DNA of 64,000 nt from Alphaproteobacteria bacterium. GTDB taxonomy: Bacteria; Pseudomonadota; Alphaproteobacteria; M2410. Positions 1 to 64,000 of the stretch are shown here, in pieces. The stretch is taken from assembly GCA_030614785.1 (NCBI GenBank), contig JAUWTJ010000002.1, positions 62,001-126,000 of the forward strand, written 5' to 3'. A program made the position numbers and the translations under genes. Below the pieces are notes generated by a model that saw only the letters and a list, made by a program, of their open reading frames with translations, did no database searches and was not told the origin of the DNA. Position 1 is the first letter of the stretch; every line of letters begins with the position of its first letter.

Positions 1-7
1 GGCCGCT

Positions 8-1525
8 GTGATCGGCACCTTTGTGGGCTACGTGGTGATCACTTTCAGAGTGCTCATAGAATCAATCAGCACGCTCACCTTTGGCGGGACAGAGGCCACC
101 CTGTTTGAGCGGGCTCGTGATCTTTCGGCCATCCAAATTCTCCTCGTACCGACGCTGGGCGGCCTGGCCGTCGGGCTTTTGATGAAGCACTTTCTGAATG
201 ACCGGACGGCTGATGGCATCCCGGATCTCATCGAGGCGCGAGCGCTCAGATCCGGGCAGATCAAGCTGAAGGACGGTTTTATTTCGGCGGTCATCGCCGC
301 CCTTTCGCTGGGAACAGGTGCCTCTACCGGCCGCGAAGGCCCGGCAGCCCATCTTGGTGGAACCCTTGCGGCCTTTGTCGCCAAACAGCTCGACTATCCG
401 CCGCGCATCGCCCGTATCCTGCTCGGTGCCGGGGCTGCCAGCGCCGTCGCCGCTTCCTTTAACGCACCCATCGCCGGAGTGGTGTTTGCGCTCGAAGTTG
501 TGCTTGGCTATTACACCGCACGGGCTTTCGCACCGATTGTGATCGCAAGTGTGGCTGGCGCGCTCATTGTTCGTTTGCACATCGGCGATATGCCTGCTTT
601 CGCGCTGCCGGACTTTACCATCAAGAGCATATTCGAGCTCCCGGCCTTTGCCCTTCTCGGCGTGATCTCAGCGTTCTTTGCAGTGACTTTCATGCGCACG
701 AGTATGGCAGCCGCCACTTTGTCAGACAAAATCAACATACCAATCTGGATCAAACCGGGCATTGGCGGCTTCCTTGTCGGTGTTATTGCCTTGCAGTTTC
801 CCGAGGTGCTTGGTGTTGGCTATGGACCGACCGATGCAGCGCTCAAGGGAACCTACGGGTTCTGGTTCCTGATCGCACTCCTCGTTGCGAAGACCCTGGC
901 CACCAGCGCATCGACGGGCTTTCGTCTCGGCGGCGGTGTCTTCTCGCCCTCGCTCTTTCTTGGCGCCGTGCTCGGCGCCGCTTTCGGAATTCTTGTCGGC
1001 GGAATCATCCCCGGTCTTTCTTCGGAGGTCAGCCTGTACGCCATTGTCGGAATGGGCGCGGTATCGGCCGCCATTCTGGGTGCGCCGATCTCGACGACGC
1101 TCATCATTTTCGAGCTTACCGGCGATTACGGCGTCATGATTGCGCTTATGGTGGCAACGTCCACGGCCACGGTTCTGACCCAGGCAGCAAGTGGCGGCTC
1201 CTATTTCCACCTCCTTGTTGAGCGAAGCGGCTATCACATCGCCGATGGACCGCAGCGCCTGCTGCTGGAGACTATCCGCGTCGAGGAGGTCATGACAGCT
1301 GATACGTCCGGGCTCGGGCGAGACGTATCAGAGGAGAAATTTACACTCAATCCCTCCGATACAATTGGCCGGGCTTTTGAGCTTTTTGAGCGGACTGACG
1401 AAGAAACTATTCTCGTGGTTGAGTGGGACGACCCCAAACAGCCTGTCGGTTACGTCTATCACAAGCGCGCCCTGCAGGTTTTCAACAAGGCCTTGATTGA
1501 AGCCAATATCGAAGAACATCGTTGA
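8..1525 (+). CDS. ClC-family chloride channel/antiporter with C-terminal CBS region (5' end probably outside window)
   Basis: GREGPAAHLGG, GAAGAASAVAASFNAPIAGVVFALE and GGGVFSPSLFLGA motifs; reading frame open to window start. Confidence 0.9.
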   Translation: MIGTFVGYVVITFRVLIESISTLTFGGTEATLFERARDLSAIQILLVPTLGGLAVGLLMKHFLNDRTADGIPDLIEARALRSGQIKLKDGFISAVIAALSLGTGASTGREGPAAHLGGTLAAFVAKQLDYPPRIARILLGAGAASAVAASFNAPIAGVVFALEVVLGYYTARAFAPIVIASVAGALIVRLHIGDMPAFALPDFTIKSIFELPAFALLGVISAFFAVTFMRTSMAAATLSDKINIPIWIKPGIGGFLVGVIALQFPEVLGVGYGPTDAALKGTYGFWFLIALLVAKTLATSASTGFRLGGGVFSPSLFLGAVLGAAFGILVGGIIPGLSSEVSLYAIVGMGAVSAAILGAPISTTLIIFELTGDYGVMIALMVATSTATVLTQAASGGSYFHLLVERSGYHIADGPQRLLLETIRVEEVMTADTSGLGRDVSEEKFTLNPSDTIGRAFELFERTDEETILVVEWDDPKQPVGYVYHKRALQVFNKALIEANIEEHR

Positions 1526-1550
1526 TGCGGCACCCCAAGCCCGTGTTAGA

Positions 1551-3899
1551 ATGAGAATCATGACAGGTGCAAATGATCCCTTTGACCTCGGCGGCTTGCC
1601 AGAGGAGGAAACGGCGCGGGCGACCGCCGCTGCTGACCGTGCCCCTGTGCGTGAGCCACCCTATTTGCAGGGGCTCAACCCGGAACAGCGCGCTGCGGTC
1701 GAAGCCACCGATGGACCGCTCCTCATTCTCGCCGGCGCCGGAACAGGCAAAACCCGCGCGCTGACAACACGGCTTGGACATCTGGTTTTTACGCAGCGGG
1801 CCTGGCCGGGCCAGATCCTTTGCGTCACCTTCACCAACAAGGCCGCAAAGGAAATGAAAAACCGGGTCGAGAGCCTGATTGGCGGTGTCGTCGAAGGCAT
1901 GCAGTGGCTCGGCACGTTTCATTCGGTTTCAGCAAATATATTGCGCCGCCACGCAGAGCTCGTCGGGCTTTCGCGTGATTTCACGATCCTCGACACTGAT
2001 GATCAGATCCGGCTCATCAAGCAGATCCTCGAAGCTGAAAATATTGATGCCAAGCGCTGGCCGGCGCGCGAGTTCGCCTGGTGCCTCGATCGCTGGAAAA
2101 ACCGGGCGCTAACACCGGATCAGATTTCAAAATCAGAGGCCATGGAATTTGCCGAGGGGCGCGGCGCCGATCTCTACCGGCTCTATCAAGCGCGCCTCAA
2201 ATCCCTAAATGCTGCTGACTTTGGTGACCTTCTGCTGGAATGCATACGCCTGTTCAAAGAAAACCCGGATCTTGCCGCCGAATATCAGAACCGGTTCAAA
2301 TATATTCTGGTCGACGAATATCAGGACACCAATGTCGCGCAATATCTCTGGCTGCGCCTGCTTGCCAGCAAACACAAAAACATTTGCTGCGTGGGCGATG
2401 ACGACCAGTCGATTTACGGCTGGCGCGGCGCAGAAGTTGACAATATTCTGCGCTTTGAAAAGGATTTCCCCGGCGCAAAGGTCATTCGCCTCGAACAAAA
2501 TTATCGCTCCACACCGCAAATTCTCGGCGCAGCTGCCGGGCTCATCACGGCCAATGAGGACCGGCTCGGCAAGACGCTCTGGACCGAGGCCAACGGCGGC
2601 GAAAAGGTCAAGGTGCGCGGCGTCTGGGACGGGCATGAAGAAGCCCGGCTGATTTGCGATGAAATCGAGACCCTGCAACGCGGCGGGCATCACCTCAATG
2701 ACATGGCAATTCTGGTGCGTGCCTCGTTTCAAATGCGCGAGTTTGAAGATCGGTTCATAACGCTTGGTCTGTCCTACCGCGTTATCGGCGGCCCGCGGTT
2801 CTATGAGCGCGCTGAAATTCGCGATGCCCATGCCTATTTGCGCCTGATCTATAATCACAAGGACGATCTGGCTTTCGAGCGCATCATCAATACGCCTAAA
2901 CGCGGCCTTGCCAAGGCAACGATGCAGGTGCTGCACGGCCTTCGCAGATCTGACCTTTCACTCTACCAGGCTGCCAGGCTGGTGATTGAGACTGATGAGC
3001 TGAAGCCAAAGGCACGCGGCTCCTTGCGCCAGTTCATTGAGAATGTTGAGCGCTGGACTGCGCATATCAATGATATGCCGCATCCGGATCTTGCCGGGCT
3101 CATCCTTGATGAATCGGGTTACACCGAGATGTGGCAAAACGACAAATCGCCCAACGCGCCGGGCAAGCTCGACAATCTGAAAGAGCTTGTGAATGCCATG
3201 GCAGACTTTGAATCTTTGCCGGAATATCTCGAACATGTCTCCCTGGTCATGCAGCTGGAACAGTCCGACGAGATCGACAAGCTTAATCTCATGACCCTGC
3301 ATGCCGCCAAGGGGCTTGAATTCCGGAGCGTCTTTCTGCCCGGCTGGGAAGAAGGCCTGTTTCCGCATCAGCGTTCACTCGATGATGGCCTGCGTGCCCT
3401 CGAGGAAGAGCGCCGCCTTGCCTATGTCGGAATTACCCGCGCCAAGGAGCGCTCGATGATCTCCCATGCCTCAACCCGCCAGATCCACGGGCGCTGGCAG
3501 AGCTCCATCCCGTCGCGCTTTATTGATGAGCTACCGCAGGAATTCGTTGATACCGATGCCGAAGAAGGACTCTATGGTAACACCGCCCTGCTCTCGCCGA
3601 TGGAGCAAACGGCCTTTGACAATTCCAGCTACTCAAGCCCGGGCTGGCGGCGAGCGCAGCAAAAGGGCGCAAATACAGCTACGGGTCAGGGCTATGGCGG
3701 CCGCCATATTATTGAAGAGGCCGGTGATCTTGTTGCGACCAGTGATCCCACGGCAGCAACTTTTGTGAAGGGCGAGCGCATTTTTCACCAGAAGTTTGGC
3801 TACGGAGCAATCGCCTCGGTGAATGGCAACAAGCTGACTGTTGATTTTGAAAAAGCCGGAGAGAAGCGAGTTATTTCTTCCTTCGTTGAACGGGCCTGA
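1551..3899 (+). CDS. UvrD/PcrA-type superfamily I DNA helicase (start 1497, 1551 or 1560)
   Basis: Walker A AGAGTGKTRALTTR, VDEYQDTN, GDDDQSIYGWRGA, QNYRSTPQIL, TLHAAKGLEF, VGITRAKE. Confidence 0.95.
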   Translation: MRIMTGANDPFDLGGLPEEETARATAAADRAPVREPPYLQGLNPEQRAAVEATDGPLLILAGAGTGKTRALTTRLGHLVFTQRAWPGQILCVTFTNKAAKEMKNRVESLIGGVVEGMQWLGTFHSVSANILRRHAELVGLSRDFTILDTDDQIRLIKQILEAENIDAKRWPAREFAWCLDRWKNRALTPDQISKSEAMEFAEGRGADLYRLYQARLKSLNAADFGDLLLECIRLFKENPDLAAEYQNRFKYILVDEYQDTNVAQYLWLRLLASKHKNICCVGDDDQSIYGWRGAEVDNILRFEKDFPGAKVIRLEQNYRSTPQILGAAAGLITANEDRLGKTLWTEANGGEKVKVRGVWDGHEEARLICDEIETLQRGGHHLNDMAILVRASFQMREFEDRFITLGLSYRVIGGPRFYERAEIRDAHAYLRLIYNHKDDLAFERIINTPKRGLAKATMQVLHGLRRSDLSLYQAARLVIETDELKPKARGSLRQFIENVERWTAHINDMPHPDLAGLILDESGYTEMWQNDKSPNAPGKLDNLKELVNAMADFESLPEYLEHVSLVMQLEQSDEIDKLNLMTLHAAKGLEFRSVFLPGWEEGLFPHQRSLDDGLRALEEERRLAYVGITRAKERSMISHASTRQIHGRWQSSIPSRFIDELPQEFVDTDAEEGLYGNTALLSPMEQTAFDNSSYSSPGWRRAQQKGANTATGQGYGGRHIIEEAGDLVATSDPTAATFVKGERIFHQKFGYGAIASVNGNKLTVDFEKAGEKRVISSFVERA

Positions 3900-3907
3900 T
3901 CCACACA

Positions 3908-4753
3908 ATGACCCCCTACCACATCATCTTCCCCTCGCCGCCTGAACAAACCGAAGCGGTCATGGACCTCTTTGAAGACGCGCTTTCGGCCTCAGGCTAT
4001 GAAAACACCGAGACCGGCGACTGGTTTGCGGAAGTTCAGTTTGAAACTGAAGGAGAGGCCAAAGCCGGTGCAGAACTTGCCCAATCGACCTTTGGCGTGG
4101 CGGCAATCGCAGCGCCTCTGCCCGACATCGACTGGGTTGAGAAGTCTTTGGCGGACCTGCCCGCTGTCGAGGCCGGCCGCTTCCTGATTCATGGCAGCCA
4201 TGTTGATGCCCGACCGCGCGGCGGACAAATCCCGCTGCGCATTGATGCGGGCCAGGCCTTTGGTACCGGTCATCACGGAACCACCCGCGGCTGTCTGATC
4301 GCGCTTACTGATCTTGTCAAGGAACGCACGCCTCAGTACGCACTCGATCTTGGCTGCGGCACGGCGGTGCTGGCGGCGGGCCTGGCGAAGCTTGTGTCCT
4401 CAACCATCCTGGCGACAGACATCGACCCGATCGCAGTTGCGGTTGCCAAAGAGGTCGCACGGGACAACGGTGTGCAAAATCGGTTGCGCTTTGCCGTTGG
4501 TCCCGGGTTCCGGGCGCCGGAAATCGCTTCAGCCGCCCCGTTCGATCTCATTATCGCCAATATTCTGGCCCGGCCGCTGATCTCTCTGGCACCGGAGATA
4601 CGCGTGAACCTTATGCCAGGCGGGAGCGTGATCCTGTCCGGACTTCTCATTGAACAGGAACGCCGGGTGCTGAGCGCCTATCTCACCCAGGGCTTTCATA
4701 TTCGGCGCCGTATCCACCTTGATGAGTGGTCCACGCTGGTGCTAGAACTCTGA
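3908..4753 (+). CDS. prmA: Ribosomal protein L11 methyltransferase
   Basis: AFGTGHHGTTRGCL, LDLGCGTAVLAAGLAK, NILARPL motifs. Confidence 0.9.
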   Translation: MTPYHIIFPSPPEQTEAVMDLFEDALSASGYENTETGDWFAEVQFETEGEAKAGAELAQSTFGVAAIAAPLPDIDWVEKSLADLPAVEAGRFLIHGSHVDARPRGGQIPLRIDAGQAFGTGHHGTTRGCLIALTDLVKERTPQYALDLGCGTAVLAAGLAKLVSSTILATDIDPIAVAVAKEVARDNGVQNRLRFAVGPGFRAPEIASAAPFDLIIANILARPLISLAPEIRVNLMPGGSVILSGLLIEQERRVLSAYLTQGFHIRRRIHLDEWSTLVLEL

Positions 4754-4774
4754 TTAAACGGCGGAAGGTAAACC

Positions 4775-6598
4775 ATGTTTCAAAGCTACGAAATCAAGAG
4801 TGACAAGAGCTACGGCACCAAACATGTGCCAATTCTTCGCGAGCGGCTGAAGGCGCTTGGTCTTGACGGTTTCATTGTCCCTCATGCCGACGAATACCAG
4901 AACGAATATCTGCCCGATTGCGGCGAGCGGCTGAAATGGATCTCAGGCTTTACCGGGTCCGCCGGTGCTGCAGTGATTCTGATGGACAGCGCGGCGATCT
5001 TTGTTGATGGTCGTTATACCATTCAGGTTCGCGCCCAGGTCGATGATACGTTGTTTGAATTTGAAGATCTCGTCACTGCCCCGCCGTCCGACTGGATTGA
5101 AAAGAACGTGCCGTCTGGCGCGCGGCTGGGCTACGACCCCTGGCTCCACGGTATCGAGGCCGTGAACCAGTTCAAGGCGGCGGCAAAACGTGCCGGCGTT
5201 GAGCTTGTCTCTTTGCCTGCCAACCCCATTGATGAGAGCTGGGATGATCGGCCCGACAAGCCGCTGGCGAAAATCAATCCGCACGGAACGCAATATGCCG
5301 GGCAATCATCAGAAGAAAAACGCCTCGTAATCGGCGAAGCGCTTGGCAAGCGGGGCGGCGATGCCATCGTCCTTGCTCAGCCAGCCTCTATTGCATGGCT
5401 CCTCAACATCAGGGGCGGCGACGTTTCCCATTCACCGCTGCCGCTCTGCCGCGTTGTCCTCAACAGCGATGGTACTGCGGGCCTTTTTGTTGATGAACGC
5501 AAGGTAACGCCTGCTCTCAAGACACATCTGGGCAATTCAATCACGATCCGTGACGAAGACAATCTGGGCGCTGCCCTGGCCGAGCTTGGCAAGGCCGGCA
5601 AGACCGTCGAGGCCGACGCCGGCACCGCTCCTGCCTGGGTCTTTGAACGGCTGACGGAAGCCGGTGCAACAGTGAAGCGCTTTGCCGACCCGTGTGTCCT
5701 GCCGCGCGCGAAAAAGAACACGGTGGAGCGCGAAGGCGCCCGTCAGGCGCACATCCGTGACGGTGTGGCCATGAGCAAATTCCTTTGTTGGCTGGAAACA
5801 GCCGGACCGACCGGCGAGCACGACGAGATTTCGGTTGCCAAACAGCTCGAGGCGTTCCGCTGCGAAGATGCTCTCCTGAGAGATATCTCCTTCACGACCA
5901 TTTCGGCAGTTGGTCCCAATGCCGCCTTCCCGCATTATTCGGTTGATACCAATTCCAATCGCAAGCTGGAGATGAACGGCATCTATCTGGTGGATTCCGG
6001 TGGACAATACCCTGATGGCACGACCGACATCACCCGCACCGTTGTCATTGGAACCCCTACGGATGAAATGAAGGATCGCTTCACCCGCGTCCTCAAGGGG
6101 CACATCGGCATTTCGTCGTGCCGCTTCCCGGAAGGCACCGCTGGCGGGCAACTTGATATCCTGGCGCGTCATGCCCTGTGGCAGGCCGGGCTTAACTTCA
6201 ATCACGGCACCGGCCACGGCGTCGGCTCCTATCTCGGCGTCCACGAGGGCCCCCACTCTATCGCCGCTCACAAGAAGGCGATGGATGCGCCGCTGGCCGA
6301 AGGCATGATTGTCTCCAATGAGCCGGGGTACTACAGAGAAGGCCACTACGGCATCCGCATCGAAAATCTTATTCTGGTGACAGCGCCCGAGGCCATCGAC
6401 GGCGGCGAGCTGCCGATGCACGGTTTTGAAAACCTCACCCTGGCGCCGATTGATCTTAATCTGGTGGAGAAATCTATCATGTCCGATAGTGAGATCGCGT
6501 GGCTCAACAACTATCACGCCGAGGTGCGAAAAGTGATCGGGCCGCTGGTGGAAGGCGAGACAAAGGCATGGCTTAAAAAGGCGACGCGGGCGATATAG
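4775..6598 (+). CDS. Xaa-Pro aminopeptidase (M24B)
   Basis: Full-length M24 fold: YLVDSGGQYPDGTTDITRTV, GTGHGVGSYLGVHEGPH, SNEPGYYREGHYGIRIEN. Confidence 0.95.
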   Translation: MFQSYEIKSDKSYGTKHVPILRERLKALGLDGFIVPHADEYQNEYLPDCGERLKWISGFTGSAGAAVILMDSAAIFVDGRYTIQVRAQVDDTLFEFEDLVTAPPSDWIEKNVPSGARLGYDPWLHGIEAVNQFKAAAKRAGVELVSLPANPIDESWDDRPDKPLAKINPHGTQYAGQSSEEKRLVIGEALGKRGGDAIVLAQPASIAWLLNIRGGDVSHSPLPLCRVVLNSDGTAGLFVDERKVTPALKTHLGNSITIRDEDNLGAALAELGKAGKTVEADAGTAPAWVFERLTEAGATVKRFADPCVLPRAKKNTVEREGARQAHIRDGVAMSKFLCWLETAGPTGEHDEISVAKQLEAFRCEDALLRDISFTTISAVGPNAAFPHYSVDTNSNRKLEMNGIYLVDSGGQYPDGTTDITRTVVIGTPTDEMKDRFTRVLKGHIGISSCRFPEGTAGGQLDILARHALWQAGLNFNHGTGHGVGSYLGVHEGPHSIAAHKKAMDAPLAEGMIVSNEPGYYREGHYGIRIENLILVTAPEAIDGGELPMHGFENLTLAPIDLNLVEKSIMSDSEIAWLNNYHAEVRKVIGPLVEGETKAWLKKATRAI

Positions 6599-6617
6599 GG
6601 CTGTATTTCCCCTCTCT

Positions 6618-6733
6618 GTCACCCCGGATGCACTGCAGCACACTGTGATGCTGTGCTGGTCTGGTGCCCACTGGAATATCGGGATACCGGACCAGCGGAG
6701 CAGCATTTCATGCTGCGCCGCATCCGGCATGAC
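6618..6733. repeat. Long imperfect palindrome filling the pepP/ligA convergent gap; dispersed-repeat-like
   Basis: Arms GTCACCCCGGATGCACTGCAGCA (6618-6640) vs revcomp of 6711-6733 GTCATGCCGGATGCGGCGCAGCA; nested CTGGTC/GACCAG at 6656-6661/6690-6695. Confidence 0.7.
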
Positions 6734-6744
6734 GGGGTATTGTT

Positions 6745-10583
<3,839 letters not shown>

Positions 10584-10616
10584 GGACCGTGAATTGACCT
10601 CCTGCGTCCTTCAACC

Positions 10617-11468
10617 CTAAAGAACCCTGCCGATGGTGCGCGAAAGCCACGATTTCTCTTCGGCCTTGGGCTTCAGGTCCTTCGCTGCCAATAATTTGTA
10701 ACTGCGTCTGTACCACTTGCTGCCCGGATAATTGTATCCCAGGACCGCAGCGGACGCCTGCGCCTCATCATCAACCCCAATGGCCAGGTAGGTTTCGGTC
10801 AATCGATAAAGCGCTTCGGGTGTATGCGACGTCGTCTGATAGTCTGCAAGTACATTGTTGAACCGGTTGATGGCGGCAACATACTTCTGGTCACTTTGAT
10901 AAAACCGGCCGACGGCCATCTCCTTGCCTGCCAGATGGTCCCGGGTCATATCAAACTTCAGCTTGGCGTCGCGGGCATATTCGCTGCTCGGAAAGCGGCG
11001 CATCACTTCGCGAAGCGCCTCGGAGGCCTTTCTCGTCGTGTCCTGATCCCGTCCAACGTCGGTGATCTGCTCATAATAGCAAACTGCCTGAAGGTAATAG
11101 GCATAGGCGACGTGTTCGTTGCCGGGATGCAGCTTGATAAATCGATCGGTCGCGTTGATCGCTTCGTCGTATTTGTTAGCTTCATAGTAGCCGTAGGCGG
11201 AGAACAGCATTGCCCGACGCGCCCAGGTAGAATAAGGGTGCTGACGTTCAACTTCGTCAAATAACAGAGCCGCCTGTTGATGTCTTCCGGAGGTCAATGC
11301 GTCCAGTGCCTGATTGTAAATCGACTCAACGGGGCGCTCAACATAGACCAGATGTACTGGTTCATCGTCTCTTCCGCCCGCGCAACCGGCTAAAAAGCTC
11401 ATTGTCATCGCGACGGCCAGCCAATGCTGTCCCTTGATACGCCCTGCAAACATTCCTCGTCCTTTCAC
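10617..11468 (-). CDS. bamD: Outer membrane assembly lipoprotein BamD
   Basis: Lipobox LAGC, TPR-like YNQALDAL..YSTWARRAMLFSAYGYY; order ftsZ-lpxC-bamD-recN-ligA. Confidence 0.92.
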   Translation of the reverse strand: MKGRGMFAGRIKGQHWLAVAMTMSFLAGCAGGRDDEPVHLVYVERPVESIYNQALDALTSGRHQQAALLFDEVERQHPYSTWARRAMLFSAYGYYEANKYDEAINATDRFIKLHPGNEHVAYAYYLQAVCYYEQITDVGRDQDTTRKASEALREVMRRFPSSEYARDAKLKFDMTRDHLAGKEMAVGRFYQSDQKYVAAINRFNNVLADYQTTSHTPEALYRLTETYLAIGVDDEAQASAAVLGYNYPGSKWYRRSYKLLAAKDLKPKAEEKSWLSRTIGRVL

Positions 11469-11600
11469 ACAAAAGTCCCGATTTCGGACCCTGGGGTATC
11501 CACCACGTTCACTTCACAACTTTTTTTAACAAAAAGAGCAGTACCAGCGTGGCGAAGACTTTCTTCTACCTCAATGCGACCTATCTTACTAGATGCGACG

Positions 11601-11634
11601 CCTGAAATCCGCAATTTGGGGATTTCAGGATTTT
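11601..11634. promoter_or_regulatory. Perfect 10-bp inverted repeat followed by ATTTTT, 30 bp upstream of XRE gene
   Basis: CCTGAAATCC-gcaatttgg-GGATTTCAGG-ATTTTT. Confidence 0.5.
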
Positions 11635-11664
11635 TAGGGGTCAATAGAAGGATGGAAAACAGAA

Positions 11665-12072
11665 ATGGTCAACGAAAACGAACCGAGACTGGCCAAACGG
11701 GTCGATAGTCATGTCGGCGGGTGCATACGAAAAAGGCGGACATTGCTCGGCCTCACCCAGGAGCAGCTGGCTTCGACGCTGAATATCTCGTACCAGCAGG
11801 TCCAAAAGTACGAGACTGGCGCGAATCGCGTCAGTGCCGGACGGCTCTTTCAGATCTCCCAGGAACTCTCGGTAGAAGTTGGCTACTTTTTCGAAGGTCT
11901 GGAGACCGCAGGAACGGTAGAAATGCCGCACGGTGGGCGCAATCGGCCAACCATTGAACTGGCGAAAAACTTCTCGGAAATTGACGATCCTACCGTTCGG
12001 GCTGCGGTTTCAAATCTGGTTCGCACATTGAAGTCCGGCGATCAGGAAGACACCTCGGACGATCACAAATAG
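11665..12072 (+). CDS. XRE-family HTH transcriptional regulator (PraR-like)
   Basis: IRKRRTLLGLTQEQLASTLNISYQQVQKYETGANRVSAGRLFQIS. Confidence 0.85.
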   Translation: MVNENEPRLAKRVDSHVGGCIRKRRTLLGLTQEQLASTLNISYQQVQKYETGANRVSAGRLFQISQELSVEVGYFFEGLETAGTVEMPHGGRNRPTIELAKNFSEIDDPTVRAAVSNLVRTLKSGDQEDTSDDHK

Positions 12073-12113
12073 TTCTGATTTCCGGGTTTCATTCGGGCCG
12101 GTGCACTGGCGAT

Positions 12114-13016
12114 TCAGGCCAGGGCATCGGCTTCGATGTACTGGTAGGCCTCGGGCTGTTTGAAAAGTGCCCGCAAGAGTGTGTTGTTGAGGGCATGTCC
12201 TGAACGCACTCCGGTGAATTCGCCTATGATTGGCGCTCCGGCGAGTGAAAGATCACCAATAGCGTCAAGGACCTTGTGCCGGACAAATTCGTCTTCAAAG
12301 CGCAGGCCGCCTTCGTTCATGATGCTTTCGCCATCAATCGCGATCGTATTGTCGAGGGACGCGCCTTTGGCCAGACCCAGCGCCTGCAATTGTTCCAGCT
12401 CGTGAAAAAAGCCGAAGGTTCTCGCCCGGGCGATGTTTTCCCTGAAAGTCTGCGCGGTAACATCCAGTCCATAGCTTTGCTGACCGATGACCGGATTATC
12501 AAAATCGATGTCAAAGCGGACCAGGAAACCGCCCTCGCCCGGATGAAGTTCGGCCTTCTTCAACCCCTCTTCAATGCAGACTGATTTGAGTATCTTCAGG
12601 ACGCGTCTGGGTTTGTCCTGCTCCTGGCGCCCGGCGTCCACAAGCAGGTCCATGAAGACCTCGCTGCAGCCATCCGCAATCGGGATTTCCGGGCCATCAA
12701 TATCCACTTCGATATTGTCGAGGCCCAGGCTGGCGAACGCTGCCATGAAATGTTCGATGGTTGCGACGCTGGTGCCCGCCTTATTGATGATCGTCGTACC
12801 CAGCATTGTCTCACCAACGTTGTCGAATCTGGCTGCAACTTCATTGTCCGCATCTGTGATATCGACCCGTCGAAAGAGGACTCCCGTGTCAGGCAAGGCT
12901 GGCTTCAGTGTCATTTTGACCTCTGCACCGGAGTGAAGAGCAATGCCGGTGTATTCAACCGATTTCAAAATTGTTGTTTGTTTTAACACCCCTGGATCCC
13001 AATCCTTATATTTCAC
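12114..13016 (-). CDS. lpxC: UDP-3-O-acyl-N-acetylglucosamine deacetylase
   Basis: TSVATIEHFMAAFASLGLDNIEVDIDGPEIPIADG; FVRHKVLDAIGDLSLAG. Confidence 0.97.
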   Translation of the reverse strand: MKYKDWDPGVLKQTTILKSVEYTGIALHSGAEVKMTLKPALPDTGVLFRRVDITDADNEVAARFDNVGETMLGTTIINKAGTSVATIEHFMAAFASLGLDNIEVDIDGPEIPIADGCSEVFMDLLVDAGRQEQDKPRRVLKILKSVCIEEGLKKAELHPGEGGFLVRFDIDFDNPVIGQQSYGLDVTAQTFRENIARARTFGFFHELEQLQALGLAKGASLDNTIAIDGESIMNEGGLRFEDEFVRHKVLDAIGDLSLAGAPIIGEFTGVRSGHALNNTLLRALFKQPEAYQYIEADALA

Positions 13017-13085
13017 TCGAGCAATTTATGACGCCAAACTATAGCGGGTTCACATACAACAATCCACTCCTGCTGCATGGCAAGC

Positions 13086-13117
13086 AAAAACCCCGGACAT
13101 TTCTGCCCGGGGTTTTT
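13086..13117. terminator. Symmetrical (bidirectional-capable) terminator between ftsZ and lpxC
   Basis: AAAAACCCCGG-acatttctgc-CCGGGGTTTTT. Confidence 0.8.
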
Positions 13118-13150
13118 ATACGAATTCAACCTCTCCTCTCAACTGACCAC

Positions 13151-14851
13151 TCAGCTGGAAGGGCGCCTCAAAAAGGCAGGAATATCAAGTTTGTCTTCAG
13201 GAATTGAGGGATCGTTGAGTTGACTGCCAGGGTCGAGCGTGACCTTGGGGGCATCAACCATACCCTCGGACGGTTTTGGCTGGCTGATAATCGGTGCGGC
13301 CGGCTCCACACGCTGAGCCGAGGCTGCTTCGGGCTGGGAGAAAAGGCGCTGACGCCCTCCGGAAACCCGGCTCAGGAGCCCACCGCGCTTGCGACGAACA
13401 CGTGGCTCATGTGGTTCAGGAGCTTCAAATCCGGGCAGCATTCTTTCCCTGGAAACAACAGGCGCAGCCTCCTCCTCCTCGGCTTGAGCAGCAGAGCGCA
13501 CCTCGGTGCCCGGGGTGGCTTCAGGGGGCATTGTCGGGGCCGCCGGCTTGTCATTTCTCGTGGCGAACTCGGAGGCACGCTGAATGAGATCCTGGGCCGT
13601 TGATCCAGCTTCCTGCGACATCGAGGCTTCGGGAGGAGCAACAGCCTCCGCATCGACCGAACCCAATACTTCAGCCACATCGGTTACAGGGGCTGCAGGA
13701 GCTTCCATCTTGTCGACGTCAGTCTCGGCTGCAAAGTCTGAAGAAACAGCGGCAGAGCCTACTGCTCTCGTACCGCCCTGCGGCGTTACCGCCGGACGCC
13801 CTGATGCGGTTCTCCATGCCGGGCGCTCGGGGCGTTTCAAGACGGCAACATTGGACACAGGCTCGGACGGATCGAGTTCGAGTTCGTCGGCATTAATACC
13901 TGTTGCAACAACCGAGACCCGCATCGGTCCTTCCATGTTTTCATCAAAAGTCGAGCCGACAATGATATTGGCTTCCGGATCGACTTCGGAGCGGATGCGA
14001 TTTGCCGCTTCATCGACTTCAAAGAGAGTCAGATCCATGCCGCCGGTAATATTGATAAGCACGCCGCGTGCGCCCTTCATGGAAACCTCGTCAAGCAGAG
14101 GATTGGAGATCGCGGCTTCAGCAGCTTCAAGAGCCCGTTTTTCGCCTGTCGCCTCGCCAGTTCCCATCATGGCTTTGCCCATTTCGTCCATGACGGTACG
14201 CACATCGGCAAAGTCGAGATTGATCAGGCCCGGCATAACCATCAGGTCGGTAATCCCGCGAACGCCGGAGTGAAGAACTTCGTCCGCCATGGCGAAAGCA
14301 TCAGCGAAGGTGGTCTTTTCGTTTGCGACGCGGAAGAGATTTTGATTGGGGATAATAATGAGCGTATCAACATATTGTTGAAGCTCTCTGAGCCCGGCTT
14401 CAGCGATACGCATCCGGCGCGCCCCTTCAAACTGGAAAGGCTTGGTGACAACACCCACCGTCAAAATGCCCTGATCGCGTGCCGCCTGCGCAATGACGGG
14501 CGCCGCACCGGTCCCGGTGCCACCGCCCATGCCGGCGGTAATGAAAACCATATTCGTGTTAACGAGATTGTCGAGGATCTCCGCCAGGCTCTCTTCGGCA
14601 GCCGCGCGGCCAACCTCTGGCCGCGACCCGGCACCCAGGCCTTCTGTAATGGCTGTTCCGATCTGAATGCGCCGCTCGGCACGAGAGTTATGCAGCGCCT
14701 GAGCGTCTGCATTCGCGGCCACAAACTCGACCCCTTGCAGATTGGACGCGATCATATTGTTTACGGCATTTCCGCCTGCCCCGCCGACGCCAAAGACTGT
14801 AATCCTCGGTTTCAGTTCCGTCGTCTCCGGCATTCGCAGATTGATGCTCAT
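13151..14851 (-). CDS. ftsZ: Cell division protein FtsZ
   Basis: [28 protein letters not shown]-terminal [10 protein letters not shown] peptide. Confidence 0.98.
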
Positions 14852-14949
14852 GTTCTGCTCTCCACTTTCTCTAATTCACGCACCGAATAATCCACTGGTG
14901 GACGATTCGCCTAGTCATAATCTATCAAGTATTCGTCCAATTAGTTAAT

Positions 14950-14963
14950 ATTCGTTAACGAAT
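14950..14963. promoter_or_regulatory. Perfect palindrome ATTCGTTAACGAAT in the ftsA-ftsZ gap
   Basis: Read directly; embedded in GTTAATATTCGTTAAC (TTAA-N6-TTAA). Confidence 0.4.
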
Positions 14964-15005
14964 TGGGGAATTGTTTCGCATCCGTACCTGTTTCTTCAGC
15001 ACGAT

Positions 15006-16334
15006 CTACCAAAGCCACGCACGCAACCTCCCGATCTTTGATTCGAAAGGCACGTATGAGACTTCCTGCGGGTTGAACGCCACATCGACCGGAGGATCTG
15101 TCGCGAAGGTCAAGAGACCTGCGGCGGTGGAAAAGGCCGGGCCGCGCGTTGCATCTGCCAGACCGGTCAGTTTGGTTGGCCGACCAAGACGCACCTGTTT
15201 GTCCAGAATACGGGCACCAAGCTCCTTGACCCCGTTCATCTGACTTGCGCCGCCGGTCAGGACAGCGCGGCGACCTGCAATTTGGGCCTTTGGATTAGCG
15301 GCAATCAAATCGCGCACATGTTCAAATGTCTCTTCGAGGCGCGGGCGAATAATCTGGGTCAGCGTTGAGCGCGGGACGGACATGCCCTCCGCGTCGTCAT
15401 CTTCACCAACCTGGGGAACCCGAATCATGTCCCGATCATCATTTGGTCCGCCAAAGGCACTGCCATAAAGCGCTTTCATTCGCTCGGCATTGTCCATCGA
15501 TGTCGAGAGGCCAAGCGCGATGTCATTGGTGACTGCGTTGCCACCAAATGGAACAACACCTGTAAACTGCAACATTCCTCTGGCAAAAACCGCGACGGAT
15601 GTCGTGCCGCCGCCCATATCGACCACGGTCACACCCAGATCCAGTTCATCCTCAACGAGACAGGCGAGGCCTGATGCAAAAGGTGAGGCAACAAAACGGG
15701 TTACGTCCAGATGGCAACGCTCTACACAAACCCGCAAATTACGCAAAGGCCCGGGAGCTGCGGTCACCAGATTGACGTCCACGCCCAATTCCTTGCCATA
15801 CATGCCTTCAGGATGAGCGATGTTTCGATTGGCATCAATTCGATAGCCGGTCGGAACCGCATGCACGATCTGATGCTCGCCGCCATCAAGTGCCATAAGC
15901 CCTTGTCTCAGGACCCGGCTCACATCTGCCTCCTCGACTTCACGGCCAGCGATATTGATGACACTTGAGGAGGTGTGACTTCCGATACACGACATCGACA
16001 GATTGACCACTACGTCACGAACTGTGACATCTGCCATGCGCTCGGCCGCCTCGACCGCAGCCCGGATCGATTGCTCGGCCAGCTCCATGTCAACGACAGA
16101 GCCATTTTTCAGACCATGACAGATATGATGACCAATCCCGATAACACGCACAGGCAATGGTGCGCCAGACTTGCCGGTCTCCTTGATACCGATAAAGCAG
16201 GAAATTTTTGTTGAACCAACATCAAGTGCTGCGAAGGTGCGCTGCCTCAGAGCCCCGCGAACTGCCGGTCGCGTAGCTTCAGGCCGGTCTCTCTTTACTC
16301 TGGCGGATGAAAGAAAGTTCATGCGCGCCTTCAT
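15006..16334 (-). CDS. ftsA: Cell division protein FtsA
   Basis: AALDVGSTKISCFIG, VVDMGGGTTSVAVF, VLTGGASQMNGVKELG. Confidence 0.97.
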   Translation of the reverse strand: MKARMNFLSSARVKRDRPEATRPAVRGALRQRTFAALDVGSTKISCFIGIKETGKSGAPLPVRVIGIGHHICHGLKNGSVVDMELAEQSIRAAVEAAERMADVTVRDVVVNLSMSCIGSHTSSSVINIAGREVEEADVSRVLRQGLMALDGGEHQIVHAVPTGYRIDANRNIAHPEGMYGKELGVDVNLVTAAPGPLRNLRVCVERCHLDVTRFVASPFASGLACLVEDELDLGVTVVDMGGGTTSVAVFARGMLQFTGVVPFGGNAVTNDIALGLSTSMDNAERMKALYGSAFGGPNDDRDMIRVPQVGEDDDAEGMSVPRSTLTQIIRPRLEETFEHVRDLIAANPKAQIAGRRAVLTGGASQMNGVKELGARILDKQVRLGRPTKLTGLADATRGPAFSTAAGLLTFATDPPVDVAFNPQEVSYVPFESKIGRLRAWLW

Positions 16335-16403
16335 CTCCCTGATCGTGTTGTCGTCGTCAAAACCGAGTTAGCCTACACGGTCCAATTCACTCAAATTTCG
16401 CAT

Positions 16404-17342
16404 TTACGTCTTCGACCCTGGTGACCACAAACGATCGGCTTCCTCGTCGGTCAACTTCAGATACACTCTGTCAGGTAGCCTGAGATCAACAGATTTGATC
16501 TCCTGCTTGAACAAATCATACTCGTTATTGTATTTCACAATTCGCGACAGTGCAAAATGAATATTTTCAGCAGGCAGACGGATTTCGATCCCGTTTATCA
16601 GTCTCAGATTCCACCTGCGGTCTGCAACACGGATGGCGGAAGCGAAGTTTTCCCGAATGTCGGGAAATGCAGCCAGCGCCGTTAGCAGTGCGGCGGTCTC
16701 CCCCGGCGCCCCCGATCCAACGACGAGTGGCAGGTTCATAGCCCATTCATCCCTGAATTCATCCAGGATAAACCCGTTGTTATCCACGAGATGCAGGTTG
16801 CCATCCATCTGCCAGATGGCGACAGGGCGACGCTCCGTGATCACGACATGGATTGTACGCGGGAGAAGACGGATGACCTTGGCGTCCTCGACCCACTCAA
16901 TTTCTTCAAGACGGGCCCGGGCGGCCGCGACATCAAAATGCAGGATGGACCCGCCCTGGACAATGCCAATGGCCTCGCGAACCTCTTCAAGGTCGGCGCG
17001 ATTGCGCCCCTCAACGCGGATTTGCTCGACAGACAGGCCCGAGGCAACAAGCACATGGCGTGTCGCATCATTGACTTCATCTGCAACCCATTCTCCGACC
17101 CCCGCGGCCAAAGCCACATAGAGCGAAACTGCCACAACAACGAATGAGCCGATCAAGGCGTGCAGGCGATAACTCAGGATGCGATCCCTCAGATCGGTTA
17201 CCTTCTGCTTTTGCCTCGCAAACCAGCTCTGCTTCTTGCGGCGTGTCCCTTTGCGGGGCTTGGACTTTGCTCTGGATTTTGAACGAGATTTGGGAGCAGC
17301 CGGTTTTCTCGCCGCATGTGTCCTTTGGCTTATCGCTGACAT
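16404..17342 (-). CDS. ftsQ: Cell division protein FtsQ
   Basis: Basic N-term, single TM, POTRA-like region; position between ddl and ftsA. Confidence 0.93.
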   Translation of the reverse strand: MSAISQRTHAARKPAAPKSRSKSRAKSKPRKGTRRKKQSWFARQKQKVTDLRDRILSYRLHALIGSFVVVAVSLYVALAAGVGEWVADEVNDATRHVLVASGLSVEQIRVEGRNRADLEEVREAIGIVQGGSILHFDVAAARARLEEIEWVEDAKVIRLLPRTIHVVITERRPVAIWQMDGNLHLVDNNGFILDEFRDEWAMNLPLVVGSGAPGETAALLTALAAFPDIRENFASAIRVADRRWNLRLINGIEIRLPAENIHFALSRIVKYNNEYDLFKQEIKSVDLRLPDRVYLKLTDEEADRLWSPGSKT

Positions 17343-18259
17343 GATGCGTCCTCCACCATCCAGCTCACAAGATCAGGGAAGGAGATCCCCTTGAATGCGG
17401 CTTGTTCAGGAACAAGCGAGGTCGGTGTCATGCCTGGCTGGGTGTTGATCTCCAGCATAACCAGATCGCCCGGGCTCTTTGTCGTATCGTCATATCTGAA
17501 GTCGGCGCGAGCGACACCGCGGCAACCAAGGACCTCAAAAGCTCTTTCAGACTGCAGGCAGGCCTGTACAAAAATCTCCTCCGGCACTTCGGCGGGCAAT
17601 ATATGCGCTGATCCACCCTCGGCATATTTCGAATCGTAGTCATAAAAACTTGCTTTGGGATCAATTTCCGTAACCCCAAGAGCAGTTCCGCCCATGACGG
17701 TCACCGTCAGCTCGCGGCCAGCGATGAAACGCTCAAGCATGACCTCCTCGCCCAGACCGGCTTTAGGGTCGTCGAGGGCTTCCGGCGGACGATTGTCGCC
17801 TTTGCGCACCAGAAAGACGCCGACGGACGAGCCCTGATTGACTGGTTTGATCACGTAAGGTGGTTCCATAAGATGAGACTTCATGACGTCATCGCGCTTT
17901 GCCACCATGCCGATTGCGCAGGTAATGCCAACTTTCTCGAAGAGCGCCTTGGCGCGTTCCTTGTCCATGGCGATGGCGGAGGCCAGCACGCCGGAATGTG
18001 TGTAAGGAATTTCCAGAACCTCGAGGAGCCCCTGGACGCAGCCATCTTCGCCCCATTGACCGTGAAGCGCATTAAAAACCACATCGGGAGCGACTTGCCT
18101 GAGACGTTCGGCAAGGTCATGACCTACATCAATTTCTGTGACCTTGTAGCCGCTCTCGCGCAGACCCGCAGCACAATCGCGCCCGGTGACAAGCGATACC
18201 TCGCGCTCGGCCGACCAGCCGCCGCACAGAAGGGCCACGTGTTTCTTTGTCTCACTCAT
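17330..18259 (-). CDS. ddl: D-alanine--D-alanine ligase
   Basis: LCGGWSAEREVSLVTG, YTHSGVLASAIAMDKERAK, LEINTQPGMTPTSLVPEQA. Confidence 0.97.
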   Translation of the reverse strand: MSETKKHVALLCGGWSAEREVSLVTGRDCAAGLRESGYKVTEIDVGHDLAERLRQVAPDVVFNALHGQWGEDGCVQGLLEVLEIPYTHSGVLASAIAMDKERAKALFEKVGITCAIGMVAKRDDVMKSHLMEPPYVIKPVNQGSSVGVFLVRKGDNRPPEALDDPKAGLGEEVMLERFIAGRELTVTVMGGTALGVTEIDPKASFYDYDSKYAEGGSAHILPAEVPEEIFVQACLQSERAFEVLGCRGVARADFRYDDTTKSPGDLVMLEINTQPGMTPTSLVPEQAAFKGISFPDLVSWMVEDASCQR

Positions 18260-18334
18260 TCTGCACTCTTACTCTGGACCCGCGACCCCGGTCGGAGCCA
18301 AGATTTTCCGTATTCTCGGCCAGTTTGGTTAACG

Positions 18335-18349
18335 GATCTTAAAGATCCT
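18335..18349. promoter_or_regulatory. Palindrome GGATCTTaAAGATCC flanked by GTTAAC/TTAACG in the murB-ddl gap
   Basis: GTTAAC-GGATCTT-A-AAGATCC-TTAACG read directly. Confidence 0.45.
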
Positions 18350-18359
18350 TAACGCAATA

Positions 18360-19286
18360 CTAATTTTTTTCACCCTGTTCCCGGCCTGTTCGCCTTATTT
18401 CCCACTCGAGTTCGACGCCGCACGTCTCCTTGACCCGGCGGCGCACTTCTTCCCCCAAATTCTCAAGATCGGCAGCCGTCGCCTCGCCCAGATTAATCAG
18501 GAAGTTACAATGCTGTTCGGAGACCTGAGCCCCACCTATTTGCAACCCCCGACAACCCGCGGCGTCAATGAGCTGCCACGCCTTGAGCCCGCCTGATAGT
18601 GTGAGATCGGGATTTTTAAAGGTACTGCCACCGGTCCGGCTCTTGATCGGCTGAGTGCTCTCTCTGGATTCTGTGATCGCATCCATGCGCGCCTGAATGG
18701 CTTCAGGGGCATCTCGACGTGCCTGAAAGCGAGCCGACGTAAATATGAAGTCTTCGGGAACGCCGGAATGACGGTAAGAGTAGCCCATATCCTCAACCTT
18801 CAAGGTTCGGCTGTGTCCCGTTCGATCGATGGCGGTGCAATCGATCAAAACGTCTTTTGTCTCAGTTCCATAAGAACCGGCATTCATGCGCAATGCGCCA
18901 CCAATGGCGCCGGGAATGCCGCGGTAAAATTCAAGCCCCGTAAGACCAGCCTTTTGGGCGCGACGCGCAACGGTGACATCAAGCGCTGCGGCCCCTGCCT
19001 CGACGACATCGCCTTCAACCTCAATCCCGCCAAATCCCCTGGCAAGGCGGATGGTGACGCCTTCCAGTCCACCGTCCCGTACCAGAAGATTGGAACCGAC
19101 ACCGATAACCCGAACCGGGATATCATCAGGACAACCTCGGAGGAAAGTGGTGAGGTCATCGAAATTTTCGGGTGAAAACAAGACATCTGCCGGGCCGCCG
19201 ACGCGAAACCAGGTCAAGGCATCAAGGCGCTGACCCTTGATATATTTGCCTTCTACCTTCGGCAACCTGTCTATCAGATTGGCCAC
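18360..19286 (-). CDS. murB: UDP-N-acetylenolpyruvoylglucosamine reductase
   Basis: [43 protein letters not shown]. Confidence 0.97.
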
Positions 19287-19287
19287 T

Positions 19288-20697
19288 TCAGTTCCCTGCC
19301 TTCAAGGCCTTGAGCTCACCGGGAAGAGCGTTCGCCCAATTTGTGATGGTTCCGGCGCCAAGACAAATCACCATGTCGCCGGGCTCTGTCACCTGCACAA
19401 TAAGGGGGGCCAGGGATGAAGGATCTTCAAGTGGCAAGACATGCTTGTGACCGTGGGCCCTGAGGCCGTCAATTAGCGCGAGCTGGCTGGCCCCTTCGAC
19501 GGGCGCTTCACCTGCAGCATAGACGTCAGACACGATTACCGTATCTGCATCATTAAAACAGGTGCAGAACTCATCGAAGAGTTCCTTTAGCCTCGAATAT
19601 CGATGCGGCTGGACAACAGCAACAACCTTGCCGGTAAAGGCGCCTCGAGCAGCCTTCAGGGCGGCGGCAATTTCCACCGGATGGTGGCCATAGTCGTCAA
19701 CGACAGTAACGCCGCTTGCCGTCCCGGTTCTGGTAAAACGGCGATTGACGCCCTCAAAGGATGCCAGGGCCTTGCGGATGTCTTTGGGTGCCATTCCCAT
19801 TTCCCGTGCGACGGTAATGCCCGCAAGGGCATTGAGGATGTTGTGGTTGCCGGGCATGGGAAGCCGAACGTCTTTCAGGATCTCCTCACCCTCATCTTTC
19901 TTGAAGACGACAGAAAAGGTCGCACCACTTTCGGCAAATTTCACATCAACCACCCGGACGTCCGCCTGCGGACTTTCTCCATATGTGATAATCCTGCGAT
20001 CCTCAATCTGGCCGATCATGGCCTGAACTTCGGGATGATCGATACACAGCACCGCAAACCCGTAGAAAGGAACATTTTCAACAAAAGTCCGAAAAGCTCG
20101 CCGCAGGGCTTCGAAATCACCGTAGTGATCCAGGTGTTCGGGATCCATATTGGTGACCACAGCAATGGTCGAGGGTAGTTTGACGAAAGTGCCATCAGAC
20201 TCGTCCGCTTCCACGACCATCCAGTCACCTTCGCCAAGGCGCGCGTTGGTGCCATAGGCATTGATAATTCCGCCATTGATAACGGTGGGGTCAAACCCGC
20301 CGCTTTCAAGAAGCGTTGCTATAATGGACGTGGTCGTGGTCTTGCCGTGGGTCCCGCCGATGGACACGCACCATTTCAGGCGCATCAGTTCTGCAAGCAT
20401 TTCAGCGCGGCGCACGATCGGCAGGTGGCGCTCGCGCGCCGCGATGAGCTCCGGATTGTCCGATTTGATGGCACTCGATATTACCACGACACGGGCGCTT
20501 TCGAGATTATCCTCGTGCTGCCCAACTTTAATATCGATACCAAGTTGCCTGAGCCGCGCAACATTGGGGCTCTCTGACGCATCAGAGCCCTGTACCTCGT
20601 AATTCAGATTGTGCATCAACTCGGCGATACCGCTCATGCCAATCCCGCCAATGCCGACAAAGTGAAGTTTGCCCGTCTGAAACGGTGATGCCTTCAT
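19288..20697 (-). CDS. murC: UDP-N-acetylmuramate--L-alanine ligase
   Basis: [48 protein letters not shown]. Confidence 0.98.
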
Positions 20698-21875
20698 TTA
20701 CCTTCTCCCTTGGGCGCCGACGCTAGCTCAGCGGCGGTCTGACCCCCGTTTTTACCCGATGCCTCGTTGCTATTACCCCCTTTGGCGATACTTTCAACCA
20801 GATCGGCCAGCTCCTGTGCGGCGCGGGGCCTGCCCATTTCCTTTGCAGCATCAGCCGCGCCCTGAAGCGCAGACGAATCCTCAAGGAGATCCGTCAGAAG
20901 CTTTCGAACGGCCTCAACGCTCATCTCTTTTTGCGGCATGAGCCAGGCACCACCCGCCTCGACCAGATATCGGGCATTTGCCGCCTGATCCCCGTCCAGC
21001 GCCTGCGGCAGCGGGACAAGAATGGATGGACGCCCGATGACCATCAGCTCACAAACCGTTGATGCGCCCGAACGAGATATAACGAGGTGTGCGTCGCGCA
21101 TGCGTTGCGGCATATCATTGTAAAAGGTCTCAACCAGAGCCATGACGCCAATGTCCTCGTAGAGTGTCCGCACCTTCTCCAGGTCCTCGGGCCGGGACTG
21201 CTGACACACCTTGAGGCGCTGCCTCAAAGGTTCACTCAACAGGCCAATGGCTTCGGGCACCACAGTCGAAAGAATTGCAGCTCCCTGAGATCCTCCGAAA
21301 ACCAGAAGGTTGATATCGCCTTCTGCACCCGGAGCGATGTATTTGCGACCAGCCTGTTTGACGACTTCCACGCGCACCGGATTACCAACCAGAGTCTGGC
21401 GAGTTCTGGCTTTCGCGGGAATGCCGACCGGGTTGGGAACCGTAACACCAACGGCTGTCATGTGCGGCGCGAGTGCCCGGTTGGCGCGTCCCATGACGCC
21501 GTTTTGCTCGTGAATGGCTCGCGGCAACCGCCTGAGCACTGCGGCGATCATCGGAGGGATTGAAGGATATCCGCCAAAACCGACAACTGCTGCAGGTCTC
21601 ATCCGCTCCAAAAGGCGATAATTTGACCAAACGGCAGACATGATTGTCATGAGGGCCTGAACTTTACCGACCAACCCTCGCCGCGCGATCGTTGCCGAAC
21701 TGGATGTCACCATGTCGGTGCCCTCAAAACTGTCTTGCCAGCGCATGCCTCGCTCGTCGGTGATGAGTGTAATCTCGTGACCGCGGGCGATCAGTTCGTT
21801 GGCGAGAGCCTGGGCGGGGAAAAGATGTCCGCCCGTTCCGCCTGCAGCAATGACGATCCGTCCCGCTTTGCTCAT
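20694..21875 (-). CDS. murG: UDP-GlcNAc lipid I transferase MurG
   Basis: [45 protein letters not shown]. Confidence 0.97.
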
Positions 21876-23026
21876 TAGCCGCCGCCTCTGACGAGACCAG
21901 CATGGGACACAGCTCGTGAAGCGGCCCGCTTGCGCGTCAGCGCGAGGATCATGCCGGAGGTGATGGCCAGCGCAAGCAAGGACGACCCGCCATATGACAC
22001 CAGTGGCAGCGTCATCCCTTTGGTCGGAAGGACTTTCATATTGACGCCAATGTTGACAATGGCCTGAAGGCCGAAGAGTGAGACAAGACCCGCCGTTGCC
22101 AGCTGGGTAAACGGGTCGATGGTTTCAAGCGACCGAGCAAGGCCGCGCCAGATAATGGTGCTAAACAGGGTCATGAGCGCAAGGCACGCGAAAAGACCGA
22201 ACTCTTCCGCCGTCGCCGCAAAAATAAAATCCGTATGCGCATCGGGCAGGACGTGCTTGATCCGTCCCTCGCCAAGCCCCTGCCCCGTTACACCGCCCCT
22301 GGCAATGGCATCAAGCGACAGATCAATTTGATAGGTGTCGCCGCTGCCCGGATGAAGCCATGTCTCGACCCTTGTACGCACGTGATCGACAGTTATGTAG
22401 GCGGCAACCGAGAGCCCGGCGCCGATGGTCATCAGGGTGATAATCCAGCGCCGCGGAGCTCCGGACAAAAGAAGCATGATGACAAAGGAGGCCGCTATGA
22501 GGCTCGTCTGCCCGAAGTCCGGTTGACGCACAAGCATCATAACGACAAGACCCGTGATGGCAGCCGCTATCAGGCTGATCTGCTTGCGGTTTTGCTCGGT
22601 AACTGACGCAAAGATCGCGGCCAGCACCACAATGAACCCGGGCTTCAGGAACTCGGACGGCTGCAGGGAAAAACTGCCGAGGGAAATCCAGCGAGTCGCT
22701 CCCTTGATATCCATACCCACAAAGGGAAGGATGAGAAGCCCGACAAAGGCTACCGCAAATATGACAAATCCGAGACGGCGAATTGCAGTGGCATCAAGCA
22801 GCGCAATGCCGAGGATGAGCGGAATGGCGACAAGCATGAATGTGAATTGACGAATAAAGAAATGCAGCGGTTCGAGGTGCAGACGTTCGGCGACGGCGGG
22901 ACTGGCCACAAGACCGACAAGAAGACCTGCTGCCATGAGTAGAAAAACACAGAGCAATATACCCTTGTCGACAGTGAACATGAGTTCGGTCCAGGCGCTG
23001 CGGTCAGTTCGAGCAAGCTTCATCAT
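21875..23026 (-). CDS. ftsW: Lipid II polymerase/cell division protein FtsW
   Basis: SEDS family: polytopic, LPTKGMTLPLVSYGGSSLLA, GVTGQGLGEGRIKHVLPDAHTDFIFA. Confidence 0.97.
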   Translation of the reverse strand: MMKLARTDRSAWTELMFTVDKGILLCVFLLMAAGLLVGLVASPAVAERLHLEPLHFFIRQFTFMLVAIPLILGIALLDATAIRRLGFVIFAVAFVGLLILPFVGMDIKGATRWISLGSFSLQPSEFLKPGFIVVLAAIFASVTEQNRKQISLIAAAITGLVVMMLVRQPDFGQTSLIAASFVIMLLLSGAPRRWIITLMTIGAGLSVAAYITVDHVRTRVETWLHPGSGDTYQIDLSLDAIARGGVTGQGLGEGRIKHVLPDAHTDFIFAATAEEFGLFACLALMTLFSTIIWRGLARSLETIDPFTQLATAGLVSLFGLQAIVNIGVNMKVLPTKGMTLPLVSYGGSSLLALAITSGMILALTRKRAASRAVSHAGLVRGGG

Positions 23027-24468
23027 GCGACTTCGCCTCCGTCATCGGTGTTGATCGGCAATTCAATAACATTCGACTGGGTCTCGACAAGATCCTGCGC
23101 GAGCCGGGAAAAGACCTCGCCGCGCTCTTCAAAGTTCGCGTATTGATCGAAGGAAGCGCAGGCCGGGGACAAGAGGACCACCGGTCGCTCTGCCTTCGAG
23201 ACTTTCGCCTCTTTGGCGGCCAGCGCAATCGCCCGCTCCAGGGTTTCCGCCTCGACGCAGTCGACCTCGCCGGCAAGCGCGGCGGCGATTTCACCTGCGG
23301 CTTCCCCGATGAGATAGGCACGGCGAATTTTGGGGAACAGATTTTTCAACCTGCCGAAGTCCTCATCTTTCCCCTGCCCGCCGGCAATCCAGTAGACATC
23401 GTTGAAAGCGCTGATGGCCTTTGAAGCTGCCTCAAGATTGGTCGCCTTGGAATCGTTGACAAAAAGCACCTTGCCAACTTTGGCAACGGCCTGGGTTCGG
23501 TGCGGAAGGCCCTCAAAACTTTCGAAAGCCGACTGGAAACGATTTCGCTCCATTCCAAGTTCATGCGCCACTGCATAGGCGGCAGCCGCGTTTTCCCAAT
23601 TGTGACAACCGGCAAGGGACGTAATCGCGCTCAGGTCTGCAATCTTTTCAGCGTTGGGCAACGTCCCGTCATAAAGATAGCCGCCAACGACGAAAACACC
23701 TTCACCGAGCACTTGCTCGGCGCTGACGGCGACCAGCGCTTCTTTTCTGGTGAGCGTAAACTGGGTGCACAGTTCCTGTGTCGGCCTTGAGCTTGCGCCG
23801 ACAACAACCTTGCCGCTGCTTGTTAATCGATCGACAAGACGCATCTTGGCTTTCATGTATCCCGCCATGTCACCATGTCGATCCAGATGATCGCGTGTCA
23901 GATTGAGGAAGATGACAATATCGAGCCTTAAACTCTCTACCAGGTCGGCCTGATAGGAAGAAACCTCAAGCACATAAACGGTTCCATCAACAGGTGGCTC
24001 CAGGTCAAGCACCGGGACGCCGATATTGCCGCCAACCTGGGCTTCGATGCCGGTTCGCGACAGAAGATGTCCGATGAGGGCGGTCGTCGTGGATTTACCG
24101 TTCGTGCCCGTTACGGCGACAATTTTCACGTCCTTGCCACTGGTATTGATGGCCCGAGCAAACAACTCCAAATCCCCCACAATGGGAACATCAGCGTGTC
24201 TTGCCTGGATGACAATCTTATGTGGCTCGGGATGGGTCAGCGGGATGCCCGGACTGAGCACCAGTGCATCAATGCCAAGCCAGTTCCATCCCGAAGGGTC
24301 CATAATCAGTGCACCAACTTCTCTGGCAGCCTCGCGCGCGTCCTCGGTATCGTCCCACGCAACGACAGATGCGCCGCCTGCCTGCAGAGATGCAATCACG
24401 CTTTGCCCGGTGCGACCGAGCCCAAAGACCGCAACCTGCCTGCCTGCAAATTCATTAACAACAATCAC
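23023..24468 (-). CDS. murD: UDP-N-acetylmuramoylalanine--D-glutamate ligase
   Basis: VFGLGRTGQSVIASL, AVTGTNGKSTTTALIGHLL, NDSKATNLEAASKA. Confidence 0.98.
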   Translation of the reverse strand: MIVVNEFAGRQVAVFGLGRTGQSVIASLQAGGASVVAWDDTEDAREAAREVGALIMDPSGWNWLGIDALVLSPGIPLTHPEPHKIVIQARHADVPIVGDLELFARAINTSGKDVKIVAVTGTNGKSTTTALIGHLLSRTGIEAQVGGNIGVPVLDLEPPVDGTVYVLEVSSYQADLVESLRLDIVIFLNLTRDHLDRHGDMAGYMKAKMRLVDRLTSSGKVVVGASSRPTQELCTQFTLTRKEALVAVSAEQVLGEGVFVVGGYLYDGTLPNAEKIADLSAITSLAGCHNWENAAAAYAVAHELGMERNRFQSAFESFEGLPHRTQAVAKVGKVLFVNDSKATNLEAASKAISAFNDVYWIAGGQGKDEDFGRLKNLFPKIRRAYLIGEAAGEIAAALAGEVDCVEAETLERAIALAAKEAKVSKAERPVVLLSPACASFDQYANFEERGEVFSRLAQDLVETQSNVIELPINTDDGGEVA

Positions 24469-24497
24469 CCGGAACGCCCGCCCTCAATTTGTGCGTC

Positions 24498-25586
24498 TCA
24501 CCTCAACTTCAAAGTCGATAGCCCAATCAACGCCAGAATAAATGCAATAATCCAAAACCTGATAACAATGGTCGATTCAGCCCAGCCAAGCTCCTCATAG
24601 TGGTGGTGAATCGGTGCCATTCTGAACACTCTTTTACCTGTCATTTTGAAAGAAGCAACCTGGACAATAACCGAAACCGCCTCGAGCACAAAAAGCCCGC
24701 CGATGATGGCCAGAACAAGTTCGTGCTTGGTTGCACCGCTGATCGCCCCGATAGCGCCGCCAAGCGACAAAGAGCCTGTGTCGCCCATGAAAACCATGGC
24801 AGGTGGAGCATTGAACCAGAGAAAGCCAAGGCCGGCTCCGATCAGCGCACCGCAGAAGACGGTGAGCTCGCCGGTACCCCTGACGAAATTCACCTGAAGA
24901 TAGTCGGCAAAGACAGCGTTACCTACCAGATAGGCAATCAGCGCAAAACTTGCGGCGGCGATCATTACGGGGACAATCGCCAGGCCGTCCAGACCATCGG
25001 TCAGATTGACAGCGTTTGACGCTCCGACGATGACAAAGGCGCCAAAGGGAACGAAAAACCATCCCAGGTCGACGAGAAAGTCCTTGATGAAAGGAATGGC
25101 GAGCGTGCCAGCTGCATCACTCGGGGAGATTTGCGTAATCCACCAGGTCGCAATGCCGGCGATTGCAAATTCCATTAAAAGTCTGGCTTTGCCTGACACT
25201 CCCTTTGTGGACCGACTTGTCACCTTTTGATAGTCATCAGCAAAACCAATCATACCGAAGCCGCCGGTCACAAGGAGAACAACCCAGACATATTGGTTGG
25301 AAAGGTCGGCCCAAAGAAGCGTGGCAATAAACATGGATATCAATATGAGAAACCCACCCATTGTCGGCGTGCCCTGTTTCTCAATGATATGGCTCTGAGG
25401 GCCATCTTCGCGAATCGGTTGCCCTTCGGCCTGTTTGTTCTTGAGCCCACGAATAAAGGCGGGGCCAAAGACAAAACAAACCACCATGGCAGTAACAATT
25501 GAACCGCCGGTTCGGAACGTCAGGTAGCGAAACACGTTCAGAAACTGGAGCTGATCGCTGTAGGGGACAAGAAAGTGATAAAGCAT
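24498..25586 (-). CDS. mraY: Phospho-N-acetylmuramoyl-pentapeptide-transferase
   Basis: [40 protein letters not shown]; start moved to MLYHFL. Confidence 0.97.
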
Positions 25587-25590
25587 AAAG

Positions 25591-27015
25591 TCAGGCCCCT
25601 TTTGCGGTGTTTTGCGATTGTTTGCAGTCAAGATCAAGCAGCGCCGAGACAATCGGTGCCATATTGGTTCCAAGCGATCCCTTGATGGTCACAACGTCGC
25701 CGTTCCGAATTGCGCTAATAACAGGATCAATTAAATCTGTCGAAACAGCAGCATGGGCCCCGTCGACCATATCTCTCATTTCATTCCACAAGGCAGCCAT
25801 ACGAGGGCCGCAACAAAAAAGAAGATCTGGATGGGTTGCTTTGAGATCCGGCGCAAGGGCGATGTGCAAGGCCTGACTTGTTTCTCCGAGTTCGCGCATA
25901 TCACCGAGAATGGCAATACGGCGCCCCTCGCCCGCTGGCTTGATAGCCCCGAGCGTAGACAGAGCCGCCCGCATGGAGGCCGGGTTGGCGTTGTAGCTTT
26001 CATCAATCAGCGTAAAACCGCCGCCCGAAGCCAGTCTCACATCCTGGCGCTCGCCGCGTCCCTTTGGCGGCGCTACATCGCGCATGGCCAGTGCGGCTTT
26101 GGCAAGGTCGGCCCCCACAGCGTCAACAGCACTCAGGACGGCAAGGGAATTCAGCGCCCAGTGTTTTCCGGCGGCACCAATCCCGTAGGCCGCGTCGGTC
26201 CCATTGATCGTCGCCGCGACACAGGTGCAGGTTTCGTGAAGCTTGACCCGTGTCAGTCTCGTCTCGGCCTCGGCATGCTCCCCAAATCCGATGATCTTGC
26301 CAGCACCCGCTTCATCGGCCCTTGTCTTCAACAAATCAAAATGAACACTATCGCGATTGATGATAGCTATGCCGCCCGCCTTCAGGCCCGAAAAAATCTC
26401 GGCTTTGGCTTCGGCGATTTCCGTTTCGTCCTTGAAAAATTCCAGGTGAACGGATGCAACGGTTGTGACAATTGCTACATCGGGTTCGACCATGGCGGTC
26501 AGTGGAATGATTTCACCTGGATGGTTCATGCCAATTTCAAAGACACCATACTGCGTATCCTCAGGCATACGGGCGAGCGAAAGTGGAACTCCCCAGAGAT
26601 TATTGTAACTGAGCTCCGACGCATGAACCTTACCCGAAGGCTGAAGCGCCTTGAGCAGGGCTTCCTTGGTGCTGGTCTTGCCAACACTGCCAGTGATCGC
26701 AACGACTTTAGCCTGGCACCGGGCGCGCGCTGCGCGGGCCAGGGCGTTGAGGCCCTCAAGCGTGTCTGCAACGACAAGGCACGGGCCTTTCGCCCCGGCA
26801 GGCCTTGAAACCAGGACGGCGGCGGCGCCAGCTTTCTCGGCAGCGGCGATAAACTCATGCCCGTCACGATCAAGTCCTTCAATGGCAACAAACAGATCGC
26901 CGGGCTGAAGCGTGCGCGTGTCGATCGATATTCCTGTCGCGGCCCATGGGCCGCCGGTAAGTTCGCCGTCCGTAGCCTCTTTAGCCGCCTGCGATGTCCA
27001 AAGTGGTTGTGTCAT
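25591..27015 (-). CDS. murF: UDP-MurNAc-tripeptide--D-Ala-D-Ala ligase
   Basis: [41 protein letters not shown]. Confidence 0.97.
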
Positions 27016-28520
27016 GTCTCGTTTTTGTCGGCCAGCGCCGCCTCTACTTCTTCGATATCGCTGAATGGCAGAACTTTATCACCTGTAATTTGGCCGGTTT
27101 CATGGCCCTTTCCGGCAACAATAAGGAGATCGCCGGATTTCAGGCCGTCAATCGCAGTTCGGATGGCCTGCCTGCGATCACCAATCTCGTATACCTTGCC
27201 GGCACTCTTTTCCACGCCGCCAAGGACTTCAGCCCTTATGGTGGCAGGATCCTCGCTGCGTGGATTGTCGTCGGTAATGATTGCAACGTCCGCGAGGCGC
27301 GCCGCAATTTCGCCCATCAGGGGTCGCTTGCCGCGATCACGGTCGCCGCCGCAACCAACAATAACATGCAGCTTTGATTTCGCATGAGGCCTCACGGCGT
27401 TCAGAACCGTTTCCAGGGCATCGGGCGTGTGAGCGTAATCAACGAGGATTGTCGCGCCGTTTTTGGTCTTGCCGGCCAATTGCATGCGTCCCGCAACGGT
27501 GGTCAATTTGCTCAGGGCAGCAAAAACTTCATCTGCGCGGCCGCCTGTCGAGATGACCAGCGCAGCAGCAATCATTGCGTTGGATGCCTGAAATGCGCCG
27601 ATGAGCGGCAGATCTATGGCGTATTCCCTGTCCTTCCATCTGACCAGAAGTTCCTGGCCCGACTGCGCCGGTGTGCGCGACAACAATCGCAGATCCGAGT
27701 TTTCGCTTTCGCCCACAGACACCACGCGGATGCCGCGGCTCCAGCAAAGCTGATCCGCCTCGTCACGGAAATCGGCATCAGCGTTTAGCACTGCAACGGA
27801 ACCGGGCTTCAGGACCTCGCCGATGAGACGCATTTTGGCAAACAGATAATCGTCGAAGTCCTCATGGTAGTCGAGATGATCACGGGTCAGGTTGGTGAAG
27901 GCTGCAGCGGCAATGTTGACGCCGTCGAGGCGATATTGTGCAAGACCATGACTTGAGGCTTCCATGGCGAGATGATCGACCCCGGACAGCGCCAAACCGT
28001 TCAGTGCACGGTGGATCTCCACCGGATCGGGGGTTGTATGACCAAGCGGGATATAAGCCACGGGACTCTGGATGCCCAGGGTTCCCATGCTCGCGGCCCT
28101 GTGTCCCAACAGGGACCAGATCTGGCGTGTGAAACTGGCAATGGACGTCTTGCCGTTGGTTCCAGTCACAGCGCAGATGATCTCGGGTTGCCGCGCATAA
28201 TATCTAGCTGCAGCAAGGGCGAGTTCCTTGCGGGGGTTGCGATAATCAAGCACCGGGATCTCTTGCTGATCGCTTCCGGCAACCTCACCCGCTTCGCTTT
28301 GCCACCCGGCATGGGTCATAACTGCAGCGGCGCCTCTGTCAAGCGCATCGCTGATATATTTCGCACCATCAACCTCGGTCCCTGGCAGCGCCGCAAAAAG
28401 ATACCCGGGCTTCACCGCACGGCTGTCTGCCGTGAGGCCCCTTATGGAGATGTCACTCGGGACAAGGTCCGGGCGTCCGGAAAGCGATATCAACTCTGCA
28501 AGTTGCATGACCTTCCTCAT
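27012..28520 (-). CDS. murE: UDP-MurNAc-L-Ala-D-Glu--2,6-diaminopimelate ligase
   Basis: AVTGTNGKTSIASFTRQIW, NLTRDHLDYHEDFDDY, DDNPRSEDP (mDAP signature). Confidence 0.97.
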   Translation of the reverse strand: MRKVMQLAELISLSGRPDLVPSDISIRGLTADSRAVKPGYLFAALPGTEVDGAKYISDALDRGAAAVMTHAGWQSEAGEVAGSDQQEIPVLDYRNPRKELALAAARYYARQPEIICAVTGTNGKTSIASFTRQIWSLLGHRAASMGTLGIQSPVAYIPLGHTTPDPVEIHRALNGLALSGVDHLAMEASSHGLAQYRLDGVNIAAAAFTNLTRDHLDYHEDFDDYLFAKMRLIGEVLKPGSVAVLNADADFRDEADQLCWSRGIRVVSVGESENSDLRLLSRTPAQSGQELLVRWKDREYAIDLPLIGAFQASNAMIAAALVISTGGRADEVFAALSKLTTVAGRMQLAGKTKNGATILVDYAHTPDALETVLNAVRPHAKSKLHVIVGCGGDRDRGKRPLMGEIAARLADVAIITDDNPRSEDPATIRAEVLGGVEKSAGKVYEIGDRRQAIRTAIDGLKSGDLLIVAGKGHETGQITGDKVLPFSDIEEVEAALADKNET

Positions 28521-30265
28521 CTTTGTGTGGATGCAAGTTGTGCGGTTTCGGCGAAGGGTGAAACTTCGGCCGTGGGCCGCACGCCAAGAGCCGGCGCAAC
28601 ACGGCGGACAACGGCGCCAACCGTCGGCGCTGCATTCCAGCCTGCCGTCCGGTAGTTGTGTGTCTTTGGGGTCCCCTTGGGCTCATCAAGCAAGGCCAAT
28701 ACGAGATACCTGGGCTTGTCCGACGGAAAGATCCCGGCAAAGGATGTTATGAGCGCGCGTCGGTCATAACCGCCAGCCGAAGGCTTGTCAGCTGTTCCGG
28801 TTTTTCCGCCGACGGAATAACCCGGCACGTCTGCCTGACTGGCAGTTCCCTGAGTCACCACCTGACGCATAAGACGGCGCATCTGGCGGGAGGTTTCTTC
28901 TCGCACGACACGCGTTCGTGTACCGGGATCGTAATCCCTTTGCCTGAGGATCGTCGGTTCAACCTTGTAGCCACCGTTGACCAGAGAGGCCATGGCAACT
29001 GCGATGCTCAAGGGACTGACGGAAATGCCGTGACCATAGGAGACTGTCGCCGTTTCGGTCGGACCCCATTTCACCGGCAGAAGCGGTCTGCCAATTTCCG
29101 GGATCTCCACTTCAGCACGATCAAACAGACCCAGTCGTTCAAGAAATTCAGACTGCCTTTCAGCGCCAACCTGATGGGCAATGCGAGCCGAGCCAATATT
29201 CGATGACACCATGAAAACCTCTGCGACAGAGAGCCAGCGGTTTTCCGGGTGGAAGTCGTGGATCGTTCGATTAGCCACCTTGTAGGGTGCAGATGCGTCA
29301 AACTGGTCATCGATATCGATCTTGCCGCCGTCCAGGGCCATCGCCGTATTGAAGGCCTTGAACGTCGAGCCCATTTCATAGACGCCCATAGTGGCCCGGT
29401 TGAACAATTGATTGTTTGAGGCCGCGCCAATGTCATTGGGATCGAAGTCCGGCAGGGAAACCAGCGCCAGGATCTCTCCTGTTGTGACATCCAGCACCAG
29501 GCCGGTTGCCGCCTTTGCCTTGAATTCCAGCATCGAACGAATGAGCTCATCACGCATGATATACTGGACACGCAAGTCCAGTGACAGCTCGACCGGCCCG
29601 TCGGCAGAATCGGAGGCCAGCGCGTCGTTCAGAGTTCTTTCGAGGCCGATGAGACCCTTGTTTTCGGAACCAACAAATCCAACCACGTGCGAGGCGAGAG
29701 AGCCCTTGGGATAGATCCGGCGCGGGCGTTCCTCAAACCGAAACCCGGGAAATCCAAGGGCGTGAACGCTGGCATGCTGACGCGGCGTAAGATCATGGCG
29801 CAGCACGACCCATGCGCGCTCCGACTCCAGTTTTTTCTTTAAGTCCGCATAGTCAAACTCCGGAAAAACCGACATCAACCCACGGGCGGCTTCGTCTGCA
29901 TCCGCAATGTCACGGGCGTCGGCGTAGAGCGTTACAGTCTTCAAGCTGGTTGCGAGGAGCTGAGCATTGCGGTCAACGATGTCGCGGCGCAGAGTCTTGT
30001 CTACCGAGACAATGCGAGTGGACGCCCCGCTTGCGCGGTCACCGTTGAACACTGCAAGATTGAAGAGTTGGAAAACCAGGACCAGCCAGGCCAGACCAAA
30101 CAGACCGCCCAGTACCATGAGGCGCTGGCGACGAGTTGCCAAGGCATGATATTGGCGGCTGTCGAGAAACGTCGGTCCGGATTGCCCGGGCCTGTGAGGC
30201 GCGCCAAACCCTTGCGGGACATGCACAGCGGAACGGCGTCTCACCTCATTCATCAGTCGCCCCAC
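28517..30265 (-). CDS. ftsI: Penicillin-binding protein 3 / FtsI
   Basis: STFK, SSN and KTGT transpeptidase motifs; N-terminal TM anchor. Confidence 0.96.
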   Translation of the reverse strand: MGRLMNEVRRRSAVHVPQGFGAPHRPGQSGPTFLDSRQYHALATRRQRLMVLGGLFGLAWLVLVFQLFNLAVFNGDRASGASTRIVSVDKTLRRDIVDRNAQLLATSLKTVTLYADARDIADADEAARGLMSVFPEFDYADLKKKLESERAWVVLRHDLTPRQHASVHALGFPGFRFEERPRRIYPKGSLASHVVGFVGSENKGLIGLERTLNDALASDSADGPVELSLDLRVQYIMRDELIRSMLEFKAKAATGLVLDVTTGEILALVSLPDFDPNDIGAASNNQLFNRATMGVYEMGSTFKAFNTAMALDGGKIDIDDQFDASAPYKVANRTIHDFHPENRWLSVAEVFMVSSNIGSARIAHQVGAERQSEFLERLGLFDRAEVEIPEIGRPLLPVKWGPTETATVSYGHGISVSPLSIAVAMASLVNGGYKVEPTILRQRDYDPGTRTRVVREETSRQMRRLMRQVVTQGTASQADVPGYSVGGKTGTADKPSAGGYDRRALITSFAGIFPSDKPRYLVLALLDEPKGTPKTHNYRTAGWNAAPTVGAVVRRVAPALGVRPTAEVSPFAETAQLASTQR

Positions 30266-30699
30266 CTTTCGTCCCGATCCATCTCAATTTGCGCAACGGT
30301 AATGAAGTGCGACTCCGATCCGACAAATTCGTTACGTGCCGGCAAAACGATAGCAGGCTTCGCGTGGGGCACGGCGTTATAGCGCACGGGCACGCCGTCC
30401 ATGTCCTTGTCAAACAGATTGTACCCCAGCCATGGCACGTCTTCGATGGCCGCAATTTGTTCAGCACGAACCGTATCAAGTCCCAGGTGTGCCTCGGCAA
30501 GTTTCCTCAAATTACTCGGACGCGTGAGATGGCTCCACTCGGCACTCAGGACATTGATGGCTTCCTTTTCGCGATCAATGGCGCGGTCAATTTGCCGCAA
30601 CTCCTCACGCGCCTCCTGAGTTTCATATTTTAAATCACTGGCGCCGAAATAGAGCGCAATCAAAAGGGCAAGGGAAAGGGAACTAAAGACACGTATCAT
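30253..30699 (-). CDS. ftsL: Cell division protein FtsL
   Basis: Small single-TM coiled-coil protein between rsmH and ftsI. Confidence 0.85.
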   Translation of the reverse strand: MIRVFSSLSLALLIALYFGASDLKYETQEAREELRQIDRAIDREKEAINVLSAEWSHLTRPSNLRKLAEAHLGLDTVRAEQIAAIEDVPWLGYNLFDKDMDGVPVRYNAVPHAKPAIVLPARNEFVGSESHFITVAQIEMDRDERWGD

Positions 30700-31691
30700 T
30701 GGATGTGAACCTCTACTCTGTTGGGTGGCTCGAACGAAGTGGACCAGGCTTTCGCGGCGGTGCGCTGCGCAGCGCGAAGTCTCGCCGATCGGGCGCGCGG
30801 GTTGTCTGTGGCTTCGGTTTCTTCCGGACGGCGCACCCGCGTGGTCACCAGTTCGAAAGAGGCGTCTGGCACATCGGGTAATTCCGGTGCATGACGCGAG
30901 CCCTGGCTGGTTCGCCCCGCTCTTTGCGAGAGGAAGCGTTTGACCAGTCGATCTTCAAGGGAGTGAAAGGATACAACGGCGAGGCGGCCAGTGGGGCGCA
31001 AGAGAACCTCCGCAGCCATCAACGCCCGGGCCAATTCGCCGAGCTCATCGTTGATGAATATCCGCAACGCCTGGAAGGTCCGGGTCGCGGGATGAATACG
31101 CCGTCCGCCCGGTTTGACGTGTACGGTCTTTTCCAGGAGGTCCGCCAGTTCGCCGGTTCGCGTGAACGGCTTTTCATTGCGGCGTGCAACAATCGCTTCA
31201 GCTACCCTGCGGGCCTGCTTTTCTTCACCATAGACGTTGATGATGCGGCGCAGATCCTGGGCACTCATGGTATTGACGACTTCGGCGGCACTCTCGCCGT
31301 CCGCCGCCATGCGCATATCGAGGGGGCCATCGGACGAGAAGGAAAATCCGCGCTCCGCCTGATCAAGCTGCATGGACGAGACACCTACATCGAGGGCGAT
31401 GCCGTCAACTTCTGTAACGTCATGCGCGGCCAGAAGTTCGCGCATGTCCCCGAAACGGCCCTGAATAAGGGTCAGGCGGCCGGAGAATTCTTCTTCCATC
31501 GCACGGCCTGCCGCAATTGCCGTCGGGTCGCGGTCTATCCCGAGGACGGCGCAGTCGGCAGCTTCAAGAATGGCGCGAGAATATCCGCCGGCACCAAAGG
31601 TTCCATCGACATAGACGCCGCCGTCGCATGGGTTCAAGACGTCGATAACTTCTGCCAGCATGACCGGGATATGAGTGCGAGCATCGCTCAT
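30696..31691 (-). CDS. rsmH: 16S rRNA (cytosine1402-N4)-methyltransferase
   Basis: HIPVMLAEVIDVL, DGTFGAGGYSRAIL, LDVGVSSMQLDQAERGFSF, SFHSLEDRLVKRF. Confidence 0.98.
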   Translation of the reverse strand: MSDARTHIPVMLAEVIDVLNPCDGGVYVDGTFGAGGYSRAILEAADCAVLGIDRDPTAIAAGRAMEEEFSGRLTLIQGRFGDMRELLAAHDVTEVDGIALDVGVSSMQLDQAERGFSFSSDGPLDMRMAADGESAAEVVNTMSAQDLRRIINVYGEEKQARRVAEAIVARRNEKPFTRTGELADLLEKTVHVKPGGRRIHPATRTFQALRIFINDELGELARALMAAEVLLRPTGRLAVVSFHSLEDRLVKRFLSQRAGRTSQGSRHAPELPDVPDASFELVTTRVRRPEETEATDNPRARSARLRAAQRTAAKAWSTSFEPPNRVEVHIQ

Positions 31692-32143
31692 GACGTCCCT
31701 CCAAAGCGCAGGCCGTCACGACTTTCGCGGGCCATGGCAGCAAGACGATCTTCCTGGAGCGCGTAGGTTTCCGGGTTCCAGATCTTGAACTTGCGGCCAA
31801 GCCCCATGAACATCACCTCGCCGTTCATGCCAGCGTGGGAAATCAGCAATTCCGGCAGCTTGATACGGCCTTCCTTGTCAAACGAGAGCTCATGAGCATT
31901 ACCAAGGATCGAGGCAGCCAGCGCGTCGCGTTTCTCACTGAAAGGCGGCATCTGATCGATCATGTCGCTCAGGGCCTCAAGTTGCTCCAGAGAGCAACCC
32001 TCGATGGAATTTTCGCTGAAAGAGGGAAAACAGATAATTCCGTTCAGGCTGGAATCCTTGACAGCGGCGCGGAAGCCGGCCGGAACGGAGACCCGTCCCT
32101 TGGCATCGATCTTGTTGACCACTGTTGACAAAAACGGCTTCAT
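31688..32143 (-). CDS. mraZ: Transcriptional regulator MraZ
   Basis: DAKGRVSVPAGFR and DKEGRIKLPELL AbrB-like repeats; first gene of dcw cluster. Confidence 0.96.
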   Translation of the reverse strand: MKPFLSTVVNKIDAKGRVSVPAGFRAAVKDSSLNGIICFPSFSENSIEGCSLEQLEALSDMIDQMPPFSEKRDALAASILGNAHELSFDKEGRIKLPELLISHAGMNGEVMFMGLGRKFKIWNPETYALQEDRLAAMARESRDGLRFGGTS

Positions 32144-32250
32144 TGCTCGCCTTTATTCCTCTAGACTGATCACCCTGGCAGGCAGAAACATGCAAAAAGG
32201 TCCTGCGCCACTCCAGTCGACCCCGGTTTGGGCTCACGCTTTCCATATAA

Positions 32251-32366
32251 TGGATCTAAATGGGATAGCATGGGCTCATATGGGCGTCAATGGTCTGAGA
32301 CTGCCTTTCAATGGTTTCAATTGGGTTAATGTGGCTGATTTTGGCGGATCCTGGGACAAAGGTGGA
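32251..32366 (+). promoter_or_regulatory. Extended MraZ-box-like array: TGG(G) cores at about 10-bp period
   Basis: TGG cores at 32251, 32261, 32271, 32281, 32291 then 32312, 32322, 32332, 32342, 32352 and 32363. Confidence 0.75.
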
Positions 32367-32459
32367 ACACCGCGGCCGTTGCCTAAGGCGCGTCTCTCGG
32401 AGCCACCGCCTCAGTCATAAACTTTACTCTCCATCGCGACCGCGATAGCTTCCCGCACC

Positions 32460-32924
32460 ATGTGGACCATTGAAAAGATCACCAAACCAGATGAACGACG
32501 GCAGATCTGCGCCGCGATCACAGAGACCTTGCCTGACTGGTTTGGCCGGCCGGAGGCAAACGCATCCTATGTGGAAGGCGTCGCGACGAAAGACGCCTTT
32601 GTGGTTCGCGGCGGCGACGGCACGGCTCTCGGTCTGCTGTCACTCAACCATCCCTACCCGTCGAATGTTGATATTTACTGGATGGGCGTTCGTCCCGAGC
32701 ATCATCGAAAGGGCATCGGAAAGGCACTCTTCGAAGCAGCGCTCGGGCGTGCCAAAGAGCTCGGCTGTGAAACGATGACAGTTGAAACACTCAGTGACAG
32801 CGACCCCGATCCCGGGTACGCGCGCACCCGGGAATATTACGCCGCTATGGGTTTCAAACCACTGTTTGAACTGCGCCCCCACGGTGATAATAACCCGATG
32901 CTCTATATGCTGAAACGGCTTTGA
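32460..32924 (+). CDS. GNAT-family N-acetyltransferase
   Basis: VDIYWMGVRPEHHRKGIGKALFEAALGRAKELG acetyl-CoA motif. Confidence 0.88.
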   Translation: MWTIEKITKPDERRQICAAITETLPDWFGRPEANASYVEGVATKDAFVVRGGDGTALGLLSLNHPYPSNVDIYWMGVRPEHHRKGIGKALFEAALGRAKELGCETMTVETLSDSDPDPGYARTREYYAAMGFKPLFELRPHGDNNPMLYMLKRL

Positions 32925-32933
32925 GATTGAAAA

Positions 32934-33300
<367 letters not shown>

Positions 33301-33305
33301 AAGGA

Positions 33306-33335
33306 TCAATAAGCACTCCTGCTGCCTCACGTCAA
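33306..33335 (-). promoter_or_regulatory. Putative sigma70 promoter of rnpB
   Basis: Minus strand TTGACG-N18-TATTGA just upstream of the P1 5' strand. Confidence 0.6.
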
Positions 33336-33338
33336 GCG

Positions 33339-33432
33339 ATACCATGCAAGGGGGTCAGACCCTATTATTGCAATGATCTTCCAGAATGTGGCAATAATAG
33401 GGTCTGACCCCCTTGCACCCCTTGCATGGTAT
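33339..33432. repeat. REP/BIME-like nested palindrome
   Basis: ATACCATGCAAGGGGGTCAGACCCTATTATTGC (33339-33371) repeated inverted at 33391-33432, with one extra 9-bp TGCAAGGGG in the right arm; each arm contains GGGTCaGACCC. Confidence 0.85.
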
Positions 33433-34164
33433 CTACCGAAAATTGAGATACGTGCGCAGGAGTTCCTGGGTGTGGAGGTCACCAAGGCCATTCATGGCTT
33501 CGGGGCGGAAGTGGCGCTGGAAGGCGAGCGTTGTGATCACGGTGGCTTCATCGAAGGCGCTGGTTATCTCCACCGCGTAGCCAAAGGCCCTGAGATTGTT
33601 CTGGAATTCCTGGACCTGCCAGCCCGTGTCACCCGGACGAATGTCCTGCCCGGCGACCGGTTCGACGGAGCCCGGATCGATGAAGCGCCCTACTCCCTTG
33701 AGCGCGAGGCGTTGCCAGGGAAAGAGCTCGCCCGGATCCTGCTTGCGCGTCGGGGCAACATCGGAGTGACCGATGACACGGGCCGCCGGGATGGAATGGC
33801 GGGAAAGAATGTCGCGCGAGAGTTCGATCACCGCATCGATCTGTTCTTTGGGAAACTCACGGTATCCAAATTCATGACCCGGATTGACGATCTCGATACC
33901 GATGGATCTGGCATTGATGTTCTCGTCGCCTGCCCACCAGGAAGCCCCCGCATGCCAGGCCCGCTCGGCTTCCTCGACCAGCTGGAAAATGCGGCCATCT
34001 TCCTCGACCACATAATGAGAACTGACGCCGGCTTCGGCGCTGCATAGGCGCTCGATGGCTTCCGCACCGGTTTCCATGCCGGTGTAATGCATCAGAAGAA
34101 TGTCAATGTCAGCGCCGCCGCGGGTGTCAAAGTTTGGTGACGGGCGTTTCAGTATTTTCAGCAT
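33433..34164 (-). CDS. N-acetylmuramoyl-L-alanine amidase, AmpD/AmiD-like, with peptidoglycan-binding domain
   Basis: LLMHYTGM, SSHYVVEEDGRIFQLV, GIEIVNPG, GHSDVAPTRKQDPGELFPW; C-terminal PG-binding repeat. Confidence 0.93.
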   Translation of the reverse strand: MLKILKRPSPNFDTRGGADIDILLMHYTGMETGAEAIERLCSAEAGVSSHYVVEEDGRIFQLVEEAERAWHAGASWWAGDENINARSIGIEIVNPGHEFGYREFPKEQIDAVIELSRDILSRHSIPAARVIGHSDVAPTRKQDPGELFPWQRLALKGVGRFIDPGSVEPVAGQDIRPGDTGWQVQEFQNNLRAFGYAVEITSAFDEATVITTLAFQRHFRPEAMNGLGDLHTQELLRTYLNFR

Positions 34165-35116
34165 CCGACTTTGTCTCAGTGTTTGGGTCTTCAGTCAAAC
34201 GGTTCGCAGACAGGGGTTCCATTTCCGGCAGTATCCCGGGCGCCGGCTGAACCCTGGTGTCTTTTGACTGAGCTGTCCTGATCGATATGATGAGCACACC
34301 GGTCAGGCAGATGACAGAGCCGAGCCCCATGCGGAAGGTGATCACATCGCCCAAAAACAGAACGCCGATGCCAACGGTGAAAAGCGTCCCCATCATGCCA
34401 AAGGGCGCGATGAAGCTGGCTTCATATTTCTGCAGCAGCCAGTACATGCCGGCGTGGGCAATCAAATTGGAACCGAACACGGTGAAGGCGATGGCAATCC
34501 AGGCGCGCCAGTCGGCATTCAGAATAAGCGGCACCGGATTGCCTTCGAGCGGCAACGAGGCCAACATCAAGACAGGCCAGGAGAACATGGCGATCCAGGC
34601 CTGCATCTGAAAGACGTCAATGTCTTTTGACTTCCGCATCAGGATCGTCGATGTGGAGCCGACGAGCGCGCCAAGAAGACCGATCATCATGCCGTTGATA
34701 TAGGAGAAGACGCGCGGGTCGAAACTGATCACCATAACCCCGCCAAAAGCCAGCGCCATGCCGAGCCAGCGCCGCCAGTGGATTTCCTCGCCGAGGAAGA
34801 TCATGGCAAAAATGGTAGTAAACGGAAGACCGAGTTGCAGCGTCACAACGATGGATGAAAGATCACCCGCGATATTGACGCCGACATATATGAGCCCGAA
34901 GCTGACAGCTCCAGTCGTCATGGCGATGGCAAAGAGCATCGGCATGCGCCCCTCGTGCCACTTCAGGAACGGGATCAGGATCATCGCATAGAAGAAGAAA
35001 CGCACACCAGTGAAGAGCAGCGGCGGCATATAGTCCATGCCAAACTTGGTCATACCCATCGACCCGGCGAAGACCAGATTGAAAAACACCAGTGCTGCGA
35101 AGTGCTGTTTCTTCAT
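34127..35116 (-). CDS. EamA-family (DMT) permease
   Basis: About 10 TM segments, two EamA repeats. Confidence 0.9.
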   Translation of the reverse strand: MKKQHFAALVFFNLVFAGSMGMTKFGMDYMPPLLFTGVRFFFYAMILIPFLKWHEGRMPMLFAIAMTTGAVSFGLIYVGVNIAGDLSSIVVTLQLGLPFTTIFAMIFLGEEIHWRRWLGMALAFGGVMVISFDPRVFSYINGMMIGLLGALVGSTSTILMRKSKDIDVFQMQAWIAMFSWPVLMLASLPLEGNPVPLILNADWRAWIAIAFTVFGSNLIAHAGMYWLLQKYEASFIAPFGMMGTLFTVGIGVLFLGDVITFRMGLGSVICLTGVLIISIRTAQSKDTRVQPAPGILPEMEPLSANRLTEDPNTETKSDAENTETPVTKL

Positions 35117-35991
35117 AGTGCTTCTTCCGGCTCAGGAGCGCTCTTGTCTGCCGGCTTCATGGCAATGACGGCAACGCCTGTGAGCGTAATAAGAGCCCCA
35201 ATGGCAATACGCAAGGTCATCGGCTCACCAAGGAAGAAGACACCGCTCAAGATCCCGATGCAAGGCGCAAGCAGCAACATGGTGGATATGCGGGACACAT
35301 CATAGCGCTGAAGCAGATAGTAGACGCCGCCATGGCCGATAAAATTGGCACCAAAAACCATGAAGAGAATTGCCGCCCAGGGGATCCATGAGGACGAGCG
35401 GATCGCCTCAATCTGGCCTGACTCGAAGAGAAGTGAAGCCAACAAAAGACCTGGACAACTGACAATCGCAATCCAGACTTGAAGATCCATCACACCGATG
35501 CCCCTCAGCTTTTTCATCAGGACATTGGACGTAGCAACAAAGAAGGCGCAGGTCGCCACGATGATCAAACCGCCGATGTATTGGAATATACCCGGGTCAA
35601 AGGAAAGCACCATGACACCACCGAAGGCCAGAACCAGCCCGACAAGATAATGTGGCGACAAACGCTCACCAAGAAAAACAATGGACAGGATGACTGCAAA
35701 GGGCGCGTTGAGTTGAATAAAAACGGCTGCGGCCGATGCGGGCGCGAATTTCAATCCAAGAAAAAATAGGCCAAAATTCAGGGCGCCGCCCGTCAACCCC
35801 ACAAGCAGGACAAGGCGCATCTGACCTGGATGGCGTTTAATGAAGGGAAACAGGATCGCGATCACAAATGCAAACCGCAGTCCGGTCAACAGGAAAGGCG
35901 GCATTTCCATGAGGGCGAATTTTGCCACAGCGAAATTCGTTCCCCAAAACAGGGAGATTGCCAACAGCAGCCCGATATGACGCAACGGCAT
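35113..35991 (-). CDS. EamA-family (DMT) permease
   Basis: LFWGTNFAVAKFAL and second EamA repeat; tandem paralogue of previous ORF. Confidence 0.9.
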   Translation of the reverse strand: MPLRHIGLLLAISLFWGTNFAVAKFALMEMPPFLLTGLRFAFVIAILFPFIKRHPGQMRLVLLVGLTGGALNFGLFFLGLKFAPASAAAVFIQLNAPFAVILSIVFLGERLSPHYLVGLVLAFGGVMVLSFDPGIFQYIGGLIIVATCAFFVATSNVLMKKLRGIGVMDLQVWIAIVSCPGLLLASLLFESGQIEAIRSSSWIPWAAILFMVFGANFIGHGGVYYLLQRYDVSRISTMLLLAPCIGILSGVFFLGEPMTLRIAIGALITLTGVAVIAMKPADKSAPEPEEAL

Positions 35992-36102
35992 CAGCGCGCC
36001 CCTTCCCGAACAGTCCCTGATTTATTGAGAGTCACCCAGGGCTTTACGACAAAGTGCGGGATTTGGCAATAAAGGTCATCACCCGGCGGACCGCAAGGGA
36101 AG

Positions 36103-36834
36103 CTAGAGACCGCGCTGATCGGCGATCCGGTCCCAGGCAGCATTTATGGTCGCAAGGCGCTCATTGGCAAGGGCAACCATTTCTTCCGGTACGCCGCGGG
36201 CAATGGCCCGGTCGGGGTGGTTTTCGACCACCAGCTTGCGGTATGCCGACTTCAGCTCAGCGTCAGAGATTGTGCGTTCGACGCCCAGAATGACGTAGGG
36301 GTCGGCCTTGTCCTTACCCAAATGGCGTTCACGGATATGGGCAAAGCCAAACTCGTCAAACCCAAAGATTGCCGCCACATGTTCCAGATAGGCCATCTCA
36401 TCTGGATGCATGACCCCGTCTGCCATGGCGATATAGAACAGCCCGTCGAGCACATCTTCGAGGGTCTGGGCGCGCTCGCCGAACAGCTTTACCAGTTGGG
36501 CGGCGTAGAGCTCATACCCGGCAACATCCTGATGAGCCAGCTGAAAGATCTTTTGAACATTGGCGTGTTCATCCTGGCTGACGTCAAAGACCTTGTTGAA
36601 GGCCCGAACTTCGTCTTGAGTCACGACACCATCGGCCTTTGCCATTTTGGCCGAAAGGGCAATAACCCCCATGGTAAAGGCGACTTGCCGCGTATGTTCC
36701 GTAGCCCGTTCGCGAATGCTCAGAATGTCTTCGTCATAGCCGTAGTGTCCGGCGACGGCACCCAGCAACGCACCTATGGGGCCGCCAATCGCAAGCCCGA
36801 TGCCCGCCCCGGCAATTTTTCCAAAAATAGACAT
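36103..36834 (-). CDS. TerB/DjlA-like protein with C-terminal DnaJ domain
   Basis: TerB-like KMAKADGVVTQDEVRAF; J-domain DPYVILGVERTISDAELKSAYRKLVVENHPDRAIARG. Confidence 0.9.
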   Translation of the reverse strand: MSIFGKIAGAGIGLAIGGPIGALLGAVAGHYGYDEDILSIRERATEHTRQVAFTMGVIALSAKMAKADGVVTQDEVRAFNKVFDVSQDEHANVQKIFQLAHQDVAGYELYAAQLVKLFGERAQTLEDVLDGLFYIAMADGVMHPDEMAYLEHVAAIFGFDEFGFAHIRERHLGKDKADPYVILGVERTISDAELKSAYRKLVVENHPDRAIARGVPEEMVALANERLATINAAWDRIADQRGL

Positions 36835-37179
36835 AGCTCTCAGTCCGCCGCGAAAACTTGACCAAAATGAGGCACAAGGCCCCTTCGAGCCACCCTCGCA
36901 GAACAAGTCACTTCAATTGTGCACTCGTCACACCCGGAATGACGTAAGGCTCCATGTGTGTTCTTGCAAGGTGCGCGTCAAATAATAATTCAAAAGCTGC
37001 ACAGTGCGAGCCACACGCTTGAACCACTTCCATGTGCGCCGAATGCGAACTCCCGGCGGGATATCATGGATACAACCTTTACGCCATGGCAACCTGCGCC
37101 TTGTTGTGGTCAAATTCGGTTGGTCAAATGCCTCTGACGAGCGATGATCGAGAATAATGCAGGTTGAGGGGGAAACGGG

Positions 37180-37635
37180 ATGAGGTGGCGGCGACCGCAT
37201 TTTATGTCCACCCTTCAAGGCCTTGCTCTTGCCCTGACGGTGTGGATGGGCCTGTCCTTTTGCGGTGTCAGGGGGCTGGTCACTGCGCTGCGTCCCGACA
37301 TGGGGGGTTGGTTCCTGCTCTCTGTCCTCATTTGGCTGGCATTTCCCGCCATCTATCTGCTTGATTTCATACGTTTTCGTTATGTGAAGTGGGTTGCCCT
37401 TGTTGTTGGACTTGTGATGCTGGGGATCGAATACTCAGCTCACTGGCACGGGCTAATATTCCCGGGCTCTGAAGCAGAAATCGCAAACTATTACGCCTGG
37501 TACAACAAGCTGTATTTCTTCGGGCCGTTTGATGACCGCATTGCACCTGATCTCTATTATGTCATTCTCGATTTCATGATCTTCGCTCTCGTCTGGATCG
37601 CAATCAAGCGGGTCGCGCTAAGGGCGTATCACTGA
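37180..37635 (+). CDS. Hypothetical membrane protein
   Basis: Four hydrophobic segments, isolated ORF. Confidence 0.65.
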   Translation: MRWRRPHFMSTLQGLALALTVWMGLSFCGVRGLVTALRPDMGGWFLLSVLIWLAFPAIYLLDFIRFRYVKWVALVVGLVMLGIEYSAHWHGLIFPGSEAEIANYYAWYNKLYFFGPFDDRIAPDLYYVILDFMIFALVWIAIKRVALRAYH

Positions 37636-38090
37636 TCACCGGAGGTGCGGACCGCCTTACGCACTATCTCGTCAAGCACCGACAGGAAGCGTGACCTGTC
37701 CTTTTTGTCGAAGGGCTTGTTGGTGCCTTTGATGGTTCCCATGTCCCGGAGATCCTGATTGAGAGTACGCATGGCCATGGACATGCCGATGTTATCATCG
37801 GAAAAGGGCTTGCCATTGTGGCCCAGAACGCTTGCTCCCTTTTCCAGACATCGCGCGGCGAGCGGAATGTCGGCAGTAATCACAACGTCGTTTTCTTCCG
37901 CACGTTCGGCGATCCAGTCGTCAGCCGCGTCAAATCCGTCTGATACGACGATCTTGTGGACCTTAGGACCCACATCCAGCCGCAGCCATTGATTGGAGAC
38001 AAGATAGACCTCGAGATTGTATCTTTCTGCAACTCTGAAAACCTCTTCCTTCACCGGGCAGGCATCAGCATCAATTAAAATATTTACCAT
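37629..38090 (-). CDS. YaiI/YqxD (UPF0178/DUF188) family protein
   Basis: ILIDADACPVKEEVFRVAERY, IVVSDGFDAADDWIAERA, VITADIPLAARCLEKGA. Confidence 0.93.
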   Translation of the reverse strand: MVNILIDADACPVKEEVFRVAERYNLEVYLVSNQWLRLDVGPKVHKIVVSDGFDAADDWIAERAEENDVVITADIPLAARCLEKGASVLGHNGKPFSDDNIGMSMAMRTLNQDLRDMGTIKGTNKPFDKKDRSRFLSVLDEIVRKAVRTSGDQ

Positions 38091-38304
38091 AATCCCTCTT
38101 GATGGTCACTCATTTGGCACCTCCGCTATTTCCGTTAACCATCTTTATTTACCATAACATCCGTCTACGTCCTATCAAAGTGTCAGAATTCTTTACATCT
38201 CAATTATAGTTAACGCGCAAGCCCTTGATTTTCCGCTATAATTTTTATGGCCTCAAAATTGCTTCGTTTGGTTGAGTCGAAATAACACGAGTAGGGTATC
38301 GATT

Positions 38305-38541
38305 ATGCGTATTTCATCATTTGGCCGAACTGCCGCCGGAGCGGCGCTTGCGATTATCCTTCTGGGTTCCACTCCCTCCCAGGCGGTTACTTCGGGTTGC
38401 GAAACAGAGGGGCAGACCCTGCAGGAAGTTGGACGCACCGGGGCAGATGGTTGCAGCTCCGTGCCGGAGCCTGGCATCCTCGGGTTACTTGGAATGGGTC
38501 TTGTGGGGATCTACCTTGCAGGACGGCGCAGGAAGCCGTGA
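38305..38541 (+). CDS. Very small PEP-CTERM sorting-domain protein (78 aa plus stop)
   Basis: Signal peptide, short Cys-containing linker, VPEPGILGLLGMGLVGIYLAGRRRKP. Confidence 0.8.
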   Translation: MRISSFGRTAAGAALAIILLGSTPSQAVTSGCETEGQTLQEVGRTGADGCSSVPEPGILGLLGMGLVGIYLAGRRRKP

Positions 38542-38567
38542 GCTGCAATTAAATTGCGATTTCGATG

Positions 38568-38591
38568 AGGGTGGCCCAGGCCACCCTTTTT
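38568..38591 (+). terminator. Rho-independent terminator of PEP-CTERM gene
   Basis: GGGTGGCC-ca-GGCCACCC-TTTTT. Confidence 0.8.
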
Positions 38592-38678
38592 ATTGATCTG
38601 ATGTTCAGGGAATGTGAGATCTGGCAAGTATTTCCCCAAGGATAACGAGGCCAGGGACATATGCGAAGCAGGCTCAAC

Positions 38679-39521
38679 TCAGCCCCTGCCCAGAAATTCT
38701 CTCACTAGCCGTTTGGTGTTCCATTCTTCTCTCACCAGGGAGTCAGGAATCTTCTCACGAATTTTCTCGTGAAATTCAGGCAGGCTGGTCCAGTGAAGTC
38801 CTGGACGCAGGTGATGGGCTGTATGGAACCCCAGGTTCCAGGAGAATGCGTTGTATAACGGATCGAGAATATTGTGGGTCGCCTTGTAGGGGTCTTCGGT
38901 GTCGAGCCCGGCATGATGCCCATAGGTCGTATCAACCAGGAAGAACAGCGCTATCGTCATTGGCAGAACAAAGATCAGACACGCCTTCAGAGGTGATCCC
39001 AATATAAAGGCCGTGAGCAAAAGACTGGAGACACCAAGGAAAGCCAAAAACCTGTAGAAGATCGGCCTGTGCGTAAGGCCAACCCGGAAAGCTTCAGGGT
39101 AAATCATTACTGTATTGCGCAAGCAATACCAGGTGCGGCCCATAACGTCACCATTGCGCTTCTTCCACGGTGAGGTGTCCGTGGATTGATCCATAAACCT
39201 TTCGTGGTGGCCAATATTGTGATGCAGGGTCCATGTGAAAGGCGTCGTGCCGGTTTGCAGGAACAGGACGCATTCATAGATCCGATTGAGCCAGGCGCTA
39301 CGGAATGTCATGCAATGATGATGATTGTGATTGAGCGCGCTGGCGGAGAATTGAAACGGGACAAGGGCCGCAACCGCAACAATGACTATGAAGAGGTTCT
39401 CAACCAGAAAAAACAGACTCATCTGGATCGTTGCAATAATGAGGGTGAAGACCACCCCTTTCCAGTCTCTGATATTTCGCAGCATTTGAATTTGTCCTTT
39501 CACGCTTCCTCGCCTCTGCAA
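38679..39521 (-). CDS. Membrane fatty acid desaturase
   Basis: His boxes HNHHH, HHNIGHH, HTAHH. Confidence 0.9.
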   Translation of the reverse strand: MQRRGSVKGQIQMLRNIRDWKGVVFTLIIATIQMSLFFLVENLFIVIVAVAALVPFQFSASALNHNHHHCMTFRSAWLNRIYECVLFLQTGTTPFTWTLHHNIGHHERFMDQSTDTSPWKKRNGDVMGRTWYCLRNTVMIYPEAFRVGLTHRPIFYRFLAFLGVSSLLLTAFILGSPLKACLIFVLPMTIALFFLVDTTYGHHAGLDTEDPYKATHNILDPLYNAFSWNLGFHTAHHLRPGLHWTSLPEFHEKIREKIPDSLVREEWNTKRLVREFLGRG

Positions 39522-39645
39522 GGCCGGTCCGACTCAGGCAAAGTTATACCCGCAATTATGCTCAAAAGGTTAATCAGGATTAATTATCTTTCCAGAATCT
39601 GAGTTGAATTACCTTGCCCCACACCCGCCCCTAAAGAAACCCTTT

Positions 39646-40245
39646 TCAACGGGCGTGATCTGCAGTCACGAGCGCGCTGAGCCGTTCAATATCTGCTGCC
39701 TCCACGATCATCCGGGCCAATTGATAACTGAACCCCGCCCTCGCAAACGAAGCAAGTTCCCGCCTTGCCTTGTCCTCATCGGGCTTTGAGGTTCTGTAGG
39801 GGCCAAAGCGGCGGCGACGGGCGTAAGCAATCGCTGCCTCGAGTTCCAGGCTGTCGCCTTTTTCTTCCCTCAGCGCGTCAAGCGCCGCATTGATATCGGC
39901 GTCCCCAACCCCCTTTTGTTTCAGGGTGCCGCGAATCACGCGCTCTGATTTGCCGGACCTGTGCAGGGAGAACGTTCGTGTCAGAGCGTATTCCGTATCA
40001 TTGACGAGCCCGAGGCGGACGCATTTAGCGACCGTTGCCTCGATCCAGTCTGTCTGCTCCGGGGATGGTGCCGCATGTCCCTCATTGCGCCTGCGGACCT
40101 TGCGCTCAAGAACGCGTCCCAGATTTTCGGCGCAGGACGCATAACGTCCCAGATAGTATGTGGCGGCGTTCTCAAGATAGCGCGCGGTGACAGGGCGCTT
40201 CTCGCGCTCTTTCGCCTTGTCCTCTTTTTTCCCGAAATCCTTCAT
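39646..40245 (-). CDS. recX: RecX-family regulatory protein
   Basis: YLGRYASCAENLGRVLERKVRRR, GKSERVIRGTLKQKGVGDADINAAL. Confidence 0.8.
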   Translation of the reverse strand: MKDFGKKEDKAKEREKRPVTARYLENAATYYLGRYASCAENLGRVLERKVRRRNEGHAAPSPEQTDWIEATVAKCVRLGLVNDTEYALTRTFSLHRSGKSERVIRGTLKQKGVGDADINAALDALREEKGDSLELEAAIAYARRRRFGPYRTSKPDEDKARRELASFARAGFSYQLARMIVEAADIERLSALVTADHAR

Positions 40246-40324
40246 CGGCGAACCTTACACGGGCTCCTCACGGCATGTCACCAATGTCATTGCACCCCGG
40301 GTCACTGCCCGATAAGACTCAGAA

Positions 40325-42901
40325 ATGTCTAAGGAAAATGACAAATATCAGATCTGGATCGACCGTGGTGGCACGTTTACCGATGTCGTAGTGCGCTCGC
40401 CTGGCGGGTCGATTGAGGCCCTGAAGCTGCTTTCCGAAGACCCGGCGCATTACGGCGATGCGGCGATTGAGGGGATCAGGCGGAGCATGGCGCTGGCACC
40501 CGCGGACCCGATCCCGACAGATCTCATTCATTCGGTCAAGATGGGGACGACCGTCGCGACCAATGCGCTGCTGGAACGCAAGGGCGCGCCGACGGTTCTG
40601 GTCACGACGCGCGGGTTTCGCGATGCGCTGGCCATCGGCTATCAGCACCGCCCGCACCTTTTCAAGCTCAAGATCGAAAAGCCGGAATTACTTGCATCGC
40701 ACATTATTGAGGTTGATGAACGCGTCTCGGCCCAGGGCGAGATGCTTGAACCACTTGATCTTGATGGCGCCAGGGCGGGGCTCGCGGCAGCCTTTAATTC
40801 GGGCTACCGTGCCATCGCCATTCTCCTGATGCACGGCTATCGCTACACCGCCCACGAAGAAGCCCTTGCGGCCCTGGCGCGTGACATCGGTTTTGCGCAA
40901 GTCTCCACTTCGCATGAGGTCAGCCCCCTGATGAAGTTCGTCTCACGCGGCGATACAACAGTGGTTGACGCCTATCTGTCCCCCATCCTGCGCGCCTATG
41001 TTGCCCGGGTCGATGACAACCTGGAACGCGAGGGGACCGACTGCTCGCTCATGTTCATGCGCTCCAATGGCGGACTGACGGCGGCAGAGCTGTTGCAGGG
41101 CAAGGACGCCATTCTTTCCGGCCCCGCAGGCGGCGTTGTTGGTATGGTCAAGACCTCCGAGCTTGCAGGTTTTACCCGCGTCATCGGTTTTGACATGGGC
41201 GGTACATCGACAGATGTTTCTCACTACGCGGGCGAATTCGAACGAGCTTTCGAAACCGAGGTTGCGGGCGTGCGGATGCGCGCGCCGATGATGCAGATCA
41301 ACACGGTAGCGGCTGGCGGCGGGTCGATCCTCTCATGGGACGGCGCACGGCTGCGCGTCGGGCCGCAGAGCGCGGGCGCGGACCCGGGCCCCACCTGCTA
41401 TCGCAAGGGTGGGCCGCTAACGGTTACCGACGCCAACGTCATGCTGGGCAAACTTGCACCGGAATTCTTCCCGCATGTCTTCGGACCTGATGCCAATGAG
41501 ACCATCGACCGGGCCGTGGTCGAGGAGAAGTTCGCAGAACTTGCCGGCGAGATTGGCGGCCTGTCGCCGGAAGAACTCGCAGAAGGCTTCATCAAAATTG
41601 CTGTCGAAAACATGGCGCAGGCGATCAAGAAAATCTCCGTAGCGCGCGGCTATGATGTGACGGGTTACGTGCTGACCAGCTTCGGCGGCGGCGGTGGACA
41701 GCATGCCTGCCTCGTGGCGGACAGTCTTGGCATGGAAAAGGTTCTCCTGCACCCGCTTGCCGGCGTTCTTTCTGCCTACGGGATGGGGCTTGCGGAAATC
41801 CGCGCGACACGGGAGCGTGCCATTGAGTCGCGGTTGAATGAAGGCGCGCTCGCGCAAAGCGATCGGATCTTCACGGGCCTGGAAAGCGAGACGGCCGGCG
41901 AACTGGAGAGCCAAAAGGTAGACGTCGGGGATGTCCGCCATCACCGCCGCCTGCACATACGCTTTGAGGGAACCGATACGTCCCTTCCCGTTCCGTTCGG
42001 CGCGCTGACCTCGGTGCTGGCTGATTTCCGCAAGGCTCATCAGGCGCGGTTCGGGTTTCTCCCCGAGAGCAAGGCCATGATCCTTGAGGCCGTCGAGCTG
42101 GAAAGCGTTGGTCCGGGCGCAGATCCGGAGGAACCCGAATACGCGCTCACAGAGGGCGCGCCCCAGCCCCGGGGCCAAACAAGGATGTTCGTATCAGGCG
42201 CCTGGACCGAGGCGCCCGTTCTTGACCGACAGGATTTGAAACCTGGTCACAAGGTTACCGGCCCGGCGATTATCACAGAACCCAACTCGACAATCGCTCT
42301 GGAACCTGGCTGGTGTCTTGACGTGACCAGACTTGATCACCTCCTTTTGACACGCGCCGAAAAACTTGCCCGGGTGAAAGCCATCGGCACCGAGGCTGAC
42401 CCGATCATGCTCGAGATTTTCAACAATCTCTTCATGAGCATCGCCGAGCAGATGGGCTTTACCCTCGAAAAGACTGCGAGCTCGGTCAATATCAAGGAGC
42501 GGCTCGACTTTTCCTGCGCGGTTTTCAATACAGAGGGCGCGCTTGTCGCCAATGCGCCTCACATGCCGGTGCACCTGGGCTCCATGGGAGCCAGTGTTGC
42601 CGCAGTCATCAAGCAAAATGCGGGCGCAATTTCGAAGGGTGACGTTTTCGTTCTCAATGCACCCTACAACGGGGGAACACACCTTCCCGATATTACTGTT
42701 GTCACGCCGGTTTTTAATGCAGCGGGTACGGATCTCCTGTTTTCACGGCCTCGCGCGGCCATCATGCGGACATCGGCGGCATCTCTCCTGGCTCCATGCC
42801 GGCGCACTCAAAGCTGGTCGGGGAAGAAGGCGTTCTCATCGACAATTTCAAGCTGGTTGATTCAGGTCATTTCCGCGAGGAGGAAATCCGGGCGCTGCTG
42901 A
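40325..42901 (+). pseudogene. 5' part of HyuA-HyuB fusion (5-oxoprolinase-type hydantoinase), frameshifted near 42740
   Basis: HyuA IDRGGTFTDVV, FDMGGTSTDVSHY; start of HyuB domain then out-of-frame tail. Confidence 0.85.
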
Positions 42902-43962
42902 CAAGTGGTCCCTGGCCAGCACGCAATCCGGAGCAGAACATTGCCGACCTCAAGGCGCAGATCGCGGCTTGCGAAAAGGGTGCGCAGGAACTTCTGAAAA
43001 TGGTGGATCAGTTCGGACTCGATGTGGTCCGCGCCTACATGAGGCATGTTCAGGACAATGCCGAAGAAGCGGTGCGCCGGGTCATTGATGTGCTGGAACC
43101 TGTGAGCACCACCCACCGGATGGACGGCGGCATGGAAATCCATATTGATATTCGTGTAGATCGGGCGGCGCGCGAGGCGACCATCGATTTCACCGGGACC
43201 TCGCCGCAACAGGCGAACAATTTCAATGCGCCGTCGGCCATTGCCCGCGCCGCTGTCCTCTATGTCTTCCGCTGCCTTGTCGACGATGACATTCCGCTCA
43301 ATGCCGGGTGCCTCAAGCCGCTCAATATTATACTGCCGGAAGGTTCTCTGGTTTGCCCCGCCTACCCCGCTGCAGTCGTTGCCGGAAACGTTGAGACCAG
43401 CCAGGCCATGGTCGATGCGCTGTTTTATGCGGTGGGCGCGCTGGCCGGGGCGCAGGGCACGATGAACAATCTCACTTTTGGCAATGAGACCCATCAATAT
43501 TACGAGACCATTTGCGGCGGCGCAGGCGCGGGCAACGGATTTGACGGGGCGGACGCGATCCACACCCACATGACCAACTCGCGGCTGACAGATCCCGAAG
43601 TGCTTGAATGGCGCTTTCCTGTTTTGCTCGAGGATTTCCACATTCGCCGAGGCTCTGGCGGCGCGGGCCACTATCGCGGCGGCGACGGCACGGTGCGGCG
43701 GATGAAGTTTTTGGAGGAGATGGATCTTTCCATTCTGTCGATCAACCGCGAACATGGTCCCAGAGGCCTTGCCGGTGGCGGCGATGGTGCGGCTGGTGTG
43801 AACCGGGTGATACGGTGCGATGGTTCCATAGAAGCCTTGAGGGGTTCGGATGCGACGCATATGAACGAAGGCGATGCCATCGAGATTTCAACACCTGGCG
43901 GCGGCGGGTATGGTGAGCAAGTCCCTCTCCCTCCGGGAGAGGGTGGCATCGCGAAGCGATGA
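42742..43962 (+). pseudogene. 3' part of the same hydantoinase/oxoprolinase (HyuB), -1 frame relative to the first ORF
   Basis: Frame from 42742 reads FTASRGHHADIGGISPGSMPAHSK, the expected continuation. Confidence 0.85.
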
Positions 43963-44055
43963 CGGGTGAGGGACTGGCCTCACAAAGCATTCGGGCGGTT
44001 GCAACATCGCCCCTCATCCGGCGCTTCGCGCCACCTTCTCCCACGAGGAGAAGGA
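43923..44055. repeat. Inverted pair of dispersed-type repeat units (CCCTCTCC..GGGAGAGGGTGGC..CGAAGCG..TGAGGG)
   Basis: Left unit 43923-43973; right inverted unit about 44010-44055 (revcomp CCTTCTCCTCGTGGGAGAAGGTGGCGCGAAGCGCCGGATGAGGGG). Confidence 0.8.
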
Positions 44056-44071
44056 CGAGAAAGGAACACAC

Positions 44072-44749
44072 ATGAAAACAATCCTCATCACCGGAGCCAA
44101 TCGCGGCATTGGCCTCGAACTTGCCAGGCGGTATGCCAGCGATGGCGACAAGGTGCTCGCCTGTTGCAGAAACCCGCAAGAGGCCACAGATCTCAAGGCG
44201 CTCGAAGGCGTCAAAGTTTTCCAGCTTGATGTCACGGACGGCGCTTCGGTCAAAGCCCTCAAGGCAGATCTTGGCGATATGCCCGTCGATATTCTGATCA
44301 ACAATGCCGGTATCAATCTTGAGCCGCAGAGTTTTGAAGAGATGGACTTTGACAAATGGGAAGAAACCTTCCGGGTCAATTCCATCGGCCCGTTCCGCGT
44401 GGTTCAGGCTCTGATTGACAATGTGAAGGCGGGCAAGGACAAGAAAATCGTCACTATCTCGAGCAAGATGGGTTCGGTCGGCAATGTCTACTATGGCGGC
44501 GCCATCGCCTATTCGTCGTCCAAGTCTGCGGTCAATATGGTCACCAAAATCCTCGCAAATCGCTTCCGCGACGACGGCATCATCGCCGTGCCGCTGCATC
44601 CCGAATGGGTGCGCACCGATATGGGCGGACCCGGCGCGCGGATCTCGGCAGAAGAAAGCGCGGCCGGACTGCGCAAGGTGATTGCAGGACTGACCTTGGC
44701 AGAGAGTGGGCGGTTCTTTCAGTATGATGGTGAAGAACTGCCGTGGTAG
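44072..44749 (+). CDS. Short-chain dehydrogenase/reductase
   Basis: ILITGANRGIGLELARRYA, LINNAGI, YSSSKSAVNM. Confidence 0.92.
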   Translation: MKTILITGANRGIGLELARRYASDGDKVLACCRNPQEATDLKALEGVKVFQLDVTDGASVKALKADLGDMPVDILINNAGINLEPQSFEEMDFDKWEETFRVNSIGPFRVVQALIDNVKAGKDKKIVTISSKMGSVGNVYYGGAIAYSSSKSAVNMVTKILANRFRDDGIIAVPLHPEWVRTDMGGPGARISAEESAAGLRKVIAGLTLAESGRFFQYDGEELPW

Positions 44750-44753
44750 AGTA

Positions 44754-45617
44754 TTACCCGCTATCGGCCGCAAAATTGATCGCCACAAAGAACGCGAAAC
44801 AGGCCAAGACTGTCACAATATACATACCATTGCCGGGTGTCGCCTTTTCATCTGAAATGCTCTGAATCGGCCTACTTTCCGATTCTACCGATTCCTTATC
44901 AGGTGCATCAGGACGAATGTACTTGAAGTATAACAACCATACAGCAATCAGCGTGACCGGGACCATGATAGAGGCAATTGTCATCACCATCATAGCGTCA
45001 AAACCATCAGTCGCTAGCTGAGGATTGCCGGCCATACCCACGAAGACCACAACAACCAACCCACCCCACAAACTCAATGGCAGCAGGATAACAAGCAACC
45101 CTCGAAAGATGATCAAGAATGACTGCCATCCACTCCAACCGCCCATAACGGAGAGAATTCTCATGATCAAGGCTACACGCCATAAAGCAACAATCAGTAG
45201 CAAGACCATGTTCGCTGTGAACGCACCCTTTGCACCCCATAGAGGCTCCGCCGGAAATCCATAGAACCAGGCAAGAGGCGCCGTGAGCCAGTAAATACCC
45301 AAGTAAGAACGAAATGGAATAGTACGACTGCTTCCATTGCCCCACCGCCTCCTGGAAGCAGAAACAATGAACGCATACAGTATTGAAGCGCTTACGATCG
45401 AAGCAAGGAAAGGGGTGAAAAGATTAAATAGGAAGCCGCCTGCGGTTACTTCAAGCCATGCGGTCCTTGCAATCCCCGCAGATACGACCATGAAACCTCC
45501 GATCTCCAGCAGTTGTTTTGCTGAACAGACCTTTCGTATCGCCTCTTTTTGCCCGACTAGAAAAAGACCGTAATCTTTCAGGGAAATTTCTTCTGACAAG
45601 TAACCACCGGTATCCAT
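44754..45617 (-). CDS. Hypothetical polytopic membrane protein
   Basis: Six or so hydrophobic segments; no recognised family. Confidence 0.6.
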   Translation of the reverse strand: MDTGGYLSEEISLKDYGLFLVGQKEAIRKVCSAKQLLEIGGFMVVSAGIARTAWLEVTAGGFLFNLFTPFLASIVSASILYAFIVSASRRRWGNGSSRTIPFRSYLGIYWLTAPLAWFYGFPAEPLWGAKGAFTANMVLLLIVALWRVALIMRILSVMGGWSGWQSFLIIFRGLLVILLPLSLWGGLVVVVFVGMAGNPQLATDGFDAMMVMTIASIMVPVTLIAVWLLYFKYIRPDAPDKESVESESRPIQSISDEKATPGNGMYIVTVLACFAFFVAINFAADSG

Positions 45618-45669
45618 TTAAACTACCCAAGATTACCTTAGGTGATTGCATATTCTACTGCAACCGCGC

Positions 45670-48303
45670 TCATCCCAAATTTGGCGCGAGCCATCTTTTG
45701 GCTTCGCGCTCATCCCAGCCCTTGCGCTTTGCGTAGTCGTCGACCTGATCCTGCTGGATTTTGCCGAGGCCGAAATACTGGCTGTCCGGATGGGAGAAGT
45801 AAAAGCCTGACACACTGGCCGCTGGCCACATGGCGCAGCTTTCGGTGAGCGAAACGCCGGTGCGGGCCTCGGCTTCGAGGGCGATAAAGAGCGTGCGCTT
45901 TTCGGTGTGATCGGGGCATGCGGGATAGCCTGGCGCGGGGCGGATGCCCTGGTATTTTTCCTTGATGAGGGCTTCATTTTCCAGCGTCTCATCCGAGGCA
46001 TAGGCCCAGAATTCCTTGCGCACCCGCTCGTGCATACGTTCGGCGAAGGCTTCGGCCAGCCGGTCGGCGAGCGCCTGAACCATGATGGCGGAATAATCGT
46101 CGTGAGCTTCCTTGAAGGCTTTGGCGCGCGCATCAACGCCCTCTCCTGCCGTGACGACGAACCCACCGAGATAATCTGCGGCGCCGGTTTCTTTTGGCGC
46201 AACAAAATCCGCAAGGGCGAAATTGGCGCGGTCACCCTGACGCGCCATTTGCTGGCGCAGGGTGTGGAAGGTCGTTCCGACTTCGGAGCGATCTTCGTCC
46301 GTATAAGTTTCGATGTCGTCTACTCTGCTATTGGCTGGCCAGAACCCGATGACGGCCTTGGGCGCAAACCATTTTTCCGAAATTATCTTCTTCAACATAT
46401 CCTGTGCGTCGTTGAAGAGATTTGTTGCCGCCTCGCCCACCTTTTCATCGGTCAGGATTTTTGGATATTTACCCGCAAGCTCCCAGGTCTGGAAGAACGG
46501 TGACCAGTCGATGTACTCGGCCAGTTCCGCAAGGTCGTAAGTCTCGAACGTCTTGAGGCCGGTGAAGGTTGGTTTTGGCGGTGTGTAACCTTGCCACTCA
46601 TTCGCGAACCTGTTGGCGCGAGCACCCTTGATGGTCAAGCTCTTGCGCGCCGTCTGGCCCGCAGCGTGACGCTGCTGAACTTCAGCGTATTCGGTGCGGG
46701 TTTTCTCGATCAGATCGCCGCGCAGTTCTTTGGAAATCAGGCTTGAGGCAATGCCGACGGCGCGAGAGGCATCCGTGACATAGATCGCCTGGTTTTTGAG
46801 GTAGTTTGGCGCGATCTTGACCGCCGTGTGGACCTTTGACGTGGTCGCCCCGCCGATGAGGAGCGGCAGGTCGAACCCCTCGCGCTCCATTTCACTCGCC
46901 ACATAGGTCATTTCGTCAAGGCTCGGGGTAATGAGCCCCGACAGCCCAATGATATCGACATTGTGTTCCTTCGCCGCCTTGAGGATATCCTCGGCTGGCA
47001 CCATGACGCCGATGTCGATGATCTCATAATTGTTACACTGCAGAACCACACCGACAATATTCTTGCCGATGTCATGGACATCGCCCTTGACCGTTGCCAT
47101 GAGGATCTTGCCCCGAGCGCTGCCGCCACCTTTGGCTTTTTCGGCTTCAATGAAAGGGTTGAGATGCGCAACAGCCGCCTTCATGACGCGGGCTGACTTA
47201 ACAACCTGCGGCAGGAACATTTTCCCTGATCCGAAGAGATCACCGACAACGTTCATGCCGTCCATCAACGGTCCCTCGATTACATCAAGCGGTTTCGTTG
47301 CTTCGAGGCGTGCTTCTTCGGTATCTTCAACAATGAATTCAGTGATGCCATTGACCAGCGCATGTTCAAGGCGCTTTCCAACCGGAGCCTCGCGCCAGGA
47401 CAAGTCGGCCTTGCGTTCGGCGGCCTTTATGCCCCTGAACCCTTCAGCAACATCGAGAAGCCGGTCGGTGGCATCCGCGCGGCGATTGAGAATGACGTCC
47501 TCGACGGCCTCGAGCAGGCCTTTTGGAATATCATCATAGACCGCAAGCTGGCCCGCATTGACGATCGCCATGTCGAGCCCGGCCTTGATGGCGTAGAACA
47601 AAAAGACCGAATGCATCGCCTCGCGAACGATGTCGTTACCGCGGAAGGAGAAGGAAACATTCGACAGACCGCCGGAGATGGAGGCATGCGGCAAGGTCTC
47701 TTTAATACGCTTGCAGGCATTGATGAAGTCGACCGCGTAATTGCTGTGCTCTTCGATACCGGTTGCGACGGCGAAAATATTGGGATCAAAGATGATGTCC
47801 TGCGGGGCAAAACCAACTTTTTTAGTGAGGACCTGATAGGACTTCGTGCAAATCTCGACCTTGCGATCCTCAGTATCAGCCTGACCTTTCTCATCAAATG
47901 CCATGACAACTGCGGCCGCGCCATATCGGCGAATAATCCTGGCCTGTTCAATGAATTTCTCCTCGCCTTCCTTCATGCTGATGGAATTGACGATGGCCTT
48001 GCCCTGCACATTCTTGAGGCCCTCTTCGATGACCTCCCATTTGGACGAGTCGATCATCACCGGCACGCGGGAAATGTCCGGCTCCGAGGCGATCAGGCGC
48101 AGGAAGGTTCCCATGGCCGCTTTGGAGTCCAGCATGGCCTCATCCATGTTGACGTCAATAATCTGCGCGCCGCTTTCAACTTGCTGACGTGCGACAGCCA
48201 ATGCCGCCTCATAATCGTCACCCAGAATGAGTTTTTTAAATTTTGCCGAACCGGTGACATTGGTCCGTTCACCGATGTTGATGAAAGTTGCTATAGAGGT
48301 CAT
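45670..48303 (-). CDS. metH: Cobalamin-dependent methionine synthase, pterin/B12/activation domains (split MetH C-part)
   Basis: [57 protein letters not shown] activation domain. Confidence 0.96.
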
Positions 48304-48320
48304 AGTGTTTTTCTTCTTGT

Positions 48321-49385
48321 TCAGGCGACGTTGAGAGCTTCAAGGCCCGACAGACGCATGGCGCGTTCAATGGCTGGCACGCGGCGCGGCGGGACATTGG
48401 CAACGGCTTCAGCGATAGCCTTGATATGCGCCGGCGTCGAACCACAACACCCGCCAACCAAATTGAGAAAGCCTGCGTCAGCCCATTCCTTCAGTTGAGC
48501 GGCCATGGATTCAGGTGTTTCGTCAAATCCACCGAAAGCATTGGGCAACCCGGCATTGGGGTAGGCGCTGACCAGTGTGTCAGCGATGCGTGAGAAATCC
48601 GCAACATGCGGACGCATAAGCTCGGCGCCAAGCGAGCAATTGAGACCGACACTCATGGGCTCGATATGAGCTACAGAATTCCAGAAGGCCTCGACAGTCT
48701 GCCCGGACAGTGTGCGGCCGGAACGGTCGGTAATTGTCCCGGAAATCATGATTGGGAAGTCGAGCTGCAGCTCGTCCCGCAATTCATGCAAACTGACAAT
48801 GGCGGCTTTGCAATTCAATGTATCGAATATCGTTTCAACGGCCAGAATATCTGAACCGCCTTCGAGAAGTCCCCGCGCTGCAACTTTGTAGGACTCGCGC
48901 ACCTCATCAAAGGTGGAGGCCCTTGCACCTGGATCGTTAACGTCGATGGACATCGACAGCATCTTGTTCATTGGTCCCAGTGCACCAATGACAAAGCGCG
49001 GGCGATCAGGCGTTTTTGCGGTCATCTTGTCGGCCGCGACGCGCGCGATTCTTGCGCCCTCAAGATTGAACTCATAGGCAAGGTCTTCCATCGCGTAGTC
49101 GGCCTGACTTATCGATGTCCCGTTGAACGTGTTGGTCCCGATGAAATCCGCGCCAGCCTCAAGATATTGGGTATGAATATCCTCAACGATGTCGGGGCGA
49201 ATGAGATTAAGCGCTTCATTGTTACCCTTGATCAGAATATTCCAATCCTTGAACCGCTCGCCGCGAAAATCTTCCTCTGTGAGCTCGTAAGTCTGAATCA
49301 TGCTGCCCATAGCGCCGTCAATAATGAGAATGCGCTTTTCAAATTCAGCCTTCAGATACTTTTGATTTTTTTCGAAGTCAGGCAT
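48321..49385 (-). CDS. Homocysteine S-methyltransferase domain protein (split MetH N-part)
   Basis: [44 protein letters not shown] zinc motif. Confidence 0.95.
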
Positions 49386-50274
49386 CGACCTCTCCTTTCG
49401 GGCGAACGCCCAGAATATGACATATGGCGTAAGCGAGATCGGCGCGGTTCAGGGTGTAGAAATGGAACATATCGATGCCGCGTTGGTAGAGTGCGGCACA
49501 CTGGTCGGCGGCGATGGTAGCACCAACAAGCTGACGGGTACGCAGATCATCACCAATACCTTCAAACCGGTATTGAAGCCAATCCGGAATATCGGCGCCG
49601 CAGCCTGCTGCCATGCGCTTGTAACCCTCAAAATTCGTCACGGGCATAATGCCGGGTTCGATGGGAATTGTGATGCCGGCGGCTCTCACGCGGTCGAGAT
49701 AACGCAGGAAATTTTCCGGATCGACGAAGAACTGGGAGATAGCGCGCGTCGCCCCATTGTCAATTTTCCGCCGCAGATTGTCGATATCATCTTCCACATC
49801 GCGGCTGTCGGGGTGCTTTTCCGGATAGGCAGAAACCATCACGCCAAAATCGGCGATGTCCCTGATACCACGCGCCAGTTCAGCCGCATTGGCGTAGCCG
49901 CCGGGGTGGGCCTCATATTTCTGGTCGAGACCGCCAGGAGGATCGCCGCGCAGGGCCACAATGTCGCGAATGCCGGCGTCCCAATAAGAGCGGATGACTT
50001 CATCCACCTCTTCCTTTGTCGCGCCGACACAGGTCAGGTGCGCTGCCGGTTTGATATTGGTTTCATCGTGAATACGTTTCACCGTTGCGTGCGTGCGATC
50101 GCGGGTCGAGCCCCCTGCCCCGTAGGTCACCGACATGAACTCAGGCGCGAGCGGTTCGAGGCGTTTGATCGCCTCCCACAGTTTGACCTCGCTCTCAGGC
50201 GTCTTGGGTGGAGAGAATTCAAACGAGACAGAAATGTCCCGATGTCCTCGCTCAATCCAGTTCAATGTGCTCAT
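49378..50274 (-). CDS. metF: 5,10-methylenetetrahydrofolate reductase
   Basis: [47 protein letters not shown]. Confidence 0.95.
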
Positions 50275-50284
50275 GGGTCTCCAC

Positions 50285-51277
50285 CTAATGTCCGGGTTGA
50301 GCACTGGCTTGGGCAAGCCAGAGCGTTACTGTGAGTTTCCGACCATTTTCGTCCGGGGGCGGAAGATGGGAAACCTTGATGTGATCAAGGCCTGCGGCCT
50401 TACACCAGCCAGCTACTTCAGCATCGGAAAATCCGAGACGGCGATGAGAATGTTCCTCGCGCAATTCCTCCAGATCATGCGGTGCAAAATCGGCGATGAG
50501 AAGCTTTCCTGTCGGCTTCAGGGCTCTGACCGCCTCCGCGACTGCTGCAGCCGGGTCGGTCAGGTAATGCAGAACCAGATGAATCGTGATGAGGTCTGCA
50601 TTGTCCATATGACCATTGGTGGCTCCAGATCCGTTGGCAAGATCGAGCGCAAACAGGTCGCCCTGCCTGACCTGACAGTGATCAAGGCCAGCGGCTTCAA
50701 TTCTGGTGCGGGCGATTGCCAGCATTTCATGGCTCAGATCGACGCCGATCCCCTTTTCCGCTTGCGGTCCAAAAACTTCCAGCATCCGTCCGGTGCCGGT
50801 TCCCATATCAAGATAGTTCGCAACCTTGCTGCCGCCCACAAGCTGAAGCATTGTTTCTTCAACTTGCCGATCCGAGGTGTGTAGTGATCTTAGTTTTTCC
50901 CAGGCCCCGGCGACATTTGCGAAGTAATTTGCTGCCTCCTCACGCCTTGTACCTTTGACGCTTTCAAGCCTTTCAAGATCTCTGGTCATGGCCGGATCGT
51001 CTGCATCCACAAAGGACAGGACAGCTTCAGCAACATTTGGCACGCCGTCACGCGAGCGGGTCAACCGATAGAAAACCCACGCCCCCTCCTGAAACCGCTC
51101 AAGCAAATCAGCATCGCAAAGCAGCTTTAGATGCCTTGATATGCGCGGCTGGCTTTGTCCGAGGACCCTCGTCAGTTCACTTACCGTGAGCTCGGTGTGA
51201 GCCAGAACGACCAGCAATCTGAGCCGCGTGGGCTCTCCTGCCGCCTTCAAACCAGCTACAATGTGTTCCGAATTCAC
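50285..51277 (-). CDS. ArsR-family HTH fused to SAM-dependent methyltransferase
   Basis: HTH LTVSELTRVLGQSQPRISRHLKLLCDADLLERFQEG; MT motif NYLDMGTGTGRMLEVFG; GTG start at 51277 preceded by GGGAG, or TTG at 51301. Confidence 0.92.
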   Translation of the reverse strand: MNSEHIVAGLKAAGEPTRLRLLVVLAHTELTVSELTRVLGQSQPRISRHLKLLCDADLLERFQEGAWVFYRLTRSRDGVPNVAEAVLSFVDADDPAMTRDLERLESVKGTRREEAANYFANVAGAWEKLRSLHTSDRQVEETMLQLVGGSKVANYLDMGTGTGRMLEVFGPQAEKGIGVDLSHEMLAIARTRIEAAGLDHCQVRQGDLFALDLANGSGATNGHMDNADLITIHLVLHYLTDPAAAVAEAVRALKPTGKLLIADFAPHDLEELREEHSHRRLGFSDAEVAGWCKAAGLDHIKVSHLPPPDENGRKLTVTLWLAQASAQPGH

Positions 51278-51317
51278 AGAAAACTCCCGTTTCTTCAGCA
51301 ATAGTTGCTGCTATTCA

Positions 51318-51346
51318 TATAAACATATCTTTATGTTATTATTCAA
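51318..51346 (-). promoter_or_regulatory. Putative promoter with overlapping inverted-repeat operator for ArsR-MT/met operon
   Basis: Minus strand TTGAAT-N17-TTTATA; ATAAACATA-tctt-TATGTTAT inverted repeat at 51319-51339 within the spacer/-10. Confidence 0.45.
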
Positions 51347-51583
51347 CGATTAAGATGCAAATCTCGGAATTGTTGAAGAACTGACGTTTTGAGCCAAATC
51401 GGCAACAATCCCCAGGTTTTTTGCCAGCTGTCCTTTTACCAGCGATCAAATTCTGGTTGAGCAACATCAGCTATGATATTGGTCTATTCGCGCGTTAACC
51501 TGTGAACAAGGGTCACGATGTTAGAGGTTGCTGCGATTACGAGCACTGAGGGAATTGGGAATAAAGGGGGGGTCTGCGAAAAT

Positions 51584-52525
51584 ATGAAGAAGATCCTTGG
51601 CCATTACCACGTGGTTCTGCGGCACTGCGCCCTTGTCGGTGTCATTTTTTCGCTTGGGGCGTGCGCCAGCATGAACGATCCGGATGACCCGGCGGCGCTT
51701 GCCCGCTATGAGGTCAACGACCCTTTTGAAGAATGGAACCGACCGCTCTTTGCCCTAAATATGCTCGCCGATGAGGTAGTCGTTAAACCCGTGGCCGTTG
51801 GCTATACGGCTGTTTTTCCAAAGCCTGTCAGGCGCTCCATTTCCAACTTCATGGACAATCTCACGTCCCCGACAACTTTTGCGAACGACCTGCTGCAATT
51901 TGAGTTCAGCAGAGGTTCTGCGACGTTCACCCGCCTTTTGATCAACACGACTATTGGCGTGGGCGGCCTGTTCGATCCTGCTCGGCATATGGGTATCGAA
52001 GGGCACAAGGAAGATTTCGGGCAGACGCTGGCCGTCTACGGGTTTGGCGAAGGGTTCTACTTTATGGCACCATTGCTCGGCCCCGCCCCGCCGCGCGACC
52101 TGTTTGGTCAACTTGTTGACGCTGCCGTTAATCCGCTGAACTATACAAAAGACGAAGATACGTGGATCATACGCACGAGCCTTTCCGCGTTTGATATGGT
52201 AAACGACCGCGCCGAGAATATAGAAACAATAGAGAATCTTGAACGGACTTCGCTGGACTACTACGCGACGGTCCGCAGTATTTATCGGCAAGATCGGAAT
52301 TCAGAAATCGCCAACGGGCGCGATTTTGACGATATGCCGGACTTTGAATTCGAGCTCGACGACGACTTCGATCTAGAAGAGGATTTCGACTCTGAAGAAG
52401 ATGCGTTCAGCCTGGGAGAGGACGAGAAGATGTTCGAACCGGACGCCGACGAAGGCATATTTGAACTGGGCGACGACGAATACATGTTTAAAGCCGACCA
52501 GGAAGACGCACCGTCAATGCCTTGA
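51584..52525 (+). CDS. mlaA: MlaA/VacJ-family lipoprotein with acidic C-terminal tail
   Basis: Lipobox LGAC, NDPFEEWNRPLFALN, FDPARHMGIEGHKEDFGQTLAVYGFGEG. Confidence 0.93.
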   Translation: MKKILGHYHVVLRHCALVGVIFSLGACASMNDPDDPAALARYEVNDPFEEWNRPLFALNMLADEVVVKPVAVGYTAVFPKPVRRSISNFMDNLTSPTTFANDLLQFEFSRGSATFTRLLINTTIGVGGLFDPARHMGIEGHKEDFGQTLAVYGFGEGFYFMAPLLGPAPPRDLFGQLVDAAVNPLNYTKDEDTWIIRTSLSAFDMVNDRAENIETIENLERTSLDYYATVRSIYRQDRNSEIANGRDFDDMPDFEFELDDDFDLEEDFDSEEDAFSLGEDEKMFEPDADEGIFELGDDEYMFKADQEDAPSMP

Positions 52526-52682
52526 TTTTTATGGTCTTTGTTGCATTTCAAACAAAGTGCTACCGATACCTTCAATCCGAACAATTATATTAACCTGACA
52601 TTGAGACACAGCTCCTAAGCTCGCCAAAATCCGATTTGTGATGCCGGGATTGCTCTGTCAGTAATGTGGGGCGACCCGCTCC

Positions 52683-53381
52683 TTGTACCCAGGACGCGTG
52701 AGGCCAGCTATGTTAATTCAATCACTGAGGAGCCCTTTTTCTTCAATTCTGAAAACTGTATTTTCCCGGACATTCCTTTGCGGAATAATGGCGCTGGCGA
52801 TCTCCACGACTGCACAAGCCGCCGGTGGCGACGCTGCTGCAATGGCCTACGTGCAACAAATGTCCGACAAGGGGTACGAAATTCTCAATCAAGAGGACCT
52901 CGACGTCGACCAAAAGGCAAAGGCCTTTCGCGGTCTGGTAAAAGCATCCTTCGACTTTCAGCGCATTGGCATGTTTGCGCTCTCAAAACATCGCCGCCAG
53001 GCAAGCCATGATGAGGTCGCAACCTTCCTCCAGGTCTTTGAGAACTATGCCATCAACATCTACCAATCGCGGCTCGGAGAGTATTCCGGTGAACACCTCG
53101 TTGTCACTGGCTCCACACTTCGCCGGGAATCAGAAACAGCCAGGGAAGTGATTGTCCACAGCGAGGTTGCCTTCGCAGACGGTTCCGCGCCGTGGGAGGT
53201 CAATTGGCGAGTTTTTGCCAGAGATGGCCATTATCAGGTTGTGGATGTTCAGGTTGTCGGCATCTGGATGGCAATGGAGCAGCGCGCCCAGTTTTCCTCG
53301 ATCATTGCGCAGCAAAAAGGAAGTGTTGCCGCGCTTACCGAAATCCTGCAAAAGCATAGCGGTGCGACGGCTGATCTCTAG
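52683..53381 (+). CDS. mlaC: MlaC/Ttg2D-family phospholipid-binding protein
   Basis: Signal peptide; FRGLVKASFDFQRIGMFALSKHRRQ..FENYAINIYQSRLGEYSGE. Confidence 0.88.
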   Translation: MYPGRVRPAMLIQSLRSPFSSILKTVFSRTFLCGIMALAISTTAQAAGGDAAAMAYVQQMSDKGYEILNQEDLDVDQKAKAFRGLVKASFDFQRIGMFALSKHRRQASHDEVATFLQVFENYAINIYQSRLGEYSGEHLVVTGSTLRRESETAREVIVHSEVAFADGSAPWEVNWRVFARDGHYQVVDVQVVGIWMAMEQRAQFSSIIAQQKGSVAALTEILQKHSGATADL

Positions 53382-53444
53382 CTAACCGGAGAATGCTCCG
53401 GCAGAGATATCTGACCCTCGCAACAATGAGCGAGGGAGCGACCA

Positions 53445-54203
53445 ATGGCCATACTCAGCCGCGACGGCATATCAATCTACTACGAAGTTCACGGAACTGG
53501 CCAAACGGTCCTGCTTTCCAACGGATTTTCCGGCTCGACCCAAACCTGGGCGGGACAGATTGGACCTCTGTCGAAAAAGTACCAGGTGATCGTCTGGGAC
53601 ATGCGCGGCCACGGGCAAAGTGATGCACCGGACGACGCAAGTCTCTATACCCGTGACGCCACGATTGGCGACATGCTTGCCCTGCTTGAAGAGGTCGGCG
53701 CCAGCGAGGCTCATATCGGCGGGCATTCTCTTGGCGGCTATCTTTCTATTGAGGCCTACCGGCGTCATCCAGAGATCTTCAAATCACTGCTGCTTCTCAA
53801 TACCGGTCCGGGCTTTAGAAAGGACGAGGCACGCGATGGATGGAATGCGCAGTGTGAAAAGGATGCCGAGAAATTCGAAAAGCGCCATGAGGAACAAATG
53901 GCATTGCCCGAAAGTGAGCGCCGCAAGGGCAGTCACCGCTCGCTTATGGGCGTGGCCCGGGCTGCGCGCGGCATTCTTCCTCAGGATGACGCAAAGGTCA
54001 TCGAGACCCTGCCCCATATTGCGGTCCCCGCTCTCGTCCTTGTCGGCGACCAGGATCACGCCTTCAAGAATGCCGCAGAATACATGAGCATCAAGATCCC
54101 GAAGGCGACGAGCGTTGTTATCAAGGACGCCGGCCACAACGCATCCATGGATCAGCCGAATGCTGTCACCGATGCGGTGCTCGAGTTTCTCGGGACGATC
54201 TGA
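53445..54203 (+). CDS. Alpha/beta hydrolase
   Basis: GHSLGG nucleophile elbow, DMRGHGQSD, DAGHNASMDQP. Confidence 0.93.
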   Translation: MAILSRDGISIYYEVHGTGQTVLLSNGFSGSTQTWAGQIGPLSKKYQVIVWDMRGHGQSDAPDDASLYTRDATIGDMLALLEEVGASEAHIGGHSLGGYLSIEAYRRHPEIFKSLLLLNTGPGFRKDEARDGWNAQCEKDAEKFEKRHEEQMALPESERRKGSHRSLMGVARAARGILPQDDAKVIETLPHIAVPALVLVGDQDHAFKNAAEYMSIKIPKATSVVIKDAGHNASMDQPNAVTDAVLEFLGTI

Positions 54204-54218
54204 TCGATGTTTTCCTGA

Positions 54219-55895
54219 TCACCGCGAGAACTTCTTGAACTTGATCCGGTGCGGGATATCTGCGGCGGGTCCGAGGCGGCGCTTCTTGTCTTCCTCGTAT
54301 TCCTCGAAGTTGCCTTCGAACCATTCGACATGGCTGTCGCCTTCAAAGGCCAGGATATGCGTGGCGATCCGGTCAAGAAACCAGCGGTCATGGCTGATGA
54401 CAATGGCGCAGCCGGCAAAATCCGAGAGGCCATCTTCGAGCGCCCGAAGTGTATCCACATCCAGATCATTGGTCGGTTCATCAAGGAGCAGCAGGTTGAC
54501 GCCGGATTTCAGCATCTTGGCCAGGTGGACGCGGTTGCGCTCCCCGCCAGAAAGCTGACCCATCTTCTTTTGCTGATCGCCACCCTTGAAATTGAAGTTG
54601 CCGACATAGGCACGGCTGGAGACCTCTCGCTTGCCAAGTTCGATGACATCAAGACCGTCGGAAATCTCCTCCCAAACGGTCTTGTTTTCATCCAGATCAT
54701 CGCGGCTTTGATCCACGTAACCCATGACAACGGTGTCACCAATTTTCAACTCACCGCTATCGGGCGTTTCCTGGCCAATTAACATCCTGAAAAGTGTCGT
54801 CTTACCCGCCCCGTTGGGGCCGATAACACCAACAATGCCGCCTGGCGGCAGAGTGAACGACAGGCCGTCCATCAGAAGTTCGTCGCCAAAACCCTTATTG
54901 AGATCTGTGGCTTTAACAACATCACCGCCAAGGCGCGGCCCCGGCGGAATGACAATCTGGGCTGAATTTATTTTTGCAGCGATGTCCTGATTAAGTAGAT
55001 CATCATAAGAGCTGATACGGGCCTTGGACTTGGCCTGACGCGCGCGAGGCGACGCCTTGATCCATTCCACTTCGCGCGCCAGAGTGCGCTTGCGGCCGTC
55101 TTCCTGCTTGCTCTCCTGTTCAAGGCGCTTTGCCTTTTGTTCAAGCCAGCTGGAGTAATTGCCCTGATACGGAATGCCCTGTCCCCGGTCGAGTTCAAGG
55201 ATCCAGCCGGTGACATTGTCGAGGAAATAGCGGTCATGAGTAACAAGGATGACAGCGCCTTGATAGTCGCGCAGGTAATGCTCAAGCCAGGCTACTGACT
55301 CGGCATCAAGGTGGTTGGTCGGTTCATCAAGCAGGAGCAAGTCCGGCCCCTGAAGCAGAAGTTTGCACAAGGCTACACGGCGCGCTTCGCCTCCCGAAAG
55401 CTTTGTGACATCGGCGTCGCCCGGAGGACAGCGCAGTGCATCCATCGCCATTTCAATTTTCGATTCCAGATCCCAGCCATTGGCTGCGTCGATCTTTTCC
55501 TGGATGTCCGCCTGCTCCATGATGACGGCATTCATTTCATCGTCATCCATGGGCTCTGCGAATTTGAGAGAAATTTCTTCAAACCGATCAAGCCATTCCT
55601 TGACCTCACCGGCGCCTTCCAGAACATTGCCCAGGACATCCTTGGTCGGATCAAGCTGAGGCTCCTGTGCCAGATACCCGACTTTTGCCCCTTCGGCAGG
55701 CCAGGCTTCGCCGTTAAACTCCTTGTCGAGGCCAGCCATGATCTTCAGAAGTGTCGATTTTCCCGAACCGTTAACCCCGACAATGCCGATCTTTGCATCC
55801 GGATAGAAAGACAAATGGATGTCTTTGAGGATCTGTTTGCCTCCGGTGAAAGTCTTCGAGAGGCTTTGCATGTGATAGATGTACTGGGCAGCCAT
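54219..55895 (-). CDS. ettA: Energy-dependent translational throttle protein EttA (ABC-F)
   Basis: Start corrected to [16 protein letters not shown]; two Walker A/ABC signatures. Confidence 0.96.
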
Positions 55896-56070
55896 GGGGC
55901 TTTGTTCTCCTTGGGGCAACTGAACGCGCACTTCTATCGAAAGTGCGAGCCTGATGCAAATGGCAACTAAACTGCCCAATTCCCCGGGACTTGCGACGGT
56001 ATTAACCAAATTGAGAGCCCCTGTCAGATAGACTTGGCGCCAGGTAAGTCCTTGCAAGGAACCGAGCATT

Positions 56071-57540
56071 TTGAACCCCGAAGAAACCCACTTTGAGCTG
56101 ATCGTGATCGGCAGCGGTCCAGCCGGGCGCCGTGCTGCGGTGCAGGCGGCCAAGGCGCGCAAAACCGTGCTGGTGGTGGAAAAAGGCCAGAGGGTTGGCG
56201 GCGTCTCGGTTCACACCGGGACAATCCCCTCCAAAACTCTGCGCGAAACGGTTCTCAATCTGTCCGGCTGGCGCGAGCGCGGATTTTACGGTCAGTCCTG
56301 GCGCGCCAAGAATAATATCACGGCTGATGACCTGCTGGACCGCCTCCATAAAACTTTGAACCACGAAGTTGAAATTCTTGAACATCAATTCGCCCGCAAT
56401 CAGGTCAAGACGTTCTGCGGTCAGGCGGCCTTTATCTCGCCGAACGCTATCGAAGTCGTTGATGAGCATTTGAGTATCACGCATTTTACTGCGGACCGTT
56501 TCATCATCTGCGTCGGGACACGGCCCTGGCGCCCTGATTATATCCCGTTTGACGGGGTCAATATTCTCGACAGTGATGAAATTCTCGGATTGAAGACCTT
56601 GCCACATTCTCTGACGGTCATTGGCGCAGGTGTCATCGGGACCGAATATGCGACGATCTTCAGTGCGCTGGATGTCAGCGTCACACTTGTCGATCCGGGT
56701 CGTGAAATCCTGCCCTTTGTCGACCGGGAGCTTATTGACGAGTTTGTCCATGAACTGCGGGACCGGGGCATTCAGATGCGCCTTGGATGCGCGGTCGACA
56801 AGGTAGAGGTCACGGAAGGCGGCCAGGTTCTTACAACGCTTGCAAACAAGCGCTCCATCCGCACCGACATGGCGCTTTATGCAGCGGGTCGCACGGGCTC
56901 GACCGATGATCTCGGCCTGGAGAATTGCGGTCTTGAAGCCATTGAACGCGGCAAGATTTCGGTTGACCAGAAGAGTTTTCAAACCAGCGTCCCGCACATT
57001 TATGCGGTCGGCGATGTGATCGGCTTTCCAAGTCTGGCCTCGACCTCCATGGAACAGGGCCGGATTGCGGCGTGTCACGCCTTTGGGATCGAAGCGCACG
57101 AGCCACCGGCATTTTTCCCCTACGGCATCTATGCTGTTCCGGAGATTTCAACCATCGGCATGACAGAAGAAGAAGTGGTGGAGCGAAACATTCCTTACGA
57201 ATGTGGCATCGCCCGGTTTCGCGAGACGTCACGCGGGCATATTATGGGGCTCAAGTCCGGTTTCCTGAAGATGATATTCTCACTGGAATCGCGGCGGCTT
57301 CTGGGTGTTCACATCGTCGGTGAGGGGGCCACCGAGCTTATCCATATTGGTCAAGCGGTGCTCAATCTTAAGGGCACTCTTGAGTATTTTGTTGAGAACA
57401 CGTTCAATTACCCCACGCTGGCCGAGGGTTACAAGATCGCAGCGCTTGATGCCTGGAACCGGATGCCCAGGGAACAGCCGAGCGCCGCGCCCCTGAAGAA
57501 CCTTCAGGACGAGCTTGAGAGCAAGAAAGCCGCCGGGTAA
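56071..57540 (+). CDS. sthA: Si-specific NAD(P)+ transhydrogenase
   Basis: [29 protein letters not shown] (disulfide Cys absent), [15 protein letters not shown]. Confidence 0.93.
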
Positions 57541-57561
57541 TTCGCGCGCTTTTTCTCTGCG

Positions 57562-57596
57562 AAAAAGAAAAAAGCCCCGAAGTTTCCCTCGGGGCT
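57562..57596 (-). terminator. Rho-independent terminator for minus-strand thiolase
   Basis: AGCCCCGA-agtttccc-TCGGGGCT; T-rich tract follows on minus strand. Confidence 0.7.
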
Positions 57597-57621
57597 CAAT
57601 TGATTTTGATCGTGTCGGAAT

Positions 57622-58857
57622 CTACATCCGCTCAATGATGATCGCCGGGGCCATGCCGCCCGCAGCGCACATGGTAACCAAACCAAACTGCTTGTCCGCG
57701 CGTTCAAGCTCATCGACCATTGTGCCAATGAGGATCGCGCCGGTCGCGCCGATCGGGTGACCCAGAGCCATGGCGCCGCCATTGACGTTGACCTTTTCAC
57801 GGTCAAGGTCGAGATCACGGATGAACTTCTCAGCAACAACGGAGAACGCCTCGTTGATTTCAAAGAGATCAATCTGATCGAGGGTCATACCAGCTTTGGC
57901 GAGAACCTTTTTGGCAGCCGGAACCGGTGCATTGAGCATCAGTGTCGGGCTGTCACCCATATTCGCCATGGCCACAACGCGGGCGCGCGGCTTATAGCCG
58001 TGGGCCTTTGCGTAGTCCGGTGACATCATCAAAATGGCTGCTGCACCATCAACAACACCGGACGAGTTACCGGCGTGGTGAACGTGGTTGATTTCCAGAT
58101 CCGGATAAACCTGGGCGACCAGCTTGCGGAACGTCGTGCCCTTCTCGTCGAGCTCGTAGTCGGCAATAGCGCCAAAGGAGGCGTTCAGTGCTGCAAGGCC
58201 TTCGCGTGTGGTTTGCGGACGCGGGAACTCTTCGTGATCCAGCGCCAGTGTTCCATCGTCGTGAAAGACGGGGACAAGAGACTTGTCGAAGTGACCGCCC
58301 TTGATGGCCGCATCGGCGCGTTGCTGGCTGACATAGGCCAGGTCATCAAGCGCTTCACGCGGGATGTTCTCCAGCGTGGCGATGGCATCGCCGCATACGC
58401 CCTGGTGGGGCTGCGGATGCAGATCGCGCAAGTGCTCATTGCCGTTGTCCATGAACGGCGACCCGCCCTGCCCCATCTTGCCAAATTGCGACATCATCTC
58501 GGTGCCACCGGCGATGACCATGTCTTCCATGCCGGACATGATATTGGCGGCTGCGATGTTGGCTGTGGTGATGCCCGATCCGCAGAACCGGTCGAGGGTC
58601 ATGCCGCTGGAACGCACGTCGTAGCCTGCGTCAAGAGCAGCCATGCGCCCCAAATCCCCGCCTTGCTGACCGCGCTGGGAACTGGTGCCCCAGACGATAT
58701 CGTCAACTTCTGCGGTGTTAATGTCATTGCGCTTCTGGAGCGCCGCCAAAACGGTTGAACCGAGACGTTGAGGGTGAATTTCCGCCAGCGAGCCCTTGCC
58801 AATCTTGCCGATGCCGCGCGGAGTCCGGCAGACATCAATAATCCATGCTTCTGTCAT
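57622..58857 (-). CDS. Acetyl-CoA C-acetyltransferase (thiolase)
   Basis: Start MTEAWIIDVCRTPRG; DRFCGSG, NVNGGAMALGHPIGATG, CAAGGMAPA. Confidence 0.95.
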   Translation of the reverse strand: MTEAWIIDVCRTPRGIGKIGKGSLAEIHPQRLGSTVLAALQKRNDINTAEVDDIVWGTSSQRGQQGGDLGRMAALDAGYDVRSSGMTLDRFCGSGITTANIAAANIMSGMEDMVIAGGTEMMSQFGKMGQGGSPFMDNGNEHLRDLHPQPHQGVCGDAIATLENIPREALDDLAYVSQQRADAAIKGGHFDKSLVPVFHDDGTLALDHEEFPRPQTTREGLAALNASFGAIADYELDEKGTTFRKLVAQVYPDLEINHVHHAGNSSGVVDGAAAILMMSPDYAKAHGYKPRARVVAMANMGDSPTLMLNAPVPAAKKVLAKAGMTLDQIDLFEINEAFSVVAEKFIRDLDLDREKVNVNGGAMALGHPIGATGAILIGTMVDELERADKQFGLVTMCAAGGMAPAIIIERM

Positions 58858-58880
58858 GTTGTTTCCTCTTTTTGTTTTTC

Positions 58881-59675
58881 TTACTTCGGCTGCATACGAA
58901 TGCCGCCATCCATGCGGATGCACTCGCCGTTGATGTAATCGTTCGAAACAATGTGCTCGGCGAGGCTGGTAATCTCTTCAGCAAGGCCAAGGCGCTGCGG
59001 ATAGAGGACCTGGCTTGCCAGCGGCTTCAGGAAACCTTCAATTTCCGGTGTCATTTCTTCTGCACCGCCCATCAGAAGCGGTGTTGCAATGAGACCTGGA
59101 ACGATTGTGTTGCAGCGAATACCGAGAACCGCGAGGTCACGGGCGATTGGCAGGGTCATGCCAACAACACCGCCCTTGGAGGCCGAATAGGCTGCCTGGC
59201 CGATTTGGCCTTCGTAGGCCGCAACAGAGGCCGTGTTGATGATCACACCGCGCCCGCCGTAATTGTCGTAGGGCTCATTTTTCGACATTTGCTCGGCGCA
59301 GAGGCGCGTCACATCAAAAGTACCGATCAGGTTGATGTCGATGATCCTTTTAAAGGCATCAAGCGGGAACGGCCCCTTCTTGCCCATGGTCCGGGCGGCG
59401 TTGCCTGTCCCGGCGTAGTTGCAGCAAACATGAATGGCACCAAAGGCTTCCATGGTAGCGGCAATGCCCGCTGCAACGGTTTCTGTCTTGGTGACGTCGA
59501 CATTGCAGAAAATGGCGTTTTCGCTGCCGACTTCGGCGATGACCTTGTTGGCCTTTTCCTCGTTGAAGTCAAAAATTGCGCATTTTGCGCCTTTTTCAAC
59601 AAAACGGCGGACTGTGGCCCGGCCCATTCCTGATGCACCGCCAGTGATGACCGCGACTTTTCCAGCTAAATCCAT
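58881..59675 (-). CDS. SDR, HSD17B10-type 3-hydroxyacyl-CoA dehydrogenase-like
   Basis: VITGGASGMGRATV, NTASVAAYEGQIGQAAYSASKGGV. Confidence 0.92.
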   Translation of the reverse strand: MDLAGKVAVITGGASGMGRATVRRFVEKGAKCAIFDFNEEKANKVIAEVGSENAIFCNVDVTKTETVAAGIAATMEAFGAIHVCCNYAGTGNAARTMGKKGPFPLDAFKRIIDINLIGTFDVTRLCAEQMSKNEPYDNYGGRGVIINTASVAAYEGQIGQAAYSASKGGVVGMTLPIARDLAVLGIRCNTIVPGLIATPLLMGGAEEMTPEIEGFLKPLASQVLYPQRLGLAEEITSLAEHIVSNDYINGECIRMDGGIRMQPK

Positions 59676-59816
59676 TTGTTCCCTCCTCAAGGACTTTAAT
59701 TTTGTTCTTATTGAAACGGAAAGTATGAGGCATCCTAATCGCCCTGTGAGCGAGGATCAATTGCTGATTTTGCCTGCCTGGAGGCCGTACTTTTGCTCAA
59801 AGCGCACTCTTGATGA

Positions 59817-59847
59817 CGGAATCGCGATTCCGGGCTGGCCAGCCCGG
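59817..59847. promoter_or_regulatory. Two overlapping perfect palindromes upstream of thiolase
   Basis: CGGAATCGCGATTCCG (59817-59832) and CCGGGCTGGCCAGCCCGG (59830-59847). Confidence 0.6.
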
Positions 59848-59925
59848 CTTTTGGTCGATAATCTGCCCCCGTGAAATCAGGAACCAAAAAACAATAATTC
59901 AATAACCTTCCAGAGAGGGACCATT

Positions 59926-61107
<1,182 letters not shown>

Positions 61108-61132
61108 GTCGAATTTTCATTCTGATATTGAC

Positions 61133-61166
61133 ACGGCCGGTGAGAAATCACCGGCCGTTTTTTTTC
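61133..61166 (+). terminator. Rho-independent terminator of thiolase
   Basis: ACGGCCGGTGA-gaaa-TCACCGGCCGT-TTTTTTT. Confidence 0.9.
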
Positions 61167-61246
61167 AAGCCGTGCGCCCGACTAAAATGCGGCTACATCA
61201 TTCGCGCAAATCCACGCCAGGGGAAACATCACGGACCCAAATCGCT

Positions 61247-61660
61247 TCACTCGTCAACGATTGCGATGTTGATCCCGTAACTCGGCTTACCACCCCTTGC
61301 GTCCCCACCCGTAATCTCTGTCACCACAGCAAGGAGTCCATCTCGCTCATCGGCAAGATTCACAAACTCCTCCGCCCGTTCTAGCGTGAGGTAACCGACC
61401 TGCCTTCCCTTGCTGGCCAACACCTTCAGCGCGTTTGCGTCAGCAGGATTGTCTCTCTCATGCACAAGCATCAGGAGATCACCTCTTCGCAACTTCGAGG
61501 CTATCTTCTGACGGCTAGTCCCGTTCTCGTTTTCTCGGGATACGCCAACCACCTTCGTCAGCGCCAGTATTTCGGAGTCGGAATTCACATTCCGCTCTGA
61601 CCCAGGCATTGTCTGCATTGCAGACGGCACGAGCCACTTTTGAAGCCATCCCATAACCAC
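61247..61660 (-). CDS. Stand-alone HIRAN-domain-like protein
   Basis: VVGVSRENENG..LRRGDLLMLVHERDNPADANALKVLASKGRQVGYLTLERAEEFVNL. Confidence 0.7.
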   Translation of the reverse strand: MVMGWLQKWLVPSAMQTMPGSERNVNSDSEILALTKVVGVSRENENGTSRQKIASKLRRGDLLMLVHERDNPADANALKVLASKGRQVGYLTLERAEEFVNLADERDGLLAVVTEITGGDARGGKPSYGINIAIVDE

Positions 61661-61861
61661 CTCCGAGGTTGAGTATGGCTATGATGTTACCTTTCATGAA
61701 GCACAACTACAAGTACAGGCCAACACAAGGCGTACGCCGCGCCCCTTCGAGAACCTGGCCAGCATTGTCGAAGAGACCTGGATCAATCTCGAGTTTTCCC
61801 GAGTTGTGAGAAGATCCCCGACTCCTTCCTGTGGGCGGCCGAGGATGACAATGGAGGATGA

Positions 61862-63511
61862 TCAGATTGGCAGCGCACGCTCAACCAATGCCCTCGTATC
61901 AATGCCCTCAGGCAAAGTGCCGTAGCAATCGCCACTGCGGCCCGTCAGGCGGCTGGCGATGTAGGCCTCCGCCACGAAGTCCGGGCCAGATTTCAGGAAG
62001 ATTGCAGCTGCGGCCAGCTTTGCGAGATCTTCTGTGAGGCGGCGGCAAGTTGCCTCGCTGGCATGGGCCAGGTCGTCGGCCACTTTTGCCAACATCGTAT
62101 CGTAGTCCGGGTTCACGCCTTTGAGTTCAGCAAACTCCTCCATCACCAACCGCGCAGCATCCGGATCGCGAGCCAGGACGCGCAGAACATCCAGGCACAT
62201 GACCGTGCCGGAGCCTTCCCAGATCGCATTGACAGGCATGTCGCGATAGATACGGCCCATCATACCGGTCTCGACATAGCCGTTGCCACCGAAAACTTCC
62301 ATGGCTTCATAGGAGAATCCCGGACCGCGCTTGGTGACCCAGTACTTGATCACCGGTGTCATGAGGCGCAGGTACGCCGCCTCGCGCTCGCTTGTCGCCT
62401 GGCGGTCATGGGCACCGGTCAGACGGATGGCGAGCGCTGTGGCGGCTTCGGATTCCAGTGCAAGGTCGGCAAGGACAGCAGTCATGGCGGGTTGATCAAC
62501 GAGGGTTTTTTGATAGACGCGGCGGCCGCGCGCATGATTGACAGCCTGAGCGAGGGCCTGGCGCATCAGGCCTGCAGAGCCCAGCGCGCAGTCGATCCGG
62601 GTCAGGTTGGCCATGACCATGATGTTGGCGATACCGCGGCCTTCCTCGCCAATGAGTTCGCCGTATGCGTCGTGGAATTGTACTTCGGAGGAGGCATTGG
62701 ATGAATTGCCGAGCTTGTCTTTCAGGCGCATGAAGTGGATGGCATTGACCTCGCCCGACGGTTTGAATCGCGGAACGAGGAACACCGACAGGCCGCCCGC
62801 AGCCTGGGCCAGAATCAGGAAAGCATCGCACATGGGAGCCGACATGAACCATTTGTGACCGTGGATGTGGTAGGCTTGGCCCGGACCGCCGTCGCCGACC
62901 GGCCCGGCGCGCGTTGTGTTGGAGCGCACGTCGGTGCCGCCCTGTGCCTCGGTCATACCCATGCCGAGCGTGACGCCGGACTTTTCTGTCATCGGCCGGA
63001 AGCTTTCGTCATACTCACGCGTCAGGACCTTTGGTAACCAGGTTTCGGCAATGGAGGGCTGGATTTTCAGTGTCGGGATCACCGCATGGGTCATGGTGAT
63101 CGGGCAGATGTGACCGCTTTCGACCTGGGACATCATGAAATGTTTGGCGCCGCGAGCGACCGCAGTCCCAATCCCCGCGCCCTCTTCAAAGCTCTGCGCG
63201 TGGATACCGGCCTTGATGCTCAGCCTCATGAGGTCGTGATACGCGGGATGAAACTCGACCGTGTCGCTGCGCTGACCGATCCGGTCCAGAGTGTTGAGGT
63301 CAGGTTTGTGAACATTGGCCTGACGGCCCAGTTCGAAGATTTCACTGGTTCCAATCTGCGATCCGAAAGCATCCAGTTCGGCGGCGTGTGACGCGGCACC
63401 TTCGCGCGTGACGGCGTCCCGCAAGCCAATGTCGCCTTCAAACAAGTTGACGTCCTCGAAGGGACGGGGTTGATTGAATATTTCGTGGGTATCAAACTGC
63501 GAGATGGACAT
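61862..63511 (-). CDS. aidB: AidB-like acyl-CoA dehydrogenase
   Basis: FNQPRPFEDVNLFEGDIGLRDAVTREGA, CPITMTHAVIP, GMGMTEAQGGTDVRSNTTRA, LKDKLGNSSNASSEVQF, MPVNAIWEGSGTVMCLDVLRVL. Confidence 0.93.
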   Translation of the reverse strand: MSISQFDTHEIFNQPRPFEDVNLFEGDIGLRDAVTREGAASHAAELDAFGSQIGTSEIFELGRQANVHKPDLNTLDRIGQRSDTVEFHPAYHDLMRLSIKAGIHAQSFEEGAGIGTAVARGAKHFMMSQVESGHICPITMTHAVIPTLKIQPSIAETWLPKVLTREYDESFRPMTEKSGVTLGMGMTEAQGGTDVRSNTTRAGPVGDGGPGQAYHIHGHKWFMSAPMCDAFLILAQAAGGLSVFLVPRFKPSGEVNAIHFMRLKDKLGNSSNASSEVQFHDAYGELIGEEGRGIANIMVMANLTRIDCALGSAGLMRQALAQAVNHARGRRVYQKTLVDQPAMTAVLADLALESEAATALAIRLTGAHDRQATSEREAAYLRLMTPVIKYWVTKRGPGFSYEAMEVFGGNGYVETGMMGRIYRDMPVNAIWEGSGTVMCLDVLRVLARDPDAARLVMEEFAELKGVNPDYDTMLAKVADDLAHASEATCRRLTEDLAKLAAAAIFLKSGPDFVAEAYIASRLTGRSGDCYGTLPEGIDTRALVERALPI

Positions 63512-64000
63512 AGGTGCGCTCCTGATGGCGAGTACCGCCCACATAGCTTAACGCTGCCCTCAGCCAGTCGTCAAAGACTCAGGAGACCATAGGGCCCGCA
63601 ACCTCCGCCAGTTCGGCCTTCGCCAGTTTGATGGCTTCGATATCACAGGCACTTTTGTGGTTATCGCTGACCGTATCGAGCATGCCAGGTTGCACGAATT
63701 TCTCACGGATTTCCCGGTGGGGACGGGAAGGCAGACGATACCAACTGGACGAAGTTTGTCTGGGGCGTCAAAGCCGACATTGCCCTGGCCAGAGCGAAAA
63801 CCGACAAGGCTGTTGAATATATCACCATGGCCTTTGCGGGCAGCGATATTGAAAGAACAACGGCATCTTACCGGGATATGCATGAAATTACTCACAGGGT
63901 GTATCAATCCGCAGGCAGCAATGCACAGTCGCGAAATCACCTCAGGTCATTTACCCGATTGGACGACAGGGGCCGTGAAGCCGGTAAAACTGTGAGCCTG

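Follow-up and report, generated by a model that had tools for sequence, protein, structure and literature searches.

An MraZ-box-like array of unusual length at an alphaproteobacterial mraZ promoter: a probable class-wide operator with an upstream extension

The mraZ locus and its phased repeats

The window, the whole stretch of 64,000 nucleotides analysed here (positions 62,001 to 126,000 of contig JAUWTJ010000002.1, Alphaproteobacteria bacterium), carries a dcw operon in the order mraZ-rsmH-ftsL-ftsI on its minus strand (Table 1). The product of mraZ matches PF02381 over two stretches (E=6.9e-18), contains both SpoVT/AbrB-like half motifs of MraZ (IDAKGRVSVP and FDKEGRIKLP) and has MraZ homologues in the PDB (1n0e, 9qlr, 9qlg and 9sx6), the last three of which are recent structures. 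A divergent gene encoding a GNAT acetyltransferase is the neighbour of mraZ and does not clearly belong to the system; a homologue 48% identical to it occupies the corresponding position upstream of mraZ in genome G001 (locus L012), which comes from the same family but from another genus. This GNAT gene is convergent to a gene for class A RNase P RNA (32932-33298, minus strand; RF00010, 328 bits), located on the mraZ strand and upstream of mraZ. Beside rnpB, at 33338-33433, long perfect inverted repeats were noticed around GGGGGTCAGACCC, with arms of 27 nt (33345-33371 / 33391-33417) and 16 nt (33338-33353 / 33418-33433), and a comparable pair that has 2 mismatches was recovered elsewhere in the genome (C23:46075-46129). 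The repeats beside rnpB look like a REP/RAYT-type palindrome.

Table 1. Position and strand of the features at the mraZ locus, numbered from the first nucleotide of the window.
Feature	Positions	Strand	Remark
rsmH (mraW)	30696..31691	-	ORF; next gene of the dcw operon
mraZ	31688..32143	-	151 aa; predicted autorepressor of the dcw operon
Possible extra box, TGGG	32229..32232	+	From the chain search; uncertain
Block A, five boxes (TGG at 32251, 32261, 32271, 32281, 32291)	32251..32294	+	Canonical alphaproteobacterial operator
-10 element, TATCCC	32262..32267	-	17 bp from the -35; reverse complement of the 32261 box
-35 element, TTGACG	32285..32290	-	Overlaps the box at 32291 (CCATTGACG)
Empty register between blocks A and B	32301..32304	+	CTGC; 10-11 bp to either neighbour
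Block B, six boxes (TGG at 32312, 32322, 32332, 32342, 32352, 32363)	32312..32365	+	Upstream of the -35
GNAT acetyltransferase gene	32460..32924	+	Divergent; PF00583, E=7.7e-12

Upstream of mraZ, eleven TGG cores on the plus strand, which read CCA on the mraZ coding strand, span 32251-32363 in steps of 10-11 bp with a single empty register, where CTGCC is found (32301/2). Five of the eleven are TGGG and not only TGG (32261, 32271, 32281, 32322 and 32352). The coordinates of all these cores in the original prediction were exact; a further TGGG at 32229 had been missed. This possible box is located between block A and mraZ, 22 bp from 32251 and in the +25 region of the transcript, and on its own could be due to chance; in relatives, the registers that bear on it (-45/46 and -55/56) show weak enrichment. 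All cores had also been placed on one face of the DNA, which is roughly but not strictly the case: 112 bp in 11 steps correspond to 10.2 bp per step, so that the array falls out of phase with a helix of 10.5 bp per turn by about 3.5 bp over its length.

When the 316-bp intergenic region was compared with 20,000 dinucleotide shuffles, both strands included, the observed chain score of 11 stood against a maximum of 5. A search of the whole genome (3.86 Mb) for four TGG spaced by exactly 10 bp retrieved the mraZ array, two simple tandem repeats and nothing else, and the reversed control pattern has zero occurrences. Searching the same genome for three ATGGG boxes spaced by 10 bp yielded only partial matches elsewhere; because these need two mismatches, mraZ looks like the main target of MraZ in this organism, as far as motif matches indicate. 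The array is a real, functional-looking operator, and its reading as a series of MraZ boxes was supported.

A probable operator fused to the promoter across the class

A total of 172 distinct alphaproteobacterial mraZ upstream regions, drawn from the same family, from a class-wide sample and from named genomes reached via rsmH, were scored for phased boxes. With rsmH as query 80 homologous loci were recovered, and a contig search with MraZ as query confirmed no relatives; the family/order level is represented by four genomes, none of them from the window's genus. Phased cores are clearly present in relatives, since an array with a score of at least 3 was found antisense to mraZ in 157 of the 172 regions (155 antisense only and 2 on both strands), with ATGGGATAWC as the consensus of the unit. 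About 9% of the regions had no array with a score of at least 3 on either strand (e.g. L160, L202, L217). Most chains had 3-7 boxes; a length of 8 was reached twice, 9 once and 10 twice. The window, with 12 when the 32229 box is counted, holds the longest array among the approximately 170 regions, which bears out its initial description as unusually long.

The original prediction had further remarked that the repeats read TGGG antisense to mraZ, a point to be compared with other species. The comparison was apt, and the orientation turned out to be the rule of the class and not a peculiarity of the window. E. coli (NC_000913.3) has three GTGGG boxes in coding-strand orientation, at -43, -33 and -23 relative to the ATG; they follow TTGACA-N17-TAAACT and are downstream of the -10. 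The window departs from this arrangement, its boxes being antisense and inside the promoter. Among the non-alphaproteobacterial loci, 14 arrays were forward and 0 reverse, once two Hellea loci (L092 and L095), which had been binned with the non-alphaproteobacteria in the strand count and whose arrays are also antisense, were moved to the Alphaproteobacteria; in the phylum sample, about 23 of 30 non-alphaproteobacterial regions were forward and none was reverse. The polarity of the operator is opposite, and its place relative to the promoter different, between Alphaproteobacteria and the other bacteria sampled.

The element TTGACG-N17-TATCCC, proposed at the outset as a weak promoter, is a real and conserved promoter of the class that is fused to the operator. 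Alignment of 91 relatives on the anchor GTCAATGG produced the coding-strand consensus tTCCCATTGACNcCCATNNtatCCCATGaTATCCCAT and, around the -35, the conserved consensus tTCCCATTGACNcCCAT. TTGAC[GATC] was present in 81 of the 91, a count to be read with the fact that the anchor itself selects for TTGAC; TATCCC stood at the -10 place, 17 bp on, in 52 and a TG one base ahead of it in 64. The window has the same extended -10, TG-C-TATCCC, with the TG one base upstream. Within the boxes of the anchored relatives the promoter reads CCCATTGAC-N-CCCAT...CCCATGATATCCCAT, and both hexamers are shared with boxes at fixed registers. The registers of block A (-35, -25, -15, -5 and +5 from the promoter anchor) were occupied in 38-77% of 90-91 anchored relatives, and two loci of the same family (L010 and L011) carry exactly block A. 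Block A therefore overlaps the promoter, with the -35 and the extended -10 inside the block, an arrangement in which binding could repress.

A generic sigma-70 scan detected no promoter at mraZ, because the -10 is TATCCC, whose last base is not T; in our judgement the comparative evidence overrides this miss. The promoter would place the transcription start of mraZ near 32255 and predicts a 5'UTR of about 112 nt. This leader was not more stable than its shuffles (z=+1.1), and no UpsM-like stable fold was seen in it. A 5'UTR of 170 nt has been reported for mraZ of Sinorhizobium meliloti (PMC5089854), and the lengths predicted here for Rhizobiaceae S139, Hyphomicrobium and Aureimonas, 164-181, are compatible with it, although a MAG named Rhizobium gives 105; the taxa compared are related ones and not the exact species. 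In R. sphaeroides, mraZ has no promoter within 188 nt and needs one beyond that distance. Several sampled loci from other species have arrays at -191 to -263, which would fit such a distant promoter.

In the open literature covered by the search, neither the fusion of operator and promoter throughout the class nor its polarity was found described. The same search returned no experiments on MraZ binding in Alphaproteobacteria, and no relevant paper on MraZ cryo-EM structures or on alphaproteobacterial MraZ motifs. With the fusion and the reverse polarity extending over the class, the E. coli picture is not simply transferable to Alphaproteobacteria, and the opposite polarity suggests that one repressor blocks transcription in two different ways.

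The upstream extension and its possible roles

The array had been regarded as a single unit, which is not so: five boxes are the standard of the class, and the six of block B are an exceptional extension. Block B is in helical register with block A, its boxes being located at +26, +36, +46, +56, +66 and +77 from the anchor. The first of them corresponds to an auxiliary box present at +26 in 26% of 90 relatives, against a background of 1.2%, and the 21-bp step leading to it is common in relatives. A weaker auxiliary box was detected at +15 in 16% of the 90, with little farther upstream. Six in-phase upstream boxes were found in the window alone among the genomes examined, the next best having three, and block B was not detected in G001-G003, genomes of the same family but of other genera. 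Across 385 alphaproteobacterial genomes, a double-array pattern (4+4) was recovered in the window's genome and in G318, plus simple tandem repeats in three genomes. At mraZ, the match outside the window thus comes from one other genus, as a contiguous run (G318), and this genus, g137, comprises four genomes with long mraZ arrays of their own.

The flanks of block B are degenerate, with an A before the core in 1 of 6 boxes and a G after it in 2 of 6, as against 77% each in the class. Weaker binding is therefore predicted, and the boxes of block B may have a lower affinity for MraZ. Degenerate flanks, together with the lack of block B in G001-G003, are also what would be expected if the extension were a decayed or neutral remnant of an operator duplication with no present function. 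However, decay hits cores as fast as spacers, yet all six cores are intact; the spacers of the two blocks have no evident similarity, none being visible by eye outside the cores; and with block A kept fixed, none of 50,000 shuffles of the sequence upstream of it produced six in-phase boxes. We regard such a remnant as rather unlikely. A recent tandem duplication of block A was rejected as a candidate, on the unlike spacers, and so was a second promoter in block B, for which no TTGAC-N17 partner was apparent by eye.

The reading that we favour, with a probability of about 0.8, is that MraZ represses its own dcw operon through block A, and that block B is an extended, cooperative upstream arm of lower affinity. 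The sequences directly show the array, its improbability by chance, its conservation together with the promoter and the rarity of block B; that MraZ binds and represses here, that it loads cooperatively and what block B does are inferred from them. In block A, one box ends the -35 hexamer, one is the -10 reversed, two fall within the spacer and the fifth coincides with the start point. If an MraZ oligomer occupied these adjacent 10-bp boxes, it would cover -36 to about +5 and exclude RNA polymerase by occlusion. Further MraZ subunits could then load cooperatively on the six weaker boxes of block B, from about -57 to -108, which would raise the occupancy of block A or bend the DNA; less MraZ would thereby be enough to start repression, or the MraZ level at which repression starts would be more sharply set.

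The weakness of the block B boxes relative to block A, and their position relative to the promoter, would also suit a two-stage switch, of the kind raised in the original prediction, in which block B activates transcription or recruits polymerase at low MraZ and block A represses at high MraZ, and MraZ has been described as an activator in mycoplasmas (as cited in PMC7761207). Weaker upstream boxes should nevertheless fill after block A, which is the wrong order unless nucleation differs, and we consider this switch unlikely. A different function could come from the other side of the intergenic region, block B being located about 97-148 bp upstream of the ATG of the GNAT gene: the array would then be a divergent operator shared with this gene, whose presence as a neighbour is kept in G001 of the same family. 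But G001 has the GNAT homologue and yet a short, degenerate array, a crude scan revealed no clear GNAT promoter, and block B carries on the register of block A. The link with the GNAT gene, raised in the original prediction, was thus left unsupported, and we hold a shared operator to be quite improbable.

The G-runs might also be proposed to act as a G-quadruplex, a role claimed for the mraZ leader of S. aureus (PMC11796246), and a canonical quadruplex pattern does occur in 59 of 162 alphaproteobacterial arrays, because the TGGG boxes are phased. Between 32220 and 32380, however, the window has no canonical motif (four runs of G3+ with loops of 1-7), and a quadruplex needs neither the exact 10-11 bp phasing nor the conserved T nor the flanking A, which makes this explanation extremely improbable. 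Conversely, the S. aureus leader quadruplex may deserve to be checked against MraZ boxes.

Under the favoured autorepression, the window array is a natural test of the number of repeats usable by a ring-shaped MraZ repressor, its eleven in-phase boxes forming, beside the three to ten of relatives, a natural dose series of repeat number. Few bacterial transcription factors are conserved as widely as MraZ, whose oligomer is ring-shaped. An array of twelve registers would fit a full MraZ ring or two half-rings, with about 115 bp of promoter DNA wrapped on the rim of one oligomer, or of two stacked ones, in a nucleosome-like repressor complex; ring wrapping had also been raised in the original prediction. 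Alphaproteobacteria as a class would block the promoter and not early transcription, with a polarity that is the reverse of that of Gammaproteobacteria. Taken as a whole, we judge this picture speculative and improbable.

Comparison with known MraZ systems

In E. coli, MraZ binds repeated boxes and represses its own operon (Eraso et al. 2014, as summarised in PMC8475190 and PMC7761207). The E. coli Pmra/mraZ1p resembles the window in its direct repeats with a TGG(G) core, spaced by 10 bp and located upstream of mraZ. It differs in having three boxes on the coding strand, whereas the window has eleven in antisense orientation, of which five fall within the promoter. Burkholderia MraZ likewise binds the upstream region of its operon, and at PmraBc of Burkholderia cenocepacia, where binding was demonstrated by EMSA, the repeats are also spaced by 10 bp; unlike those of the window, they number four and cover the start site, downstream of the -10 (PMC7761207). 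The Mollicute site, in the account of Fisunov et al. 2016 relayed in PMC8475190, similarly has direct repeats arranged in series at the promoter of mraZ, but with the core AAAGTG[T/G] and with MraZ described as an activator.

Within Alphaproteobacteria, a second independent long operator was observed in genus g137, all four genomes of which have long mraZ arrays (L152, L157, L267-L276). The +26 box is present in all four and the +15 box has been lost in two. The ten-box operators of this genus (G137 and G237; L157 and L152) are, like that of the window, antisense, embedded in the promoter and very long. Their extension is mainly downstream of the -10: they place seven boxes below the -35 box, on the mraZ side, and two upstream of it, whereas the window has six upstream.
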